Assembly (NCBI GenBank): GCA_902810695.1
Contig: CADDYV010000024.1
Location: 1 to 51,634, forward strand
Length of the DNA stretch: 51,634 nucleotides
Direction of reading: 5' to 3'
Origin: Actinomycetota bacterium
Lineage (GTDB): Bacteria > Actinomycetota > Rubrobacteria > Rubrobacterales > Rubrobacteraceae
The position numbers and the translations under genes were made by a program. The notes under the pieces are model-generated. The model was given only the letters and a program-made list of their open reading frames with translations, was not told the DNA's origin and did no database searches. This document shows, piece after piece, positions 1-51,634 of this stretch. The stretch's first letter is position 1. Every line of letters starts with the position of its first letter.

Positions 1-106
1 GATAGGAAGCGGCTTCAAGCAGCGTAACCCGGTGCCCCGCCCGTCCGAGCAGGGCGGCAGTCGCGAGTCCCCCGATACCCCCGCCCACGACCACTATCCG
101 CTTCAC
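1..106 (-). CDS. FAD-dependent carotenoid desaturase-type oxidoreductase (N-terminal fragment)
   Basis: Only the first 35 codons lie in the window; the gene runs off the left edge. The GTG start at 106 opens on a beta-strand and Rossmann loop VVVGGGIGGLATAALLGRAG, the dinucleotide-binding GxGxxG signature of the CrtI/CrtD/amine-oxidase family. The start overlaps the stop of the upstream lycopene elongase gene by four bases (GTGA, 103-106), so the two are probably translationally coupled. A second CrtI-like enzyme beside a lycopene elongase suggests a CrtD-type 3,4-desaturase of C50 carotenoid synthesis. That assignment rests on context; the fragment only shows an FAD-binding fold. Confidence 0.7.
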   Translation of the reverse strand, partial: MKRIVVVGGGIGGLATAALLGRAGHRVTLLEAASY

Positions 107-945
107 GGCCACAGGCCCAGGCTGAGCGCCGCGACGAGCTGCACCCCGGCTATGGTCCCCGCGACGTAGGGGAAGGCGATGGACCACCTGTACAGGGAGT
201 GCGCGGTTGCTGGGGTGGGGTTGCGGTAGAGGGCCAGGAGGAGAACTGCGCCCGTGATCGCGTTCACCGCCGCAACGAGCGGGCTGAGGAGCGCGAAGCA
301 CGCGGTCGCCACCGCCCACCACACCCCACTCCAGAGGACCACCCCCCGCACCCCGAGCCGGACGACCGTCGTGGTGATGCCCGCGGTACGATCCTCCTCA
401 ACATCCTGCACCGCGTCGAAGGTGTGCTTGGCCGCGCTCCAGGCCATCAGCCCGATCGCCACCGGCCAGACCGGCGAGAACTTGAGCGCCAGCGGAACGA
501 ACACCAGCGGGAACGCGTAGGCGGCATTGCTCAAAGAGTCCATATAAGGTCGGGCCTTGAAGCGCAGGGGCGGCACCGAGTAGCCGAGGAAGATCACCGT
601 GTACAGGAGCATCCACACCACCGCTCCGCCGGGGAATCTCCAGAAGAAGTAGGCCACGAACGGGGCGTTCGAGATCAGAACTCCCCGCCAGATCGGGGAT
701 ACCTCGGAAGGCGCTATCCTCGCCCCCTCAAGCGTTCCCTTGCGCGGGTTTTTGGCGTCGGTCTCCCGGTCGAAGATGTCGTTTACGCCGTAGATGAGCA
801 GGTTGAACGGCAAAGTCAGCCACAGGAGTATCGGCAGCGCCTCTACCCGCCACAACGCGCCGGTGAGCCACATCCCGATCACCGCCGGGCCTACCGTATT
901 GATCCACAATACGGGGCGGGAGATGTGCAGAAACCGCGCGAGCAT
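103..945 (-). CDS. UbiA-family prenyltransferase, probable lycopene elongase/hydratase
   Basis: A 280-residue polytopic membrane protein of the UbiA superfamily. The first Mg-diphosphate motif is NDIFDRETD (residues 55-63) and the second is DAVQDVEED (about 175-185), as expected for prenyl-diphosphate binding. Its place between a CrtI-like gene and divergent cruF fits a lycopene elongase (LyeJ/CrtEb type) that adds C5 units to lycopene ends in the bacterioruberin pathway. No ribosome-binding site is visible. A TATATT hexamer on this strand (957-952) ends 7 bases before the ATG, so the mRNA is probably leaderless. Other UbiA members (menaquinone or heme synthesis) are possible but less likely here. 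Confidence 0.82.
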   Translation of the reverse strand: MLARFLHISRPVLWINTVGPAVIGMWLTGALWRVEALPILLWLTLPFNLLIYGVNDIFDRETDAKNPRKGTLEGARIAPSEVSPIWRGVLISNAPFVAYFFWRFPGGAVVWMLLYTVIFLGYSVPPLRFKARPYMDSLSNAAYAFPLVFVPLALKFSPVWPVAIGLMAWSAAKHTFDAVQDVEEDRTAGITTTVVRLGVRGVVLWSGVWWAVATACFALLSPLVAAVNAITGAVLLLALYRNPTPATAHSLYRWSIAFPYVAGTIAGVQLVAALSLGLWP

Positions 946-995
946 CGGTTCAATATACCAGCCGGGTGGCCGGGTACTGATATACCATATTCGCC
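946..995. promoter_or_regulatory. Divergent promoter region between lycopene elongase gene and cruF
   Basis: These 50 bp separate two divergent carotenoid genes. The octamer ATATACCA occurs twice in direct orientation (953-960 and 980-987). A minus-strand TATATT (957-952) and a plus-strand TACCAT (983-988) sit 7 and 8 bases from their start codons, and neither gene has a Shine-Dalgarno sequence. No convincing -35 is seen. The two octamers match the CarH 11-mer pattern (nnTnTACAnnn) except for one base (TACC for TACA), so weak CarH control is possible but not shown. Confidence 0.5.
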
Positions 996-1778
996 ATGCC
1001 CGCCAACCCGCCCCGCCGCCTCATCTTCCTCAGCCTGTTCTTCGCGGTTGCAGGATGCTTTGCCGTGCGCTTTTCGGAAGCTCCCGGAGCCAGCGTGGGC
1101 TCGCTCATCTCCACGCTCATCATAGCCCTGCCTACCCTGGTTGCTTTCTGGAGATCCCTCGGCCCCCGGATCGCCATCCCGAGCCTGGCGGCGCTCTCCG
1201 CTCTGGGCTTCGCTGTGGAGATGACCGGGGTTCTCACCGGCTTTCCCTACGGCAGGTTCTACTACGGCGACGCGCTGGGACCGAAGATAGCCGGGATCGT
1301 CCCCTACGCTCTTCCCATCTCCTGGACGCCGCTCGTGCTGGGAGCAGTCGCCGCTGCCAGGCCCCGCAAAGAGAGCAATGGGCTGCAGCGCGCCCTCTGG
1401 GTTCTGACGGCGACGGTGCTGCTCGCCGCCATTGACGGGGTCCTGGATCCCGGCGCGGCCCACCTGGGTCTCTGGGTCTGGCCGGGGGGTGGGTCGTATT
1501 ACGGGGTTCCCCTGAGCAACTACGCGGGCTGGCTCCTCTCCAGCGCACTCGCCACGGCACTGGTTCTCGTTTTGGGAAACTGGTGGAAGCACGCCTGCCT
1601 CTTTCCTGGTCTCCTCGATAGCTGCATAGTGGCCCTAGTCTTCTGGACCGCTGTTGCCCTCTCCGCGAAGCTTCCCTTTCCGGCGCTCCTCGGTGTCGCG
1701 CTTCTCGCCTGCTTCGTGATACGCCGCCAGAGGCTGGGCATCCCGGATGCCCGCCGCCACACCGGACGGCGGATTTAG
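996..1778 (+). CDS. cruF: CruF-type carotenoid hydratase (DUF422 family)
   Basis: A 260-residue protein with about seven hydrophobic segments. It carries the family block FAVEMTGVLTGFPYGRFYYG (residues 70-89) with conserved Glu, Thr-Gly, Pro-Tyr-Gly and Tyr. CruF hydrates carotenoid psi-ends (1',2'-hydratase); in C50 producers it converts bisanhydrobacterioruberin to bacterioruberin. It diverges from the lycopene elongase gene and converges on carH, with 12 bp between the stops. The ATG lacks a ribosome-binding site and sits 8 bases after a TACCAT hexamer, consistent with a leaderless mRNA. Confidence 0.82.
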   Translation: MPANPPRRLIFLSLFFAVAGCFAVRFSEAPGASVGSLISTLIIALPTLVAFWRSLGPRIAIPSLAALSALGFAVEMTGVLTGFPYGRFYYGDALGPKIAGIVPYALPISWTPLVLGAVAAARPRKESNGLQRALWVLTATVLLAAIDGVLDPGAAHLGLWVWPGGGSYYGVPLSNYAGWLLSSALATALVLVLGNWWKHACLFPGLLDSCIVALVFWTAVALSAKLPFPALLGVALLACFVIRRQRLGIPDARRHTGRRI

Positions 1779-1790
1779 AGTCGAGCCCTA

Positions 1791-2684
1791 TCATTCCGCC
1801 GGGTTTTTCCGCCGGAGCAGTTTAGCCCCGGCATCGGCGGCCTCCCGGAGATCCCGGCTCAAAAACCACTCGCCTGCCGCCTGCTGCAACGCCTCGCTCT
1901 CGAAGGCCCGTCCTCCGACGAAGATGCGTACACCGCTTTCGGCCTCGAAATCTGGCAGCGCCTCCAGGATCTGCCCGGCTCGCTTCTCTTCTGAGACGGA
2001 GAGGAAGACCGCCTCGGCGCCGAACTCCACGATGAAGCCGCGCAGGTCCTCAAGCGGGATATTCTGCCCGAGGTACAGAACATCGAGGCCGCGACGAACC
2101 AGGAAGAGCGCGAACATCAGGGCTCCTATCTCGTGCATCTCTCCCGGAACGCATCCCACGATCACACGAATCACTCCTCGTCCGGCCTTTCTCTCCTCGA
2201 CCAGACGCCGGATCAGGATGGACTTCAAAGACTCACTTACCCAGTGCTCGTGCGCCACCCCGATATCACCCCGGCTCCACATCTCTCCTATCCGCACGAG
2301 CAGCGGTTGCACGACCACGAGGCACACCTTTTCGACCCCGTGCCCCAGGAAAGCCCTCTCCAGCACCGCATCCGCCTTCTCCCGCTCTCCGGCGAGAAGT
2401 TGTTCCAAAAGATCATCCCGGATGGTATCGAGAGAAAATCCTCCCTCTAACCCCGAGGGTTCCCCCTTGAATAGCTCAACAGCCTGCCGGGCGCTCAGGC
2501 CCCACTCTATCTTCTCCCGGATCCAGCGCACAGCCCGGATGTCTTCCTCCGAATACAGCCGGTACCCCGACGCACTCCGCGCCGGAGAGGGTACCCCGTA
2601 GCGCCGCTCCCAGGCCCGGAGCAACTCCGGCGTTACCCCCGCCCGCTCCGCAGCTACCTTCACCGTGTAGATCCCCTCGCCCAA
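1791..2684 (-). CDS. carH: CarH/LitR-type MerR regulator, adenosylcobalamin-dependent photoreceptor
   Basis: 297 residues. An N-terminal MerR winged helix (residues 5-75, YTVKVAAERAGVTPELLRAW) is followed by a four-helix bundle with the CarH light-sensing signature W136-x9-E146-H147, then a B12-binding Rossmann domain with E182-M-H184-E-I-G. Such proteins bind AdoCbl as dark tetramers, repress carotenoid genes and fall apart in light. The residue after W136 is Ser, where the Thermus protein has the His that ligates cobalt after photolysis. The start is TTG with GGGAGG a few bases upstream. A TATAAT on this strand (2740-2735) lies inside the operator repeats, suggesting autorepression. It is divergent from crtI. 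Confidence 0.9.
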   Translation of the reverse strand: MGEGIYTVKVAAERAGVTPELLRAWERRYGVPSPARSASGYRLYSEEDIRAVRWIREKIEWGLSARQAVELFKGEPSGLEGGFSLDTIRDDLLEQLLAGEREKADAVLERAFLGHGVEKVCLVVVQPLLVRIGEMWSRGDIGVAHEHWVSESLKSILIRRLVEERKAGRGVIRVIVGCVPGEMHEIGALMFALFLVRRGLDVLYLGQNIPLEDLRGFIVEFGAEAVFLSVSEEKRAGQILEALPDFEAESGVRIFVGGRAFESEALQQAAGEWFLSRDLREAADAGAKLLRRKNPAE

Positions 2685-2702
2685 AACCTCCCTATTCTCA
2701 CC

Positions 2703-2756
2703 TTGATCACTCCGCTCCTCAATGCTACCATAACATTATACAAACATTGTACAAAC
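2703..2756. promoter_or_regulatory. carH-crtI divergent promoter with tandem CarH operator repeats
   Basis: Two adjoining 11-bp direct repeats, ATTATACAAAC (2735-2745) and ATTGTACAAAC (2746-2756), both fit the nnTnTACAnnn element known for Thermus CarH, which binds several such repeats in tandem. A third, degenerate unit may lie at 2724-2734. A plausible crtI promoter is TTGATC (2703-2708), 17 bp, TACCAT (2726-2731). The carH -10, TATAAT, is the complement of 2735-2740. CarH bound here would block both promoters. Confidence 0.72.
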
Positions 2757-2771
2757 CTTGGAGAGAAGGAT

Positions 2772-4268
2772 TTGACTACGAAGCGGGTAGTGGTGATAGG
2801 GGCGGGAATTGGCGGGCTGGCGGCGGCGATCCGGCTTGCGGCTATGGGCTTCGAGGTCGAGGTCTTCGAGAAGAACGCCCGGATCGGGGGGCGCATGGGC
2901 CGTCTGCGGGGTTCGGGTTTCACCTTCGATACGGGGCCGACGCTCCTGCTTATGAGTGATGTGTACCGGGAGCTATTCGAGTTCGCTGGACGATATCTCG
3001 ACGACTACGTGGAACTGTTGCCTTTGAGCCCGAATTACCGGGTTCACTTCGGAGATGGGGATTCGATGCTCGTCTCTCCGTCGCTGCCGCAGCTTATCCC
3101 GGAGCTGGAGCGAATCGAGCCGGGTGTCACCCCCAGATTCTACAGGTTTCTGGAAGACGCCTGCCTGAAATACCGGATCGGGCGCAGAGAGTTCGTCGAG
3201 CGGGACTTCGAGAAGGCGAAGAACTTCTTCGGGCCGCGCAACCTGCGGCTCCTACTGAAGACCAGAGCCACGGGAAACTACTACCGCTCCGTCTCGAAGT
3301 TCTTCCGGACGGACAAGCTGCGCCAGGTGTTCAGCTTCCAGACCATGTACCTGGGGCTCTCTCCATTCGAGGCTCCGGCGGTCTATGCCCTGCTCCCCTA
3401 CACCGAGCTGGCCGAAGATGGGCTCTGGTTTCCGCGCGGCGGGATGTACTCCCTCATCGAGGCACTGGGCCGTCTCGCGGATGAATTGGGGGTGAGGGTA
3501 CACCTGAAGAGTGCGGTGGAAGAGATCGTGGTGACCAAGGGCAGGGCTGTCGGGGTACGGGTGGATGGAGAGGATATCTCTGCGGATGCGGTGCTCGCCA
3601 ACGCCGACCTCCCGTACGTCTACCGGAGCCTGCTGCCGGAATTCGCCTCTATCAAGGACTTCCGGTGGCGCTCTCCGCAGCGGCTGAAGTATACGGCCTC
3701 GGCGTTCATGCTGTACCTCGGCCTGAGCCGCGAGTACGACCACTTGCTACACCACAACGTCTACCTCTCGGAGGACTACCGGGAGAACTTCGGGGCCATC
3801 TTCCACCACGGACGCCTGCCCGAGGACCCGTCCTTCTACACCAACGTCGCCTCGCGCACGGATCCCGGCTCCGCCCCGGCGGGGATGACGGCGCTCTACG
3901 TACTGGTCCCGGTGCCGCACCTGGGGCCGGGGGTTGAATGGGGGCACGAAGGCGAGCCGTTCAGGGAGAGGGTCTTGGATCTGCTGGCGGAGAAAGCCGG
4001 GATGGAGGACATCCGGCGGAGGGTGGTCTTCGAGGAAATCAGAACGCCCGAGGACTGGAAGTGGGACTACAACCTGGAAGAGGGTGCGGCCTTCGGGATC
4101 GGGCATGGGATATCGCAGGTCGGGTATTTCAGGCCGCCTCTCGCCTCGCGCAGCATCGGTAGGTTGTACTTCGTCGGGGCCAGCACCCGTCCCGGTACTG
4201 GGGTTCCGCTCGTGACCATCGGCGCCCGCCTCGTTGCCGGGCGTATAGGCCGGGAGGTCGGGCGGTGA
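2772..4268 (+). CDS. crtI: Phytoene desaturase, CrtI type
   Basis: 498 residues from a TTG start at 2772, preceded by GGAGAGAAGGA. A longer in-frame reading from 2703 would include the operator region and is unlikely. The N-terminus holds the FAD motif VVVIGAGIGG (residues 6-15) followed by a Glu-containing strand (EVFEKN) and the GGRMGR loop. The C-terminus has the bacterial-type desaturase block GTGVPLVTIGARLVAGRI. The enzyme desaturates phytoene to lycopene. Its stop overlaps the crtB start by four bases (GTGA), so crtI and crtB are coupled. CarH repeats just upstream imply light-induced expression. Confidence 0.92.
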   Translation: MTTKRVVVIGAGIGGLAAAIRLAAMGFEVEVFEKNARIGGRMGRLRGSGFTFDTGPTLLLMSDVYRELFEFAGRYLDDYVELLPLSPNYRVHFGDGDSMLVSPSLPQLIPELERIEPGVTPRFYRFLEDACLKYRIGRREFVERDFEKAKNFFGPRNLRLLLKTRATGNYYRSVSKFFRTDKLRQVFSFQTMYLGLSPFEAPAVYALLPYTELAEDGLWFPRGGMYSLIEALGRLADELGVRVHLKSAVEEIVVTKGRAVGVRVDGEDISADAVLANADLPYVYRSLLPEFASIKDFRWRSPQRLKYTASAFMLYLGLSREYDHLLHHNVYLSEDYRENFGAIFHHGRLPEDPSFYTNVASRTDPGSAPAGMTALYVLVPVPHLGPGVEWGHEGEPFRERVLDLLAEKAGMEDIRRRVVFEEIRTPEDWKWDYNLEEGAAFGIGHGISQVGYFRPPLASRSIGRLYFVGASTRPGTGVPLVTIGARLVAGRIGREVGR

Positions 4269-5164
4269 GGCTGGAGGAGTGCTACGAGTTCTGCCGTAAG
4301 GTCGAGAAGAATCACAGCCGCACCTACTATTTCTCCACGCAGCTCTTCCCATCTGGGGTGAGGCATCACGTACACGCTCTATACGCCTTCACGCGCTTTG
4401 CCGATGAAATCGTGGACCTCTCCGGCGATGTGAGTCCTGAAGCCCGGCTCTTCTCCCTCGAAGCCTTTGAGATGGAGGCTGTGGCAGCGATGCTCGGCGA
4501 GGAGGTCGAGAGTCCCATTTTGCGGGCGTTCGCGAACACGGCGCGAGGGTGCGGCATAGAATCGGGACATGTGAAGTCGTTTATGCGCAGCATGAAGATG
4601 GATACCTGCATATTGCGCTACCCGACCTACGGGGATCTCGAAGAGTACATGTACGGGAGCGCGGCGGTCGTCGGGATCATGATGTGCCGGGTCATGGGAG
4701 CCAGACAGGAGGAGGCGCTGCCGCACGCCGAAGCTCTGGGAGAGGCTATGCAGCTTACGAACTTCCTGCGGGATATCCGGGAGGACTGGGAGCGGGGGAG
4801 GGTCTATCTGCCGCTCGAAGATTTGCAGCGTTTCGGGTATTCGGAGGCGGACCTCGGTTCGGGCCGGGTGAACGAGGCGTTCGTCGAGCTGATGCGCTTC
4901 GAGATAGAACGGGCGCGGATGCTCTACCTGATCGCAGACCAGGGGATGCACCACATACCACGCAGATGCCGTTACCCGGTAGTCGTGGCCAGAGAACTCT
5001 ACGCCGCCATTCTTGATCGGATAGAGGCTCTTGGCTACGACGTCTTCTCCGGTCGGGCCGAGACCACCTTCGCCGAGAAGGTGCGCGTGGCGGCGTGCGC
5101 GATCCGCAAGCCGGGTGAGATCCTATCTCGCGGTCCGAGCGTAAGAGTTGCCACAACCTGGTGA
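4265..5164 (+). CDS. crtB: Phytoene synthase
   Basis: 299 residues, all within the squalene/phytoene synthase fold. The two Asp-rich substrate-Mg motifs are visible: DEIVD (residues 47-51) and DIREDWERGRVYLP (about 170-183). It condenses two geranylgeranyl diphosphates to phytoene. The GTG start overlaps the crtI stop by four bases. It is the second gene of a crtI-crtB-SRPBCC unit. Confidence 0.93.
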   Translation: MRLEECYEFCRKVEKNHSRTYYFSTQLFPSGVRHHVHALYAFTRFADEIVDLSGDVSPEARLFSLEAFEMEAVAAMLGEEVESPILRAFANTARGCGIESGHVKSFMRSMKMDTCILRYPTYGDLEEYMYGSAAVVGIMMCRVMGARQEEALPHAEALGEAMQLTNFLRDIREDWERGRVYLPLEDLQRFGYSEADLGSGRVNEAFVELMRFEIERARMLYLIADQGMHHIPRRCRYPVVVARELYAAILDRIEALGYDVFSGRAETTFAEKVRVAACAIRKPGEILSRGPSVRVATTW

Positions 5165-5171
5165 GAGCTTG

Positions 5172-5678
5172 ATGCAGCATTATCTGGCACTCGGGGCTCC
5201 GGAGTACACCCTGGCGCGGGAGCAGTGGGTGCCGCAGCCGGTCCAGGAGGTCTTCCCTTTTTTCGAGGACCCGTACAACCTGGCACTTATCACTCCCGGC
5301 TGGCTGGATTTCCGCGTGTTGTCCATGCAGCCGCGCGAGGTGAGGCCGGGGACCGTTATCACCTACCGCCTGCGCTGGCTCGGAATTCCCTACCGGTGGC
5401 GGACCCGGATCTCCGAGTGGGTCCCCAACCGGCGCTTCGTGGATCTTCAGACCAGCGGCCCTTATGTCCTGTGGCATCACACCCATACCTTCGAGGAGTG
5501 CTCGGGCGGAACGTTATTGAGAGACCACGTCCGCTACCGCCTGCCTTTCGGACCGCTCGGGGTGCTGGCGCACGCCATCGTCGTGCGGCGGCAGCTCGAC
5601 GAAATCTTCGACTACCGCAGGCAGAAGATAGCGACTCTCTTTGCGGGCGGCAGGGTTTACCACCGTCCGCCCAAATGA
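5172..5678 (+). CDS. SRPBCC/polyketide-cyclase-like lipid-binding fold protein
   Basis: 168 residues starting at ATG 5172, with GGTGAGAG upstream and 7 bp after crtB. It resembles START/SRPBCC proteins: an N-terminal strand and helix (QEVFPFFEDPYNLALITPGW), then strands with RTRISEWVPNRRFVDLQ and a C-terminal helix VRRQLDEIFDYR. The fold forms a hydrophobic cavity. Linkage to crtIB suggests a role with carotenoids or their precursors, but no catalytic residues are evident and the function is unknown. Confidence 0.75.
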   Translation: MQHYLALGAPEYTLAREQWVPQPVQEVFPFFEDPYNLALITPGWLDFRVLSMQPREVRPGTVITYRLRWLGIPYRWRTRISEWVPNRRFVDLQTSGPYVLWHHTHTFEECSGGTLLRDHVRYRLPFGPLGVLAHAIVVRRQLDEIFDYRRQKIATLFAGGRVYHRPPK

Positions 5679-5781
5679 GCAAGCACTCGTGCAACGCGAG
5701 ATAGAACCAGGCGCGTACCGTTCTGGTTTTGCCTCCCGTCGTGTGTACAGACAGGATGAACCAGTAGAAAGGAATTTCAGG

Positions 5782-6495
5782 ATGATAAGACACGATACCG
5801 GAGGGTTCGCCGCTACCAGCGCCCCGGAGGGCTTCACACTGAGGGATCTCGAGGATGCGGGCCTCAGGGTCGTGGAGCGCCGTTACCGGGCCAAAGACAT
5901 CATCTTCGCGCCCGGAGACCCCGACGATCAGCTCTACTTCCTGCTCAAGGGTACCATAAGGCTCTACAAGCTCTACGGGGCTTACAAGGAGGCTACCACC
6001 GCGCTTCTCAAGGACGGGGGTATCTTCGGAAAGTTGAGCCTGGTCGAGGGTCGCTGGCAGGATGTTTTCGCCGAGGCGGTAACCGACGTCCAGATAGCGG
6101 GCGTCCAGAAAGCCTCCCTGGAACGAGCCATAAAGAGCAATCCGGACTTCGCGCTCAGGCTCTTCTCCTCCCTCTCCGAGAGGCTCAGGCAGTCAGACGA
6201 GGTCATAGAGAGCCTCCTGCACCGGGAGGTCTCCACCCGGCTCGCGACGCTGCTTTTGAACCTTAGCGACCGCCTGGGAGAAGAGGGTGAGTCCGGTGTA
6301 ACGCTCGGTATCCGGCTGACGCACCAGGACCTGGCGAGCATGATCGCCTCTACCCGCGAGGCCGTCTCCAAGGTGATGAGCGAGTTCCAGCGCGATGGCT
6401 ACATAGAGGTGTGCAGCCGCCGGATAGTGATCACAAACCGCGAGATGCTCGAGGAGCAGGCCGCCGGACCCTCTGGTCTTGGATATAGTTATTGA
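5782..6495 (+). CDS. Crp/Fnr-family transcriptional regulator
   Basis: 237 residues from ATG 5782, with AAAGGA upstream. An N-terminal cyclic-nucleotide-binding jelly roll (residues about 25-135, including DDQLYFLLKGTIRLYKL and FGKLSLVEGRWQDVFAEA) is joined by the dimerisation helix to a Crp-type winged helix with LTHQDLASMIASTREAVSKV. The Cys residues of Fnr iron-sulphur sensors are absent. It lies 103 bp after the carotenoid SRPBCC gene on the same strand and has its own leader. The ligand and targets are unknown. A gene-neighbour role in pigment or stress control is inference only. Confidence 0.85.
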   Translation: MIRHDTGGFAATSAPEGFTLRDLEDAGLRVVERRYRAKDIIFAPGDPDDQLYFLLKGTIRLYKLYGAYKEATTALLKDGGIFGKLSLVEGRWQDVFAEAVTDVQIAGVQKASLERAIKSNPDFALRLFSSLSERLRQSDEVIESLLHREVSTRLATLLLNLSDRLGEEGESGVTLGIRLTHQDLASMIASTREAVSKVMSEFQRDGYIEVCSRRIVITNREMLEEQAAGPSGLGYSY

Positions 6496-6544
6496 TCGTC
6501 TCTTTTTGTGTTGCAAGCCAAAAGCTCGCCCTTGTTTACGCGGC

Positions 6545-6565
6545 CGTGGAGCAACATGCTCCACG
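6545..6565. terminator. Perfect inverted repeat after the Crp/Fnr gene
   Basis: CGTGGAGCA and TGCTCCACG form a perfect 9-bp hairpin with a 3-base loop, 50 bp after the Crp/Fnr stop. There is no U-tract; a C-rich run follows. It may be a terminator of the GC-hairpin type common in high-GC bacteria, or an operator. The remaining bases of the 6496-6730 gap hold the PadR promoter described separately. Confidence 0.45.
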
Positions 6566-6660
6566 CCCCCAGACCCACACCGACACGCCACATCGAAACC
6601 GGCCCCAGCCCTCTTACGTCATGATGGGAACTTCCACCCACGCAACATATCCGCATTAGC

Positions 6661-6706
6661 TTGACAAGCGATTTATTTCGATATATCGTAGATAGCTGAG
6701 ATATAT
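6661..6706 (+). promoter_or_regulatory. padR-ABC exporter promoter with candidate PadR operator
   Basis: A consensus -35 TTGACA (6661-6666) is followed 17 bp later by TATCGT (6684-6689). The inverted repeat ATATATC (6681-6687) / GATATAT (6700-6706), with a 12-base spacer, overlaps the -10 and start point. AT-rich dyads of this kind are typical of PadR-family operators, so autoregulation of the padR-ABC operon is likely. Confidence 0.55.
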
Positions 6707-6730
6707 TGGCAAGCAAGAAGAGGAGATCGG

Positions 6731-7372
6731 ATGGCTTCGATGGGCATGGCTGGTGAGAGACCTTTCAGGGGAGTAGGGGAGTTCTTGCCGGGATCCCTGC
6801 GGGCGTTCATGGCGGCTCACGGTAGACGTGGGGCGGGAGCGTTTGGGGAGAGGGCGTGGGGTGAGCTGCACGGCAGGTTTCCGGGCCGGATGTTCGGGCA
6901 CGGCCCGAAGAGGGCAGCTCACGGGGATGTGCGGGGGGCGATACTTATTTTGTTGAGTGAGCGTCCGATGCACGGGTACCAGATCATCCAGGAGATCACC
7001 GAGCGCAGCGGGGGACTCTGGCGGCCGAGTCCGGGTTCGGTCTACCCGGCGCTGCAGCAGCTAGAAGACGAGGGCCTCGTTCGGATCGAGCAGGCTGAAG
7101 GGCGCAAGGTCGTCCACCTCACCGACGAGGGGCTTGCCTACGTGCAAGAGCACCGGGATGAGCTCGGCACTCCCTGGGAGACGGCGAGCGAGAACTTCGG
7201 TGAGGAACTCCTCGAGATGCGCGGGCTCGCCGGGCAGGTAGCCATGGCTGCCATGCAGGTGGCGCAGGCGGGATCGAATAAACAGATAGCCGAGGCTCGC
7301 CAGCTTTTGGCTGATGCCCGGAGGCGACTGTACCGGATACTCGCCGAAGACGATCCTGGGGACACCGAGTAG
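6731..7372 (+). CDS. PadR-family transcriptional regulator
   Basis: 213 residues. A Gly/Arg-rich N-terminal stretch (1-65) precedes a PadR winged helix (about 70-145) with RGAILILLSERPMHGYQII and GSVYPALQQLEDEGLVRIE, and a C-terminal dimerisation helix. AAGAGGAG precedes the ATG. PadR proteins often repress adjacent ABC-type exporters; here the stop is 10 bp before the ATPase gene, so this is a self-contained regulator-exporter operon. The inducer is unknown. Confidence 0.9.
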   Translation: MASMGMAGERPFRGVGEFLPGSLRAFMAAHGRRGAGAFGERAWGELHGRFPGRMFGHGPKRAAHGDVRGAILILLSERPMHGYQIIQEITERSGGLWRPSPGSVYPALQQLEDEGLVRIEQAEGRKVVHLTDEGLAYVQEHRDELGTPWETASENFGEELLEMRGLAGQVAMAAMQVAQAGSNKQIAEARQLLADARRRLYRILAEDDPGDTE

Positions 7373-7382
7373 GAGAGGTGCG

Positions 7383-8396
7383 GTGCGGAAGATAGATGTG
7401 AGTGCTGACGGTGGTGTCAAGGTGAAACAGCCGGCGGTCTCGGTACGCGGGCTCGCCAAGCGCTACGGCAAGGTCGAGGCGGTGCGGGGGATAGACTTCG
7501 AGGTGGCGCCGGGTGAGATCTTCGGGTTTCTGGGACCCAACGGCGCCGGCAAGACCACCACCATCAACATGTTGTGTACGCTCGCCAATCCGAGCGCGGG
7601 GTCGGCTGCGGTGGCGGGGCACGATGTGGTCTCCGAGCGGGACGAGGTGAGGCGCAACATCGGGCTGGTCTTCCAGGACACCACTCTGGACAACTACCTC
7701 AGCGCCGAGCAGAACTTACGCTTCCACGCCGAGCTATACGGCATGCCTAGATCAGTCCTGCCGGAGAGGATGCGCCGGGTCTTGGAGATGGTCGGGCTGT
7801 GGGAGCGGCGCAAGAGCCTGGTGGGTACGTTTTCGGGCGGGATGAAGCGGCGGCTGGAGATCGCGCGCGGCCTGTTGCACTCTCCGCGGGTGCTCTTTCT
7901 CGACGAACCGACGATAGGCCTCGATCCCCAGACCCGCTCCTCGATCTGGAACTACATCGAAGAGTTGAAGCGCAGCGAAGACATAACCATCTTCCTCACC
8001 ACACACTACATGGACGAAGCCGAATACTGCGACCGCATCGCCATTATGGACTCCGGCAGGATCGTCGTGCTGGACACGCCGGAGGCGCTCAAAGCGAGCG
8101 TCGGCAAGGATCGGGTGCAGATCGAAACGGAGGATGACGCCGCGGCCATCGAAGCCCTCGGACGTCAGTTCGGTGTAGAGGCAGAGATCCACGAGGGCTC
8201 TGTTACCTTTGCCGTGGCCCAGGGAGAGCAGTTCGTGCCGCGACTGTTTGCCGGGCTTGGAGTGCCCATCCGCTCGGTCAGTGTGTCAAGACCTTCTCTC
8301 GATGACGTATTCATGTCCTACACCGGTACCACCATCCGCGACGCCGAGGCCTCCGCTTCGGACCACATGCGTATGTTCATGCGAGCGAGGAGATAG
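7383..8396 (+). CDS. ABC transporter ATP-binding protein (DrrA-like)
   Basis: 337 residues from GTG 7383, preceded by AGGAGAGG. It has Walker A GPNGAGKTT (about residue 55), Q-loop region GLVFQDTTLDNYLS, signature FSGGMKRR, Walker B VLFLDEPTIGLD and H-loop LTTHYMDEA. The C-terminal extension after about 240, ending in PSLDDVFMSYTG, is characteristic of the DrrA/CcmA subgroup that pairs with ABC-2 permeases for drug, lipid or polyketide export. It works with the next gene, 4 bp downstream. Confidence 0.93.
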   Translation: MRKIDVSADGGVKVKQPAVSVRGLAKRYGKVEAVRGIDFEVAPGEIFGFLGPNGAGKTTTINMLCTLANPSAGSAAVAGHDVVSERDEVRRNIGLVFQDTTLDNYLSAEQNLRFHAELYGMPRSVLPERMRRVLEMVGLWERRKSLVGTFSGGMKRRLEIARGLLHSPRVLFLDEPTIGLDPQTRSSIWNYIEELKRSEDITIFLTTHYMDEAEYCDRIAIMDSGRIVVLDTPEALKASVGKDRVQIETEDDAAAIEALGRQFGVEAEIHEGSVTFAVAQGEQFVPRLFAGLGVPIRSVSVSRPSLDDVFMSYTGTTIRDAEASASDHMRMFMRARR

Positions 8397-8400
8397 AGAG

Positions 8401-9276
8401 ATGAGTACCAACACAGCCATGCCCTCGCCTGGTGTTGCCCGGGTGCGCGTACCCGAGCGCAGCGTGCGCCAGGACCTGCGAGCCGTAAAGATCGTCTGGC
8501 AGCGAGAGCTGATCCGGTTCTTCCGCGATCGGCTGCGCATGTTCACCTCGCTCTTGCAGCCGATACTGTTTTTGTTCGTGCTGGGCACGGGCCTCTCCAC
8601 TCTAGCCTCCGGCGGTATCGGGGGCCTCAGCCTGCGCACGTTCATGTTCCCCGGCGTGCTCTCGATGGCTACGCTGTTCACCGCGATGTTCTCGGCGGGT
8701 TCGATCGTATGGGATAGGGAGTTCGGGTTTCTGCGAGAGATGCTCGTGGCTCCCGTACGCAGGAGCACCATCGTGATAGGAAAGTGCCTCGGCGGAGCGA
8801 CGGTGGCGACCTTCCAGGGCGTAATAATCCTCTGCCTCGCAGGCCTTGTGGGCGTGCCCTACTCGCCCGCCCTTATCCTCACGCTGCTCGGAGAGTTGCT
8901 GCTGCTCTCCTTCACCATCACCGCAACAGGCGTGATGGCAGCCGCACGGATACAGAACATGCAGTCGTTCTTTGCACTGGTGCAGATGTTCATGATGCCC
9001 ATGTTCTTCCTCTCCGGCGCGCTCTACCCGCTCTCGAACCTTCCGAGCTGGCTGCAAGTGCTCACCCGCATCAACCCGCTTACCTATGCGGTGGATCCCA
9101 TGCGGCGGGCGGTCTTCGACCACCTCGATGTCAGCGCGGCGACACGTCACGCGCTGGTCTCGGGGGTGACGTGGTGGGGCTGGCAGGTTCCGAGCTGGCT
9201 GGAACTGGCTATCGTCGCCTTCATCGGGCTGATCATGCTCGGCATCTCGATAGCCGAGTTCAGGCGCACCGAATAA
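8401..9276 (+). CDS. ABC-2 type transporter permease (DrrB-like)
   Basis: 291 residues from ATG 8401, with GGAGATAGAGAG upstream. After a cytosolic N-terminus (1-50) there are six predicted membrane segments and the ABC-2 family block PMFFLSGALYPLSNLPSWL followed by NPLTYAVDPMRRA. It forms the membrane part of the exporter with the DrrA-like ATPase. The cargo cannot be read from sequence. Confidence 0.92.
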   Translation: MSTNTAMPSPGVARVRVPERSVRQDLRAVKIVWQRELIRFFRDRLRMFTSLLQPILFLFVLGTGLSTLASGGIGGLSLRTFMFPGVLSMATLFTAMFSAGSIVWDREFGFLREMLVAPVRRSTIVIGKCLGGATVATFQGVIILCLAGLVGVPYSPALILTLLGELLLLSFTITATGVMAAARIQNMQSFFALVQMFMMPMFFLSGALYPLSNLPSWLQVLTRINPLTYAVDPMRRAVFDHLDVSAATRHALVSGVTWWGWQVPSWLELAIVAFIGLIMLGISIAEFRRTE

Positions 9277-9439
9277 CTTACTATCCGGGGTCAACCGTTT
9301 TTGCCTTGTAGCGCAACCTGAATTGTGCCTAACATTAGGGCCAAGGGTAATACGACCCTCTAAGGGTTCGGGAAAGGTTGTGTTGGCTGAAATCGGGATA
9401 ATTCTCCTGAGCCGGCCGGGCACGGTGTAGGGGGCGAAG

Positions 9440-10990
9440 ATGACCGAGGTTTCTGCTGCTTCTGATTTGAGTTTGCCGGCTCCTGGATCAGCCGAGGAGA
9501 TCCGGCGTTTCGAGGAGATTCAGGGCCGAATGGCAGGCGTGTACGAGGATGTGCTCTCCGGGCCGCGTATCCCTCGAACTAACGTGGTGGTTCCGAGTCT
9601 CTCGCTGCACGCGGAGGAGCTGGCGAAGATATCGGGTGCCCACCACTACGAGGAGCGGATGCTGTGCATGCTTATGCTGCTGAGGTTGCCGCATGGCAGG
9701 CTCATCTACGTTACGAGCCAGCAGATTTCCTCCCCGATCGTAGACTATTATCTGCACCTTCTTCCGGGCATACCGCACCAGCACGCCCGGCAGCGGCTGA
9801 CGCTGCTTAGCTGCCACGACGCTTCCAGCACCCCGCTGACGCAGAAGATCCTGGAGAGGCCACGCCTGATAGAGCGTATCCGGTCTGCCATCCCGGATCT
9901 GCGGGCCGCTCACTTAACCTGCTTCAACTCCACGCCTCTCGAACGCACGCTCGCGGTGCGGCTGGGAATACCGCTCTATGCCTGCGATCCGGCCCTGAGC
10001 TATCTGGGCACCAAGAGTGGCAGCCGAGAGATTTTCCGGGAGGCCGGAGTGAAAATACCGGACGGGTTCGAGAACCTGCGCGACGAGCAGGATGTGGTGG
10101 AGGCCATGGCGGATTTGAAACGCCGCCAGCCGGGAATGCGACGCGCCGTGATCAAGCTGAACGACGGCTTCTCGGGCGAGGGAAATGCGATCTTCCCCTA
10201 CGATGGCGCTCCGGAGAGCGGAAACCTTGTGAGCTGGGTGCGATCCGAACTGCCGCGACGGATACGCTTCGAGGCCCGCGACGAGACGTGGGAGCGCTAC
10301 CGGCAGAAGTTCGCCGATATGGGAGGCATCGTCGAGAGCTTCGTCGAAGGGGAAGGCGAGATCCGCTCCCCTTCGGTGCAGTGCCGCATAGATCCTCTGG
10401 GAAGGATCCGCATAATCTCGACCCACGATCAGGTCCTCGGCGGACCTTCGGGACAGGTCTTTCTGGGCAGCACGTTTCCCGCCGACGAGGAATACAGCCG
10501 GGACATCCAGGACGTCGGGCAGCGGGTGGCACAACTGCTCAAAGGGCGAGAGGTGCTGGGCCGCTTCGCGATAGACTTCATCTCGCTCAAACGCGCGGGG
10601 CGCTGGGAACACTACGCCATCGAGATCAACCTCAGAAAAGGCGGAACCACCCACCCCTACATGATGCTGCAGTTTTTGACCAACGGAAGCTACGACCCGG
10701 AGAGCGGGCTCTACCATACCCCGACTGGCAAGCCCTGCTACTACTTCGCTTCCGACAACCTCAGCAGCCCGGCCTACAGAGGTCTCACTCCCGATGACCT
10801 CATAGACATCTCCGTGGACCACCGCCTGCACTTCGACGCCGCCTCGCAGCAGGGCGTAGTCTTCCACCTGATCGGGGCTCTCTCCGAGTACGGCAAGGTC
10901 GGCACCGTTTGCATCGGAGACAGCCACGAGAGCGCCAGGAAATTCTATCGCGAGACGGTTGGCGTCCTCGACCGGGAGACGCGAGAGTAG
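9440..10990 (+). CDS. PGM1-like ATP-grasp peptide ligase
   Basis: 516 residues. It resembles the preATP-grasp plus ATP-grasp proteins related to the pheganomycin ligase PGM1: an N-terminal preATP-grasp domain (about 30-190), a central ATP-grasp (about 190-420) with lysine-containing VIKLNDGFSGEGNAIFPY and the Mg-binding EINLRKGGTTHPYMML, and a C-terminal domain. Such enzymes join a carboxylate to an amine using ATP, often to a peptide. It lies 163 bp after an ABC exporter and 97 bp before msrA. No other biosynthetic gene is adjacent, so its substrate is unknown. Confidence 0.75.
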   Translation: MTEVSAASDLSLPAPGSAEEIRRFEEIQGRMAGVYEDVLSGPRIPRTNVVVPSLSLHAEELAKISGAHHYEERMLCMLMLLRLPHGRLIYVTSQQISSPIVDYYLHLLPGIPHQHARQRLTLLSCHDASSTPLTQKILERPRLIERIRSAIPDLRAAHLTCFNSTPLERTLAVRLGIPLYACDPALSYLGTKSGSREIFREAGVKIPDGFENLRDEQDVVEAMADLKRRQPGMRRAVIKLNDGFSGEGNAIFPYDGAPESGNLVSWVRSELPRRIRFEARDETWERYRQKFADMGGIVESFVEGEGEIRSPSVQCRIDPLGRIRIISTHDQVLGGPSGQVFLGSTFPADEEYSRDIQDVGQRVAQLLKGREVLGRFAIDFISLKRAGRWEHYAIEINLRKGGTTHPYMMLQFLTNGSYDPESGLYHTPTGKPCYYFASDNLSSPAYRGLTPDDLIDISVDHRLHFDAASQQGVVFHLIGALSEYGKVGTVCIGDSHESARKFYRETVGVLDRETRE

Positions 10991-11087
10991 TCTTCGGAGT
11001 CTGAGGCGAAGAGCGTGCGCATGCATACTACGCCCCGGGCCTGGATGCGGTATACCAAGGGCGTTCGGAGCCTGACGACGAAAGGAT

Positions 11088-11663
11088 ATGAAGGTAATGT
11101 CTTACAGCGGTAGTTCAGACGATTCGGCCGGCAGAGAGGTTGCGACGCTCGCGGGCGGGTGTTTCTGGTGCCTGGAGGCGGTCTACGATGAGCTTAAAGG
11201 TGTCGAGAAGGTAGAGTCCGGCTACTCGGGCGGTAGTGTCCCTAACCCGAGCTACGAGCAGGTCTGCACGGGGACGACCGGACACGCCGAGGTCGTGCAG
11301 GTCACCTTCGATCCATCGGTGGTGTCTTTTCGTGAGATCCTGGAGATCTTCTTCTCCATCCACGATCCGACGACGCTAAACCGGCAGGGCTACGATGTGG
11401 GGCCGCAGTACCGATCGGCGATCTTCTACCACGACGAGGAGCAGAGGCGGGTAGCCGAAGAGGTCATCTCCGAACTGGAGGAGAAGGGGATCTGGGATGA
11501 TCCCATCGTTACCGAGGTGGTCCCGTTCGAGGCTTTCTACCGCGCCGAGGACTACCACCAGGAGTACTTCCAGAACAACCCCGGCCAGCCGTACTGCCAG
11601 GCCATCATCGCGCCCAAAGTAGCCAAGTTCCGCAAGCAGCACATGGACAAACTCAGGGCGTAG
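11088..11663 (+). CDS. msrA: Peptide methionine-S-sulfoxide reductase MsrA
   Basis: 191 residues. It contains the catalytic loop [11 protein letters not shown] (residues 23-33) with the nucleophilic Cys, the MsrA block [22 protein letters not shown], and a resolving-Cys region [12 protein letters not shown] near the C-terminus. It repairs Met-S-sulfoxide in proteins. Either ATG 11088 or in-frame ATG 11097 could start it; both have a purine-rich ribosome-binding sequence. Oxidative-stress repair suits the rest of the window. Confidence 0.95.
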
Positions 11664-11681
11664 CAGGCTGATTTAACAATT

Positions 11682-11957
11682 TTAGTGCTGCGGCGGGGGA
11701 GCCATCGTGACGAGCAGGACGAGGTTCTCTTGCGTGTCGTTGCGGACGCCGTGGGGTTCGCCCGCGGGAGCGAGGACGGCGTGCCCTTCGGTCAGGTCGC
11801 GCTTTTCGTCCGAGACGGTGAAGTGTCCGGTTCCTTCGAGGACGTAGTAGACCTTGTCCGAGTCTTCGTGCGAGTGGACCTTCTGGCTCTGGCCCGGCAG
11901 GAGACAGTAGAGGTCGTAGAAGAGGCGCGGTGATGCGAAGAGCCCGTTTTTCCGCAT
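11682..11957 (-). CDS. Small cupin-domain protein
   Basis: A single-domain cupin of about 91 residues with metal-binding His in VHSHEDSDKVYYVLEG and a second motif APAGEPHGVRN. The reading frame is open upstream of ATG 11957. A strong AAAGGAG (11017 offset: 12017-12011 on this strand) is spaced five bases from an in-frame CTG at 12005, which would add 16 residues (start LNVRKISEQISFSEEK). The natural start may therefore be CTG. Substrate unknown. It follows the M24 peptidase gene on the same strand and converges on msrA. Confidence 0.8.
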   Translation of the reverse strand: MRKNGLFASPRLFYDLYCLLPGQSQKVHSHEDSDKVYYVLEGTGHFTVSDEKRDLTEGHAVLAPAGEPHGVRNDTQENLVLLVTMAPPPQH

Positions 11958-12060
11958 CTTCTCTTCGGAGAAGGAGATCTGCTCGGATATTTTCCTGACG
12001 TTCAGGGCTGCTCCTTTCGGATTGTCCTGGCGAGGTTAATTCAGCGTTGGGGTGTGAAAT

Positions 12061-13221
12061 CTAAACCCGGAACTCTTTCGGGGATTTGGTCAGGTTGCGG
12101 CAGCCTTCCTCGGTCGCCACGACCAAGTCTTCTATGCGGATGCCCCCCACATTCGGATAGTAGAGGCCGGGCTCGACGCTCACCACATCGCCTGCCACGA
12201 GCTCTTCGTCCGTGAAACCCATGCGGGGGCCTTCGTGGATCTCCAGCCCCACGCCATGGCCCGTGCCGTGGTTGAAACCCTCGGTGAGCGGCTCGCCTTC
12301 CTTCTGATCGTGGACTGCGGTCTTGTAGCCCGCGCCGTGCAGAACGTCGGAGACCTTGCGATGCACATCCCTGCCGTTTACTCCGGCCCGAATCATCGCG
12401 AGCGCCGCTTGCTGGGCTTCGAGCACCGCGTCGTACATGCGCTGCAACTCCTCATTCGGCTCGCCCTTGACGAACGTACGGGTCATGTCGGCGTAGTAGC
12501 GGCTCTGCTGATCCCTCGGGAAGATGTCGAGGATTATGGCCTCGCCGGCTTTCAGCGGGCCATGGCCTCTCTCGTGGGGGTCTGCGGCCTGCGTGCCCCC
12601 CGCGACGATGGTCCCTTCGGCAGCGCATCCGCGGCGCAGAAGCTCGATGTCTATCTCGGAGCGCAGGAGCTCGCTCGTGAGCGTTTGGCCTCTCCAGAGA
12701 AGCTCGTTGCGATCTCCGACCTCCGACTCCTCAAGGATCTCGCGCGCGTGGGCGCAGGCTTCCTCGACCGCTCTCTGGGTCTTCTCGATATAGGAGACCT
12801 CTTCCTCTGTTTTCGAGCGGCGCAGGTCGGCGAAGAGCTTCGCGTCCGGGTGGACCTCCAGACCGCGGGCGCGCAGTTCGTCGGCGTAGATCACACCGAG
12901 GTTGGGCGGCACGGTGATAGAGGTCGCGCCGTTGTCTTTGAAAAGCTTGGCGGCTGCGGCGGCGTAGGCCCTCGCGCCGTTCTTCAACTCGCGAGAGAGG
13001 CGCATAATTTCCAGCTCGTCGAAGGAGAGGATCTCATCCACCCTGGCCTGTTTCTTCGCCCGGCCGTACTCCATCGAGGAGACGGCGAGGTACTTCTTCC
13101 CGCCGGTTTGCGCGAAGATCACGGGGTCCGGCGCGAGGAAGCCCGAGAGATAGTACGAGGCAGCGTCGTGCTCGGGAGCCCCGATCACGAGTAGCGATTG
13201 TTGCCTGGATGTGTCGTTCAA
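12061..13221 (-). CDS. M24-family metallopeptidase, Xaa-Pro aminopeptidase/dipeptidase type
   Basis: 386 residues from a TTG start with AAAGGAGG five bases upstream. An N-terminal creatinase-like domain (1-135) precedes the pita-bread catalytic domain. The five dinuclear-metal ligands are visible in order: ILDIFP (Asp), YADMTR (Asp), GTGHGVG (His), VSVEPGLY (Glu) and GIRIED (Glu). It probably cleaves Xaa-Pro bonds in cytosolic peptides. It is divergent from the NifU-type gene and followed by the cupin gene. Confidence 0.9.
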   Translation of the reverse strand: MNDTSRQQSLLVIGAPEHDAASYYLSGFLAPDPVIFAQTGGKKYLAVSSMEYGRAKKQARVDEILSFDELEIMRLSRELKNGARAYAAAAAKLFKDNGATSITVPPNLGVIYADELRARGLEVHPDAKLFADLRRSKTEEEVSYIEKTQRAVEEACAHAREILEESEVGDRNELLWRGQTLTSELLRSEIDIELLRRGCAAEGTIVAGGTQAADPHERGHGPLKAGEAIILDIFPRDQQSRYYADMTRTFVKGEPNEELQRMYDAVLEAQQAALAMIRAGVNGRDVHRKVSDVLHGAGYKTAVHDQKEGEPLTEGFNHGTGHGVGLEIHEGPRMGFTDEELVAGDVVSVEPGLYYPNVGGIRIEDLVVATEEGCRNLTKSPKEFRV

Positions 13222-13267
13222 CAGGGCCTCCTTTGCCGCTTTTTCTCTCCTTCAGACTCCATTCTAC

Positions 13268-13288
13268 TATCGGTTTCTCCGATATAAT
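13268..13288 (+). promoter_or_regulatory. Promoter of the NifU-type gene with small dyad
   Basis: TATAAT at 13283-13288 ends 8 bases before ATG 13296, predicting a transcript that starts at or next to the start codon. The inverted repeat TATCGG/CCGATA (13268-13284, 5-base loop) abuts and overlaps this -10. No good -35 is seen. The dyad could be an operator for an iron-sulphur-related regulator, which is speculation. Confidence 0.45.
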
Positions 13289-13295
13289 CGTGGCG

Positions 13296-13538
13296 ATGGA
13301 CGGAGCAGGGGACATGCGCAGCAGGGTCGAGGAAGCCCTGGATAAGGTGCGCCCGGCGATGCGGGCAGATGGGGGGGACGCCCGAGTCGTAGACTGCGAT
13401 GAGGCGAGTGGTTCGGTAAGCATCGAGATGCTCGGAGCCTGCAGCGGCTGTCCGCTCTCTCAACTGGACTTCGTTTATGCCATAGAGAGTTACATCCGGC
13501 GCGAAGTCCCCGAGGTCAGTGAAATACTGGCGGTCTAA
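13296..13538 (+). CDS. NifU C-terminal-like iron-sulphur scaffold protein
   Basis: 80 residues, the whole length of a NifU C-terminal (Nfu) domain: VEEALDKVRPAMRADGGDARVVD and the cluster-binding CSGCPLS (CxxC). Nfu proteins carry and deliver [4Fe-4S] clusters. ATG 13296 fits a leaderless mRNA; in-frame ATG 13314, preceded by GGAGCAGGGG, is the alternative. It converges on the next gene with only 2 bp between stops. Confidence 0.9.
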   Translation: MDGAGDMRSRVEEALDKVRPAMRADGGDARVVDCDEASGSVSIEMLGACSGCPLSQLDFVYAIESYIRREVPEVSEILAV

Positions 13539-13540
13539 AC

Positions 13541-14059
13541 TTACTGCTGCTCCTGGCGCGTGGCACGCAAGACGCCCGGTGGCAGCGCGGCTCTCGCCTC
13601 CGAGAGCGCATCCGTGGCGCGCCTGCGGCACGCCCGCAGCCTCAAGCGCCTGAAGAAACCCGCGTCCGGGATCTCCTCGTTGATCATGTGGGTCAGCGTG
13701 ATCATGTCGTTGGCGCAGTTCCGGTAGCCCAGGACGCACATCTCGATCTGTATGCTCGAAGGAGAGTCGGCGAGAGTTCGACGGATCTCCCTGGCTCGCT
13801 CGACGATGGAGCGGGAGAGGTCTTCGGGCAAGGAGGTGGCGGATCGCGGGCGGCGGTCTGTGATGTCTTCGGGGGAGATCCTGCGTATCCTCCTTAGTGC
13901 GTTGCTGTTCAACCTGCGGCGCACGAGAAGTGCGATTGCCACCGTAACCGGTATCACCACAGCGAGAAGTAGCACGAGACCTCCCAGAGCGGTGCGCGGG
14001 AGCATGGCAAACGCCCCGACCTCTGCCGCGAGGATCAGCGTCATAACCGGTACCAACAT
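13541..14059 (-). CDS. Hypothetical membrane protein with cytosolic helical tail
   Basis: 172 residues, not recognised. Two hydrophobic helices (about 3-19 and 25-46) form an N-terminal hairpin with an Arg-rich anchor (RRRLNSN). The soluble remainder is charged and helical, with EDLSRSIVERAREIRRTLAD and an RRLRLRACRRRATDA basic patch. GGAAAGG lies five bases before the ATG. It converges on the NifU-type gene. Confidence 0.7.
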   Translation of the reverse strand: MLVPVMTLILAAEVGAFAMLPRTALGGLVLLLAVVIPVTVAIALLVRRRLNSNALRRIRRISPEDITDRRPRSATSLPEDLSRSIVERAREIRRTLADSPSSIQIEMCVLGYRNCANDMITLTHMINEEIPDAGFFRRLRLRACRRRATDALSEARAALPPGVLRATRQEQQ

Positions 14060-14152
14060 CGCTGCCTTTCCACCATGCTATTTTTGAAGGGCTTTTAGTC
14101 TAAGTTTTGCGCGGCGTTTTGGCAAGGATTTTTGACCGGTATAATCTCTCGC

Positions 14153-14743
14153 ATGGAGAAATCTAAAGCCCCCGAGTTCGACCCGAAAAATCCTCTGCCT
14201 AGCGCCTTCGCTCTGATACGCGCTGTTCTCTTCTCTCCCAAGAACTTCTACCTGAACTTCTCCGCCGATGGTCCCATCAGAGAGCCCGTGCTGTTCGTGT
14301 GGCTCGTGAGCCTGGTAACTGGAGTACTGAACGCTACCATAGCCCTGATCTCCGGCTCCATCTTCGGACAGGTCAGCACGCACGAGCTGATCTCTACCGT
14401 GATCGAAGCCGCGGTCTTCATCGTGGTATCCCCTGCCGCGGTCGGGGTGGTGGCGGCGGTGTATTTGCTCTCCATCCGCACCTTCGTCGGGAAAGTCTCG
14501 AATTTCCGGGAGGTCTACCGGATAGTCGCGAGCGCGTACTCGGCGATGATTCTGGCCTGGATCCCGGTGATAAAAGCCTTCGCGTTAACTTATGCCCTGA
14601 TGATCTTGATGGCGCTTGCGATCCGGAGCGTCTACCGGGAGTCCACGATGACGGCGCTCGTTACCGCGCTGGTGGCTTTCGTCCCGGTCGCGGCGGCCCT
14701 GGCGTGGCTGAGCGTTACGGCCGCTAGCCTGGCCGCCGGGTGA
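14153..14743 (+). CDS. Yip1/YIP1-like membrane protein
   Basis: 196 residues from ATG 14153. A short cytosolic N-terminus with FALIRAVLFSPKNFYLNFS, typical of bacterial Yip1-domain proteins, precedes five hydrophobic segments. TATAAT (14140-14145) ends 8 bases before the ATG, so the mRNA is likely leaderless. A TTGGCA (14119-14124) may be a closely spaced -35. Its 3' end overlaps the convergent neighbour by 20 bp. Function unknown. Confidence 0.75.
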   Translation: MEKSKAPEFDPKNPLPSAFALIRAVLFSPKNFYLNFSADGPIREPVLFVWLVSLVTGVLNATIALISGSIFGQVSTHELISTVIEAAVFIVVSPAAVGVVAAVYLLSIRTFVGKVSNFREVYRIVASAYSAMILAWIPVIKAFALTYALMILMALAIRSVYRESTMTALVTALVAFVPVAAALAWLSVTAASLAAG

Positions 14744-15530
14744 GGGCCGCGTACTCCTCCAGGTCCCGCTCCACCCGCCGCCGGAGGTCCTCCGGCATGG
14801 AGCTTGTCTTCTTGCGGGGGTTGCGCCCGTAGCGCCTGCGGAGAAGGTCGCGCGAGATCGCCAGATAAGAGCGGCGCGTGGCGACTTCGGCGATTACGGT
14901 CATCTCCCTGGGAAAGACGCGGTACGCCAGGTCTTCTCTGAGTCCGAGCGCGGGCGGTTTGCTTCCCCGCTCCCGCTTCATCGCGAGCCGCCGCTCCCAA
15001 CGCTCGCGCAGGGCGCGCATCTTTCCAGTATCCGGGCTGACGTTCAGCGGGCCGCACTCGAAGGGGTCTTCCGGCGTGAACCCGAAGGACTCCTCGAACA
15101 TCCGGGCAGTCTTGCGGGCTCCGCGCACCAGCAGAAACTCGTACTCCGAGCGGAGCAGGATGAGTTGAGTATCGTAGTAGGCGCCGAGACCGTCCCGTGC
15201 CGGACGCCTCACATCGTAACCCTTCTCCGCGAGCATCTCTCCGATGAGACGGCTTTGCCTTGAGGCTTCTGCGTACTTCCACGCGATGAGCCCGCCTCCC
15301 GCCAGAAGCCCCGCTGCAACAGGGATTAACGGCGCGAAAGGACCGGCCCACGATGTGCCGAAGAGCGGGACCGAGAGCAGCACCAGCGAACCGGTTACAA
15401 GCGCCACGGTGAAGCCCAGGACAATCGCCCGGCTCCTCGCGTAACCGGCCTCCGAGCAGACCCGTCCGAGCTCGTACCACAGATCCAGGGCTTCGGTTTC
15501 GGCGGTGCCAGGTGTACGCGCTTCTGGCAT
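14724..15530 (-). CDS. Hypothetical membrane protein with basic C-terminal tail
   Basis: 268 residues, not recognised. Two transmembrane helices (about 35-57 and 65-85) are followed by a long soluble region with EYEFLLVRGARKTARMFEES and an Arg/Lys-rich end (RDLLRRRYGRNPRKKTSSMP). TAGAAT on this strand (15543-15538) ends 8 bases before ATG 15530 with no ribosome-binding site, suggesting a leaderless transcript. It overlaps the convergent Yip1-like gene by 20 bp and shares a promoter patch with the divergent PAP2-like gene. Confidence 0.75.
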   Translation of the reverse strand: MPEARTPGTAETEALDLWYELGRVCSEAGYARSRAIVLGFTVALVTGSLVLLSVPLFGTSWAGPFAPLIPVAAGLLAGGGLIAWKYAEASRQSRLIGEMLAEKGYDVRRPARDGLGAYYDTQLILLRSEYEFLLVRGARKTARMFEESFGFTPEDPFECGPLNVSPDTGKMRALRERWERRLAMKRERGSKPPALGLREDLAYRVFPREMTVIAEVATRRSYLAISRDLLRRRYGRNPRKKTSSMPEDLRRRVERDLEEYAALTRRPG

Positions 15531-15549
15531 ATGCTAGATTCTACTCCCC
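15527..15549. promoter_or_regulatory. Short symmetric bidirectional promoter
   Basis: Start codons of the two divergent genes are only 19 bp apart. The near-palindrome TAGATTCTA (15535-15543) supplies a -10-like TAGATT on the plus strand and TAGAAT on the minus strand. The palindrome GCATATGC (15527-15534) adjoins it. One symmetric -10 may fire in both directions. Confidence 0.5.
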
Positions 15550-16134
15550 ATGACCGTGCGATATACCCAGATGCGAAGGCCGGCGAACACGATCACGAAC
15601 ACGCTGAACCCGTTCTTCGTGTTCACCGCCCTCTACGTTCTCGTGGCTCTGGCGGAGAGTGCTCTCGACAGGGCATTACTCTACGTAGGGATAGAGCTTG
15701 CCGCCGCCGGAGCTGTGGCCGGGTACGTGCTCTGGCTCAGGCGTCGCTCGCAGGTGGGGGACTTCTGGATATCACGCCGGGCCGAGCGTCTCGTGCCGGC
15801 TGCGTTCACGATCCTCGCCTCCGCCGTCCTGATCCTCTCACTCTATTTCTTGCACGCGCCAGAAGGTTTGTTCCGGGCGACGATCTCGATGGGCTTGGCT
15901 ACGGTGGTATCGGCTGCTATCACCCTCTTCTGGAAGATAAGCGCCCACTCCTCGGTCGCGGGGCACGCCACAGTAGCAGGCTTTCTGCTGCTCGGACCCG
16001 CGGGCGTGGTTTTCCTGCTCACCCTGCCGCTAGTGCTCTGGTCTCGCGTCGCAACGAAAGCCCATACGCTGCCCCAGGTGTTCGCGGGAGCGGTTCTCGG
16101 GGCCGTTCTCGCGCTCTCTTTTATCCTTGGATGA
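15550..16134 (+). CDS. PAP2-superfamily-like membrane phosphatase
   Basis: 194 residues with about five membrane helices. A weak PAP2 signature is visible near the C-terminus: SAHSSVAGHATVAGF resembles the (P)SGH motif, and WSRVATKAHTLPQVFAGAVLG resembles SR-x5-H-x3-D. The catalytic Asp position is Gln, and the first K-x6-RP motif is not clear, so it may be a divergent or inactive lipid phosphatase. There is no ribosome-binding site; a TAGATT lies 10 bases upstream. Confidence 0.65.
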   Translation: MTVRYTQMRRPANTITNTLNPFFVFTALYVLVALAESALDRALLYVGIELAAAGAVAGYVLWLRRRSQVGDFWISRRAERLVPAAFTILASAVLILSLYFLHAPEGLFRATISMGLATVVSAAITLFWKISAHSSVAGHATVAGFLLLGPAGVVFLLTLPLVLWSRVATKAHTLPQVFAGAVLGAVLALSFILG

Positions 16135-16174
16135 ACCCGCAGATCCAAACGAATAACTCCTCGGATCTGAGAGC

Positions 16175-16209
16175 GCGGACCGGGGGCTGTGATCTAGCCC
16201 CCGGTCCGC
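16175..16209. terminator. GC-rich bidirectional terminator hairpin
   Basis: Two perfect 14-bp arms (GCGGACCGGGGGCT and its complement at 16196-16209) enclose a 7-base loop. It lies between convergent genes ending at 16134 and 16225. There is no U-tract on either side, as often seen in high-GC genomes. A bidirectional terminator is the simplest reading. Confidence 0.75.
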
Positions 16210-16224
16210 TGAAAGACCTTCTGG

Positions 16225-16557
16225 TTACCCGGTAGGAAGCACATCCTGGCCGTAACGCTGGACGGCCCGCTCTATCGCCGGGGCTCCCTTGGCTAGATCT
16301 TCTGGGGTCATCACGGGATAGAACTCGACGGTTGCACCGAGCCCGAGGAAGAGGGGTTCTCCGATAGCGGGTATTTGCGAGGGATCATCTATGTCCACCA
16401 CGATGTATCCGCCCCGCGCACCACCAACGGTCGTGAAGTAAGCTGCCTCGGGTTTGATCTCCTCGAGTATGGATTGGATTGTCTCTCCGAGGGTCCCATC
16501 CTTGACCAACTCATTCCCTTTGTCCATCGGTATAGAGCACTTGAGCATAAAGCGCAT
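16225..16557 (-). CDS. Small ABM-like (DUF3303-like) protein
   Basis: 110 residues, about the length of one dimeric alpha/beta barrel domain: MRFMLKCSIPMDKGNELVKDG at the start (strand then helix) and a GGYIVVDIDD strand. Similar proteins are annotated as DUF3303 or muconolactone-isomerase-like folds; no catalytic residues are assigned. GAAAGGAG precedes the ATG. It is 15 bp after the tandem ABM gene and probably in the same transcript. Confidence 0.65.
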   Translation of the reverse strand: MRFMLKCSIPMDKGNELVKDGTLGETIQSILEEIKPEAAYFTTVGGARGGYIVVDIDDPSQIPAIGEPLFLGLGATVEFYPVMTPEDLAKGAPAIERAVQRYGQDVLPTG

Positions 16558-16572
16558 AAACTCTCCTTTCTA

Positions 16573-17196
16573 TCAGGCGCCTGCGGCGGTTGCCGCTTTT
16601 ATGGCGCGCAGTTTGAGCTCGCCGGTAATGACTTCGGGTGGATGCGCGAGGAAGCGAGCCAGGTTTTCCCGCACCCAGGAGAGAGTATTCTCGTTGGATG
16701 CCTCTGCCGAGGCGCGATCTGCGAAGGCGCTCCCCGATACGATCACGCCGTCTCCCGCATCCAACACCCAGTAGATGCCGAAACCCGGGGTGCTGACGAT
16801 CTGCGGCACCAGACCTTCTTCAACCAGCCGGGTTACCTCCGGGACATCTCCAGGATCGAAGCGATACCGCCTCAGCACCGTATGGTAACCTTCGATCTGC
16901 TCCTCCTTCACCTCGCGGATTGAAATCTCTCCGGTCGTAACCTGCGGGGGATCGGGCAGAAGAGAAGCCAGATTGTCCCCGACCCAGCTTGCTGCTATGC
17001 GAACTGATTCTTCGGCTCCCGCTTTATCCTCGAAGAAGCTGGCGGTGAGTACACCTTCCTCGCCGACGTCCACGATAGAGTAGGAGACGAAGCCCGGCGC
17101 TTCCCTGATCAGGGGCACAAAGCCCTCGCGTGCGCGACGTACCACCTCCTCGACGATCTCGGGTTCGGCCTTGTACTGCCTTATCGTTGCGTACAT
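16573..17196 (-). CDS. Tandem ABM-domain protein
   Basis: 207 residues from ATG 17196, preceded by GAGGAG. It consists of two similar halves of about 100 residues, each beginning with a YATIRQYKAEP- or YHTVLRRYRFDPG-type strand and each containing VPLIREAPGFVSYSIVDVG- or VPQIVSTPGFGIYWVLDAG-type segments and a (S/A)WV-x-(D/E)NLA helix. This is an internal duplication of the antibiotic-biosynthesis-monooxygenase-like fold, so one chain could form the barrel normally made by a dimer. Function unknown. Confidence 0.75.
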   Translation of the reverse strand: MYATIRQYKAEPEIVEEVVRRAREGFVPLIREAPGFVSYSIVDVGEEGVLTASFFEDKAGAEESVRIAASWVGDNLASLLPDPPQVTTGEISIREVKEEQIEGYHTVLRRYRFDPGDVPEVTRLVEEGLVPQIVSTPGFGIYWVLDAGDGVIVSGSAFADRASAEASNENTLSWVRENLARFLAHPPEVITGELKLRAIKAATAAGA

Positions 17197-17630
17197 AGGG
17201 TTTTCTCCTCGATTATCCTGCTTGACAATTTCTCCGTTGCTGTTGCTGGCGACCGAGACACCGTTGACTCCTCTCGAACCGGATCCCTGCAATCAGCTTG
17301 TGAACCACCTCCTTACTCTGAAGCCGCCACAGAACGCAAAACCGGCCACGGACGCCTCTCAAGTGTCCGGTAGCCGGTTGCACCACTGGCTCCTCCCGCT
17401 CCCTCCTCGAAGTAACCTTCAAGGAAGTGCCCACTCATCGGGGAGACGGGACTCTAAGCCTCTACCATATCGGGCCAGTCTTGTAAAAATGAATGCTATA
17501 GGAGTTCGAGATGCGGCGTATCCCCCATTTGTACTATTTTGGGCAATCTATCAAAGTTTTTGGAAGGTGATCTCCGGGAAGAGCGTTGGGACGGAGGGCG
17601 GCGATGGCCGTGCTGCTGTGGATCGAAGGA
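17197..17630. other. 434-bp non-coding gap with a structured segment
   Basis: No convincing gene lies here. At 17340-17379 the arms AACCGGC/GCCGGTT enclose inner arms GGAC/GTCC with an 11-base loop. On the minus strand this sits about 145 bases upstream of the ABM gene and is followed by TAAGGAGGTG, a near-perfect Shine-Dalgarno with no start codon at a usable distance (17308-17317). A structured 5' leader, or the remnant of a lost gene, are both possible. No known riboswitch class fits well. Confidence 0.4.
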
Positions 17631-18095
17631 CTACCGCGTACCTGTGTTTGTGGATCGAGAGAATAGGTCGCCGACCCTGATCTGATCGTAGAAACCGGTA
17701 ACCTCCCGAACCTTACCGCCGCTCACCCGCATCAACCAGCAATAGATCATGTTGTAATCTACGCCGTTTTTACCTCTGCCACCCTCCGAGCGGAACCGGA
17801 CAGCGGCCCACTCTCCATCGCCGATTATCTGCTCTACCACGGGTTTGGGCCAGGAAGCAAGGCGCTCGTCGAGTGGTTTATAGACCTTTTCGGTGTACTC
17901 TTGTTTGCTGCGGTAGATACCGGAAATCGGCGAGGTGCCGGTAACTTCCCACACCAGATCGTCGGCGAGCGCATCGAGAAAAACCTCGCCGTCCCAGCCG
18001 GATTCCGCCAGCCGATAGAACCACTTTCCGAGGAATGTTTTCGCGTCTGTACTGATTATGATCCCCTTTGGTCTCTGATTGGTATTACTCCTCAA
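17631..18095 (-). CDS. SnoaL/NTF2-like protein
   Basis: About 140-154 residues of the NTF2-like cone fold: FLGKWFYRLAESGWDGEVF, DDLVWEVTGTSPISGIY and a C-terminal strand set GKVREVTGFYDQ. This resembles SnoaL-like ketosteroid-isomerase-fold proteins; substrate unknown. The start is odd. AAAGGGG is correctly spaced from an ATC codon where homologues would have ATG (ATC AGT ACA), while the nearest standard start, TTG 18095, has no ribosome-binding site. A mutated or AUC start is possible. Confidence 0.75.
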   Translation of the reverse strand: MRSNTNQRPKGIIISTDAKTFLGKWFYRLAESGWDGEVFLDALADDLVWEVTGTSPISGIYRSKQEYTEKVYKPLDERLASWPKPVVEQIIGDGEWAAVRFRSEGGRGKNGVDYNMIYCWLMRVSGGKVREVTGFYDQIRVGDLFSRSTNTGTR

Positions 18096-18253
18096 ACCAA
18101 ATATACCGCTCTCAAGAAGCCATTATCCTGGTTTGTCGCAATCACCGGTGCTCCCAGGCCCATAAAATTTCTGCGTCAGGTGCAACGGACTGGCGGCCCG
18201 GGCTGTCAATATCGGTAGAAGGTCGAAAAGCGATGCCTCGAAGGAGGGCGCAG

Positions 18254-18532
18254 ATGGGAATAATATCCTGGATCATACTCGGGCTCATTGCCGGAGTCCT
18301 GGCCAAACTGATTATGCCGGGGCGGGACCCTGGTGGGATCATCCTGACGATCATCATCGGGATAGTAGGCGCCCTGATAGGTGGTTTTATCGTAAGTGCT
18401 TTTGGTGGTCCCGGCGTTACCGGGATAAACGTCGCCTCCATCATCGTGGCCATCATAGGGGCGATCATCCTGCTGTTGATCTACCGGCTGTTCGCCGGCC
18501 GCAGGACCTCCTACGGTGGAAGAAGGCGCTAA
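18254..18532 (+). CDS. GlsB/YeaQ/YmgE-family stress membrane protein
   Basis: 92 residues from ATG 18254, with AAGGAGG six bases upstream. Three hydrophobic helices with the family block GLIAGVLAKLIMPGRDPGG and GALIGGF identify a transglycosylase-associated (GlsB/YeaQ) protein. In Gram-positives glsB lies beside gls24/asp23 genes and takes part in envelope stress response. It heads the cluster 18254-20966, though 257 bp separate it from the next gene. Confidence 0.85.
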   Translation: MGIISWIILGLIAGVLAKLIMPGRDPGGIILTIIIGIVGALIGGFIVSAFGGPGVTGINVASIIVAIIGAIILLLIYRLFAGRRTSYGGRRR

Positions 18533-18789
18533 ACGCTTCTCTAAAAACTCTCTGGGAAAACGTCGGCGGGAGCGACCGTTTCTGCGAGAGAAAGGAGTTT
18601 GCTCTGCCTTCTTCGCAGATGAACGCCGCTACCTCAGGAGTAGGACATTGATGGTCTCATAGATGCCGTGGAGAAGCTCTAGGACGAGAGGAAAGGAGGA
18701 ACCAGCACTAAAAGCGACGATACCTCACATCGCAGATTCCTGAGAGTGGAGATTTTCCTTTAGGCGAACAACGAAGGAGCAAATGAACC

Positions 18790-19245
18790 ATGAGCGAGCA
18801 GCGAGAGAGCAGGCAGCAACGGCAAAGAGATCAACAGCGGCAGGGACAGCGTGGACCGCTGCAAACCGAGCACGGTACTACCGTCATAGAAGATACGGTG
18901 GTCGCGAGGGTGGCCGGCATCGCGGCGCAGGAAGTGGAAGGCATCAGAATGGGCGGCGGCGCTTCCCAGGCTGTGGGCGGCTTTATCGGTAGCTTTACCG
19001 GCGGTGGTACCCAGACCCAAGGCGTCTCGGTAGAGGTGGGTCAGGAAGAGGCAGCAATAGATCTGACCATGACCACCGAGTATGGCAAGGCGATCCCCCA
19101 GCTTACCGAGGCGGTAAGGCGCAACGTGATAAACCGGGTAGAGAACCTGGTGGGCTTGCGGGTAACGGAAGTAAACATAGCAGTCTCCAACATTTTCTTC
19201 CCTCAAGAGGAACAACAGCAGCAGTTGGAGAGTCAGCAGAGATAG
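18790..19245 (+). CDS. Asp23/Gls24-family envelope stress protein
   Basis: 151 residues. The Asp23 domain (about 28-135) includes TVVARVAGIAAQEVEGIRMG, EVGQEEAAIDLTMTTEYGKA and a final strand VTEVNIAVSNIFF. Both ends are Gln/Arg-rich low complexity (N-terminal 1-25; C-terminal QEEQQQQLESQQR). Asp23 proteins coat the inner face of the membrane through AmaP anchors. AAGGAG lies 10 bases before ATG 18790. The upstream gap 18533-18789 holds no recognisable gene. Confidence 0.85.
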   Translation: MSEQRESRQQRQRDQQRQGQRGPLQTEHGTTVIEDTVVARVAGIAAQEVEGIRMGGGASQAVGGFIGSFTGGGTQTQGVSVEVGQEEAAIDLTMTTEYGKAIPQLTEAVRRNVINRVENLVGLRVTEVNIAVSNIFFPQEEQQQQLESQQR

Positions 19246-19281
19246 CTTTTACGAATCCTGGAAGAGGGAAGCTCCGAAGCC

Positions 19282-19575
19282 TTGGATAACGAGTTGAGAC
19301 TCGCTGCGACCATCGCCGTGGCAGCCCTCGCCACAGAGGGAGTTTCGAGGCTGGGCTCAGGGATCTACGCCGAGGCGGCTACCTACGGGGCGGGAGAGAA
19401 GGTAGAGGGAGTGGTTGTAAAGCCGGGAGAAGTTGAGGTGCACGTGGTCCTCTCGTACCCGCTCCTCGCACCGGTCCCGGAGCTGGCCGAAGAGGTGAAG
19501 CAGAATGTTAATCCGCTGGCAAAAGGCCGCGAGGTGATGGTAGTGGTCGAGGACATCGAGGTAGGAAGAGGTTGA
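19282..19575 (+). CDS. Short Asp23/Gls24-like protein
   Basis: 97 residues from a TTG start with only a weak purine-rich ribosome-binding sequence. ATIAVAALATEGVSRLG, a VVVKPGEVEVHVVLSYP strand pair and PELAEEVKQNVNPL match a minimal Asp23-type domain. It is shorter than usual and lacks the low-complexity tails of its neighbour. It overlaps the next start by four bases (TTGA). Confidence 0.7.
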   Translation: MDNELRLAATIAVAALATEGVSRLGSGIYAEAATYGAGEKVEGVVVKPGEVEVHVVLSYPLLAPVPELAEEVKQNVNPLAKGREVMVVVEDIEVGRG

Positions 19576-20159
19576 GGATCTTCAACAGGCTTCTGATGGC
19601 GCTCGTCTTCGCCGCGCTTACGGTGATCGGGGCCTTCGCCGCGATCTACGCTTTCAACCTCTTCGGATACCGGCTCTCGGAGCTTCCCCTCTCCGGTCGA
19701 GTTGGAAATACCCCCTTTTACTCGGGCCTGAAGAACTTCGTGGGAGCGGTAACCAGCGGTGCATTGTCGTCTCTGGAGATCGCCATCCTCGTCGTAGTGG
19801 CGGTTGTAGGCCTGATCCTGCTCCTCGCGGAGCTCAAACCTCCCAGACCCAGGCATGTGCGCCTGGGAAAGCGGGGCACGGCCGCTACCCGCCGGGCGGT
19901 GAGAGGGGAGGCCATAGCCGCGGCTCGTCAGACCCCGAACGTGCTCTGGTCCTCGGCGCGGGTCAAGGCCCGAAGGAGACCGGGGGCAAAGGTGCGGCTC
20001 AAGGCCGGCGTGCGTAGTGGGGAAGACCTGAGCGCGGCGAGGTCCGAGTTGCGGGATCGAGTCAGCGGGCACCTCGAACGAAAGGGGATACCCCTGCGGA
20101 AGCTCAAGGTCAAAGTCGTCGAGGCCGAGGGGCGGCAGGCCGGAAGAAGGGTGCGCTAG
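19572..20159 (+). CDS. AmaP-like membrane anchor, basic C-terminus
   Basis: 195 residues. RIFNRLLMALVFAALTVIGAF begins the first transmembrane helix and a second lies at about 73-93 (EIAILVVVAVVGLILLLAEL), the AmaP layout. The cytosolic C-terminus is strongly basic (repeated RR/RK). AmaP tethers Asp23-family proteins to the membrane. The TTG start overlaps the preceding stop, so the genes are coupled. Confidence 0.7.
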   Translation: MRIFNRLLMALVFAALTVIGAFAAIYAFNLFGYRLSELPLSGRVGNTPFYSGLKNFVGAVTSGALSSLEIAILVVVAVVGLILLLAELKPPRPRHVRLGKRGTAATRRAVRGEAIAAARQTPNVLWSSARVKARRRPGAKVRLKAGVRSGEDLSAARSELRDRVSGHLERKGIPLRKLKVKVVEAEGRQAGRRVR

Positions 20160-20161
20160 GC

Positions 20162-20719
20162 ATGAACGTGTTCAACCGCCTCGTGCTGATCGTGGTTGCC
20201 CTGCTGATGCTGGCCATACCGGTATTTTTGCTCCTGATGGGTTTTCAGGTGATCCCGGCGGATCAGGTCGCCTCGTACTTCGACTATCGCGCGGCCCTGA
20301 GGTCTCTGGACGATGTCTCCTTATCCGGCCTTGCGCGCATCCGGCTGTGGATGGGCATAGGCGGTATAGTGCTGGCTGTCCTGGCATTCCTGCTGTTTTT
20401 GCGGGAACTTGTTCCCCGGATTCGGCGGGCCAGAAGCGCCATCATCGAGGATGAGCCGGGCAAGGAGGTCAAAATCGAGGTGAGGGCTCTGCGGGCTCTT
20501 GTCGAGAAGGCCGCCCGCGAGACGGGCGTTGTCTCGGCTGATGCTTCGCTGAGTTCCAATGGAAATCGCTGCGGGATTCTCTGCCGCATCGAAATCCCGG
20601 ATTCGGCTGACTTCTCCGAACTGGCGAGCCGGGCCCGCGACAACGTGCGCAAGGTCCTGGAGGAGCAGAAAGTGCCCGTAGACGAGATCGAGGTGAGAGT
20701 AGAAGGAGCTACATCTTGA
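20162..20719 (+). CDS. AmaP-like alkaline shock membrane anchor
   Basis: 185 residues, two bases after its paralogue. NVFNRLVLIVVALLMLAIPV starts the first helix; the second is at about 60-82 (GIGGIVLAVLAFLLFLRELV). The cytosolic domain (about 100-185), with VEKAARETGVVSADASLS and VPVDEIEVRVEG, has an Asp23-like strand-helix pattern. It is one of two successive AmaP-like proteins, consistent with paired anchors for the two Asp23-type proteins upstream. Confidence 0.75.
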   Translation: MNVFNRLVLIVVALLMLAIPVFLLLMGFQVIPADQVASYFDYRAALRSLDDVSLSGLARIRLWMGIGGIVLAVLAFLLFLRELVPRIRRARSAIIEDEPGKEVKIEVRALRALVEKAARETGVVSADASLSSNGNRCGILCRIEIPDSADFSELASRARDNVRKVLEEQKVPVDEIEVRVEGATS

Positions 20720-20762
20720 GAACTACCGCGTCAAACTACGTCGAAGAGAAGGAGGTATAGAG

Positions 20763-20966
20763 ATGCCGGTGTGGAGTTACAGGGAGTGGGGAGCGATAAT
20801 CGGGGTAGTGCTGGTGGTGATAGGGATATGGCTTGGCGTTGGTGATGCAGCCATCGCCATAGTTGGGGGGATAATCGGATACCTCATAGGAAGGTTTCTG
20901 GAAGGGGAGTTGGACTTCGGCGATCTCCAGGAGCGCGCCCGGCGCCGCCGCACCGGGGTCAGGTAG
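20763..20966 (+). CDS. DUF2273-like small integral membrane protein
   Basis: 67 residues with two closely spaced membrane helices (about 9-28 and 30-46, WGAIIGVVLVVIGIWLGVGD and IVGGIIGYLIGRFLEG) and a basic tail. Small DUF2273 proteins are standard members of Asp23/AmaP clusters. GAAGGAGG lies close before the ATG. It ends the envelope-stress cluster and converges on the MscS gene. Confidence 0.75.
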   Translation: MPVWSYREWGAIIGVVLVVIGIWLGVGDAAIAIVGGIIGYLIGRFLEGELDFGDLQERARRRRTGVR

Positions 20967-20974
20967 CGTACCGA

Positions 20975-21790
20975 TTACCGCTCGCCTCTCGCGCCCCGCT
21001 CGGATTCCTTTTCGACCACGTGCTCCAGAAAGCGCGAGTTGGGGATTATGTAGATGCGCCCGTTGGCGCCACGCAGCGTCGTCGTGGCGTAGCCTATATC
21101 CTCTACGGTCCCGGAAACGCCGTCGAGGTGGATCTCATCTCCCTCCTCGATCCGCTCCGAAATATAGCGGTTGGCGGCGACGTTCTGGGAGAGCTGCCGC
21201 AGGCCCAGACCCAGGGCCAGAGACGCGGTCAGCGCCACCGCTCCGAGACCTATGATCGCAACAACGATCAGGATGGTAGGCTGTATGCCGAGCAGGCTCG
21301 CGGCGAGTATGGCGGCGATGAAGATTACGCCGAAGCGGACAATCGAGCCGAGCGTCCCGGTACGCCTCACGCCCGCCTCCGATAGCCCCCGTTGGACGAG
21401 CCCTTCGACCACCCGTGCTGCTGCGGTGCCGAACACGATGATCAAAATCGCAGCCAGGAGCCGGGGCAGATAAAGGATGATCTGGTTCAGGGTCATGGAG
21501 AGGCCCTGCAGCCCCAGCGGCCCCAGCGCCGCCGCCAGGACAGCGAACAGGATGATCGCCCAGAAGACCACCAGACTCGCGAACTGCGACGCGCTGCTGC
21601 TTATCCCGCCCTCCCGCATCAGGGAGTTCACGCCGACGCGCTCGCACGCCTGATCGAACCTCAGACGCCGCAGCAGCGCGGCAACCGCCGGCCTTACCAG
21701 GCTAGCCACCACAAACCCGGCGACGACCATTACGATGGCCGCTACAGCTTTTGGTATGTAATCTACGAAGTTGGATGCTATATGGCCCAA
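20975..21790 (-). CDS. MscS-family mechanosensitive ion channel
   Basis: 271 residues from TTG 21790, with GGGAGG eight bases upstream. The frame is open further upstream, but that would overlap the anti-sigma gene. Four to five membrane helices include two similar TM_helix repeats (YIPKAVAAIVMVVAGFVVAS and YLPRLLAAILIIVFGTAAAR), then the MscS beta domain with EEGDEIHLDGVSGTVEDIGY and ANGRIYIIPNS. It probably releases solutes on osmotic downshock. It follows the anti-sigma gene by 16 bp on the same strand. Confidence 0.85.
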   Translation of the reverse strand: MGHIASNFVDYIPKAVAAIVMVVAGFVVASLVRPAVAALLRRLRFDQACERVGVNSLMREGGISSSASQFASLVVFWAIILFAVLAAALGPLGLQGLSMTLNQIILYLPRLLAAILIIVFGTAAARVVEGLVQRGLSEAGVRRTGTLGSIVRFGVIFIAAILAASLLGIQPTILIVVAIIGLGAVALTASLALGLGLRQLSQNVAANRYISERIEEGDEIHLDGVSGTVEDIGYATTTLRGANGRIYIIPNSRFLEHVVEKESERGARGER

Positions 21791-21806
21791 AAGAGTGTCC
21801 TCCCGT

Positions 21807-22118
21807 TCAAGATAGCCCAAGGTAATAGATGATTGCCCGCCCGTAGGAGCCGAGCAACCCTGCAACCAGTTCCTCCGCCGCGCCGAGATATGTCCTCAAG
21901 GCAACCTGCCGGGCGATCCGGCGCTCCAGGTCGTGCGGGACCTCCACCTCTTCTGCGGCTGCTGCAGCGAGCAGGACGAACAGGCGCTCGTAGCGGGCGA
22001 ACTCGTCTCTGAGGCGGGCGGATCCGGCGAGCGCCTCCTCCACCCTTCTCTCCTCTTCCTCGGAGAGCTCCCCTGCCACGTAGGCTGGAAGCAGTTCTTC
22101 CACGCGGTCCTCGCTCAC
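21807..22118 (-). CDS. Small soluble anti-sigma factor-like protein
   Basis: 103 residues from GTG 22118, overlapping the sigma gene stop by four bases (GTGA). The N-terminus, ELLPAYVAGELSEEEERRVE, matches the sigma-binding domain of RskA/ZAS anti-sigma factors, but the HxxxCxxC zinc motif is absent. The protein ends with YGRAIIYYLGLS, without a clear membrane helix or extracytoplasmic domain. It may be a soluble anti-sigma factor, or a truncated one that works with the neighbouring MscS gene product. Confidence 0.7.
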   Translation of the reverse strand: MSEDRVEELLPAYVAGELSEEEERRVEEALAGSARLRDEFARYERLFVLLAAAAAEEVEVPHDLERRIARQVALRTYLGAAEELVAGLLGSYGRAIIYYLGLS

Positions 22119-22654
22119 GTCAGGAGCTCCTTCAGGCGTCGCCTGCCGCGGTGCGCCCACGACTTGACCGTTCCTTCGGGCACTCCCAGGGTTTGCGCCG
22201 CCTCCTCGTAGGTGAGACCCTCCAGGTCGTGCAGTACGATGGCGGCTCGCTGGTCGGGCTCGATGAGCTGCAGGGCCCTGTGCAGCCGGTCTACCTGTTC
22301 GCTTGCGATCACCTCGGCTTCGGGATCGGGCAGGGGATCGGGGAGCATGTCCTGGGATGGAAGCTCCTTCCGCTTGGCACGCTCGTTGAGGCTCACGTTC
22401 ATCGCCACGCGCAGCATCCAGGTTCTGAAGGCGCTACGTCCCTCGAAACTATCCAGCCTCCGAAATGCCCGCACGAAAGCCTCCTGGGTGGCGTCCCTGG
22501 CATCTTCTCTATCGCCTAGCACGCGGTAGCAGACCCTGTAGACCGAGCTCTGGTGCCGCCGAACCAGCTCGGAGAAGGCCCGTCGGTCGCCGGCCTGCGC
22601 CCTGGTGACCAGAAATCCGTCGTCTAGCTCTGAAACTTTAGACAGGTCGGGCAT
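22115..22654 (-). CDS. ECF-type RNA polymerase sigma factor
   Basis: 179 residues from ATG 22654. Sigma region 2 has FSELVRRHQSSVYRVCYRVL and ATQEAFVRAFRRLDSFEGR, with FRTWMLRVAMN. Region 4 has RAAIVLHDLEGLTYEEAAQT and GVPEGTVKSWAHRGRRRLKELL. The frame stays open upstream to GTG 22846 and would add about 64 mostly hydrophobic residues; this is treated separately. On this strand TTGACA (22720-22715 area) and TATACT are 20 bp apart, a poor promoter. It forms an operon with anti-sigma and MscS genes. Confidence 0.9.
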   Translation of the reverse strand: MPDLSKVSELDDGFLVTRAQAGDRRAFSELVRRHQSSVYRVCYRVLGDREDARDATQEAFVRAFRRLDSFEGRSAFRTWMLRVAMNVSLNERAKRKELPSQDMLPDPLPDPEAEVIASEQVDRLHRALQLIEPDQRAAIVLHDLEGLTYEEAAQTLGVPEGTVKSWAHRGRRRLKELLT

Positions 22655-22975
22655 CGGTTTCGTTGCTTCCCACCGTCCGCACGGAGGAAGTATAGCCACG
22701 AAAAGAAATCTTTTTGTCAAAGCCAGAGCCAACAGCCCGCAGCCCATGATCTGAGACAGGCAAACCACCAGCAGAGTACACGGTATAGCCAATACCGGGA
22801 GCGCCGTCGCAGAAACAATGAGCAGGAGCAAGCCTGCAAAAACCACTCGCCGCCACCTTGGCGGCGCAGTCGGTGCGGACGATGCCGCCAGGAAAAATGT
22901 AGAGAATTTATATACTCGGGACCGTGGGACACACTTCTGTAAACGACCGCTACGCTATCGTGGTCTTCCCCGGAA
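22655..22975. other. Gap upstream of the ECF sigma operon
   Basis: Holds the sigma promoter and, on the minus strand, an open frame continuous with the sigma gene (from GTG 22846) that encodes two hydrophobic stretches. On the plus strand TATACT (22911-22916) lies in an AT-rich patch and could drive the doubtful small gene at 22976. Nothing else recognised. Confidence 0.4.
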
Positions 22976-23158
22976 ATGGCGGGATGGACGAGGTCTATCC
23001 GGCTCCCGGCAGGGTTCTCGAAAGGAAGGTGCCCTCAAGGTCATGAACCGGGGCCGTGTTCAGCCCCGGAGAAGGATTTGCTCTGGGCGCTGGCCGCGAT
23101 ATGCGCCACCCCGGTGACGCTGGCTATCCTCGGTTGGAATCCTCTGCATACCCCGTGA
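22976..23158 (+). CDS. Doubtful small membrane protein
   Basis: A 60-residue frame whose second half is hydrophobic (LLWALAAICATPVTLAILGW), preceded by CPQGHEPGPC, which has a Cys pair with a His. Third codon positions are GC-rich in the latter part. There is no clear ribosome-binding site, and a 7-bp GC hairpin (CCGGGGC/GCCCCGG, 23048-23069) lies within it, which argues for non-coding sequence or a terminator. Kept at low confidence. Confidence 0.22.
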   Translation: MAGWTRSIRLPAGFSKGRCPQGHEPGPCSAPEKDLLWALAAICATPVTLAILGWNPLHTP

Positions 23159-23175
23159 GGCGCTGGGAAGTTGGA

Positions 23176-24186
23176 TCAGGCAGTCTCTACTACAACCAGC
23201 GCGTGCGGGCGCTGGGGGTGGTGCTTCCCGGTCCAGTCATCCTCTAGCCGCTCCCAGTTCTCTCCTGCGTCCTCCGAAAGATAGAGCCCATGATTACTCG
23301 CGGCGTAGAAAGTGCCCGGATGCGCCTCGCTGGCCGCGACCACCGGTGCGAGGGTGCCTTCCGGTTCTGGCAACCCTTTGCGGCAGAGCTGCCAGGGTTC
23401 GTCTCCCGTGCGGCGGTAGATCGCCGATTCCGCGCTTTCGGGGTTGTGGGCCTGCCAGGGGCCGTGGGCTGCGGAGACGACCACCGTGTTGGGGTCGTCT
23501 GCATCTACCGCAACCGCCCACAGATAACGGCGGGAGAGCCCTTCTGCGGGACGCGACCAGCTCTCTCCGTAGTCGTGGCTCTCGAAGTAGCCGTCGCCGG
23601 CCGCCGAATACAAACGCCCCGGCGCCTTGCGATGGGTCGCCAGAGTGTGGGTGTCGCGCGGCCCGTCGGGCCTGCGGTCCTCCCAGCTCTCGCCGCCATC
23701 GGGGCTCCGCACCAGCGCCCCGGCTTCGATGCACACGTAGAGCAGCCGCGGACGCGCCGGGTCCACGCTGATGTAGCGGACGTGGTGGGTCTCCGGCCTC
23801 GGCGGGAAGCTCCAGTGCGCCGACGAGGGCAGCCCGGTGAGCCCTCTCAGCTCCCGCCAGCCCTCTCCCGCGTCTTCGGAACGGAAGACGGCGCTCGGTT
23901 CAGTCCCGGCGTAGACGGTGTCGTTATCTTCCCCCGAGCCTACCGCCACCGCCGTAACCCTGGGATGGGCTATGCCCTCGCCGGCCGGTCGCCAGGAGCT
24001 TCCGGCGTCCTCACTCTCGTAGAGTCCTTCTCCGAAGGTGCCGCAATACAGATGCTCGGGACGGTTGGGATCCGCTGCCAGGCAGCGGGGATGCAGGCCC
24101 GCGAGGTGTGTTTCGAAGCTCCTGTGCCCACCCTCATCGCTTATGACGAGCAGTTCGCTCTCCAGCGCCACGTAAAAGCTAGTCAT
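23176..24186 (-). CDS. BNR/Asp-box beta-propeller protein
   Basis: 336 residues. At least five Asp-box motifs (SxDxGxxW) are present: SEDAGSSW, SEDAGEGW, SPDGGESW, SHDYGESW and SEDAGENW, spaced about 50-70 residues apart as blades of a sialidase/YCF48-like propeller. There is no signal peptide, so it is probably cytosolic. Without catalytic sialidase residues it is more likely a binding scaffold; its function is unknown. It lies 49 bp after the alpha/beta hydrolase gene's downstream boundary, on the same strand. Confidence 0.8.
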   Translation of the reverse strand: MTSFYVALESELLVISDEGGHRSFETHLAGLHPRCLAADPNRPEHLYCGTFGEGLYESEDAGSSWRPAGEGIAHPRVTAVAVGSGEDNDTVYAGTEPSAVFRSEDAGEGWRELRGLTGLPSSAHWSFPPRPETHHVRYISVDPARPRLLYVCIEAGALVRSPDGGESWEDRRPDGPRDTHTLATHRKAPGRLYSAAGDGYFESHDYGESWSRPAEGLSRRYLWAVAVDADDPNTVVVSAAHGPWQAHNPESAESAIYRRTGDEPWQLCRKGLPEPEGTLAPVVAASEAHPGTFYAASNHGLYLSEDAGENWERLEDDWTGKHHPQRPHALVVVETA

Positions 24187-24235
24187 TTTTCCGGGACTCG
24201 TCCCTTCTTATTTTGCCGAAGATCACCCATCTACA

Positions 24236-24889
24236 TCATAACCTCCCGGCGGACAGCCTGGGCAGGGTTTCCGAGAGCCATGCCTTGGCTTCTTCGACTT
24301 CCTCATATGTCAGAGGATGTCCGGCGTTGCGCCAGCGGAGGTCCAACTCAGCGCCAGAGTTGTGCAGTATTTCGGCCAGGCGTTCGGTGTCAGACGGGGC
24401 TATCATCTGGTCCATCCGGCCCCCGGCGAGGAAGACCGGCATCCCGGAGAGGTCCACCGGCTCCTCCGGCTCGAAAGGCACCATTGCTCGAAAGAGGACG
24501 GCGGCCCGCAAGAGCCCTGGACGCCGCAGCAGCAGGCTCGCCGCGATGTTCGCCCCGTTGGAGTAGCCTACTGCCACCAGCTTGGTGGGATCGAGGTCAT
24601 ACTCTCTCACGGCGGCCTCCACGAAGTCCGCAAGCTCTCTGGTGCGGCGGGCGAGATCCTCCTGATCGAAGACCCCTTCCGCGAGCCGGCGGAAGAAGCG
24701 GGGCATCCCGTGTTCTAGTACCCTGCCGCGGGGACTCAGGATGGCCGCTCCGGGCACAAGCTCTCGGCCCAGCGGGATCAGGTCTTCCTCATTGCCCCCG
24801 GTCCCGTGCAATAGCAGCAGCGTGGTATCTGGTCCGCCCTCCTCGCCGGGCACGAAGCGGTGGATGAAGCCCTTGAGCTCCTCGCTCAC
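24236..24889 (-). CDS. MhqD-like alpha/beta hydrolase (phospholipase/carboxylesterase family)
   Basis: 217 residues from GTG 24889, overlapping the dioxygenase stop by four bases (GTGA). Oxyanion region LLLLHGTGGNEEDL, nucleophile elbow VAVGYSNGAN (Ser), acid GGRMDQMI (Asp) and base NAGHPLT (His) make a complete triad. In Bacillus the homologous mhqD is coupled with a ring-cleaving dioxygenase and defends against quinones. The gene order and the MarR gene upstream support the same role here. Confidence 0.85.
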   Translation of the reverse strand: MSEELKGFIHRFVPGEEGGPDTTLLLLHGTGGNEEDLIPLGRELVPGAAILSPRGRVLEHGMPRFFRRLAEGVFDQEDLARRTRELADFVEAAVREYDLDPTKLVAVGYSNGANIAASLLLRRPGLLRAAVLFRAMVPFEPEEPVDLSGMPVFLAGGRMDQMIAPSDTERLAEILHNSGAELDLRWRNAGHPLTYEEVEEAKAWLSETLPRLSAGRL

Positions 24890-25860
24890 CGGGTGCCTCC
24901 GGCAGTAGTCTGTAGCGGACGCAGGCCGCGTTCGATCTGGGCCCGGTGGTCTTCCAGAAACGGCGGCAGGGAGAGCTTCTCGCCGAGGTGTTCCGCGTCC
25001 TCGTCGGTGGCGAAACCGGGTCCGTCGGTGGCGATCTCGAACAGGACCCCACCTGGCTCGCGGAAGTAGATGCTCTTGAAGTAGTAGCGGTCTATAACCG
25101 GCGTTACCCCGAGACCGGCCTTCCGCAAGCGATCCCGCCACGCCGCGTGCTCCTCCTCGTCCGGCGTCCGGTAGGCGACGTGGTGTACTCCCCCGGCGCC
25201 GACCATGACCGGGGGCGGGAGATCCGGCCTCTCCACAAGCTGTACCCTCGCTCCGGGACCACCCGGACCTACCTCGAAGACGGCGACTTTGTGCCCGCCC
25301 TCGCTGTATTCCTCCGCTTTGCGGAAGCCCATCACGTCCACAAGCACCGTCGCCGTGGGCCTGATGCTCCTGACGGACAGCTCGACAGAGTCCAGACCCC
25401 GGATGCCCGTCTTTTGCAGAACCGGGCTCTTCTCCCAGGGTGTGCCGCCCGGAACGCCGTCGGCCTCGTCGTGGACGAGCGCGAGCTTCTGTCCCTCTGG
25501 GTCGGTGAAGCGCAGCGTCGCCCGACCGTTGTGCTCCTCTATCTCCGCGTGCGATACTCCGAGTTCATCGAAGCGCGACTTCCACCACTGGAGCGAGTCG
25601 CGATCCGGTACGCGGAAACCGGTGGAGGAGATCATACCCCACCCCGGCATCTGAGATCCTATATGCGCCCAGTCGAAGAAGGTCATCTCCGTCCCCGGAT
25701 GGCCGATATCATCCCCGTAGAAGAGGTGGTAGGCCGAGACATCATCCTGATTCACCGTCTTCTTCACCAGCCGCAAGCCCAGAACCCCGGTGTAGAACGC
25801 GACGTTGCCCGGCGCATCAGCCGTTACAGCCGTCACATGATGTATGCCACCCAACTCCAT
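24886..25860 (-). CDS. Ring-cleaving dioxygenase, MhqE/MhqO-like (VOC superfamily)
   Basis: 324 residues with two VOC halves: GGIHHVTAVTADAPGNVAFY at the start and GAGGVHHVAYRTPDEEEH near residue 222, with metal-ligand His in IHHV and VHHV and Glu in GVLFEIATD. This family includes Bacillus MhqE/MhqO, linked to degradation of catechols and hydroquinones. It is coupled to the MhqD-like hydrolase. A MarR-type palindrome lies at 25903-25924, just upstream. Confidence 0.88.
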   Translation of the reverse strand: MELGGIHHVTAVTADAPGNVAFYTGVLGLRLVKKTVNQDDVSAYHLFYGDDIGHPGTEMTFFDWAHIGSQMPGWGMISSTGFRVPDRDSLQWWKSRFDELGVSHAEIEEHNGRATLRFTDPEGQKLALVHDEADGVPGGTPWEKSPVLQKTGIRGLDSVELSVRSIRPTATVLVDVMGFRKAEEYSEGGHKVAVFEVGPGGPGARVQLVERPDLPPPVMVGAGGVHHVAYRTPDEEEHAAWRDRLRKAGLGVTPVIDRYYFKSIYFREPGGVLFEIATDGPGFATDEDAEHLGEKLSLPPFLEDHRAQIERGLRPLQTTAGGTR

Positions 25861-25902
25861 CTTTTTGCCTCCTTCTGCTTTCGACTATTCCTCTATCTAT
25901 AG

Positions 25903-25924
25903 TTAGAAGTAAATTTACTACTAA
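25903..25924. promoter_or_regulatory. Candidate MarR operator upstream of the dioxygenase-hydrolase operon
   Basis: A 22-bp palindrome with one mismatched pair: TTAG-A-AGTAAA facing TTTACT-A-CTAA. A further half-site CTAAACTTAT overlaps its right side. It lies 43 bp upstream of the dioxygenase start. It shares the CTAAACTT half-site with the larger palindrome in front of the marR gene, so both are probably bound by the same MarR protein. Confidence 0.65.
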
Positions 25925-25950
25925 ACTTATAGAGCAAAAGAAACACCTCC

Positions 25951-26439
25951 TCAGGTGAGAGATTTGTTGAGCTTGCGCAGGATCTCCAGGAGGGTCTGCT
26001 GTTCCTCCTCGGTGAGTTCGGAGAACTGCTGGTCTACGAGGGCTTCGTGGGCGGGGACGATCTGCTCGTGGAGCTTCCTGCCTTCTTCGGTGAGGTAGAG
26101 GCGGTTGGAGCGGCCCTGCGGGCGGCGTGTGATGAGCCCCTTGCGTTCCATCTTCTCGACCATCTGGGCCACGTTGCCCTTGGTGACGAGCAGAGAGTCG
26201 GCGAGCTGTCCCTGGGTAAGACCCTCGTTGGCGCCCACGCGGGTGAGCACGTCGAACTGTGCAACGCTCAATCCCCACCTCTCCCTGAGATCGTGAGCCA
26301 GAACCCGCTCGACTTTGTCCGAGATCCGGAGCATCCGCACCCACGCTCTCACCGAAGTCTTCGGCTCTCCGAACTGCGGGAGCCTGCGGACGATTCCCGC
26401 TTCCTTCTGAGTATCCTCTCGCGGTTCCATCGCTTTCAT
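25951..26439 (-). CDS. MarR-family regulator, MhqR-like
   Basis: 162 residues. The winged helix runs from LSVAQFDVLTRVGANEGLTQ through QLADSLLVTKGNVAQMVEKM and the wing RRPQGRSNRLYLTEEGRK. No Cys is present, so sensing by thiol oxidation is unlikely and ligand binding more likely. The -10 TAAACT (26452-26447) ends 8 bases before ATG 26439, so the mRNA is probably leaderless. It heads the minus-strand unit with the dioxygenase and hydrolase. Confidence 0.88.
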   Translation of the reverse strand: MKAMEPREDTQKEAGIVRRLPQFGEPKTSVRAWVRMLRISDKVERVLAHDLRERWGLSVAQFDVLTRVGANEGLTQGQLADSLLVTKGNVAQMVEKMERKGLITRRPQGRSNRLYLTEEGRKLHEQIVPAHEALVDQQFSELTEEEQQTLLEILRKLNKSLT

Positions 26440-26440
26440 A

Positions 26441-26475
26441 GATAAAAGTTTAGAACTAAACTTTTATCTTGTCAA
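26441..26475 (-). promoter_or_regulatory. marR promoter covered by a 28-bp palindrome
   Basis: On the minus strand TTGACA (26475-26470), 17 bp, TAAACT (26452-26447). A palindrome with perfect 13-bp arms and a 2-bp centre (26441-26468) covers the spacer, the -10 and the start point. Arms contain GATAAAAGTTTAG. Tight autorepression is expected. Confidence 0.75.
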
Positions 26476-26487
26476 GTGGTTCGGGCA

Positions 26488-27297
26488 TCAGGTGATACGC
26501 CGGGTCGTCAGCGGGGAAAATTCCGGGGTGCGCTTCTCGGCGAAGGCTGCGAGACCGATCCTGTAGTCCTCGGAGGCGAGGGTTGTCCGGATGGCGGCTG
26601 TCTCGTACCGCAGTCCCTGTTCTATGGTTGTCTCCGAGGAGAGGTCTACTGCTGCCTTGGCGTAAGCGAGCGCCAGCGGGCTGTTGGCGGAGATCTCCCT
26701 GGCCCAGTTTTGGGCCTCCGCCATCAGGGAGCTTGCCGGAACTACCTTACTCACGAGGCCCATCTCCAGCGCAGCACGGGTGTCTATTCTCCTACCCGTG
26801 AGTATCAGCTCTTTCGCTCTCGTTGGCCCGACCAGGCGGGGCAGACGCTGGGTACCCCCGGCGCCCGGCACTATCCCGATGCCGACCTCGGGGAGCGCGA
26901 ACCGGGCTTCCTCGACGGCGAGGCGGAAGTCGCACGCCAGCGTTATCTCCAGACCACCGCCGAAGGCGAGCCCGTTGATGGCGGCTATCGTGGGTATCTG
27001 GAGCCGGGCCAGCCGTTCCGTGAAGGCGTTGAGGGCTCTATTGTGAGCCCACCTCTCATCAGCGTCCATCTCGCCGCGCTCTTTCAGATCCACACCCGAA
27101 CAGAAGGCTCTCTCTCCTGCTCCGGTCAGGATCAGAACCCTGACCTCGCCTGAACCTTCTATCTCTTCTAATACCTCACCCAACTCCTCGACGATGCGGC
27201 TGCCCAGGGCGTTGTGGCGGTCGGGACGATTCAGCGTCACCGTCGCCACACCATCCGCCACGCTTACCTGGATCTGCTCGAACCGTTCAGCATCCAT
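26488..27297 (-). CDS. Enoyl-CoA hydratase/isomerase family protein
   Basis: 269 residues from ATG 27297, with GGAAGGGG upstream; an in-frame ATG at 27342 is also possible. Crotonase motifs: VTLNRPDRHNALGS, AFCSGVDLKE (oxyanion), GLAFGGGLEITLACD and ARFALPEVGIGIVPGAGGTQ with the catalytic Glu pair region. It hydrates trans-2-enoyl-CoA in beta-oxidation. It diverges from the 3-hydroxyacyl-CoA dehydrogenase gene, and its stop is near the marR promoter. Confidence 0.9.
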   Translation of the reverse strand: MDAERFEQIQVSVADGVATVTLNRPDRHNALGSRIVEELGEVLEEIEGSGEVRVLILTGAGERAFCSGVDLKERGEMDADERWAHNRALNAFTERLARLQIPTIAAINGLAFGGGLEITLACDFRLAVEEARFALPEVGIGIVPGAGGTQRLPRLVGPTRAKELILTGRRIDTRAALEMGLVSKVVPASSLMAEAQNWAREISANSPLALAYAKAAVDLSSETTIEQGLRYETAAIRTTLASEDYRIGLAAFAEKRTPEFSPLTTRRIT

Positions 27298-27407
27298 GGG
27301 AGACGCCCCTTCCTGCTCTGGATGAACGACTGTGGACTCCATTCTCTATAATCCTGACCGTCCATACAATCAGCAGCAGGTGATAGGCGCGTCTTCGGGA
27401 GGTTCGG

Positions 27408-28541
27408 ATGGTAGACATTGCCGTTGTAGGGGCGGGCACTATGGGGGCTGGCATCGCGGAGAGCGCGGCCTCGGCGGGGCTTGAGGTGGTGATGGCGGAT
27501 GTCGCTGAAGAGGCTCTGGAGCGGGGCCGGAAGGCGATCGAGAAGAACCTGGACCGCCGGGTAAACAGAGGGCGAATCGCGGAAGCCGAGAAAGGAGAGA
27601 TCCTGGGCCGCATCTCCGCATCCACTTCTCTGGAGGACTGCGCCGGGGCTCCGCTGGTCGTGGAAGCTGTGATCGAAGACCTCGAAGTAAAGAAAAAGGT
27701 CTTTACCGATCTGGAAAATGTGGTCGGAGAAGACGCGGTGCTCGCCACCAATACCTCTTCGCTCTCCGTCGCCAGCATCGCGGCATCCGCGCGGCATCCC
27801 GAAAGGGTCGTCGGCATGCACTTCTTCAACCCCGCTCCGGTGATGAAGCTCGTCGAGGTCGTGAGCGGGTCATTCACGGACGTTTCCGCCGTGCGCCGGG
27901 CGGAAGAGACCGCCGAACGTTTGGGGAAGACCCCGATCCGGGTCTCGGACACGCCCGGCTTCATCGTGAACCGCGTCGCCAGACCCTTCTACCTGGAGGC
28001 GCTGCGGATGGCGGAGTCTGGCGTGGAGCCCGCGAGAATAGACACCGCCATGCGCGATGCCGGGTTCCGCATGGGGCCTCTACAGCTCGCCGACCTCATA
28101 GGAATGGACGTCAACCTCGCCGTCTCGGAGTCTATTTTCGAGCGTTATTACTACCAGCCGAGGTTCCGGCCCTCCGTGCTGCAACGCTCGATGGTCGAGG
28201 CCGGACTTCTCGGGAGAAAGAGCGGCCGGGGCTTCTACAATTACAGTGCTGAAGGGCACGGCGACGCAGAGTCGTCTGAAGAGCCCTCTGCAGATATAAG
28301 CCTGCGCATCATCTCCTGCATCGTAAACGAAGCCTTCTTCGCGCTCTCCGAGGGCGTGGCGACCGCAGAAGACATAGATAAAGCGATGAAACTCGGCGCC
28401 AACTATCCCAGAGGCCCGTTCGAGTGGGTGGAGGAGATCGGGGCCTCCACCATCCTCGAAACGCTCGATTCCCTCAGATCTACCCACGGCGAAGCATACC
28501 TCGCCGCCCCCTCCCTGAGAGAGTCCGCCGCCAGTGCCTGA
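27408..28541 (+). CDS. 3-hydroxyacyl-CoA dehydrogenase (PaaH/Hbd-like)
   Basis: 377 residues. N-terminal NAD domain with IAVVGAGTMGAGIAESAASAG (residues 4-24), then NTSSLSVASIAA and GMHFFNPAPVMKLVEVV with the catalytic His, and SDTPGFIVNRVARPFYLEA leading to the C-terminal domain, followed by a partial second C-terminal domain (about 300-370). GGGAGG precedes the ATG and TATAAT lies at 27344-27349. It oxidises 3-hydroxyacyl-CoA, for example 3-hydroxyadipyl-CoA in phenylacetate degradation. The paa operon begins just downstream. Confidence 0.9.
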   Translation: MVDIAVVGAGTMGAGIAESAASAGLEVVMADVAEEALERGRKAIEKNLDRRVNRGRIAEAEKGEILGRISASTSLEDCAGAPLVVEAVIEDLEVKKKVFTDLENVVGEDAVLATNTSSLSVASIAASARHPERVVGMHFFNPAPVMKLVEVVSGSFTDVSAVRRAEETAERLGKTPIRVSDTPGFIVNRVARPFYLEALRMAESGVEPARIDTAMRDAGFRMGPLQLADLIGMDVNLAVSESIFERYYYQPRFRPSVLQRSMVEAGLLGRKSGRGFYNYSAEGHGDAESSEEPSADISLRIISCIVNEAFFALSEGVATAEDIDKAMKLGANYPRGPFEWVEEIGASTILETLDSLRSTHGEAYLAAPSLRESAASA

Positions 28542-28545
28542 TCTG

Positions 28546-28591
28546 TTTGACTGACCGGACGGTTGACAACATCTGACTGGTTGGTTAGGCT
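28546..28591 (+). promoter_or_regulatory. PaaR-type operator and promoter of the ALDH-ligase operon
   Basis: TTTGACTGACCGGACGGTT (28546-28564) matches the element at 35142-35160 at 17 of 19 positions and has dyad symmetry around CGGACG. A promoter TTGACA (28563-28568), 17 bp, TAGGCT (28586-28591) overlaps its right edge. The following CTGACTGGTTGGTTAG may be a second, weaker site. The TetR regulator at 41541 is the likely ligand. Confidence 0.7.
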
Positions 28592-28660
28592 AGAATTGGA
28601 AGCTGAGAGGAAAGGTTCTCTCATCAGGTGGGAGAAAGGCGGATCAGGGCCAGCAGATAA

Positions 28661-28801
28661 ATGTCTGCAGAAGTGACCGAAGGCACCAGCAGCGAACCCG
28701 GGCTACCCGATTGCCGGGGCTATATGCCCCTGACGAAGAACGGGGGCGCAGGCGGGACGATGCCAATCGCAAAGCAACATAAATCTCGAAATGGGAGTTA
28801 G
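28661..28801 (+). CDS. Possible leader peptide in the ALDH operon 5' region
   Basis: A 46-codon ATG frame occupies most of the roughly 230-base leader before the aldehyde dehydrogenase gene and ends 24 bases before it. The product is hydrophilic, Gly/Ser-rich, with one Cys (EPGLPDCRGYMPLTKNGGAG). The ribosome-binding site is weak and poorly spaced. The same DNA also has small hairpins (GCAGA/TCTGC near 28653 and GGGGC/GCCCC near 28718), so a structured untranslated leader is equally likely. Confidence 0.25.
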   Translation: MSAEVTEGTSSEPGLPDCRGYMPLTKNGGAGGTMPIAKQHKSRNGS

Positions 28802-28825
28802 AGAGCGCGTAGGAGGTATGTTCGC

Positions 28826-30265
28826 GTGGCAGAACTGTATGTTGATGGAAGCTACACCGGGTACTCTTCGCTGGAGCGCATGCCTGTCATCAACCCGGCG
28901 GACGGTAGCGAGGTGGACTCCGTTCCGCTAGCGGGTTCGACGGAGGTAGATCAGGCGGTCCGGAGCGCCCATGAGGCGTTCCCGGCGTGGCGGGATACCC
29001 CGGCTTCCAGGCGCGGGGCATTGCTCGGGGAGGCGGCGGAGGCCGTGATGGGGGCGGTAGACGAGCTTGCGTCGCTGCTCACGGCCGAGCAAGGCAAGCC
29101 CTTGCGGGAGGCGCGGCTGGAGATCCGGCGCTTCGTGCACACGCTGGAGCATTACGTTGGGCTCGCCAAAAACATCCGCGGTGGGTACGTGCCGGATCTC
29201 GACGAGAAAACCTACGGGCTCATCGTGAGACGTCCGCTGGGTGTGATCGGGGCCATAGTCCCCTGGAACTTCCCGACCACCCTTCTCGGCAACAAGCTGG
29301 GGCCGGCTCTTATCACGGGCAACACGGTGGTGGCGAAGCCCGCCGAGACCACCCCGCTCACCACGTTGCGCATCGCGGAGATCATGCACGAGGCAGGCAT
29401 TCCGGCGGGGGTTTTCAACGTGGTCACCGGAACCGGCGAGGAGGCGGGGCAGGCGCTGGCAGAGCACCCGCTGGTGCGGAAGGTGGCCTTCACGGGTTCT
29501 ACCCCGGTCGGAAAGAAGCTCATGGCGCTCGCCTCGAACGACCTCAAGCGCGTAACGCTGGAGCTGGGTGGATCAGACCCCATGATCGTCTGCGACGACG
29601 CCAACCTGGATCGGGCGGCGAGCGCGGCGAGTGTGGGCCGCTTCTTCAACTGCGGGCAGGCATGCCTGGCGGTCAAGCGCGTCTACGTCTTTGAGAGCGT
29701 AGCCGACGAGTTCATAGAGAAGCTCGTCGGGAAGGCGAAGAGGCTCAGGCTCGGGCCGGGAACGAAGGATGGTGTCATGATCGGTCCGCTGCACACGAGC
29801 CGGGGCCGGGAGCTGGTGGAGGAGCAGGTCGCCAGCGCCGTAGACTCGGGCGCCAAAGTGCTGGTCGGCGCGAAGAGGCCGGAGGGAGACGGGTTCGAGA
29901 GGGGCAACTTCTACGAGCCGACGCTGCTCTTAGAGCCCGCCCGCGACTCGCGCGTGGCGACCGAGGAAGTCTTCGGCCCGGCGCTGCCCGTGTGGCGCGT
30001 TGCGGACATGGAAGAGGCGCTGGAGCTGGCGAACGGCTCGATCTACGGGCTCGGGTCCTCGATCTGGACGCGGGATCTGAACCGGGCTTCGGAGGCGGCC
30101 GAAAGGATAGAGGCGGGGTACACCTGGATCAACTCCCCGCAGATCGTCTACGACGAGCTTCCCTTCGGCGGCTGGAAGCAGAGCGGATACGGCAAAGAGC
30201 ACGGCATAGAGGCGCTCGACTACTACACGGAGACCAAGTCCGTCGTGGTGAGGCGCTCGGAGTGA
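28826..30265 (+). CDS. NAD(P)-dependent aldehyde dehydrogenase
   Basis: 479 residues from GTG 28826, nine bases after GGAGG. ALDH motifs: VPWNFPTTLLGNKLGPALITG, catalytic Glu in VTLELGGSDPM, catalytic Cys in FFNCGQACLAVKR, and EEVFGPALPV. It oxidises an aldehyde to acid. It heads the operon ALDH-ligase-thiolase-amidohydrolase-hydrolase and is paralogous to the ALDH at 39135. Feeding an aromatic acid to the adjacent ligase is a reasonable guess. Confidence 0.92.
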   Translation: MAELYVDGSYTGYSSLERMPVINPADGSEVDSVPLAGSTEVDQAVRSAHEAFPAWRDTPASRRGALLGEAAEAVMGAVDELASLLTAEQGKPLREARLEIRRFVHTLEHYVGLAKNIRGGYVPDLDEKTYGLIVRRPLGVIGAIVPWNFPTTLLGNKLGPALITGNTVVAKPAETTPLTTLRIAEIMHEAGIPAGVFNVVTGTGEEAGQALAEHPLVRKVAFTGSTPVGKKLMALASNDLKRVTLELGGSDPMIVCDDANLDRAASAASVGRFFNCGQACLAVKRVYVFESVADEFIEKLVGKAKRLRLGPGTKDGVMIGPLHTSRGRELVEEQVASAVDSGAKVLVGAKRPEGDGFERGNFYEPTLLLEPARDSRVATEEVFGPALPVWRVADMEEALELANGSIYGLGSSIWTRDLNRASEAAERIEAGYTWINSPQIVYDELPFGGWKQSGYGKEHGIEALDYYTETKSVVVRRSE

Positions 30266-30275
30266 GGAGATAGAG

Positions 30276-31853
30276 ATGGTTACGCTGCCAGAGTGGTACA
30301 ACGCGAGCCTCCTGATCGACCGCAACCTGGAGGCGGGACGCGCGGACAAGATCGCCATCCGCTGCGGCGAGGAAGAGATAAGCTACAGCGAGCTGGCGCG
30401 GCGCATCAACCGCTTCGGCCACGCCTTGAGGGATATGGGTGTCCGGCAGGAGGACCGGGTTCTGCTCGTGCTCAACGACACGCCCTCCTTCCCGGTGGCG
30501 TTCTTCGCGGCGATGAGGATCGGGGCGGTCCCGATCCCGGTGAACACCCTGCTCGGCTCCGGGGACTACCGCTTCTTCGTCGAGAACAGCCGCTCGCGCG
30601 TCGTGGTTGCCGACGAGATGCACTACGAGAAGGTTCGCGAAGGCGTGGAAGGGTGCGACGAACCGGCGGAGATCATCGTGACCAACGGCGCGGCGGAAGG
30701 CAGAGAAACTCTGGAAGAACTGCTGGAGTCCGGGGAAGACGAGCTTTCCCCGGCCAACACCCATAAGGACGATCCCGCCTTCTGGCTCTACAGCTCCGGT
30801 TCGACCGGCAAGCCTAAAGGTGCGGTCCACCTCCAGCACGACATCCTCTACACCTGCGAGACCTACGCCAGAGAGATACTCGGGGTGACGGAGGAAGATG
30901 TGACTTTCTCCGCCTCTAAGCTCTTCCACGCCTACGGGCTGGGAGGCGGGCTCACCTTCATCTTCTGGGCCGGGGGATCTACCGTTCTGTACCCCGGAAG
31001 GCCCACGCCGCAGGCTGTTCTGGGGACGATAGAGCGGTACCGTCCCACGCTGTTCTTTACCGTGCCCACGCTGTACAACGCGATCCTCAACTACCAGGGA
31101 GCTTCCGGCTACGACCTCTCTTCCATCCGCCTGTGTGCCTCCGCTGCCGAGGCGCTCCCCGCCAGCATCTGGCGCCGCTGGAAGGAGATGTTCGGCTCGA
31201 TAATCCTCGACGGCATCGGTTCGACGGAGATGCTGCACATCTTCGTCTCCAACACCCCGGAGAGGCTCAAGCCCGGTTCGAGCGGCGTTCCGGTGCCCGG
31301 ATACGAGGCGAGGATCCTGGACGAGAACGAGCGTCCGGTGGAGCCCGGTGAGGCCGGGTACCTGCTCGTGAAGGGCGACAGTTGCGCCGCCTACTACTGG
31401 CGCAACCACGAGAAGACCAAAGCGACCATGCGGGGCGAGTGGATGTTCGCCGGAGACTGGTACCGGCAGGACGAGGACGGATTCTTCTGGTACGAGGGGA
31501 GATCCGACGACATGATCAAGGTAAGCGGCCTGTGGGTCTCGCCGGTGGAGGTCGAGAGCACTCTGGGCGAGCACCCGGCGGTCGTCGAGGCTGCCGCGGT
31601 GGGCGTACCGGTAGATGGCCTGATGCGCGTCCGCGCGCACATAGTGCTGCGCGAAGGCTACGAGCCCTCGGATGCTCTGGTGGTGGAGCTGCAGGAGTGG
31701 TGCAAGCAGAAGCTCAAGCGCTACCAGTACCCGCACCTGGTGGAATTCGTGGACGAATTGCCCAAGACGGTGACGGGCAAGATCCAGCGCTACAAGCTTC
31801 GCGAACCGGAGACCGGGGTAACAATGCCCCAGCAGAAGGATGAACTGGTCTGA
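30276..31853 (+). CDS. Benzoate-CoA ligase-family acyl-CoA synthetase
   Basis: 525 residues of the adenylate-forming superfamily: P-loop WLYSSGSTGKPKGAVH, the family stretch SASKLFHAYGLGGGLTF, IGSTEMLHIF (A5), GDWYRQDEDGFFWYEGRSDD (A7/A8) and the C-terminal catalytic Lys in PKTVTGKIQRYK. Sequence pattern follows benzoate-CoA ligases rather than phenylacetate-CoA ligase PaaK. It activates an aryl acid to its CoA thioester. It lies 10 bp after the ALDH gene. The exact substrate is not determined by sequence. Confidence 0.88.
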   Translation: MVTLPEWYNASLLIDRNLEAGRADKIAIRCGEEEISYSELARRINRFGHALRDMGVRQEDRVLLVLNDTPSFPVAFFAAMRIGAVPIPVNTLLGSGDYRFFVENSRSRVVVADEMHYEKVREGVEGCDEPAEIIVTNGAAEGRETLEELLESGEDELSPANTHKDDPAFWLYSSGSTGKPKGAVHLQHDILYTCETYAREILGVTEEDVTFSASKLFHAYGLGGGLTFIFWAGGSTVLYPGRPTPQAVLGTIERYRPTLFFTVPTLYNAILNYQGASGYDLSSIRLCASAAEALPASIWRRWKEMFGSIILDGIGSTEMLHIFVSNTPERLKPGSSGVPVPGYEARILDENERPVEPGEAGYLLVKGDSCAAYYWRNHEKTKATMRGEWMFAGDWYRQDEDGFFWYEGRSDDMIKVSGLWVSPVEVESTLGEHPAVVEAAAVGVPVDGLMRVRAHIVLREGYEPSDALVVELQEWCKQKLKRYQYPHLVEFVDELPKTVTGKIQRYKLREPETGVTMPQQKDELV

Positions 31854-31861
31854 AGGAAGAT

Positions 31862-33130
31862 ATGACTGAGATAAAAGAAGCCTGGATAGTAGGAGCGGTG
31901 CGCACCCCGATAGGCAGGCACGGCGGTGCTTTGAGCACCGTGCGTCCCGATGATCTGGGGGCTCTGGCCCTCGAGGCCCTCGTGGAACGCACCGGCATCT
32001 CCCCGCGAGAAGTCGAGGATGTCTACTTCGGATGCGCCAACCAGGCCGGAGAGGACAACCGCAATGTAGCCAGGATGTCCCTGCTTCTGGCGGGCTTCCC
32101 GGAGCACGTCTGTGGCGCCACGGTGAACAGGCTGTGTGGATCCGGCCTCGAAGCCATCTCCGAGGCCGCAAGAGCGGTGATGTTGGGAGAGGCAGAGGTA
32201 TATGTGGGCGGTGGGGTGGAGTCCATGAGCCGCGCTCCCTGGGTGATGCCAAAGCCGGAGAGGGCTTTTCCCACGGGGCACCAGAAGATATATGACACCA
32301 CTCTGGGTTGGCGGCTCGTCAACCCCAAAATGGAAGAAATGGGCCACACCGACTCACTGGGGATGACTGCGGAGAACCTCGCGGAGGAACGCTACCACCT
32401 GACCTCAGAAGAACAGGAACCAGATAGGCTCGCGGAAGGCTATGACATCTCCAGAGAGAAGCAGGACCTCTTCGCGCTGAGGAGCCACCAGAAAGCAGTG
32501 ACCGCAATTGATGGGAAACGCTTCAGGGAAGAGATAGTGCCGGTCGAGGTAAAGACGCGCAAAGAAGTGAAGCCGGTAGAAGCGGATGAAGGGCCGAGAA
32601 GAGACACCTCTCTGGAGAAGCTCTCCAAACTGAAGCCTGTCTTCAAAAAAGATGGAACCGTAACGGCGGGCAACTCCTCTCCCTTAAACGATGGAGCGGC
32701 GGCGGTCCTGGTCGTCTCCAGGGACTACGCAGAATCTCACGGGCTGGAGCCTCTGGCGAAGATAAAGAGCATAGCGGTAGCGGGAGTGCCGCCGAGGGTG
32801 ATGGGCATAGGGCCGGTGCCAGCCACACAGAAGGCGCTCCAGCGCGCGGGGATCTCCTTTGACGAGCTGGATCTCGTAGAGCTGAACGAAGCCTTTGCGG
32901 CCCAGAGCCTTGCGGTTCTATATGAGTGGGGGATGGACCCCGAGGATGAGAGGCTAAACCCCAATGGAGGAGCGATAGCCCTGGGGCATCCGTTGGGATG
33001 CTCGGGAGCGAGGATACTCACCACGCTGGTGCATGAGATGAGACGCAGGGAAGAGGCACGCTACGGGCTGGCGACGATGTGCATCGGGGTGGGACAGGGC
33101 ATCGCGATGGTCCTGGAGAAGGTAGAGTGA
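31862..33130 (+). CDS. Acetyl-CoA acyltransferase (thiolase), PaaJ/PcaF-like
   Basis: 422 residues. Nucleophilic Cys in [15 protein letters not shown] (about residue 91), the thiolase block [37 protein letters not shown] with catalytic His, and the second Cys in [11 protein letters not shown]. It cleaves 3-oxoacyl-CoA such as 3-oxoadipyl-CoA. Genes either side are co-directional, eight bases from the ligase stop. Confidence 0.93.
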
Positions 33131-33183
33131 ACCTGCGCGGGCCGCGTCCCGCCTGTCCTGGTGTATAGCGGAAAGGATCGAGT

Positions 33184-34062
33184 TTGCTGGAGGGAATCCC
33201 GGTTATTGACGCCCACGTCCACGCCGCGCGTCTGCCCACGCTCAAGCTTTCCTGGAAGGAGTGGGCCCAGAAGTTCGGAAAGAGCGTCCCGTTCTCCGAG
33301 ATCTACGACGAGGAGGGGGCCCTGATCCCGGAGCGCTTCGATGAGTATCTGGCCGCGGAAGGCATAGACGGCACCATCCTCTTCTGCGAGTACAGCCCGA
33401 AGTCTACCGGCATCCAGCCCATCGAAGACCTGCTGCCGATCGTGGAGTTCAACCCGGATCGCTTCCACATCATGGCGAACCTGAACCCGCACCTGCACTA
33501 CCCGCTGGTGGCGGAGTTCAAGCGCCAACTCGGTATGGGCGCCGTCGGGCTGAAGCTACACCCCGTTCACGGCAGCTTCGCCCCCAACGACCAGATGCTC
33601 TACCCGCTGTACGCTTTTTGCGAGAGCGAGGGTTACTCGGTGGTCTTCCACTGCGGAACGAGCGTCTTTCCCGGAGCCACCAACCGCTACGCGGACCCGG
33701 CCCTGATCGAAGACGTGGCAAGGGACTTCCCCGACCTTACCATCGTGCTGGCCCACGGCGGGCGCGGCTGGTGGTACGACGCCGCAGCCTTCATGACGCT
33801 CATGCGCGAGAACGTCTGGATCGAGATCTCCGGCCTTCCTCCACAGAAGCTCCCCGACTATTACCACCGGTACGATTTCGAGCGTCTGGCCCGCAAGATG
33901 ATCTTCGGTACCGACTGGCCCGGCGTCCCCGGCCTGAAGGCCAACGCCCTCACCCTCTTCGACCTCGGCCTCTCCCGCGAGACCCTGGAGAAGATCCTTT
34001 ATCAAAACGCCCTGCGAGTTTACAGGATGGACGAATTCAAGACGGGGGGACAACATGGATGA
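33184..34062 (+). CDS. Amidohydrolase-2 family metal-dependent hydrolase/decarboxylase
   Basis: 292 residues from TTG 33184, with AAAGGA upstream. A TIM-barrel of the amidohydrolase-2 family (ACMSD, resorcylate decarboxylase relatives): HxH in VIDAHVHAA, GLKLHPVHG, VFHCGT, IVLAHGGRGWW and terminal Asp in IFGTDWPG. Such enzymes hydrolyse or non-oxidatively decarboxylate aromatic acids; which one applies here is not clear. It overlaps the next gene by 8 bp. Confidence 0.85.
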   Translation: MLEGIPVIDAHVHAARLPTLKLSWKEWAQKFGKSVPFSEIYDEEGALIPERFDEYLAAEGIDGTILFCEYSPKSTGIQPIEDLLPIVEFNPDRFHIMANLNPHLHYPLVAEFKRQLGMGAVGLKLHPVHGSFAPNDQMLYPLYAFCESEGYSVVFHCGTSVFPGATNRYADPALIEDVARDFPDLTIVLAHGGRGWWYDAAAFMTLMRENVWIEISGLPPQKLPDYYHRYDFERLARKMIFGTDWPGVPGLKANALTLFDLGLSRETLEKILYQNALRVYRMDEFKTGGQHG

Positions 34063-35125
34063 TGCGCCTTTGTTGGAGGGGATATCTTCGAGGACAGTGG
34101 ACACACCTCGACTGAGGACGCACATCCTGGCAGGCGGAGCAGAGGACGGTGTGCCCGTACTGTTCATCCACGGCAACATCTCCTCTTCCCGCTACTTCGA
34201 AGAGACGATGATCACGCTCCCGGATCGCTACCGGGCCATTGCTCCGGATCTGCGGGGATTTGGCGGCTCCGAAGCGAAGCCGGTGGATGCCACGAGAGGG
34301 CTCCGGGATTTCTCGGACGACCTGTACGCGCTGACGACCGCCCTGGGATTGGAGCGGGGAATTCACCTGGTCGGCTGGTCAATGGGTGGCGGCGTAGCCA
34401 TGCAGTACGCGATGGACCATCCGGGTGCGGTCGCAACCCTCGCCCTGATCTCACCTCTCTCGCCCTACGGTTTCGGCGGAACCAGGGACGAACAAGGCAC
34501 TCCATGCTGGCCGGACTACGCCGGTTCGGGCGGTGGCACGGCGAGCCCCGAGTTCGTCAAGCGGCTGGCCGAGGGCGACCGCAGCGCAGACGACCCCAAC
34601 TCCCCTCGCAACGTCATGAACTCGTTTTTCTTCAAGGACACTTCCCGCATCACCCCGGAGCGAGAAGAGGTATTCCTCTCGGAAGTGCTCAGATCCAAGG
34701 TGGGAGACGACAACTACCCGGGAGACGCAACAGCCTCGCAGAACTGGCCGAATGTCGCGCCCGGTACCAGAGGCGTGAATAACGCGATGTCGCCGAAATA
34801 CTGCAACCTGAGCGCGTTCGCCGGAATGAACCCCAAACCCGACGTGCTCTGGGTCCACGGCACAGACGACCAGGTCATCTCGGACACCTCTTTCTTCGAC
34901 TTCGGCTACCTGGGACAGCTCGAAGTCGTACCCGGCTGGCCGGGAACCGAGGTCTACCCGCCACAGCCGATGGTCTCCCAGATCCGGTCCGTGCTCGAAA
35001 GCTACCACCATAACGGAGGCAGCTACCAGGAGGAGATCATCCCCGGCTGCGGTCACTCCCCACACGTCGAGAGGCCCGAAACACTCAGCCAGATGCTGCT
35101 CGACTTCCTGGATGAACATGAGTAA
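34055..35125 (+). CDS. Alpha/beta-hydrolase fold protein
   Basis: 356 residues. VLFIHGNISSSRYFEETM (oxyanion), IAPDLRGFGGSE, nucleophile elbow LVGWSMGGGVAMQYA, acid WVHGTDDQVI and base GCGHSPHVERPE form a complete triad. The insert between strands (about 145-245) is larger than usual and includes a Gly/Ser/Asn-rich stretch, making a big cap. Last gene of the ligase operon. Possibly a ring-fission-product or ester hydrolase. Confidence 0.85.
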   Translation: MDDAPLLEGISSRTVDTPRLRTHILAGGAEDGVPVLFIHGNISSSRYFEETMITLPDRYRAIAPDLRGFGGSEAKPVDATRGLRDFSDDLYALTTALGLERGIHLVGWSMGGGVAMQYAMDHPGAVATLALISPLSPYGFGGTRDEQGTPCWPDYAGSGGGTASPEFVKRLAEGDRSADDPNSPRNVMNSFFFKDTSRITPEREEVFLSEVLRSKVGDDNYPGDATASQNWPNVAPGTRGVNNAMSPKYCNLSAFAGMNPKPDVLWVHGTDDQVISDTSFFDFGYLGQLEVVPGWPGTEVYPPQPMVSQIRSVLESYHHNGGSYQEEIIPGCGHSPHVERPETLSQMLLDFLDEHE

Positions 35126-35136
35126 CTCCCATGATA

Positions 35137-35165
35137 TTGAATTTGACTGAACGGACAGTTATACT
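35137..35165 (+). promoter_or_regulatory. paaA promoter with PaaR-type operator in its spacer
   Basis: TTGAAT (35137-35142), 17 bp, TATACT (35160-35165). The spacer is almost wholly filled by TTTGACTGAACGGACAGTT (35142-35160), the same element seen at 28546. A bound repressor would directly block polymerase. Transcription should start about 25 bases before paaA. Confidence 0.75.
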
Positions 35166-35195
35166 GTTGACATCATCGGCGGAAAGCGAGGGAAC

Positions 35196-36149
35196 ATGGC
35201 TGCTGTAACGGAAGAGGCTTTGCTGGATCGCATCAAGGAAGGGAGGCTGATAGAGGCTCCTGAGCAGGCGACCGAGCGGTACATCGAGGGGTTGAAGCGC
35301 ACGCTCATCGTTTCGGCGGATACGGAGTTGATCAGCGCCCCGGCTTACATGAACGCCACCAAAGACTTCTCCACGCTCCCGAGCGTCAACAACTACATCA
35401 CCGTCATGGGGATCGTGCAGGACGAGCTGGGGCACGCGCACATCGCCTACCGGATGCTGCGGGACCTTGGGGTGGACACCGAGGAGCTCGTCTACAGGCG
35501 CAAGCCCAAGCAGTTCAAATATCCGTATGCGTTCGACGTACCGCTGGAGAGCTTCACGGAGTTGGTGGTCGCCAACGGCTTCTACGATCGGGCGGGGTTC
35601 GTGCTCCTCTCCGATATCCACCGCAACTGCTCCTACGGGCCGTGGAAGCGGGCGCTGGTCAAGGTAGATAGGGAGGAGAACTTCCACCTCCGGCACGGCG
35701 AGAAGTGGATGCGGACCTTGAGCCGCGACCCGGAGAAAAAGGAAGAGTTGCAGCGGGCGGTGGACTGGATGTTCGTCCTGACGCTGGAGTGGTTCGGGCT
35801 GCCCGACGCCCAGAAGCGGCACAACGAGCAGATCGAGTACGGTTACAAGGGTTCAACCAACGACCAGCTCCGGCAGACCTGGATGTCCTCGACCGTTCCG
35901 CTGTGCGAGAGCCTGGGGCTCGACGTTCCGGCGCACTATGACGAAGAGCAGGAGAAGTACGTCATAGACTGCCCGTTCCCGGCGGATTTCGTCGCCGAGG
36001 AGAAGCGGTGGAACTTCGAGCGGGGTGAGATCTCCTGGGATGAGGTCTTGAAGCGCTGGAGGGAGCGCGGACCCAAGAACGAGGAGTACGTCGCGCACCT
36101 GCAGCGCGGCTACAAGGAACTCTACAACGGGCACGGGGAGCAGGGATGA
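35196..36149 (+). CDS. paaA: Ring 1,2-phenylacetyl-CoA epoxidase catalytic subunit PaaA
   Basis: 317 residues, the normal PaaA length and far shorter than BoxB. Diiron four-helix-bundle ligands are visible in DELGHAHIAYRM (ExxH) and REENFHLRHGEKW (ExxH), with NNYITVMGIVQDE leading in. It is the oxygenase subunit that epoxidises aryl-CoA. It starts the tightly packed operon paaA-D-B-B-C-D'-hydratase-paaY-ALDH; its stop overlaps the next start by four bases (ATGA). Confidence 0.93.
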   Translation: MAAVTEEALLDRIKEGRLIEAPEQATERYIEGLKRTLIVSADTELISAPAYMNATKDFSTLPSVNNYITVMGIVQDELGHAHIAYRMLRDLGVDTEELVYRRKPKQFKYPYAFDVPLESFTELVVANGFYDRAGFVLLSDIHRNCSYGPWKRALVKVDREENFHLRHGEKWMRTLSRDPEKKEELQRAVDWMFVLTLEWFGLPDAQKRHNEQIEYGYKGSTNDQLRQTWMSSTVPLCESLGLDVPAHYDEEQEKYVIDCPFPADFVAEEKRWNFERGEISWDEVLKRWRERGPKNEEYVAHLQRGYKELYNGHGEQG

Positions 36150-36454
36150 TGCGCACCACAGAAGAAGTTCGGGACGCGCTCAGAGAGGTTCTGGACCCGG
36201 AATACCCGATCAGCCTGGTGGATCTCGGCCTGATACGCGGGATCGAAGTCGAAGGTACAAAGGCCAGAATCAGGCTGACGTACACCTGCCTGGGGTGTCC
36301 TGCGACGGACATGATCCAGGACGACATCAGGGACCGCCTGCTCATGATGGAGGGCATAGACGAGGTGGAGATCGAGGTGGTCTGGGATCTGTGGTCCCGC
36401 AAGGATATAACGCCGCTGGGCAGGAAGAAGCTGCGCGAGGTGGGGGTGGTGTGA
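36146..36454 (+). CDS. paaD: PaaD N-terminal part, MIP18-family protein
   Basis: 102 residues, just the MIP18/DUF59 domain: VLDPEYPISLVDLGLIRGIE and TYTCLGCPATDMIQDDI with a CxxC. Canonical PaaD has in addition a C-terminal zinc ribbon; here that part is a separate small gene at 37673. The protein is thought to help assemble or load iron into the PaaABC monooxygenase. The start overlaps the paaA stop and the stop overlaps the next ATG by one base. Confidence 0.88.
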   Translation: MMRTTEEVRDALREVLDPEYPISLVDLGLIRGIEVEGTKARIRLTYTCLGCPATDMIQDDIRDRLLMMEGIDEVEIEVVWDLWSRKDITPLGRKKLREVGVV

Positions 36455-36645
36455 TGCGTCCCGTGGAGAACTACGAGGTCTTCACCGCCCGGCCGGACCG
36501 TCCTCTGAGGCACAACGGCAACGTGCGCGCCGCCAGCCCCAGAGACGCCGCCGTCTACGCCCACCTGATGTACGACGAGTGGCGCTGGAGAGAGATGTTC
36601 GTGGTGCCGAGCAAGGCGCTCGTACGGGTCATCAGGCCGGAGTAG
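36454..36645 (+). CDS. paaB: PaaB-family subunit, first copy
   Basis: 63 residues: YEVFTARPDRPLRHNGNVRA, ASPRDAAVYAHLMYDEWRWR and MFVVPSKALVRVI. This covers the core of PaaB (about 95 residues in E. coli), which bridges PaaA-PaaC pairs. It is shorter than usual and lacks the C-terminal extension. It is followed 9 bp later by a second PaaB-like gene. Confidence 0.85.
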   Translation: MRPVENYEVFTARPDRPLRHNGNVRAASPRDAAVYAHLMYDEWRWREMFVVPSKALVRVIRPE

Positions 36646-36654
36646 GGGATTAAC

Positions 36655-36852
36655 GTGGAGAGCTATCTGGTCTTTGCGCGAACCGAGTACGATGAGCCGG
36701 TGGAGCACCGGGGAGAAGTCGAGGCGGCCAGCGACGAGGAGGCGCGTAAGGCGGCTCTGGACCGCTACGGCGATAAGTGGCTGGAGCTGGTGCTGGTGCC
36801 GCAGCGCGATATCTACTGGGTCCAGAGAGAGAAAGAGGAGGTGGGGGCTTGA
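36655..36852 (+). CDS. PaaB-family subunit, second copy
   Basis: 65 residues from GTG 36655: YLVFARTEYDEPVEHRGEVE, AASDEEARKAALDRYGDKWL and LVLVPQRDIYWVQ. It aligns with the same PaaB core as the preceding gene (V-x-R/T...H-x-G-x-V-x-AAS...VP), so the two are paralogues and may form a heterodimer. The stop overlaps the paaC TTG start by four bases. Confidence 0.82.
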   Translation: MESYLVFARTEYDEPVEHRGEVEAASDEEARKAALDRYGDKWLELVLVPQRDIYWVQREKEEVGA

Positions 36853-37676
36853 GCGAGAGGCCAGAGGGAACCGAGGAGATAGCACCGGCGCGCAGCTCGA
36901 TGGAGGAGTTTATGGTGGAGGATGACGAGGCGCTGGCGGCTCTGGTCAACCTGATCGCAGTCCTCGGAGATAACGAGTATTTCCTGGGCAGGCGCGTCTC
37001 GGAGTGGGCCGATGCGGGACCTCTTCTGGAATCCACCGCGGCCTGCGCCGCCATTACCCAGGACAAGCTCGGGCACTCACGGGTCCTCTACCCGCTGCTC
37101 GAGGAGCTGCCCTGGCCCAACCCGCCGACCAGCCTTCAGGGAGAGCAGGACCGCAGGCGCCGCTACTCGGTGAGCTTCCTGGACGAGCCTTTCAAGAGCT
37201 GGTCGAACGTCGTGGCGGCGCTCGCGCTCGTGGGGCCCGCGGTCAACGTCGTGCTGGAGTCGGTTGCGACATCGAAGTACGAAAACCTGGCGAAGCGGGC
37301 GCAGCGCATCCTGGATGAAGAGCGGCTCACCTCCGCCTATGCCGAGGGGCTGGTGCGCCAGATCGCCTACAACGAGCGCGGCAGGAAACTCCTGCAGGAG
37401 CGGGTTGACGAGCTTTTCCTTGAAATGCTGTGCTGGTTTGGCCCGGAAGGGGAAGAGGGGATAGAAGTACTCAAGCGCGAGGGGCTCGTGAGCATGAGCA
37501 ACGAGGAGATGCGCCAGACCTACCTCAGCCGCGTGGTGCCGTTGCTCAAAGAGGCGCGCGTCGAGGTGCCGGTCGAGTGGGACGAACGAGAGCAAAGATG
37601 GGAGTACGGTGATCTTCCGTGGAACGAGTGGAATCAACTGCAACGCAGGCTACAGAGACCAAAGAAGAGCGCGTGA
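36849..37676 (+). CDS. paaC: Ring 1,2-phenylacetyl-CoA epoxidase structural subunit PaaC
   Basis: 275 residues from TTG 36849 (TTGA overlap with the second paaB-like stop). Ferritin-like helical protein with GDNEYFLGRRVSEWADAGPL, AAITQDKLGHSRVLYPLLEE and SWSNVVAALALVGPAVNVVL typical of PaaC. It partners PaaA as the non-catalytic subunit. The stop overlaps the zinc-ribbon gene by four bases. Confidence 0.92.
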   Translation: MSERPEGTEEIAPARSSMEEFMVEDDEALAALVNLIAVLGDNEYFLGRRVSEWADAGPLLESTAACAAITQDKLGHSRVLYPLLEELPWPNPPTSLQGEQDRRRRYSVSFLDEPFKSWSNVVAALALVGPAVNVVLESVATSKYENLAKRAQRILDEERLTSAYAEGLVRQIAYNERGRKLLQERVDELFLEMLCWFGPEGEEGIEVLKREGLVSMSNEEMRQTYLSRVVPLLKEARVEVPVEWDEREQRWEYGDLPWNEWNQLQRRLQRPKKSA

Positions 37677-37795
37677 GGTGTCCGTGGTGTGGCTCCGGGA
37701 ATGTGGAGCGGGTCTCCGAGTACGGCTCGCACCTGATGGTCTCGCAGTACATTTGTCTTGAGTGCCACAGCCCGTTCGAGCTCATCAAGAGATGA
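37673..37795 (+). CDS. Free-standing zinc ribbon equal to the PaaD C-terminal domain
   Basis: 40 residues from GTG 37673 (GTGA overlap with paaC); the alternative in-frame GTG 37628 would add 15 residues. CPWCGSGNVERVSEYGSHLM and CLECHSPFELIKR give two CxxC pairs and the PFxxIKR end that closes canonical PaaD proteins. With the MIP18 half at 36146 it amounts to a PaaD split over two genes. The stop overlaps the next ATG by four bases. Confidence 0.8.
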   Translation: MRCPWCGSGNVERVSEYGSHLMVSQYICLECHSPFELIKR

Positions 37796-38577
37796 AAGAC
37801 TACTCGAACCTGCGAACGAGCCTGGAGAACGGCGTGCTGCTCGTCCGGCTGGACCGTCCGGAGAGGCGCAACGCGCTGAACGAGGAGATGCAGCACGAGT
37901 TGCTGGAGTTATTCTCCGAAGCGGAGCGCGAGCCCGAGGTGCGGGGTATGATCCTGACCGGCAGCGGCGAGGCGTTTTCCGCGGGTGGCGACCTGTCGCG
38001 TTTCGAGCGGGAGTGGAACCCGGCGGAGTTTCGGGCGCAGAGCCACGAGCTGACGCGGCTCATCTCGACGGTCGAGCGGATTGAGAAGCCGGTGGTCGCG
38101 GCGATCAACGGTCTTGCGACCGGAGCTGGGACGCAGCTTGCGCTCTCGTGCGATCTGCGGGTGGCTTCGGAGAACGCCCGGTTCCTGTTCCGGGAGGGCA
38201 TGATCGGGCTCATCCCCAGCCACGGCGGTTGCGTGCGACTGGTCAAGCTGGTCGGGCTGGCCCGCGCGCGGGACATCCTTCTTGCCGGTGAGGACCTGGA
38301 CGCTTCCGAAGCCTTCCGGCACGGGCTCATCACACGGGTCGTCCCGCACGAGAGGTTGCTGGAGGAAGCGGGGGAGCTTATGCGACACATACTCAGACGG
38401 GCGCCGCAGACCTACGGGCTCGCCAAGCGCCTCTTGCACCTCTCGGCCAGCGTGGACCTGGAGAGCGGGCTCTTCGCGGAGAGCCTGGCGCAGAGCCTGC
38501 TCGTAACAACCGGGGACCATCACGAAGGCGTCCAGGCGGCGCGGGAGAAGCGCGCGCCCTCGTTCACGGGGAGGTAG
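37792..38577 (+). CDS. Enoyl-CoA hydratase/isomerase, PaaF/PaaG-like
   Basis: 261 residues from ATG 37792 (ATGA overlap). Crotonase motifs VRLDRPERRNALNEEM, AFSAGGDLSRFE, GLATGAGTQLALSCDLRVAS and MIGLIPSHGGCVRL. Within a paa operon the likely role is isomerisation of the ring epoxide to an oxepin, or hydration of the later enoyl-CoA; the two are not separable here. Confidence 0.88.
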   Translation: MKDYSNLRTSLENGVLLVRLDRPERRNALNEEMQHELLELFSEAEREPEVRGMILTGSGEAFSAGGDLSRFEREWNPAEFRAQSHELTRLISTVERIEKPVVAAINGLATGAGTQLALSCDLRVASENARFLFREGMIGLIPSHGGCVRLVKLVGLARARDILLAGEDLDASEAFRHGLITRVVPHERLLEEAGELMRHILRRAPQTYGLAKRLLHLSASVDLESGLFAESLAQSLLVTTGDHHEGVQAAREKRAPSFTGR

Positions 38578-38580
38578 CGG

Positions 38581-39132
38581 ATGGCCCATTTGCTTCCGTT
38601 TCAGGGCAAGGAGCCGCAGGTGGACCCCAGCGCCTTCATCGCGCCCACCGCGACGCTCATAGGAGACGTGGTGGTGGAGGAGGGAGCCAGCGTGTGGTTC
38701 GGAGCCGTTTTGAGGGGCGACTTCAACCGGATCGTAGTCGGTCCGGGCTCCAGCGTCCAGGATAACTGCGTGATCCACACCAATGAAGAGCTTCCCACGA
38801 CCATCGGCCAGAACGTTACCGTCGGGCATCTCTCACTGCTCGAAGGGTGCGTTATCGAGGATGGCGCGGTCGTCGGGATGGGAAGCATCGTGCTCAACCG
38901 GGCGCGCGTTGGAAGCCGGACCATGCTGGCCGCGGGCAGCGTGGTCCAGGAGAACCAGGAGATCCCACCGGAAGTCCTGGCGGCGGGCGTCCCGGCGCAG
39001 GTCAAGAGGTCCCTGGAGGGAAGCTCTTCCGCGTGGGTCGAGTCGGCGGCCCGCGAGTACCAGTCGCTCCGGCTCAAGTACATGAACGGTGAGAAGTCTA
39101 TCGTGCAAAACTACGGGAAGGGAGAGGAGTAG
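38581..39132 (+). CDS. PaaY-like gamma-carbonic-anhydrase-fold protein
   Basis: 183 residues, a left-handed beta-helix of hexapeptide repeats (IAPTATLIGDVVVEEGASVW). PaaY acts as a thioesterase that removes dead-end CoA products. Metal-ligand positions: NCVIHTN (His) and VTVGHLSLLEGC, where the first His is kept but the third ligand of the usual GHxxxxHGC is Glu. Metal binding may therefore be altered. Three bases after the hydratase, two before the ALDH. Confidence 0.85.
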   Translation: MAHLLPFQGKEPQVDPSAFIAPTATLIGDVVVEEGASVWFGAVLRGDFNRIVVGPGSSVQDNCVIHTNEELPTTIGQNVTVGHLSLLEGCVIEDGAVVGMGSIVLNRARVGSRTMLAAGSVVQENQEIPPEVLAAGVPAQVKRSLEGSSSAWVESAAREYQSLRLKYMNGEKSIVQNYGKGEE

Positions 39133-39134
39133 AT

Positions 39135-40580
39135 ATGGCCCAGATCCTCGTAGGCGGCGAGAAAGTCTCCGCCAGAAGCGGCGAGGAGATGCCGGTTGTC
39201 AACCCGGCGACCGAAGAGGAGTTCGACTCCGTTCCGAAGGCCGGTCCCGAGGATGTGGATGCGGCTGTCGCGGCGGCCAAAGAAGCGTTCAAGGAGTGGT
39301 CCAGGAAAGACCCCGACGAGCGATCGGAGATTATGCGGGCCGGTATCGCCAGGATCAAGGAGAGCGGGAAGGAGATCGCGCAGCTCCTCGTAAGGGAGCA
39401 GGGCAAGCCCTTCATGGAGGCGATGGGCGAGCTGCACCACTTCCTGCATGGGATGAACTACTACGCGGACCTCGCCAGCAAGATCGAGGGCGTCTACGCC
39501 ACGCTGCCCTCGGATCTCGGCAGGGCTTACGGCATGGTCATCAAGAGGCCGATGGGGGTTTGCGCGGCTATCGTCCCGTACAACTTCCCGCTGACGCTGA
39601 TGGGAACCAAGATCGGCCCGGCTCTGGCTGCGGGCAACACCGTGGTGGTCAAACCCGCCAACACGACCCCGCTCGCCACGCTGCGTGTCGCCGAGTTGCT
39701 GCATGAAACCGGGCTCCCCGCAGGCGTGCTCAATGTCGTCACCGGGGAAGGCCGGGTGGTGGGAGAGGCACTCGCCGCCCACCCGGATGTGCGGCGGGTG
39801 GCGCTGACCGGCAGCACGGCGACCGGGCGCAGGCTCATGGAGGTCGCGGCTCCCAAGTTCAAGCGCGTCTCGGCGGAGCTGGGCGGCTCGGACCCGGTCA
39901 TAGTCTTCCCCGACGCGGATGTTGACGCCGCCGTGAGGGGCATAAACATCGGGCGCTTCTTCAACGCGGGCCAGGCGTGTCTCGCCGCCAAGAGGGTCTA
40001 CGTCTTCGAGGAGATCTACGACGAATTCATGGAGAGCCTGATCAAGCGGGTCTCCCGCTACGAGCTCGGAGACGGCATGGAGAAGGCGGAGAAACCCAGG
40101 ATAAGGATGGGGCCGCTGAACGCCGCCCGCCACCGCGACACCCTCGCCGAGCAGCTCCAGGACGCGGTGGACAAAGGTGCCAGGGTCGTCTACGAGGGCG
40201 AGAAGAACGGGAGCAAGGGATACTTCTTCGCGCCGACCGTGATCGAGAACGCCCCGCACGAGAGCCGCGTGGTGCGCGAGGAGACCTTCGGGCCGCTCCT
40301 GCCGGTCTTTAAGGTCAACGACGTTGACGAGGCGATCCGTCTCGCCAACGACTCCATGTATGGGCTCGGCTCCTCGGTCTGGACGCACAACATCAAGTGG
40401 ATCCACAAGGCCGCTCAGGAGATAGAGGCCGGGATGACGTGGGTGAACCAGCTCCACTACGGCTACGACGAGCTGCCCTTCGGCGGGGTGAAGGACTCGG
40501 GCATAGGCCGCGAGCACGGCAAGGAAGCCATCGAGCACTACCTAGAGAGCAAGTCGGTAGTTATCGGGGGACTGGACTGA
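39135..40580 (+). CDS. Aldehyde dehydrogenase (PaaZ ALDH-domain role likely)
   Basis: 481 residues: VPYNFPLTLMGTKIGPALAA, catalytic Glu in SAELGGSDPV, catalytic Cys in FFNAGQACLAAKR, EETFGPLLPV. In E. coli PaaZ an ALDH domain fused to a MaoC hydratase opens and oxidises the ring; here only the ALDH part exists. It is paralogous to the ALDH at 28826 (same KRVYVFE and FGG-WK/VK-SG regions). Last gene of the coupled paa run. Confidence 0.9.
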   Translation: MAQILVGGEKVSARSGEEMPVVNPATEEEFDSVPKAGPEDVDAAVAAAKEAFKEWSRKDPDERSEIMRAGIARIKESGKEIAQLLVREQGKPFMEAMGELHHFLHGMNYYADLASKIEGVYATLPSDLGRAYGMVIKRPMGVCAAIVPYNFPLTLMGTKIGPALAAGNTVVVKPANTTPLATLRVAELLHETGLPAGVLNVVTGEGRVVGEALAAHPDVRRVALTGSTATGRRLMEVAAPKFKRVSAELGGSDPVIVFPDADVDAAVRGINIGRFFNAGQACLAAKRVYVFEEIYDEFMESLIKRVSRYELGDGMEKAEKPRIRMGPLNAARHRDTLAEQLQDAVDKGARVVYEGEKNGSKGYFFAPTVIENAPHESRVVREETFGPLLPVFKVNDVDEAIRLANDSMYGLGSSVWTHNIKWIHKAAQEIEAGMTWVNQLHYGYDELPFGGVKDSGIGREHGKEAIEHYLESKSVVIGGLD

Positions 40581-40599
40581 GATTAGCTGTCAGCTTGTT

Positions 40600-40653
40600 A
40601 GCCATCAGCATTCAGCCAGTTGGTTCTTCCCTGACCGCGGACACCTGATGGCT
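40600..40653. repeat. Inverted repeat in a CAGC-rich spacer
   Basis: AGCCATCAG (40600-40608) and CTGATGGCT (40645-40653) are perfect 9-bp arms 36 bp apart. The left side, from 40583, is a run of imperfect short units (AGCTGTC, AGCTTG, AGCCATC, AGCATTC, AGCC). It could be a small intergenic repeat or a terminator between the ALDH and hydratase genes. Confidence 0.4.
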
Positions 40654-40681
40654 CTTTGGAGCGACGAAAGGAGCGAAGCAC

Positions 40682-41458
40682 GTGGCGGTAGAGTACACCA
40701 GAGAAGGGAACGTCGGGTACATCACCCTGGACAAACCGCCGGCGAACAGCTACGACTACTCCTTCATGGAGGAGCTCGGCCAGTGCATCCGGTCAGCCGC
40801 CGATGACGGTGAGGCCGGCGCGGTTATTTTATGCAGCGCCAGCGAGCGCTTCTTCTCCGCTGGGGCCGACATCAAGGCGTTCAACGCCAACACCACCGAT
40901 GACAACATGAAGATGATCCGGACGGCCCACGAGGGGCTGGCTGAGATCGCACGCATACCGAAGGTGTTTATCGCCCAGATACACGCCACCGCCCTGGGCG
41001 GCGGGCTGGAGATGGCGCTAGCATGCGACCTGCGTTTCGGGGCCCAAGGCGAGTACTATCTGGGGCTGCCGGAAGCCACCCTGGGTCTCCTGCCGGGCAA
41101 CGGGGGTACCCAGCGTCTGCCGCGTCTCATCGGTGTCAGCAGGGCGCTGGATCTGATGGTTACGGGCAGGAGACTCTCGCCCGCCGAAGCCTACGAGCTG
41201 GGTATCCTCGACCGGCTGTTTCCGGCAGGCCAGCTCGAAGAGGAGACCCGCAAGTACGCCGAGGGTCTCGCCGCCGGAGCGACCGGCGCGATCGGGTCCA
41301 TCAAGCTCGCGGTGCACCGGGGAATAGAGAAACCACTCGCAGAGGGGCTGGAGATAGAGCGCGAACTCGTGGAGCCGCTGTTCGACAGCGAGGACGCCAG
41401 AGAAGGCATCTCGGCGTTCATGGAGAAGCGCAAGCCGGAGTTCGGCAAGAGCGTGTAA
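40682..41458 (+). CDS. Enoyl-CoA hydratase
   Basis: 258 residues from GTG 40682, with AAAGGAG eight bases upstream. YITLDKPPANSYDYSFMEEL, FFSAGADIKAF (oxyanion), ATALGGGLEMALACDLRFGA and EATLGLLPGNGGTQRLPRL with catalytic Glu residues. Third crotonase of the region, probably 2,3-dehydroadipyl-CoA hydratase (PaaF-like), or a ring-opening hydrolase standing in for the missing MaoC part of PaaZ; the latter is a guess. Confidence 0.9.
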   Translation: MAVEYTREGNVGYITLDKPPANSYDYSFMEELGQCIRSAADDGEAGAVILCSASERFFSAGADIKAFNANTTDDNMKMIRTAHEGLAEIARIPKVFIAQIHATALGGGLEMALACDLRFGAQGEYYLGLPEATLGLLPGNGGTQRLPRLIGVSRALDLMVTGRRLSPAEAYELGILDRLFPAGQLEEETRKYAEGLAAGATGAIGSIKLAVHRGIEKPLAEGLEIERELVEPLFDSEDAREGISAFMEKRKPEFGKSV

Positions 41459-41540
41459 CCGCTTGTGCCTTTTATGTAAAATGCAGGTAACTTGTTCGGT
41501 TCTAAGCGACATCTGGAGTATGAAAGGCGGCTGAGAGTAC

Positions 41541-42176
41541 GTGGCGCAGTCTGACACCCTGATACAGGCTCCTGGCGGTGATGGCGAGGCACTGGCGCCG
41601 AAGCAGGCGCACCTGATCCGCAGCGCCTACAAGATGATGGGGGAGAAAGGGTTGAACCGCCTCTCCTTGCAGGATGTGGCGGACGAGGCGGGCGTGAGCA
41701 AGGCGATTCTCCCCTACTACTTCGAGTCGAAGGAGAACCTGATCCTGCTGACCATGCGCTGGGTGCTGGCCCGCGTCGCCCAGCGCATCCGGGAGGCCAT
41801 AAACGAGGTCTCCTCCGCTGAAGAGAAGGTCTCCGCCATGGTGGACGCCATCTTCGTGGGGCCGGAGTCGAACCGCAGGTTCTACCTGGTCTTCTTCGAC
41901 TTTCTGGGCTATGCGGCGCGCAACGACCGCTTCGCCGACGTGGGCGCCACGTTCCACGAAATCTGCAACGGACTCTACGCCGAGGTCGTCCGCACCGGCC
42001 AGAAGGAGGGGGTCTTCCGAGAGATGGACGCAGGCGAGGCCGCGACCGTCGTGCGCGCCCTGGTGGACGGGTTGTTCACCCAGTGGGTGCAGGACAAGAA
42101 CTGGGAGAAGACCCACGCGGAGTACCGCGAGATGTGCAAGCGTTCCGTGCTGGCCTACCTGCTCACGGGCGCATGA
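41541..42176 (+). CDS. TetR-family regulator, PaaR-like
   Basis: 211 residues from GTG 41541. N-terminal HTH (about 20-65): HLIRSAYKMMGEKGLNRLSL and QDVADEAGVSKAILPYYFES. The ligand domain has FYLVFFDFLGYAARNDRFAD. PaaR-type TetR repressors respond to aryl-CoA. It lies inside the catabolic region, and the shared operator elements at 28546 and 35142 are its probable targets. Its stop overlaps the MBL gene start by four bases (ATGA). Confidence 0.85.
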   Translation: MAQSDTLIQAPGGDGEALAPKQAHLIRSAYKMMGEKGLNRLSLQDVADEAGVSKAILPYYFESKENLILLTMRWVLARVAQRIREAINEVSSAEEKVSAMVDAIFVGPESNRRFYLVFFDFLGYAARNDRFADVGATFHEICNGLYAEVVRTGQKEGVFREMDAGEAATVVRALVDGLFTQWVQDKNWEKTHAEYREMCKRSVLAYLLTGA

Positions 42177-43177
42177 GGCATCCCGTAGCTCCTTCCAGCC
42201 TCGGCTCGCAGCCCATCGGCGAGGTGGCGCGCATCGTGGACGGCGTCTACCAGCTCAAGCTCCCGGTGCCTTTCCCTCTCAAATTTATTTCTTCCTATCT
42301 TATATCGGGCTCCGATGGGTGGACGGTCATAGACCCTGGCTTCGATTATCTCCCGGCGCGGGAGGCGTGGGAGCGGGAGGCCATTAAAATCGGCCTGGAT
42401 CCGGACTCGGACATCGAGAAGATAGTGGTTACCCACCTTCATCCCGACCACATCGGGCTCGCGCGCTGGCTCGAGGAGCGCAGCGGGGCGCCGGTTCTCA
42501 TGCTCGGAGAGGAGATCGAGAACGCCCGCCGCGTGTGGGACCCGGCCAAGGGCGTAGAACCTTTCGTCGAGTTTTTGATCCGCAACGGCATGGACGAGGA
42601 GACGGCCCGGCCGACCGCGGGGAGCACGAGCCTGGGGATACGCCTGCCGGAGCGCCTGATCCCGCTGCGCGATGGAGAGATCCTCGAACTCGGAGACCGC
42701 GAGGCGCGGGTCATCCACACCCCCGGCCACTCCGACTTCCACTTCGTGATGCACGACGAGGAAAGGCGGCTTCTGTTCGCGGGAGATCACGTGCTCCTGC
42801 GCATCACGCCGAATATCGGGCTGTGGACCTACACGGCTCCGCGCCCGCTCGAACGCTACCTGAACTCTCTCAAGAGCCTGCGCGGGCTCGATATGGAACT
42901 GGTTCTACCCGGCCACGGCCCGCTCTTTCACGACCTCGACGGGCGCATCGAGGAGCTTCTCTGGCATCATGCGGAGAGGCTCGACGTGATGCACGCGGCA
43001 TTCAATGGGCGGGAGGCTTCGCCGTTCGAGATCGCACGCCGGGTCTTCTCCGATGACCTCAGCGCCCACCAGCTACGCTTCGCGCTCGCCGAGACACTCG
43101 CTCACCTCGAACACCTCGCGGACGACGACCGCGCCGAGCGCCTGGAGGGAGAGGTCGTAAGCTACATCGCCAGGTAG
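42173..43177 (+). CDS. Metallo-beta-lactamase-fold hydrolase
   Basis: 334 residues from ATG 42173, coupled to the TetR gene. MBL motif VVTHLHPDHIGLARWL (HxHxDH), then HTPGHSDFH, LFAGDHVLLRI and LPGHGP complete a dinuclear site; a helical C-terminus (about 270-334) is extra. Related proteins are glyoxalase II-like and may be thioesterases. Co-transcription with the paa regulator suggests it removes CoA-thioester by-products, which is inference. Confidence 0.85.
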   Translation: MRHPVAPSSLGSQPIGEVARIVDGVYQLKLPVPFPLKFISSYLISGSDGWTVIDPGFDYLPAREAWEREAIKIGLDPDSDIEKIVVTHLHPDHIGLARWLEERSGAPVLMLGEEIENARRVWDPAKGVEPFVEFLIRNGMDEETARPTAGSTSLGIRLPERLIPLRDGEILELGDREARVIHTPGHSDFHFVMHDEERRLLFAGDHVLLRITPNIGLWTYTAPRPLERYLNSLKSLRGLDMELVLPGHGPLFHDLDGRIEELLWHHAERLDVMHAAFNGREASPFEIARRVFSDDLSAHQLRFALAETLAHLEHLADDDRAERLEGEVVSYIAR

Positions 43178-43193
43178 GACGAGGTTCTGGAAC

Positions 43194-43397
43194 TCAACTG
43201 CTCTTTTTGACCCAGTTGCCTTTCTCGTTCTTCTCGTATTTTTGCTCCACGGCGTTCCAGGCTACCCGGTGGGCGCGATCCTCTTCGCCGTACTGCTCCT
43301 CGGCGGAGTTGAACGCCTCCTTGTAGATCTCCTGCGCCTGCTTGGGGAGGTTGTTCTTCACGCTATCCGGTAGCTGGCTGATCTGCTTGTACGGCAC
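43194..43397 (-). CDS. ChaB-family protein
   Basis: 67 residues from GTG 43397, preceded by AAAGGAGG. PYKQISQLPDSVKNNLPKQA, QEIYKEAFNSAEEQY and AHRVAWNAVEQKYEKNE are diagnostic of ChaB, a small protein named for its link to a cation antiporter. Its biochemical role is unclear. It converges on the MBL gene. Confidence 0.88.
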   Translation of the reverse strand: MPYKQISQLPDSVKNNLPKQAQEIYKEAFNSAEEQYGEEDRAHRVAWNAVEQKYEKNEKGNWVKKSS

Positions 43398-43420
43398 TTT
43401 CCCTCCTTTACCTCCGTTTT

Positions 43421-43660
43421 TCAGCCTACGCGGTCCTGGATGCCGCTCTTGCCAGATTCCCGCGCGCAGTGGGCGCAACAGAAAAGAGCGCCATCTGCCT
43501 GCACTCCGTGACCGATGACCTTGCATCCGCAATGCTCGCAAACGGGGGCCAGCGCGTGGATCGCGCACTCAAACGAATCGAAGGTGTGCGACTGTCCCGC
43601 CGTTATCACCTCGAAGGCAAGATCGTAGTCATTACCGCATACTTCACACCGCGCCATCAT
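43421..43660 (-). CDS. Small Cys-rich metal-binding protein (metallothionein-like)
   Basis: 79 residues with nine Cys: CEVCGNDYDLAFEV, FECAIHALAPVCEHCGCK, and FCCAHCARESG, plus several His. It resembles actinobacterial proteins annotated as prokaryotic metallothionein or zinc ribbon. Likely zinc storage or structural. Two CxxC pairs flank a His-containing segment (VIGHGVQADG). Confidence 0.75.
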   Translation of the reverse strand: MMARCEVCGNDYDLAFEVITAGQSHTFDSFECAIHALAPVCEHCGCKVIGHGVQADGALFCCAHCARESGKSGIQDRVG

Positions 43661-43814
43661 CTCCTCCTCTTCGCGTGTGTCGCTTTGCGCACTTTGTACC
43701 CGTTACGGGGGCGATAAAACGGTCCGATCAGGAGAAACCCGACTCTATAGGCTGCCTGGGGTCGTAGAGGCGGCCCCGGAACCGGAGCGTAACTCCCCGG
43801 TCCCTTCTTTTGCC

Positions 43815-44363
43815 TTACTCTCCGGTGAGCTTGTCTTTTGCCTTGTCTATGAGCCCCTGCTCTTCGCCTTCCGGGTGCTGCTGGGCCTTCTGGAGTAGCT
43901 CTCTGGCGCTGCCCTCGGCTATTTGCGCCGTCTCTTCCTCCTGGCGCATGTTCGCCTCCAGCAGGTTCGCGACTCCACCCTGGCCCATGAGTTGCGCGCC
44001 GGTTAGCAGGCTGCGGTAGCTGCCCATCTCGAAGTGCTCGACTTTCACGACCCCGGCGTTGATTACGCAGTCGCGGATCTCATCGTTCTGGGACTCCTGG
44101 ATACCTTCCTGCGCTTCGCTTACCAGACCCTTTGCTACCTCGTTAGTCTCTCTGCGGGGCTCTTCGCCCAGGTCCCTGAAGACCTGCTCCAGGTTGTTTA
44201 TGTGTTGCTCGGTCTGGGTGATGTGGTTTCGGATGGCGCTTTCGAGGTCCTCATCCGTGGCTGCCTGGGCCATCTCCTGTTGCCCTTCGAGAAAGTCATG
44301 CTCGGCATCATAGATCTCGCACAGCTCATGCAGGAATAGATCCTGCGGGTTGGCTATAGGCAC
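43815..44363 (-). CDS. YciE/YciF-family ferritin-like protein (DUF892)
   Basis: 182 residues from GTG 44363, with GAGGAGG upstream. A four-helix ferritin-like bundle: LFLHELCEIYDAEHDFLEGQ, NHITQTEQHINNLEQVF, VVKVEHFEMGSYRSLLTGA and EANMRQEEETAQIAE carry the E and ExxH metal ligands. YciE/F proteins are stress-induced and may bind iron. The gap 43661-43814 holds no recognised gene. Confidence 0.88.
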   Translation of the reverse strand: MPIANPQDLFLHELCEIYDAEHDFLEGQQEMAQAATDEDLESAIRNHITQTEQHINNLEQVFRDLGEEPRRETNEVAKGLVSEAQEGIQESQNDEIRDCVINAGVVKVEHFEMGSYRSLLTGAQLMGQGGVANLLEANMRQEEETAQIAEGSARELLQKAQQHPEGEEQGLIDKAKDKLTGE

Positions 44364-44517
44364 TGCACATACCTCCTCTGGTTGCTCCGGCGGAGTTGCT
44401 TTCCAACTAACCAGAGCTTTTGCCGATTCGCGTGCCGGGCAAACCCGAAAATCGCCTACCCAAGACGAAATGGCCCGAAGTGTGCAGGCACACTCGTTCG
44501 GAGCTGTCTATGAACTC

Positions 44518-44546
44518 TTGCCATGAAAGATAGAAGTCCACACAAT
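44518..44546 (+). promoter_or_regulatory. Weak candidate promoter of the GH31 gene
   Basis: TTGCCA (44518-44523), 17 bp, CACAAT (44541-44546), followed by GAGGAGG before GTG 44572. The -10 is poor. A small dyad TGTGC/GCACA lies upstream at 44481-44492. Confidence 0.3.
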
Positions 44547-44571
44547 TAGCCGTATGAGGAGGTGAGAGCCG

Positions 44572-46896
44572 GTGGGAGAGTTCAATGCCATCTTTCAGAA
44601 CGAGCCGGTGGATATAGCCGAAGAGTTCTCCAGGCAGGAGAACCACTTCTTCATCGGAGAGAGGATATCGGAGTTCGATCCGGCTGCCGCCTCGGGGAAG
44701 ATATACTGGAAGAGCCTGGCGCTGAAGCAGCGCGTCTCCTACCACCAGCTCACGCTCCAGTTCGAGGACTACAAGACGTGGGAGGATCTGCCGCCCGGAG
44801 AGTACGAGGACGACAGGAGCCTCCCTTTTTCTCTCTCCTTTGTCTCTCCCCGCACGGTGCGACTGCGGCTTTCTGCCCGACCGCAACCGTCCACCGGCGA
44901 ACCGTCACTAATCCTCGATGGCGAGCCCCCAACCGATGATTCCTGGGAGATGGAAGACGATGGGACTTCCGCAGCGTATCGGGGGCGATTCGGTTCCGTG
45001 GTCGTGGGGCGCGAGCCGCTGCGTTTCGAGTTCCGGGATGCTTCGGGGAGGACGCTTACCCGAACCATCAATCTCGCCGACTCCATGAGCGTGGTCAACG
45101 CCAAGCCCATGCCCTTCTCGTTCGTACGGAATACGTCCACCTTCCACCGGCACATCGCGGCCAGCTTCTCCCTCTCGCCGGGCGAGAAGCTTTATGGAGG
45201 CGGGGAGTCCTTCACCAGGCTGGACAAGCGCGGGCAGAGGATGGTCCTGTGGGCCTACGACGCCTACAGCGCCCAGACCCGGAACATGTACAAGCCTGTT
45301 CCCTTCTTCCTGAGCAGCCGCGGCTACGGGATGTTCGCCCACACCAGCGCACCGCTCACACTTGACCTCGGCTACTCCCACGATGGGGCGAGCACGATCT
45401 ATCTCGGCGATGACCAGCTCGATCTGTTTTTCTTCTTCGGCTCCCCGAAGGACATCCTCTCCGAGTACACCGCCCTCACCGGGCGTGCCAGGGTTCCTCC
45501 GCTGTGGACCTTCGGGCTGTGGATGGGACGACAAAGCTACTACTCGGAAGAAGAGGTTCGCGAGGTTGCGGGCAAACTGCGCGAGCAGCGAATCCCATCG
45601 GATGTGATCCACCTGGACACCGGCTGGCCCGAGACGCCCCACCGCTGCGACTTCGAGTTCTCGAGATCACGCTTCACGAACCCCGAAAAAATGATCTCGG
45701 ATCTCAAGAGAGAGGGCTTTCGCCTCAGCCTGTGGCAGCTACCGTATTTCAACCCCAAAAACAGACTGCACGCCGAGATCATCGAGAAGAACCACGCGGT
45801 ACTGACCGCCAGCGGCGAGCCTCCGGTCGACGACGCAATAGTGGACTTCTCCAGTTCGGAGGCGGAGAGGTGGTATCAGGAGAAGCTGGCGAGGTTGCTC
45901 AAGATGGGCGTGGGTATCTTCACGGCGGATTTCGGCGAGGCGGCCCCTCTCTCGGGGATGTATGTATCCAGGAAGGGCGGCTTTCACGAGCATAACCTCT
46001 ACCCTCTGCGTTACAACAGGGCGGTTGCCGGGATCACGGGTGAGATCACCGGTAGCGGCGTCGCCTTCTCCCGCAGCGCCTGGGCTGGCAGCCAGCGCTA
46101 CCCGCTGCACTGGGGCGGGGATGCCGAGAACACCGATGGCGCGATGGCCGGAACGTTGAGGGGCGGCCTGTCGCTGGGTTTGTGCGGGTTTTCGTTCTGG
46201 AGCCACTTCATCGGGGGCTACCCGTACCCGAGCCCACAAGACCTCTACCGCAGGTGGCTGGCCTTCGGCGTCCTGTCCTCGCACAGCCGCTGCCACGGCA
46301 CGCCTCCCACCGAGCCGTGGGAGTACGGCGAGGAGTTCACGGACGGGTTCCGGCGCATCGTGGAGTTGAGATACAGGCTCATGCCCTACATCTACGCGCA
46401 GGCCGTGCACGCCGCACAGAACGGCTATCCTCTGCTGAGGACGTTGTTCTTCGAGTACCCAGAGGATCCAACCTCCTGGCTCATCGAGGATGAGTACCTC
46501 TTCGGAGAGGACATTCTTATGGCCCCGCTGATGGAGCAGATGGAGAGCCGGGATGTCTACCTGCCGCCGGGTTCCTGGACGGATTACCAGAGTGGCAAGG
46601 TCTACGAGGGAGGTCGGTGGCACCTGATCGGGGCCGGAGAGATCCCCGCGATAATAGCGGTCAGAAGCGGCGCGGTGATTCCGCACGCGAAGCTCGCCCA
46701 GAGCACGCAGTGGATAGACTGGCAGGAGATAGACCTGGCCGTGTTCGGCGCCGAAGGTTCCGCAGCCAGAGGATTGTTCTGTCTGCCTGAAGACGGTGTG
46801 CTCCACATCTTGCGGCTGGAGCGCACCGGAGAGGATCTCACCCTCCAGGACGACCCATTAGAGGGAAGGGTGCGCTGGCGGATACGGGAGCCGTAA
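44572..46896 (+). CDS. Glycoside hydrolase family 31 alpha-glucosidase/alpha-xylosidase
   Basis: 774 residues from GTG 44572. N-terminal beta-sandwich (1-240), (beta/alpha)8 barrel and C-terminal sheets. Barrel motifs: WTFGLWMGRQSYYSEEEV, IHLDTGWPE, nucleophile Asp in GIFTADFGEAAP (about residue 450) and acid/base Asp in HWGGDAENTDGAMAG (about 514). The TADFGE form is closer to YicI-type alpha-xylosidases than to classic maltases. There is no signal peptide, so it is cytosolic and would act on imported oligosaccharides. It stands alone. Confidence 0.92.
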   Translation: MGEFNAIFQNEPVDIAEEFSRQENHFFIGERISEFDPAAASGKIYWKSLALKQRVSYHQLTLQFEDYKTWEDLPPGEYEDDRSLPFSLSFVSPRTVRLRLSARPQPSTGEPSLILDGEPPTDDSWEMEDDGTSAAYRGRFGSVVVGREPLRFEFRDASGRTLTRTINLADSMSVVNAKPMPFSFVRNTSTFHRHIAASFSLSPGEKLYGGGESFTRLDKRGQRMVLWAYDAYSAQTRNMYKPVPFFLSSRGYGMFAHTSAPLTLDLGYSHDGASTIYLGDDQLDLFFFFGSPKDILSEYTALTGRARVPPLWTFGLWMGRQSYYSEEEVREVAGKLREQRIPSDVIHLDTGWPETPHRCDFEFSRSRFTNPEKMISDLKREGFRLSLWQLPYFNPKNRLHAEIIEKNHAVLTASGEPPVDDAIVDFSSSEAERWYQEKLARLLKMGVGIFTADFGEAAPLSGMYVSRKGGFHEHNLYPLRYNRAVAGITGEITGSGVAFSRSAWAGSQRYPLHWGGDAENTDGAMAGTLRGGLSLGLCGFSFWSHFIGGYPYPSPQDLYRRWLAFGVLSSHSRCHGTPPTEPWEYGEEFTDGFRRIVELRYRLMPYIYAQAVHAAQNGYPLLRTLFFEYPEDPTSWLIEDEYLFGEDILMAPLMEQMESRDVYLPPGSWTDYQSGKVYEGGRWHLIGAGEIPAIIAVRSGAVIPHAKLAQSTQWIDWQEIDLAVFGAEGSAARGLFCLPEDGVLHILRLERTGEDLTLQDDPLEGRVRWRIREP

Positions 46897-46902
46897 CCGC
46901 CC

Positions 46903-47481
46903 TCAGCCTCCAGCGTGTTTCTGCGCCGTTTTGAGGTCTTCCACCACAGCCTTCCTGGTTTTCTCGAAGTCTTCGCCTCGCTGCCGGAGCAGGTAGGCGG
47001 GGTGGTAGGTGGCGAGCGCCGGAATACCGATCCCGGAGTCCAGCACCTCTCCCCGCTCCCGGCTCAGGGTGAAAGACTTCTTGATGAGCGCCTTCGCCGG
47101 TACGCCTCCCATGAGCACCAGAAGCGACGGTCCGACGAGCTGGAGTTCGGATTCGAGGATTTCGAGTCCCTCCCGGATCTCCCCGGCACGCGGCGGGCGG
47201 TTCGAGGTGCGCCCCCCGCTCTCTTTGGTCGGACGAACCTTGACGACGTTGGTTATGTAGATCTTCGAGCGGTCAATACCGGCCTCCTCGAGCAACTCGT
47301 CGAGCAACTTCCCGGCCTGCCCCACGAAGGGGCGTCCCTGCTCGACCTCCTGCCTGCCCGGGGCTTCCCCCACGATGGCGATCCGCGCGCCCGTGGAGCC
47401 CTCCCCGAAGACCGAGTCCTCACCGAACCGCTCCGCCGAGCTTTCCCTGAGCTTCTTCCATTCCTCTTTCTTACTTGCCAT
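46903..47481 (-). CDS. Family-4-like uracil-DNA glycosylase without iron-sulphur cysteines
   Basis: 192 residues. Family-4 motifs are present: GEAPGRQEVEQGRPFVGQAG (motif 1) and ATYHPAYLLRQ (motif 2), with YITNVVKVRPT and NRPPRAGEI between. The four Cys that hold the [4Fe-4S] cluster in family 4 are all absent; the protein has no Cys at all (NVVKVRP where family 4 has NVVKCRP). It may be active without a cluster or have changed function. ATG preceded by GGAGGTG. Last gene of the repair operon. Confidence 0.85.
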   Translation of the reverse strand: MASKKEEWKKLRESSAERFGEDSVFGEGSTGARIAIVGEAPGRQEVEQGRPFVGQAGKLLDELLEEAGIDRSKIYITNVVKVRPTKESGGRTSNRPPRAGEIREGLEILESELQLVGPSLLVLMGGVPAKALIKKSFTLSRERGEVLDSGIGIPALATYHPAYLLRQRGEDFEKTRKAVVEDLKTAQKHAGG

Positions 47482-47509
47482 TTGATGTCACCTCCGCGTC
47501 TCTGGAAAC

Positions 47510-48298
47510 TTACTTTTTCGGCTGACAGGCGGGGCAGTAGTAGGCGGTGCGGCCCGCGGCTTTTATCTTCTTTATCTTTCCATTGCTCCGGGGACATTCT
47601 TCCCCTTCCCGCCGACGAGGGAGCAGGAATGAGTCTGGCAGGTCGCCGGGATCTGCCCCGTGTTCTATCGCTTCATGCAGCACCCGCTGCGTCTCGTCGA
47701 AGAGGCGTTTGAGGGCTTCTTCGTCGAGTTCCACGGCTCTGGTATCGGGGTGGATGCGGGCTTGAAAGAGTATTTCGTCCGAGTAGATGTTGCCGATACC
47801 CACAAGGACCGACTGGTTCATCAGCGTTGCCTTGATGGCTCCTCTCTTTCCTTCGAGGCGTTCCCGGAATCCCGGAAAGTCCAGCGCGAGAGGGTCCGGC
47901 CCCAGATTTTCGGATTCTACAAAGCTATCGGGGTCCCCGATCAGATCCACCTTCCCGAACATCCGCTGGTCATCGAAAGCCAGGTGGTAGCCGTTGGCAA
48001 AGGTGATCACAAACCGCGCGTGCGGCGGCTCATCTTCCGCGTTCTTGTAATACTGCAGGCTGCCAGTCATCCCGAAGTGCAGCAGCAGCCACCCGCCGGA
48101 ACCCAACTCCACGAACAAATATTTCCCGTGGCGCTTCGAGGACTCGAACTTACTGCCTTTGAGGTCCCGCTCCAACTCGCGGGCCGAGGCGTTCCTCAGA
48201 ATTCTTTTGTCTTTTACCTCGATCGTGTCAATGTTCTGGTGCAATGATGTGGAATCAACGTATCGCTTGAAGACCTCTACATCGGGAAGCTCCGGCAA
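47510..48298 (-). CDS. Formamidopyrimidine-DNA glycosylase family protein (Fpg/Nei)
   Basis: 262 residues from TTG 48298, with AAGGAGG six bases upstream. N-terminal PELPDVE holds the catalytic Pro and Glu; HFGMTG and the H2TH region LVGIGNIYSDEILFQARIHP follow. The zinc finger is incomplete: ECPRSNGKIKKI lacks the second Cys of CPxC, while GRTAYYCPACQ is intact, leaving three Cys. It removes oxidised bases. It follows the MBL gene in the repair operon. Confidence 0.9.
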   Translation of the reverse strand: MPELPDVEVFKRYVDSTSLHQNIDTIEVKDKRILRNASARELERDLKGSKFESSKRHGKYLFVELGSGGWLLLHFGMTGSLQYYKNAEDEPPHARFVITFANGYHLAFDDQRMFGKVDLIGDPDSFVESENLGPDPLALDFPGFRERLEGKRGAIKATLMNQSVLVGIGNIYSDEILFQARIHPDTRAVELDEEALKRLFDETQRVLHEAIEHGADPGDLPDSFLLPRRREGEECPRSNGKIKKIKAAGRTAYYCPACQPKK

Positions 48299-48314
48299 GG
48301 GGATCCTCCTTGTG

Positions 48315-51634
<3,320 letters not shown>

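What the first reader, a model, noticed from the sequence alone, without database searches (positions are those of the whole stretch)
2724..2756. Tandem 11-bp CarH operator repeats between carH and crtI
ATTATACAAAC and ATTGTACAAAC adjoin each other exactly, and each fits the nnTnTACAnnn unit reported for Thermus CarH. They overlap the carH -10 (TATAAT) and lie just downstream of a plausible crtI -10. This predicts B12- and light-dependent control of carotenoids, with autorepression, in a lineage outside Thermus and Myxococcus.
Basis: partly seen in the sequence, partly recalled or inferred. Interest (0 to 1): 0.7.

Follow-up and report, generated by a model that had tools for sequence, protein, structure and literature searches.

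The report
CarH light-switch operator before carotenoid genes
A short pair of back-to-back DNA repeats sits between a vitamin-B12 light-sensor gene (carH) and the carotenoid genes it probably represses; this is a known kind of switch, found here in a new bacterial family, with an altered sensor residue and a promoter unlike that of its relatives.

Summary
The repeats are real: ATTATACAAAC (2735-2745) and ATTGTACAAAC (2746-2756) adjoin exactly, with no other match within 3 mismatches in the 3.59-Mb genome. Odds by dinucleotide shuffle are 2e-4 to 4e-4. The divergent gene encodes a CarH: MerR domain, two B12 domains, Wx9EH and ExHxxG. It groups with Thermus CarH rather than with sampled actinobacterial CarHs, and the T. 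thermophilus operator shows the same 11-bp TnnACA repeats. I judge it a CarH operator overlapping the crtI start and the carH -10.

Two points were not in the finding. (1) The residue matching TtCarH His132, the light-state ligand, is Ser here but His in the nearest relatives. (2) Relatives lack carH beside crtI, and nearly all their crtI promoters carry a CRP/NtcA-type site before the -10 (20/27 exact, 26/27 relaxed). This genome lacks it, so control appears swapped from activator to repressor.

Conservation of the repeats cannot be tested: no held relative keeps the pair. Binding and light response are inferred.

The parts
2735..2745 (+). Direct repeat 1, ATTATACAAAC (core TATACA 2737-2742)
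   Evidence: read directly; unique 22-mer; shuffles
2746..2756 (+). Direct repeat 2, ATTGTACAAAC (core TGTACA 2748-2753)
   Evidence: read directly; unique 22-mer; shuffles
2757..2767 (+). Possible weak third repeat, CTTGGAGAGAA (core TGGAGA, 3 of 4 fixed bases); overlaps the crtI Shine-Dalgarno region
   Evidence: scores 4, 4, 3
2703..2708 (+). Likely crtI -35, TTGATC
   Evidence: 17 bp before the -10; stands where relatives carry the CRP/NtcA-type site
2726..2731 (+). Likely crtI -10, TACCAT
   Evidence: TGCTACCAT aligns with TGCTAGCAT in most relatives
2735..2740 (-). Possible carH -10, TATAAT (no good -35)
   Evidence: read directly
1791..2684 (-). carH: MerR HTH with AdoCbl-binding domains, TTG start; Ser137 (codon 2276-2274) in place of TtCarH His132
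2772..4268 (+). crtI, phytoene desaturase family (TTG start after GGAGAGAAGG)
   Evidence: TIGR02734, 477 bits, above cut-off
4265..5164 (+). crtB, phytoene synthase family
   Evidence: PF00494; position after crtI conserved in relatives
5172..5678 (+). SRPBCC (polyketide cyclase-like) gene, probably same operon
   Evidence: PF03364 for the longer ORF
5782..6495 (+). CRP/FNR-family regulator, nearest to NtcA and conserved across the family; not an LdrP by score
996..1778 (+). cruF-like carotenoid hydratase gene, convergent with carH; no TnnACA tandem read in its upstream gap
   Evidence: PF04240; TIGR03460 132 bits, below its 155 cut-off
103..945 (-). UbiA-family prenyltransferase gene (likely C50 carotenoid elongase)
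   Evidence: PF01040; PRK13595 prenyltransferase, above cut-off

Best explanation
The repeats are the operator of the divergently encoded CarH. In the dark, CarH loaded with adenosylcobalamin forms an oligomer whose DNA-binding domains sit on the tandem 11-bp units (two good, perhaps one weak). Bound there it covers the start of crtI transcription and the carH -10, so it represses the crtI-crtB-SRPBCC operon and its own gene. Green, blue or UV light breaks the cobalt-carbon bond, the oligomer loosens, and both promoters open. Shown here: the repeats, the CarH domains and B12 signature residues, the divergent arrangement, the match to the Thermus operator, and an adenosyltransferase gene in the genome. 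Inferred: binding, AdoCbl loading, repression, light release. The light-release step is least certain because the His132 ligand is Ser here.
For: Unique tandem well above chance. CarH identity: Pfam MerR and both B12 domains, E 1.1e-41 to TtCarH 5c8d, Wx9EH and ExHxxG present, groups with Thermus CarH at 97/97. The T. thermophilus carH-crtB gap shows TGTACA/TTGACA/TATACA at 11-bp steps. The crtI -10 is supported by alignment to relatives. Among crtI upstream regions of the family, only this one has the repeats and only this one has carH alongside. AdoCbl-forming adenosyltransferase gene present. Operators with two full and two weak repeats are footprinted in H. ochraceum (PMC9304148).
Against: Only two full repeats, against three or four in Thermus and Bacillus. 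Units read towards crtI, whereas the Thermus ones read towards carH. No relative keeps the pair, so conservation is untested. His132 is Ser. Below NCBI's CarH naming cut-off (184 of 400 bits). The two family members with carH elsewhere lack the repeats at carH.
Confidence: 0.72

Rival explanations
1. CarH binds and represses here, but as a B12-only or weakly light-responsive sensor: without His132 the light-state bis-His ligation cannot form, so light releases it poorly and the main signal is AdoCbl supply or redox state.
For: Ser137 at the His132 position; TtCarH H132A mostly stays tetrameric in light (PMC10442372); the close relatives G014 and G026 keep His, so the change is recent and needs two base changes from the relatives' CAC to AGC.
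Against: CtMerR with Arg there still monomerises in light, and the position varies in known photoreceptors (PMC11796333); an earlier report of H132A disassembly is noted in PMC10442372; the other light-signature residues are intact.
Confidence: 0.3
2. The site is a dyad (TTaTACAA-ACA-TTGTAcAA) or a drifted form of the element CGTATACT..ATATACC that relatives have at about the same place downstream of the -10, bound by a regulator other than CarH.
For: 7 of 8 arm positions pair; most relatives without carH have GTATAC or a close variant in the same place.
Against: In relatives the spacing of the two half elements varies from about 9 to 12 bp and the units differ, while here they are near-identical at exactly 11 bp. 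Class II LitR geometry TRTACA-N12-TGTAYA is absent at this place.
Confidence: 0.13
3. Chance: an AT-rich promoter region that happens to hold two similar 11-mers.
For: The bare core is only mildly commoner than its reversed control genome-wide (62 against 44 with up to 1 mismatch).
Against: The 22-mer is unique even at 3 mismatches; shuffle odds are 2e-4 to 4e-4 in this gap; it lies between carH and its expected target.
Confidence: 0.07

Closest known systems
Thermus thermophilus CarH (LitR) and its crtB-carH operator on pTT27
   Same: Divergent carH and carotenoid gene; 11-bp TnnACA tandem repeats overlapping promoter elements; CarH domains, Wx9EH, ExHxxG; sister group in the tree
   Different: Partner gene is crtI, not crtB-phr; two full repeats instead of three; opposite repeat direction; Ser for His132; no ldrP next to carH
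Divergent crtI-carH pairs of Sorangiineae (myxobacteria; PMC9304148)
   Same: Same gene pair in divergent order, with 11-bp repeats in the gap
   Different: Different phylum; those gaps have one full repeat flanked by two or three weak ones
Bacillus megaterium CarH and Haliangium ochraceum CarH operators (PMC9304148)
   Same: Tandem 11-bp TnnACA repeats at a -35 or -10; H. ochraceum has two full and two weak repeats
   Different: Four repeat positions each; here two full and at most one weak
NtcA/CRP class II activated promoters (GTAN8TAC about 22 bp before TAN3T; PMC3898017)
   Same: The form of the crtI promoter in the relatives
   Different: Absent from the window crtI promoter

Membership tests
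CarH (class I LitR) | MerR-type HTH plus both AdoCbl-binding subdomains | tested here: met
   Pfam MerR_1, B12-binding_2, B12-binding, all above cut-off
CarH (class I LitR) | Wx9EH and ExHxxG motifs (said to define CarH, PMC8156234) | tested here: met
   W-SRGDIGVAH-EH and GEMHEIG; same residues in the pairwise alignment
CarH (class I LitR) | GxxW, EH, GxxH, GxxxP light-response signature (PMC11796333) | tested here: met
   GEMW, EH, GEMH, GQNIP in the protein
CarH (class I LitR) | His132 as light-state upper ligand (seen in TtCarH; variable in others, so not strictly defining) | tested here: not met
   Ser137 at that place
CarH (class I LitR) | NCBIfam equivalog NF052513 score of at least 400 bits | tested here: not met
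   184.4 bits, though CarH is by far the best family
CarH (class I LitR) | AdoCbl-dependent dark oligomer that dissociates in light | not testable with these tools
   needs purified protein
CarH operator | Tandem 11-bp repeats with TnnACA | tested here: met
   two full units, one weak
CarH operator | Three or more full repeats as in T. thermophilus and B. megaterium | tested here: not met
   two full repeats only; fewer are documented in H. ochraceum and S. cellulosum (PMC9304148)
CarH operator | Overlap with target promoter elements | tested here: met
   overlaps the carH TATAAT and follows the crtI -10 supported by relatives; start sites not mapped
CarH operator | Conservation in relatives with the carH-crtI pair | tested here: inconclusive
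   no other held family genome was found to have the pair
CarH operator | AdoCbl-dependent footprint | not testable with these tools
   needs protein and DNA
Class II LitR operator (TRTACA-N12-TGTAYA) | 12-bp spacing between TRTACA and TGTAYA | tested here: not met
   no match at this place with up to 2 mismatches
LdrP (Thermus CRP/FNR regulator next to carH), for gene 5782-6495 | NCBIfam LdrP score of at least 300 bits | tested here: not met
   67.6 bits; NtcA model 139 bits (its cut-off 245)

The most novel reading that the evidence does not exclude
In this lineage the crtI promoter was switched from a family-wide CRP/NtcA-type activated promoter to a CarH-repressed one: the activator site was lost, a -35-like hexamer and an 11-bp repeat operator were gained, and carH took the divergent place. 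In addition, this Thermus-group CarH lost the His132 light-state ligand, so it either releases DNA in light by another route or now reports mainly coenzyme B12.
Probability: 0.35. Interest if true: 0.55.

Novelty: new member of a known kind. Interest (0 to 1): 0.4.

Why it matters
It adds what is probably the family Rubrobacteraceae to the bacteria with CarH-type control of carotenoid genes, apparently with a single control site in the genome. The natural His-to-Ser change at the disputed light-state ligand, inside a CarH of the Thermus group, gives a direct test of whether bis-His ligation is needed for light release. The comparison with 27 relatives offers a compact case of a promoter changed from activator to repressor control.

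Tried and rejected
(1) Third repeat upstream at 2724-2734: rejected, 1 of 4 fixed bases. (2) More CarH sites in the genome: the four other exact TnTACA-N5-TnTACA sites lie by genes that look like a mur ligase, a GntR regulator with a transporter, a solute-binding protein and a methyltransferase (read by eye from the translations), none carotenoid-related. (3) Repeats at carH in G014 and G026: none. (4) The CRP gene downstream as LdrP: rejected by profile scores. (5) Class II LitR geometry: absent. (6) carH-crt pairing as an actinobacterial habit: none of the sampled actinobacterial CarH loci shows crtI or crtB in the fetched flanks, mostly 1.5 kb; some have a photolyase gene. (7) Weak 11-bp TnnACA pairs occur upstream of a few distant actinobacterial CarH genes (L006, L046, L047, L048); suggestive only. 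(8) Whether the crtI-type CRP site stays elsewhere in this genome: little enriched over the reversed control (44 against 32). (9) The genome-contig scan found only one distant Streptomyces homologue. (10) The first tree used wrong reading frames for G014 and G026 and was redone. No structure prediction was run.

Full report
OBSERVATION. The window holds ATTATACAAAC (2735-2745) directly followed by ATTGTACAAAC (2746-2756). A search of the whole 3.59-Mb genome for the 22-mer with up to 3 mismatches finds this place alone, and the reversed control finds none. In 20,000 dinucleotide-preserving shuffles of the 87-bp gap between the carH and crtI start codons, a TnTACA pair at 11-bp spacing occurs in 0.02% and any adjacent 11-bp tandem of at least 10/11 identity in 0.04%. 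The shorter core alone is not rare. A 3-of-4 unit (TGGAGA) lies on the other side at 2757-2767 but is also the crtI ribosome-binding region.

THE REGULATOR. The divergent gene 1791-2684 encodes a MerR HTH and both B12-binding subdomains. It matches TtCarH over nearly its whole length (E 1.1e-41; 38.6% identity). The motifs said to define CarH, Wx9EH and ExHxxG (PMC8156234), are present, as are the residues of the GxxW, EH, GxxH and GxxxP light signature (PMC11796333). It scores below NCBI's naming cut-off for CarH (184 against 400 bits). In a tree of 19 proteins it groups with two family members (G014, G026) and then with Thermus CarH (97/97), apart from 13 other actinobacterial homologues; sampling is narrow and the root is by midpoint. 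An AdoCbl-forming adenosyltransferase gene is present.

HIS132. The residue beside the signature Trp, His132 in TtCarH, is Ser137 here (codon AGC, 2276-2274, minus strand). It is His in G014, G026 and the Thermus proteins examined, and A, E, Q, R, L or S in the other homologues read. In TtCarH this His becomes the upper cobalt ligand in the light, and the H132A variant mostly stays tetrameric in light; the same paper notes that an earlier study reported disassembly (PMC10442372). CtMerR, with Arg there, still monomerises (PMC11796333). So light release is plausible but not safe to assume.

THE OPERATOR. Read the same way, the T. thermophilus carH-crtB gap gives TGTACA, TTGACA and TATACA at 11-bp steps, in line with the published nnnnTnnACAn (PMC9304148). 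The window has two full units. Operators with two full and two weak repeats have been footprinted in H. ochraceum (PMC9304148). The units read towards crtI here and towards carH in Thermus. The carH-strand TATAAT lies inside unit 1 (no good -35), and the crtI -10 (TACCAT, 2726-2731) ends 3 bp before unit 1. CarH bound here would be expected to block both genes.

COMPARISON WITH RELATIVES. The family search covered 39 genomes including this one. crtI is found in 34, and full-length carH homologues only in G014 and G026 besides this genome, neither next to crtI. No crtI upstream region read from a relative has a TnnACA tandem, so the repeats go with the carH-crtI pair, but with a single case. 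In two genomes where the flank was read, the gene divergent from crtI is a methyltransferase-like gene, judged by eye from its translation.

PROMOTER SWAP. Of 27 relatives' crtI upstream regions, 20 match GTAN8TAC-N20-24-TAN3T exactly and 26 match with GTR in place of GTA, against 0.05% of shuffles for the exact form. That is the canonical NtcA/CRP class II layout, with the site centred near -41.5 (PMC3898017). The window has neither form. At that place it has TTGATC, 17 bp before TACCAT, which aligns with the relatives' TAGCAT. A CRP/FNR-family protein closest to NtcA is encoded just downstream of the crtI-crtB-SRPBCC genes in the window, and its orthologue lies about 12-23 kb from crtI in the five genomes compared where both fall on one contig; that it binds the site is a guess. 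The simplest reading is a change from activator to repressor control in this lineage.

WHERE IT COMES FROM. One relative's contig is 3,225,748 bases, which from memory is the length of the Rubrobacter xylanophilus DSM 9941 genome, and the C50-carotenoid genes (cruF-like, UbiA elongase) fit; Rubrobacteraceae is therefore likely but not proved. A paper search for Rubrobacter together with CarH returned nothing.

VERDICT. A real CarH-type operator, most likely functional: a new member of a known kind. The parts worth following are the His132-to-Ser change and the promoter swap.

Noticed in passing
window 17363-17472, minus strand: Rfam match to the c-di-GMP-II-GAG riboswitch aptamer (42.3 bits, gathering score 40).
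   Followed up: no
L100-L127, crtI upstream regions of relatives: A second conserved element, CGTATACT, often followed by ATATACC, lies just downstream of the TAGCAT -10 in most relatives; its binder is unknown.
   Followed up: partly
window 946-995: The short gap between the divergent ubiA-like and cruF-like genes holds two copies of ATATACC, resembling part of the element seen at crtI in relatives.
   Followed up: no
L004, L005 (G014, G026): These two family members carry carH (63-66% identical) away from crtI, with no operator repeats found next to it; its targets there are unknown.
   Followed up: partly
L038, L041, L050, L061: Several distant actinobacterial carH homologues lie near a DNA photolyase gene instead of crt genes.
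   Followed up: no
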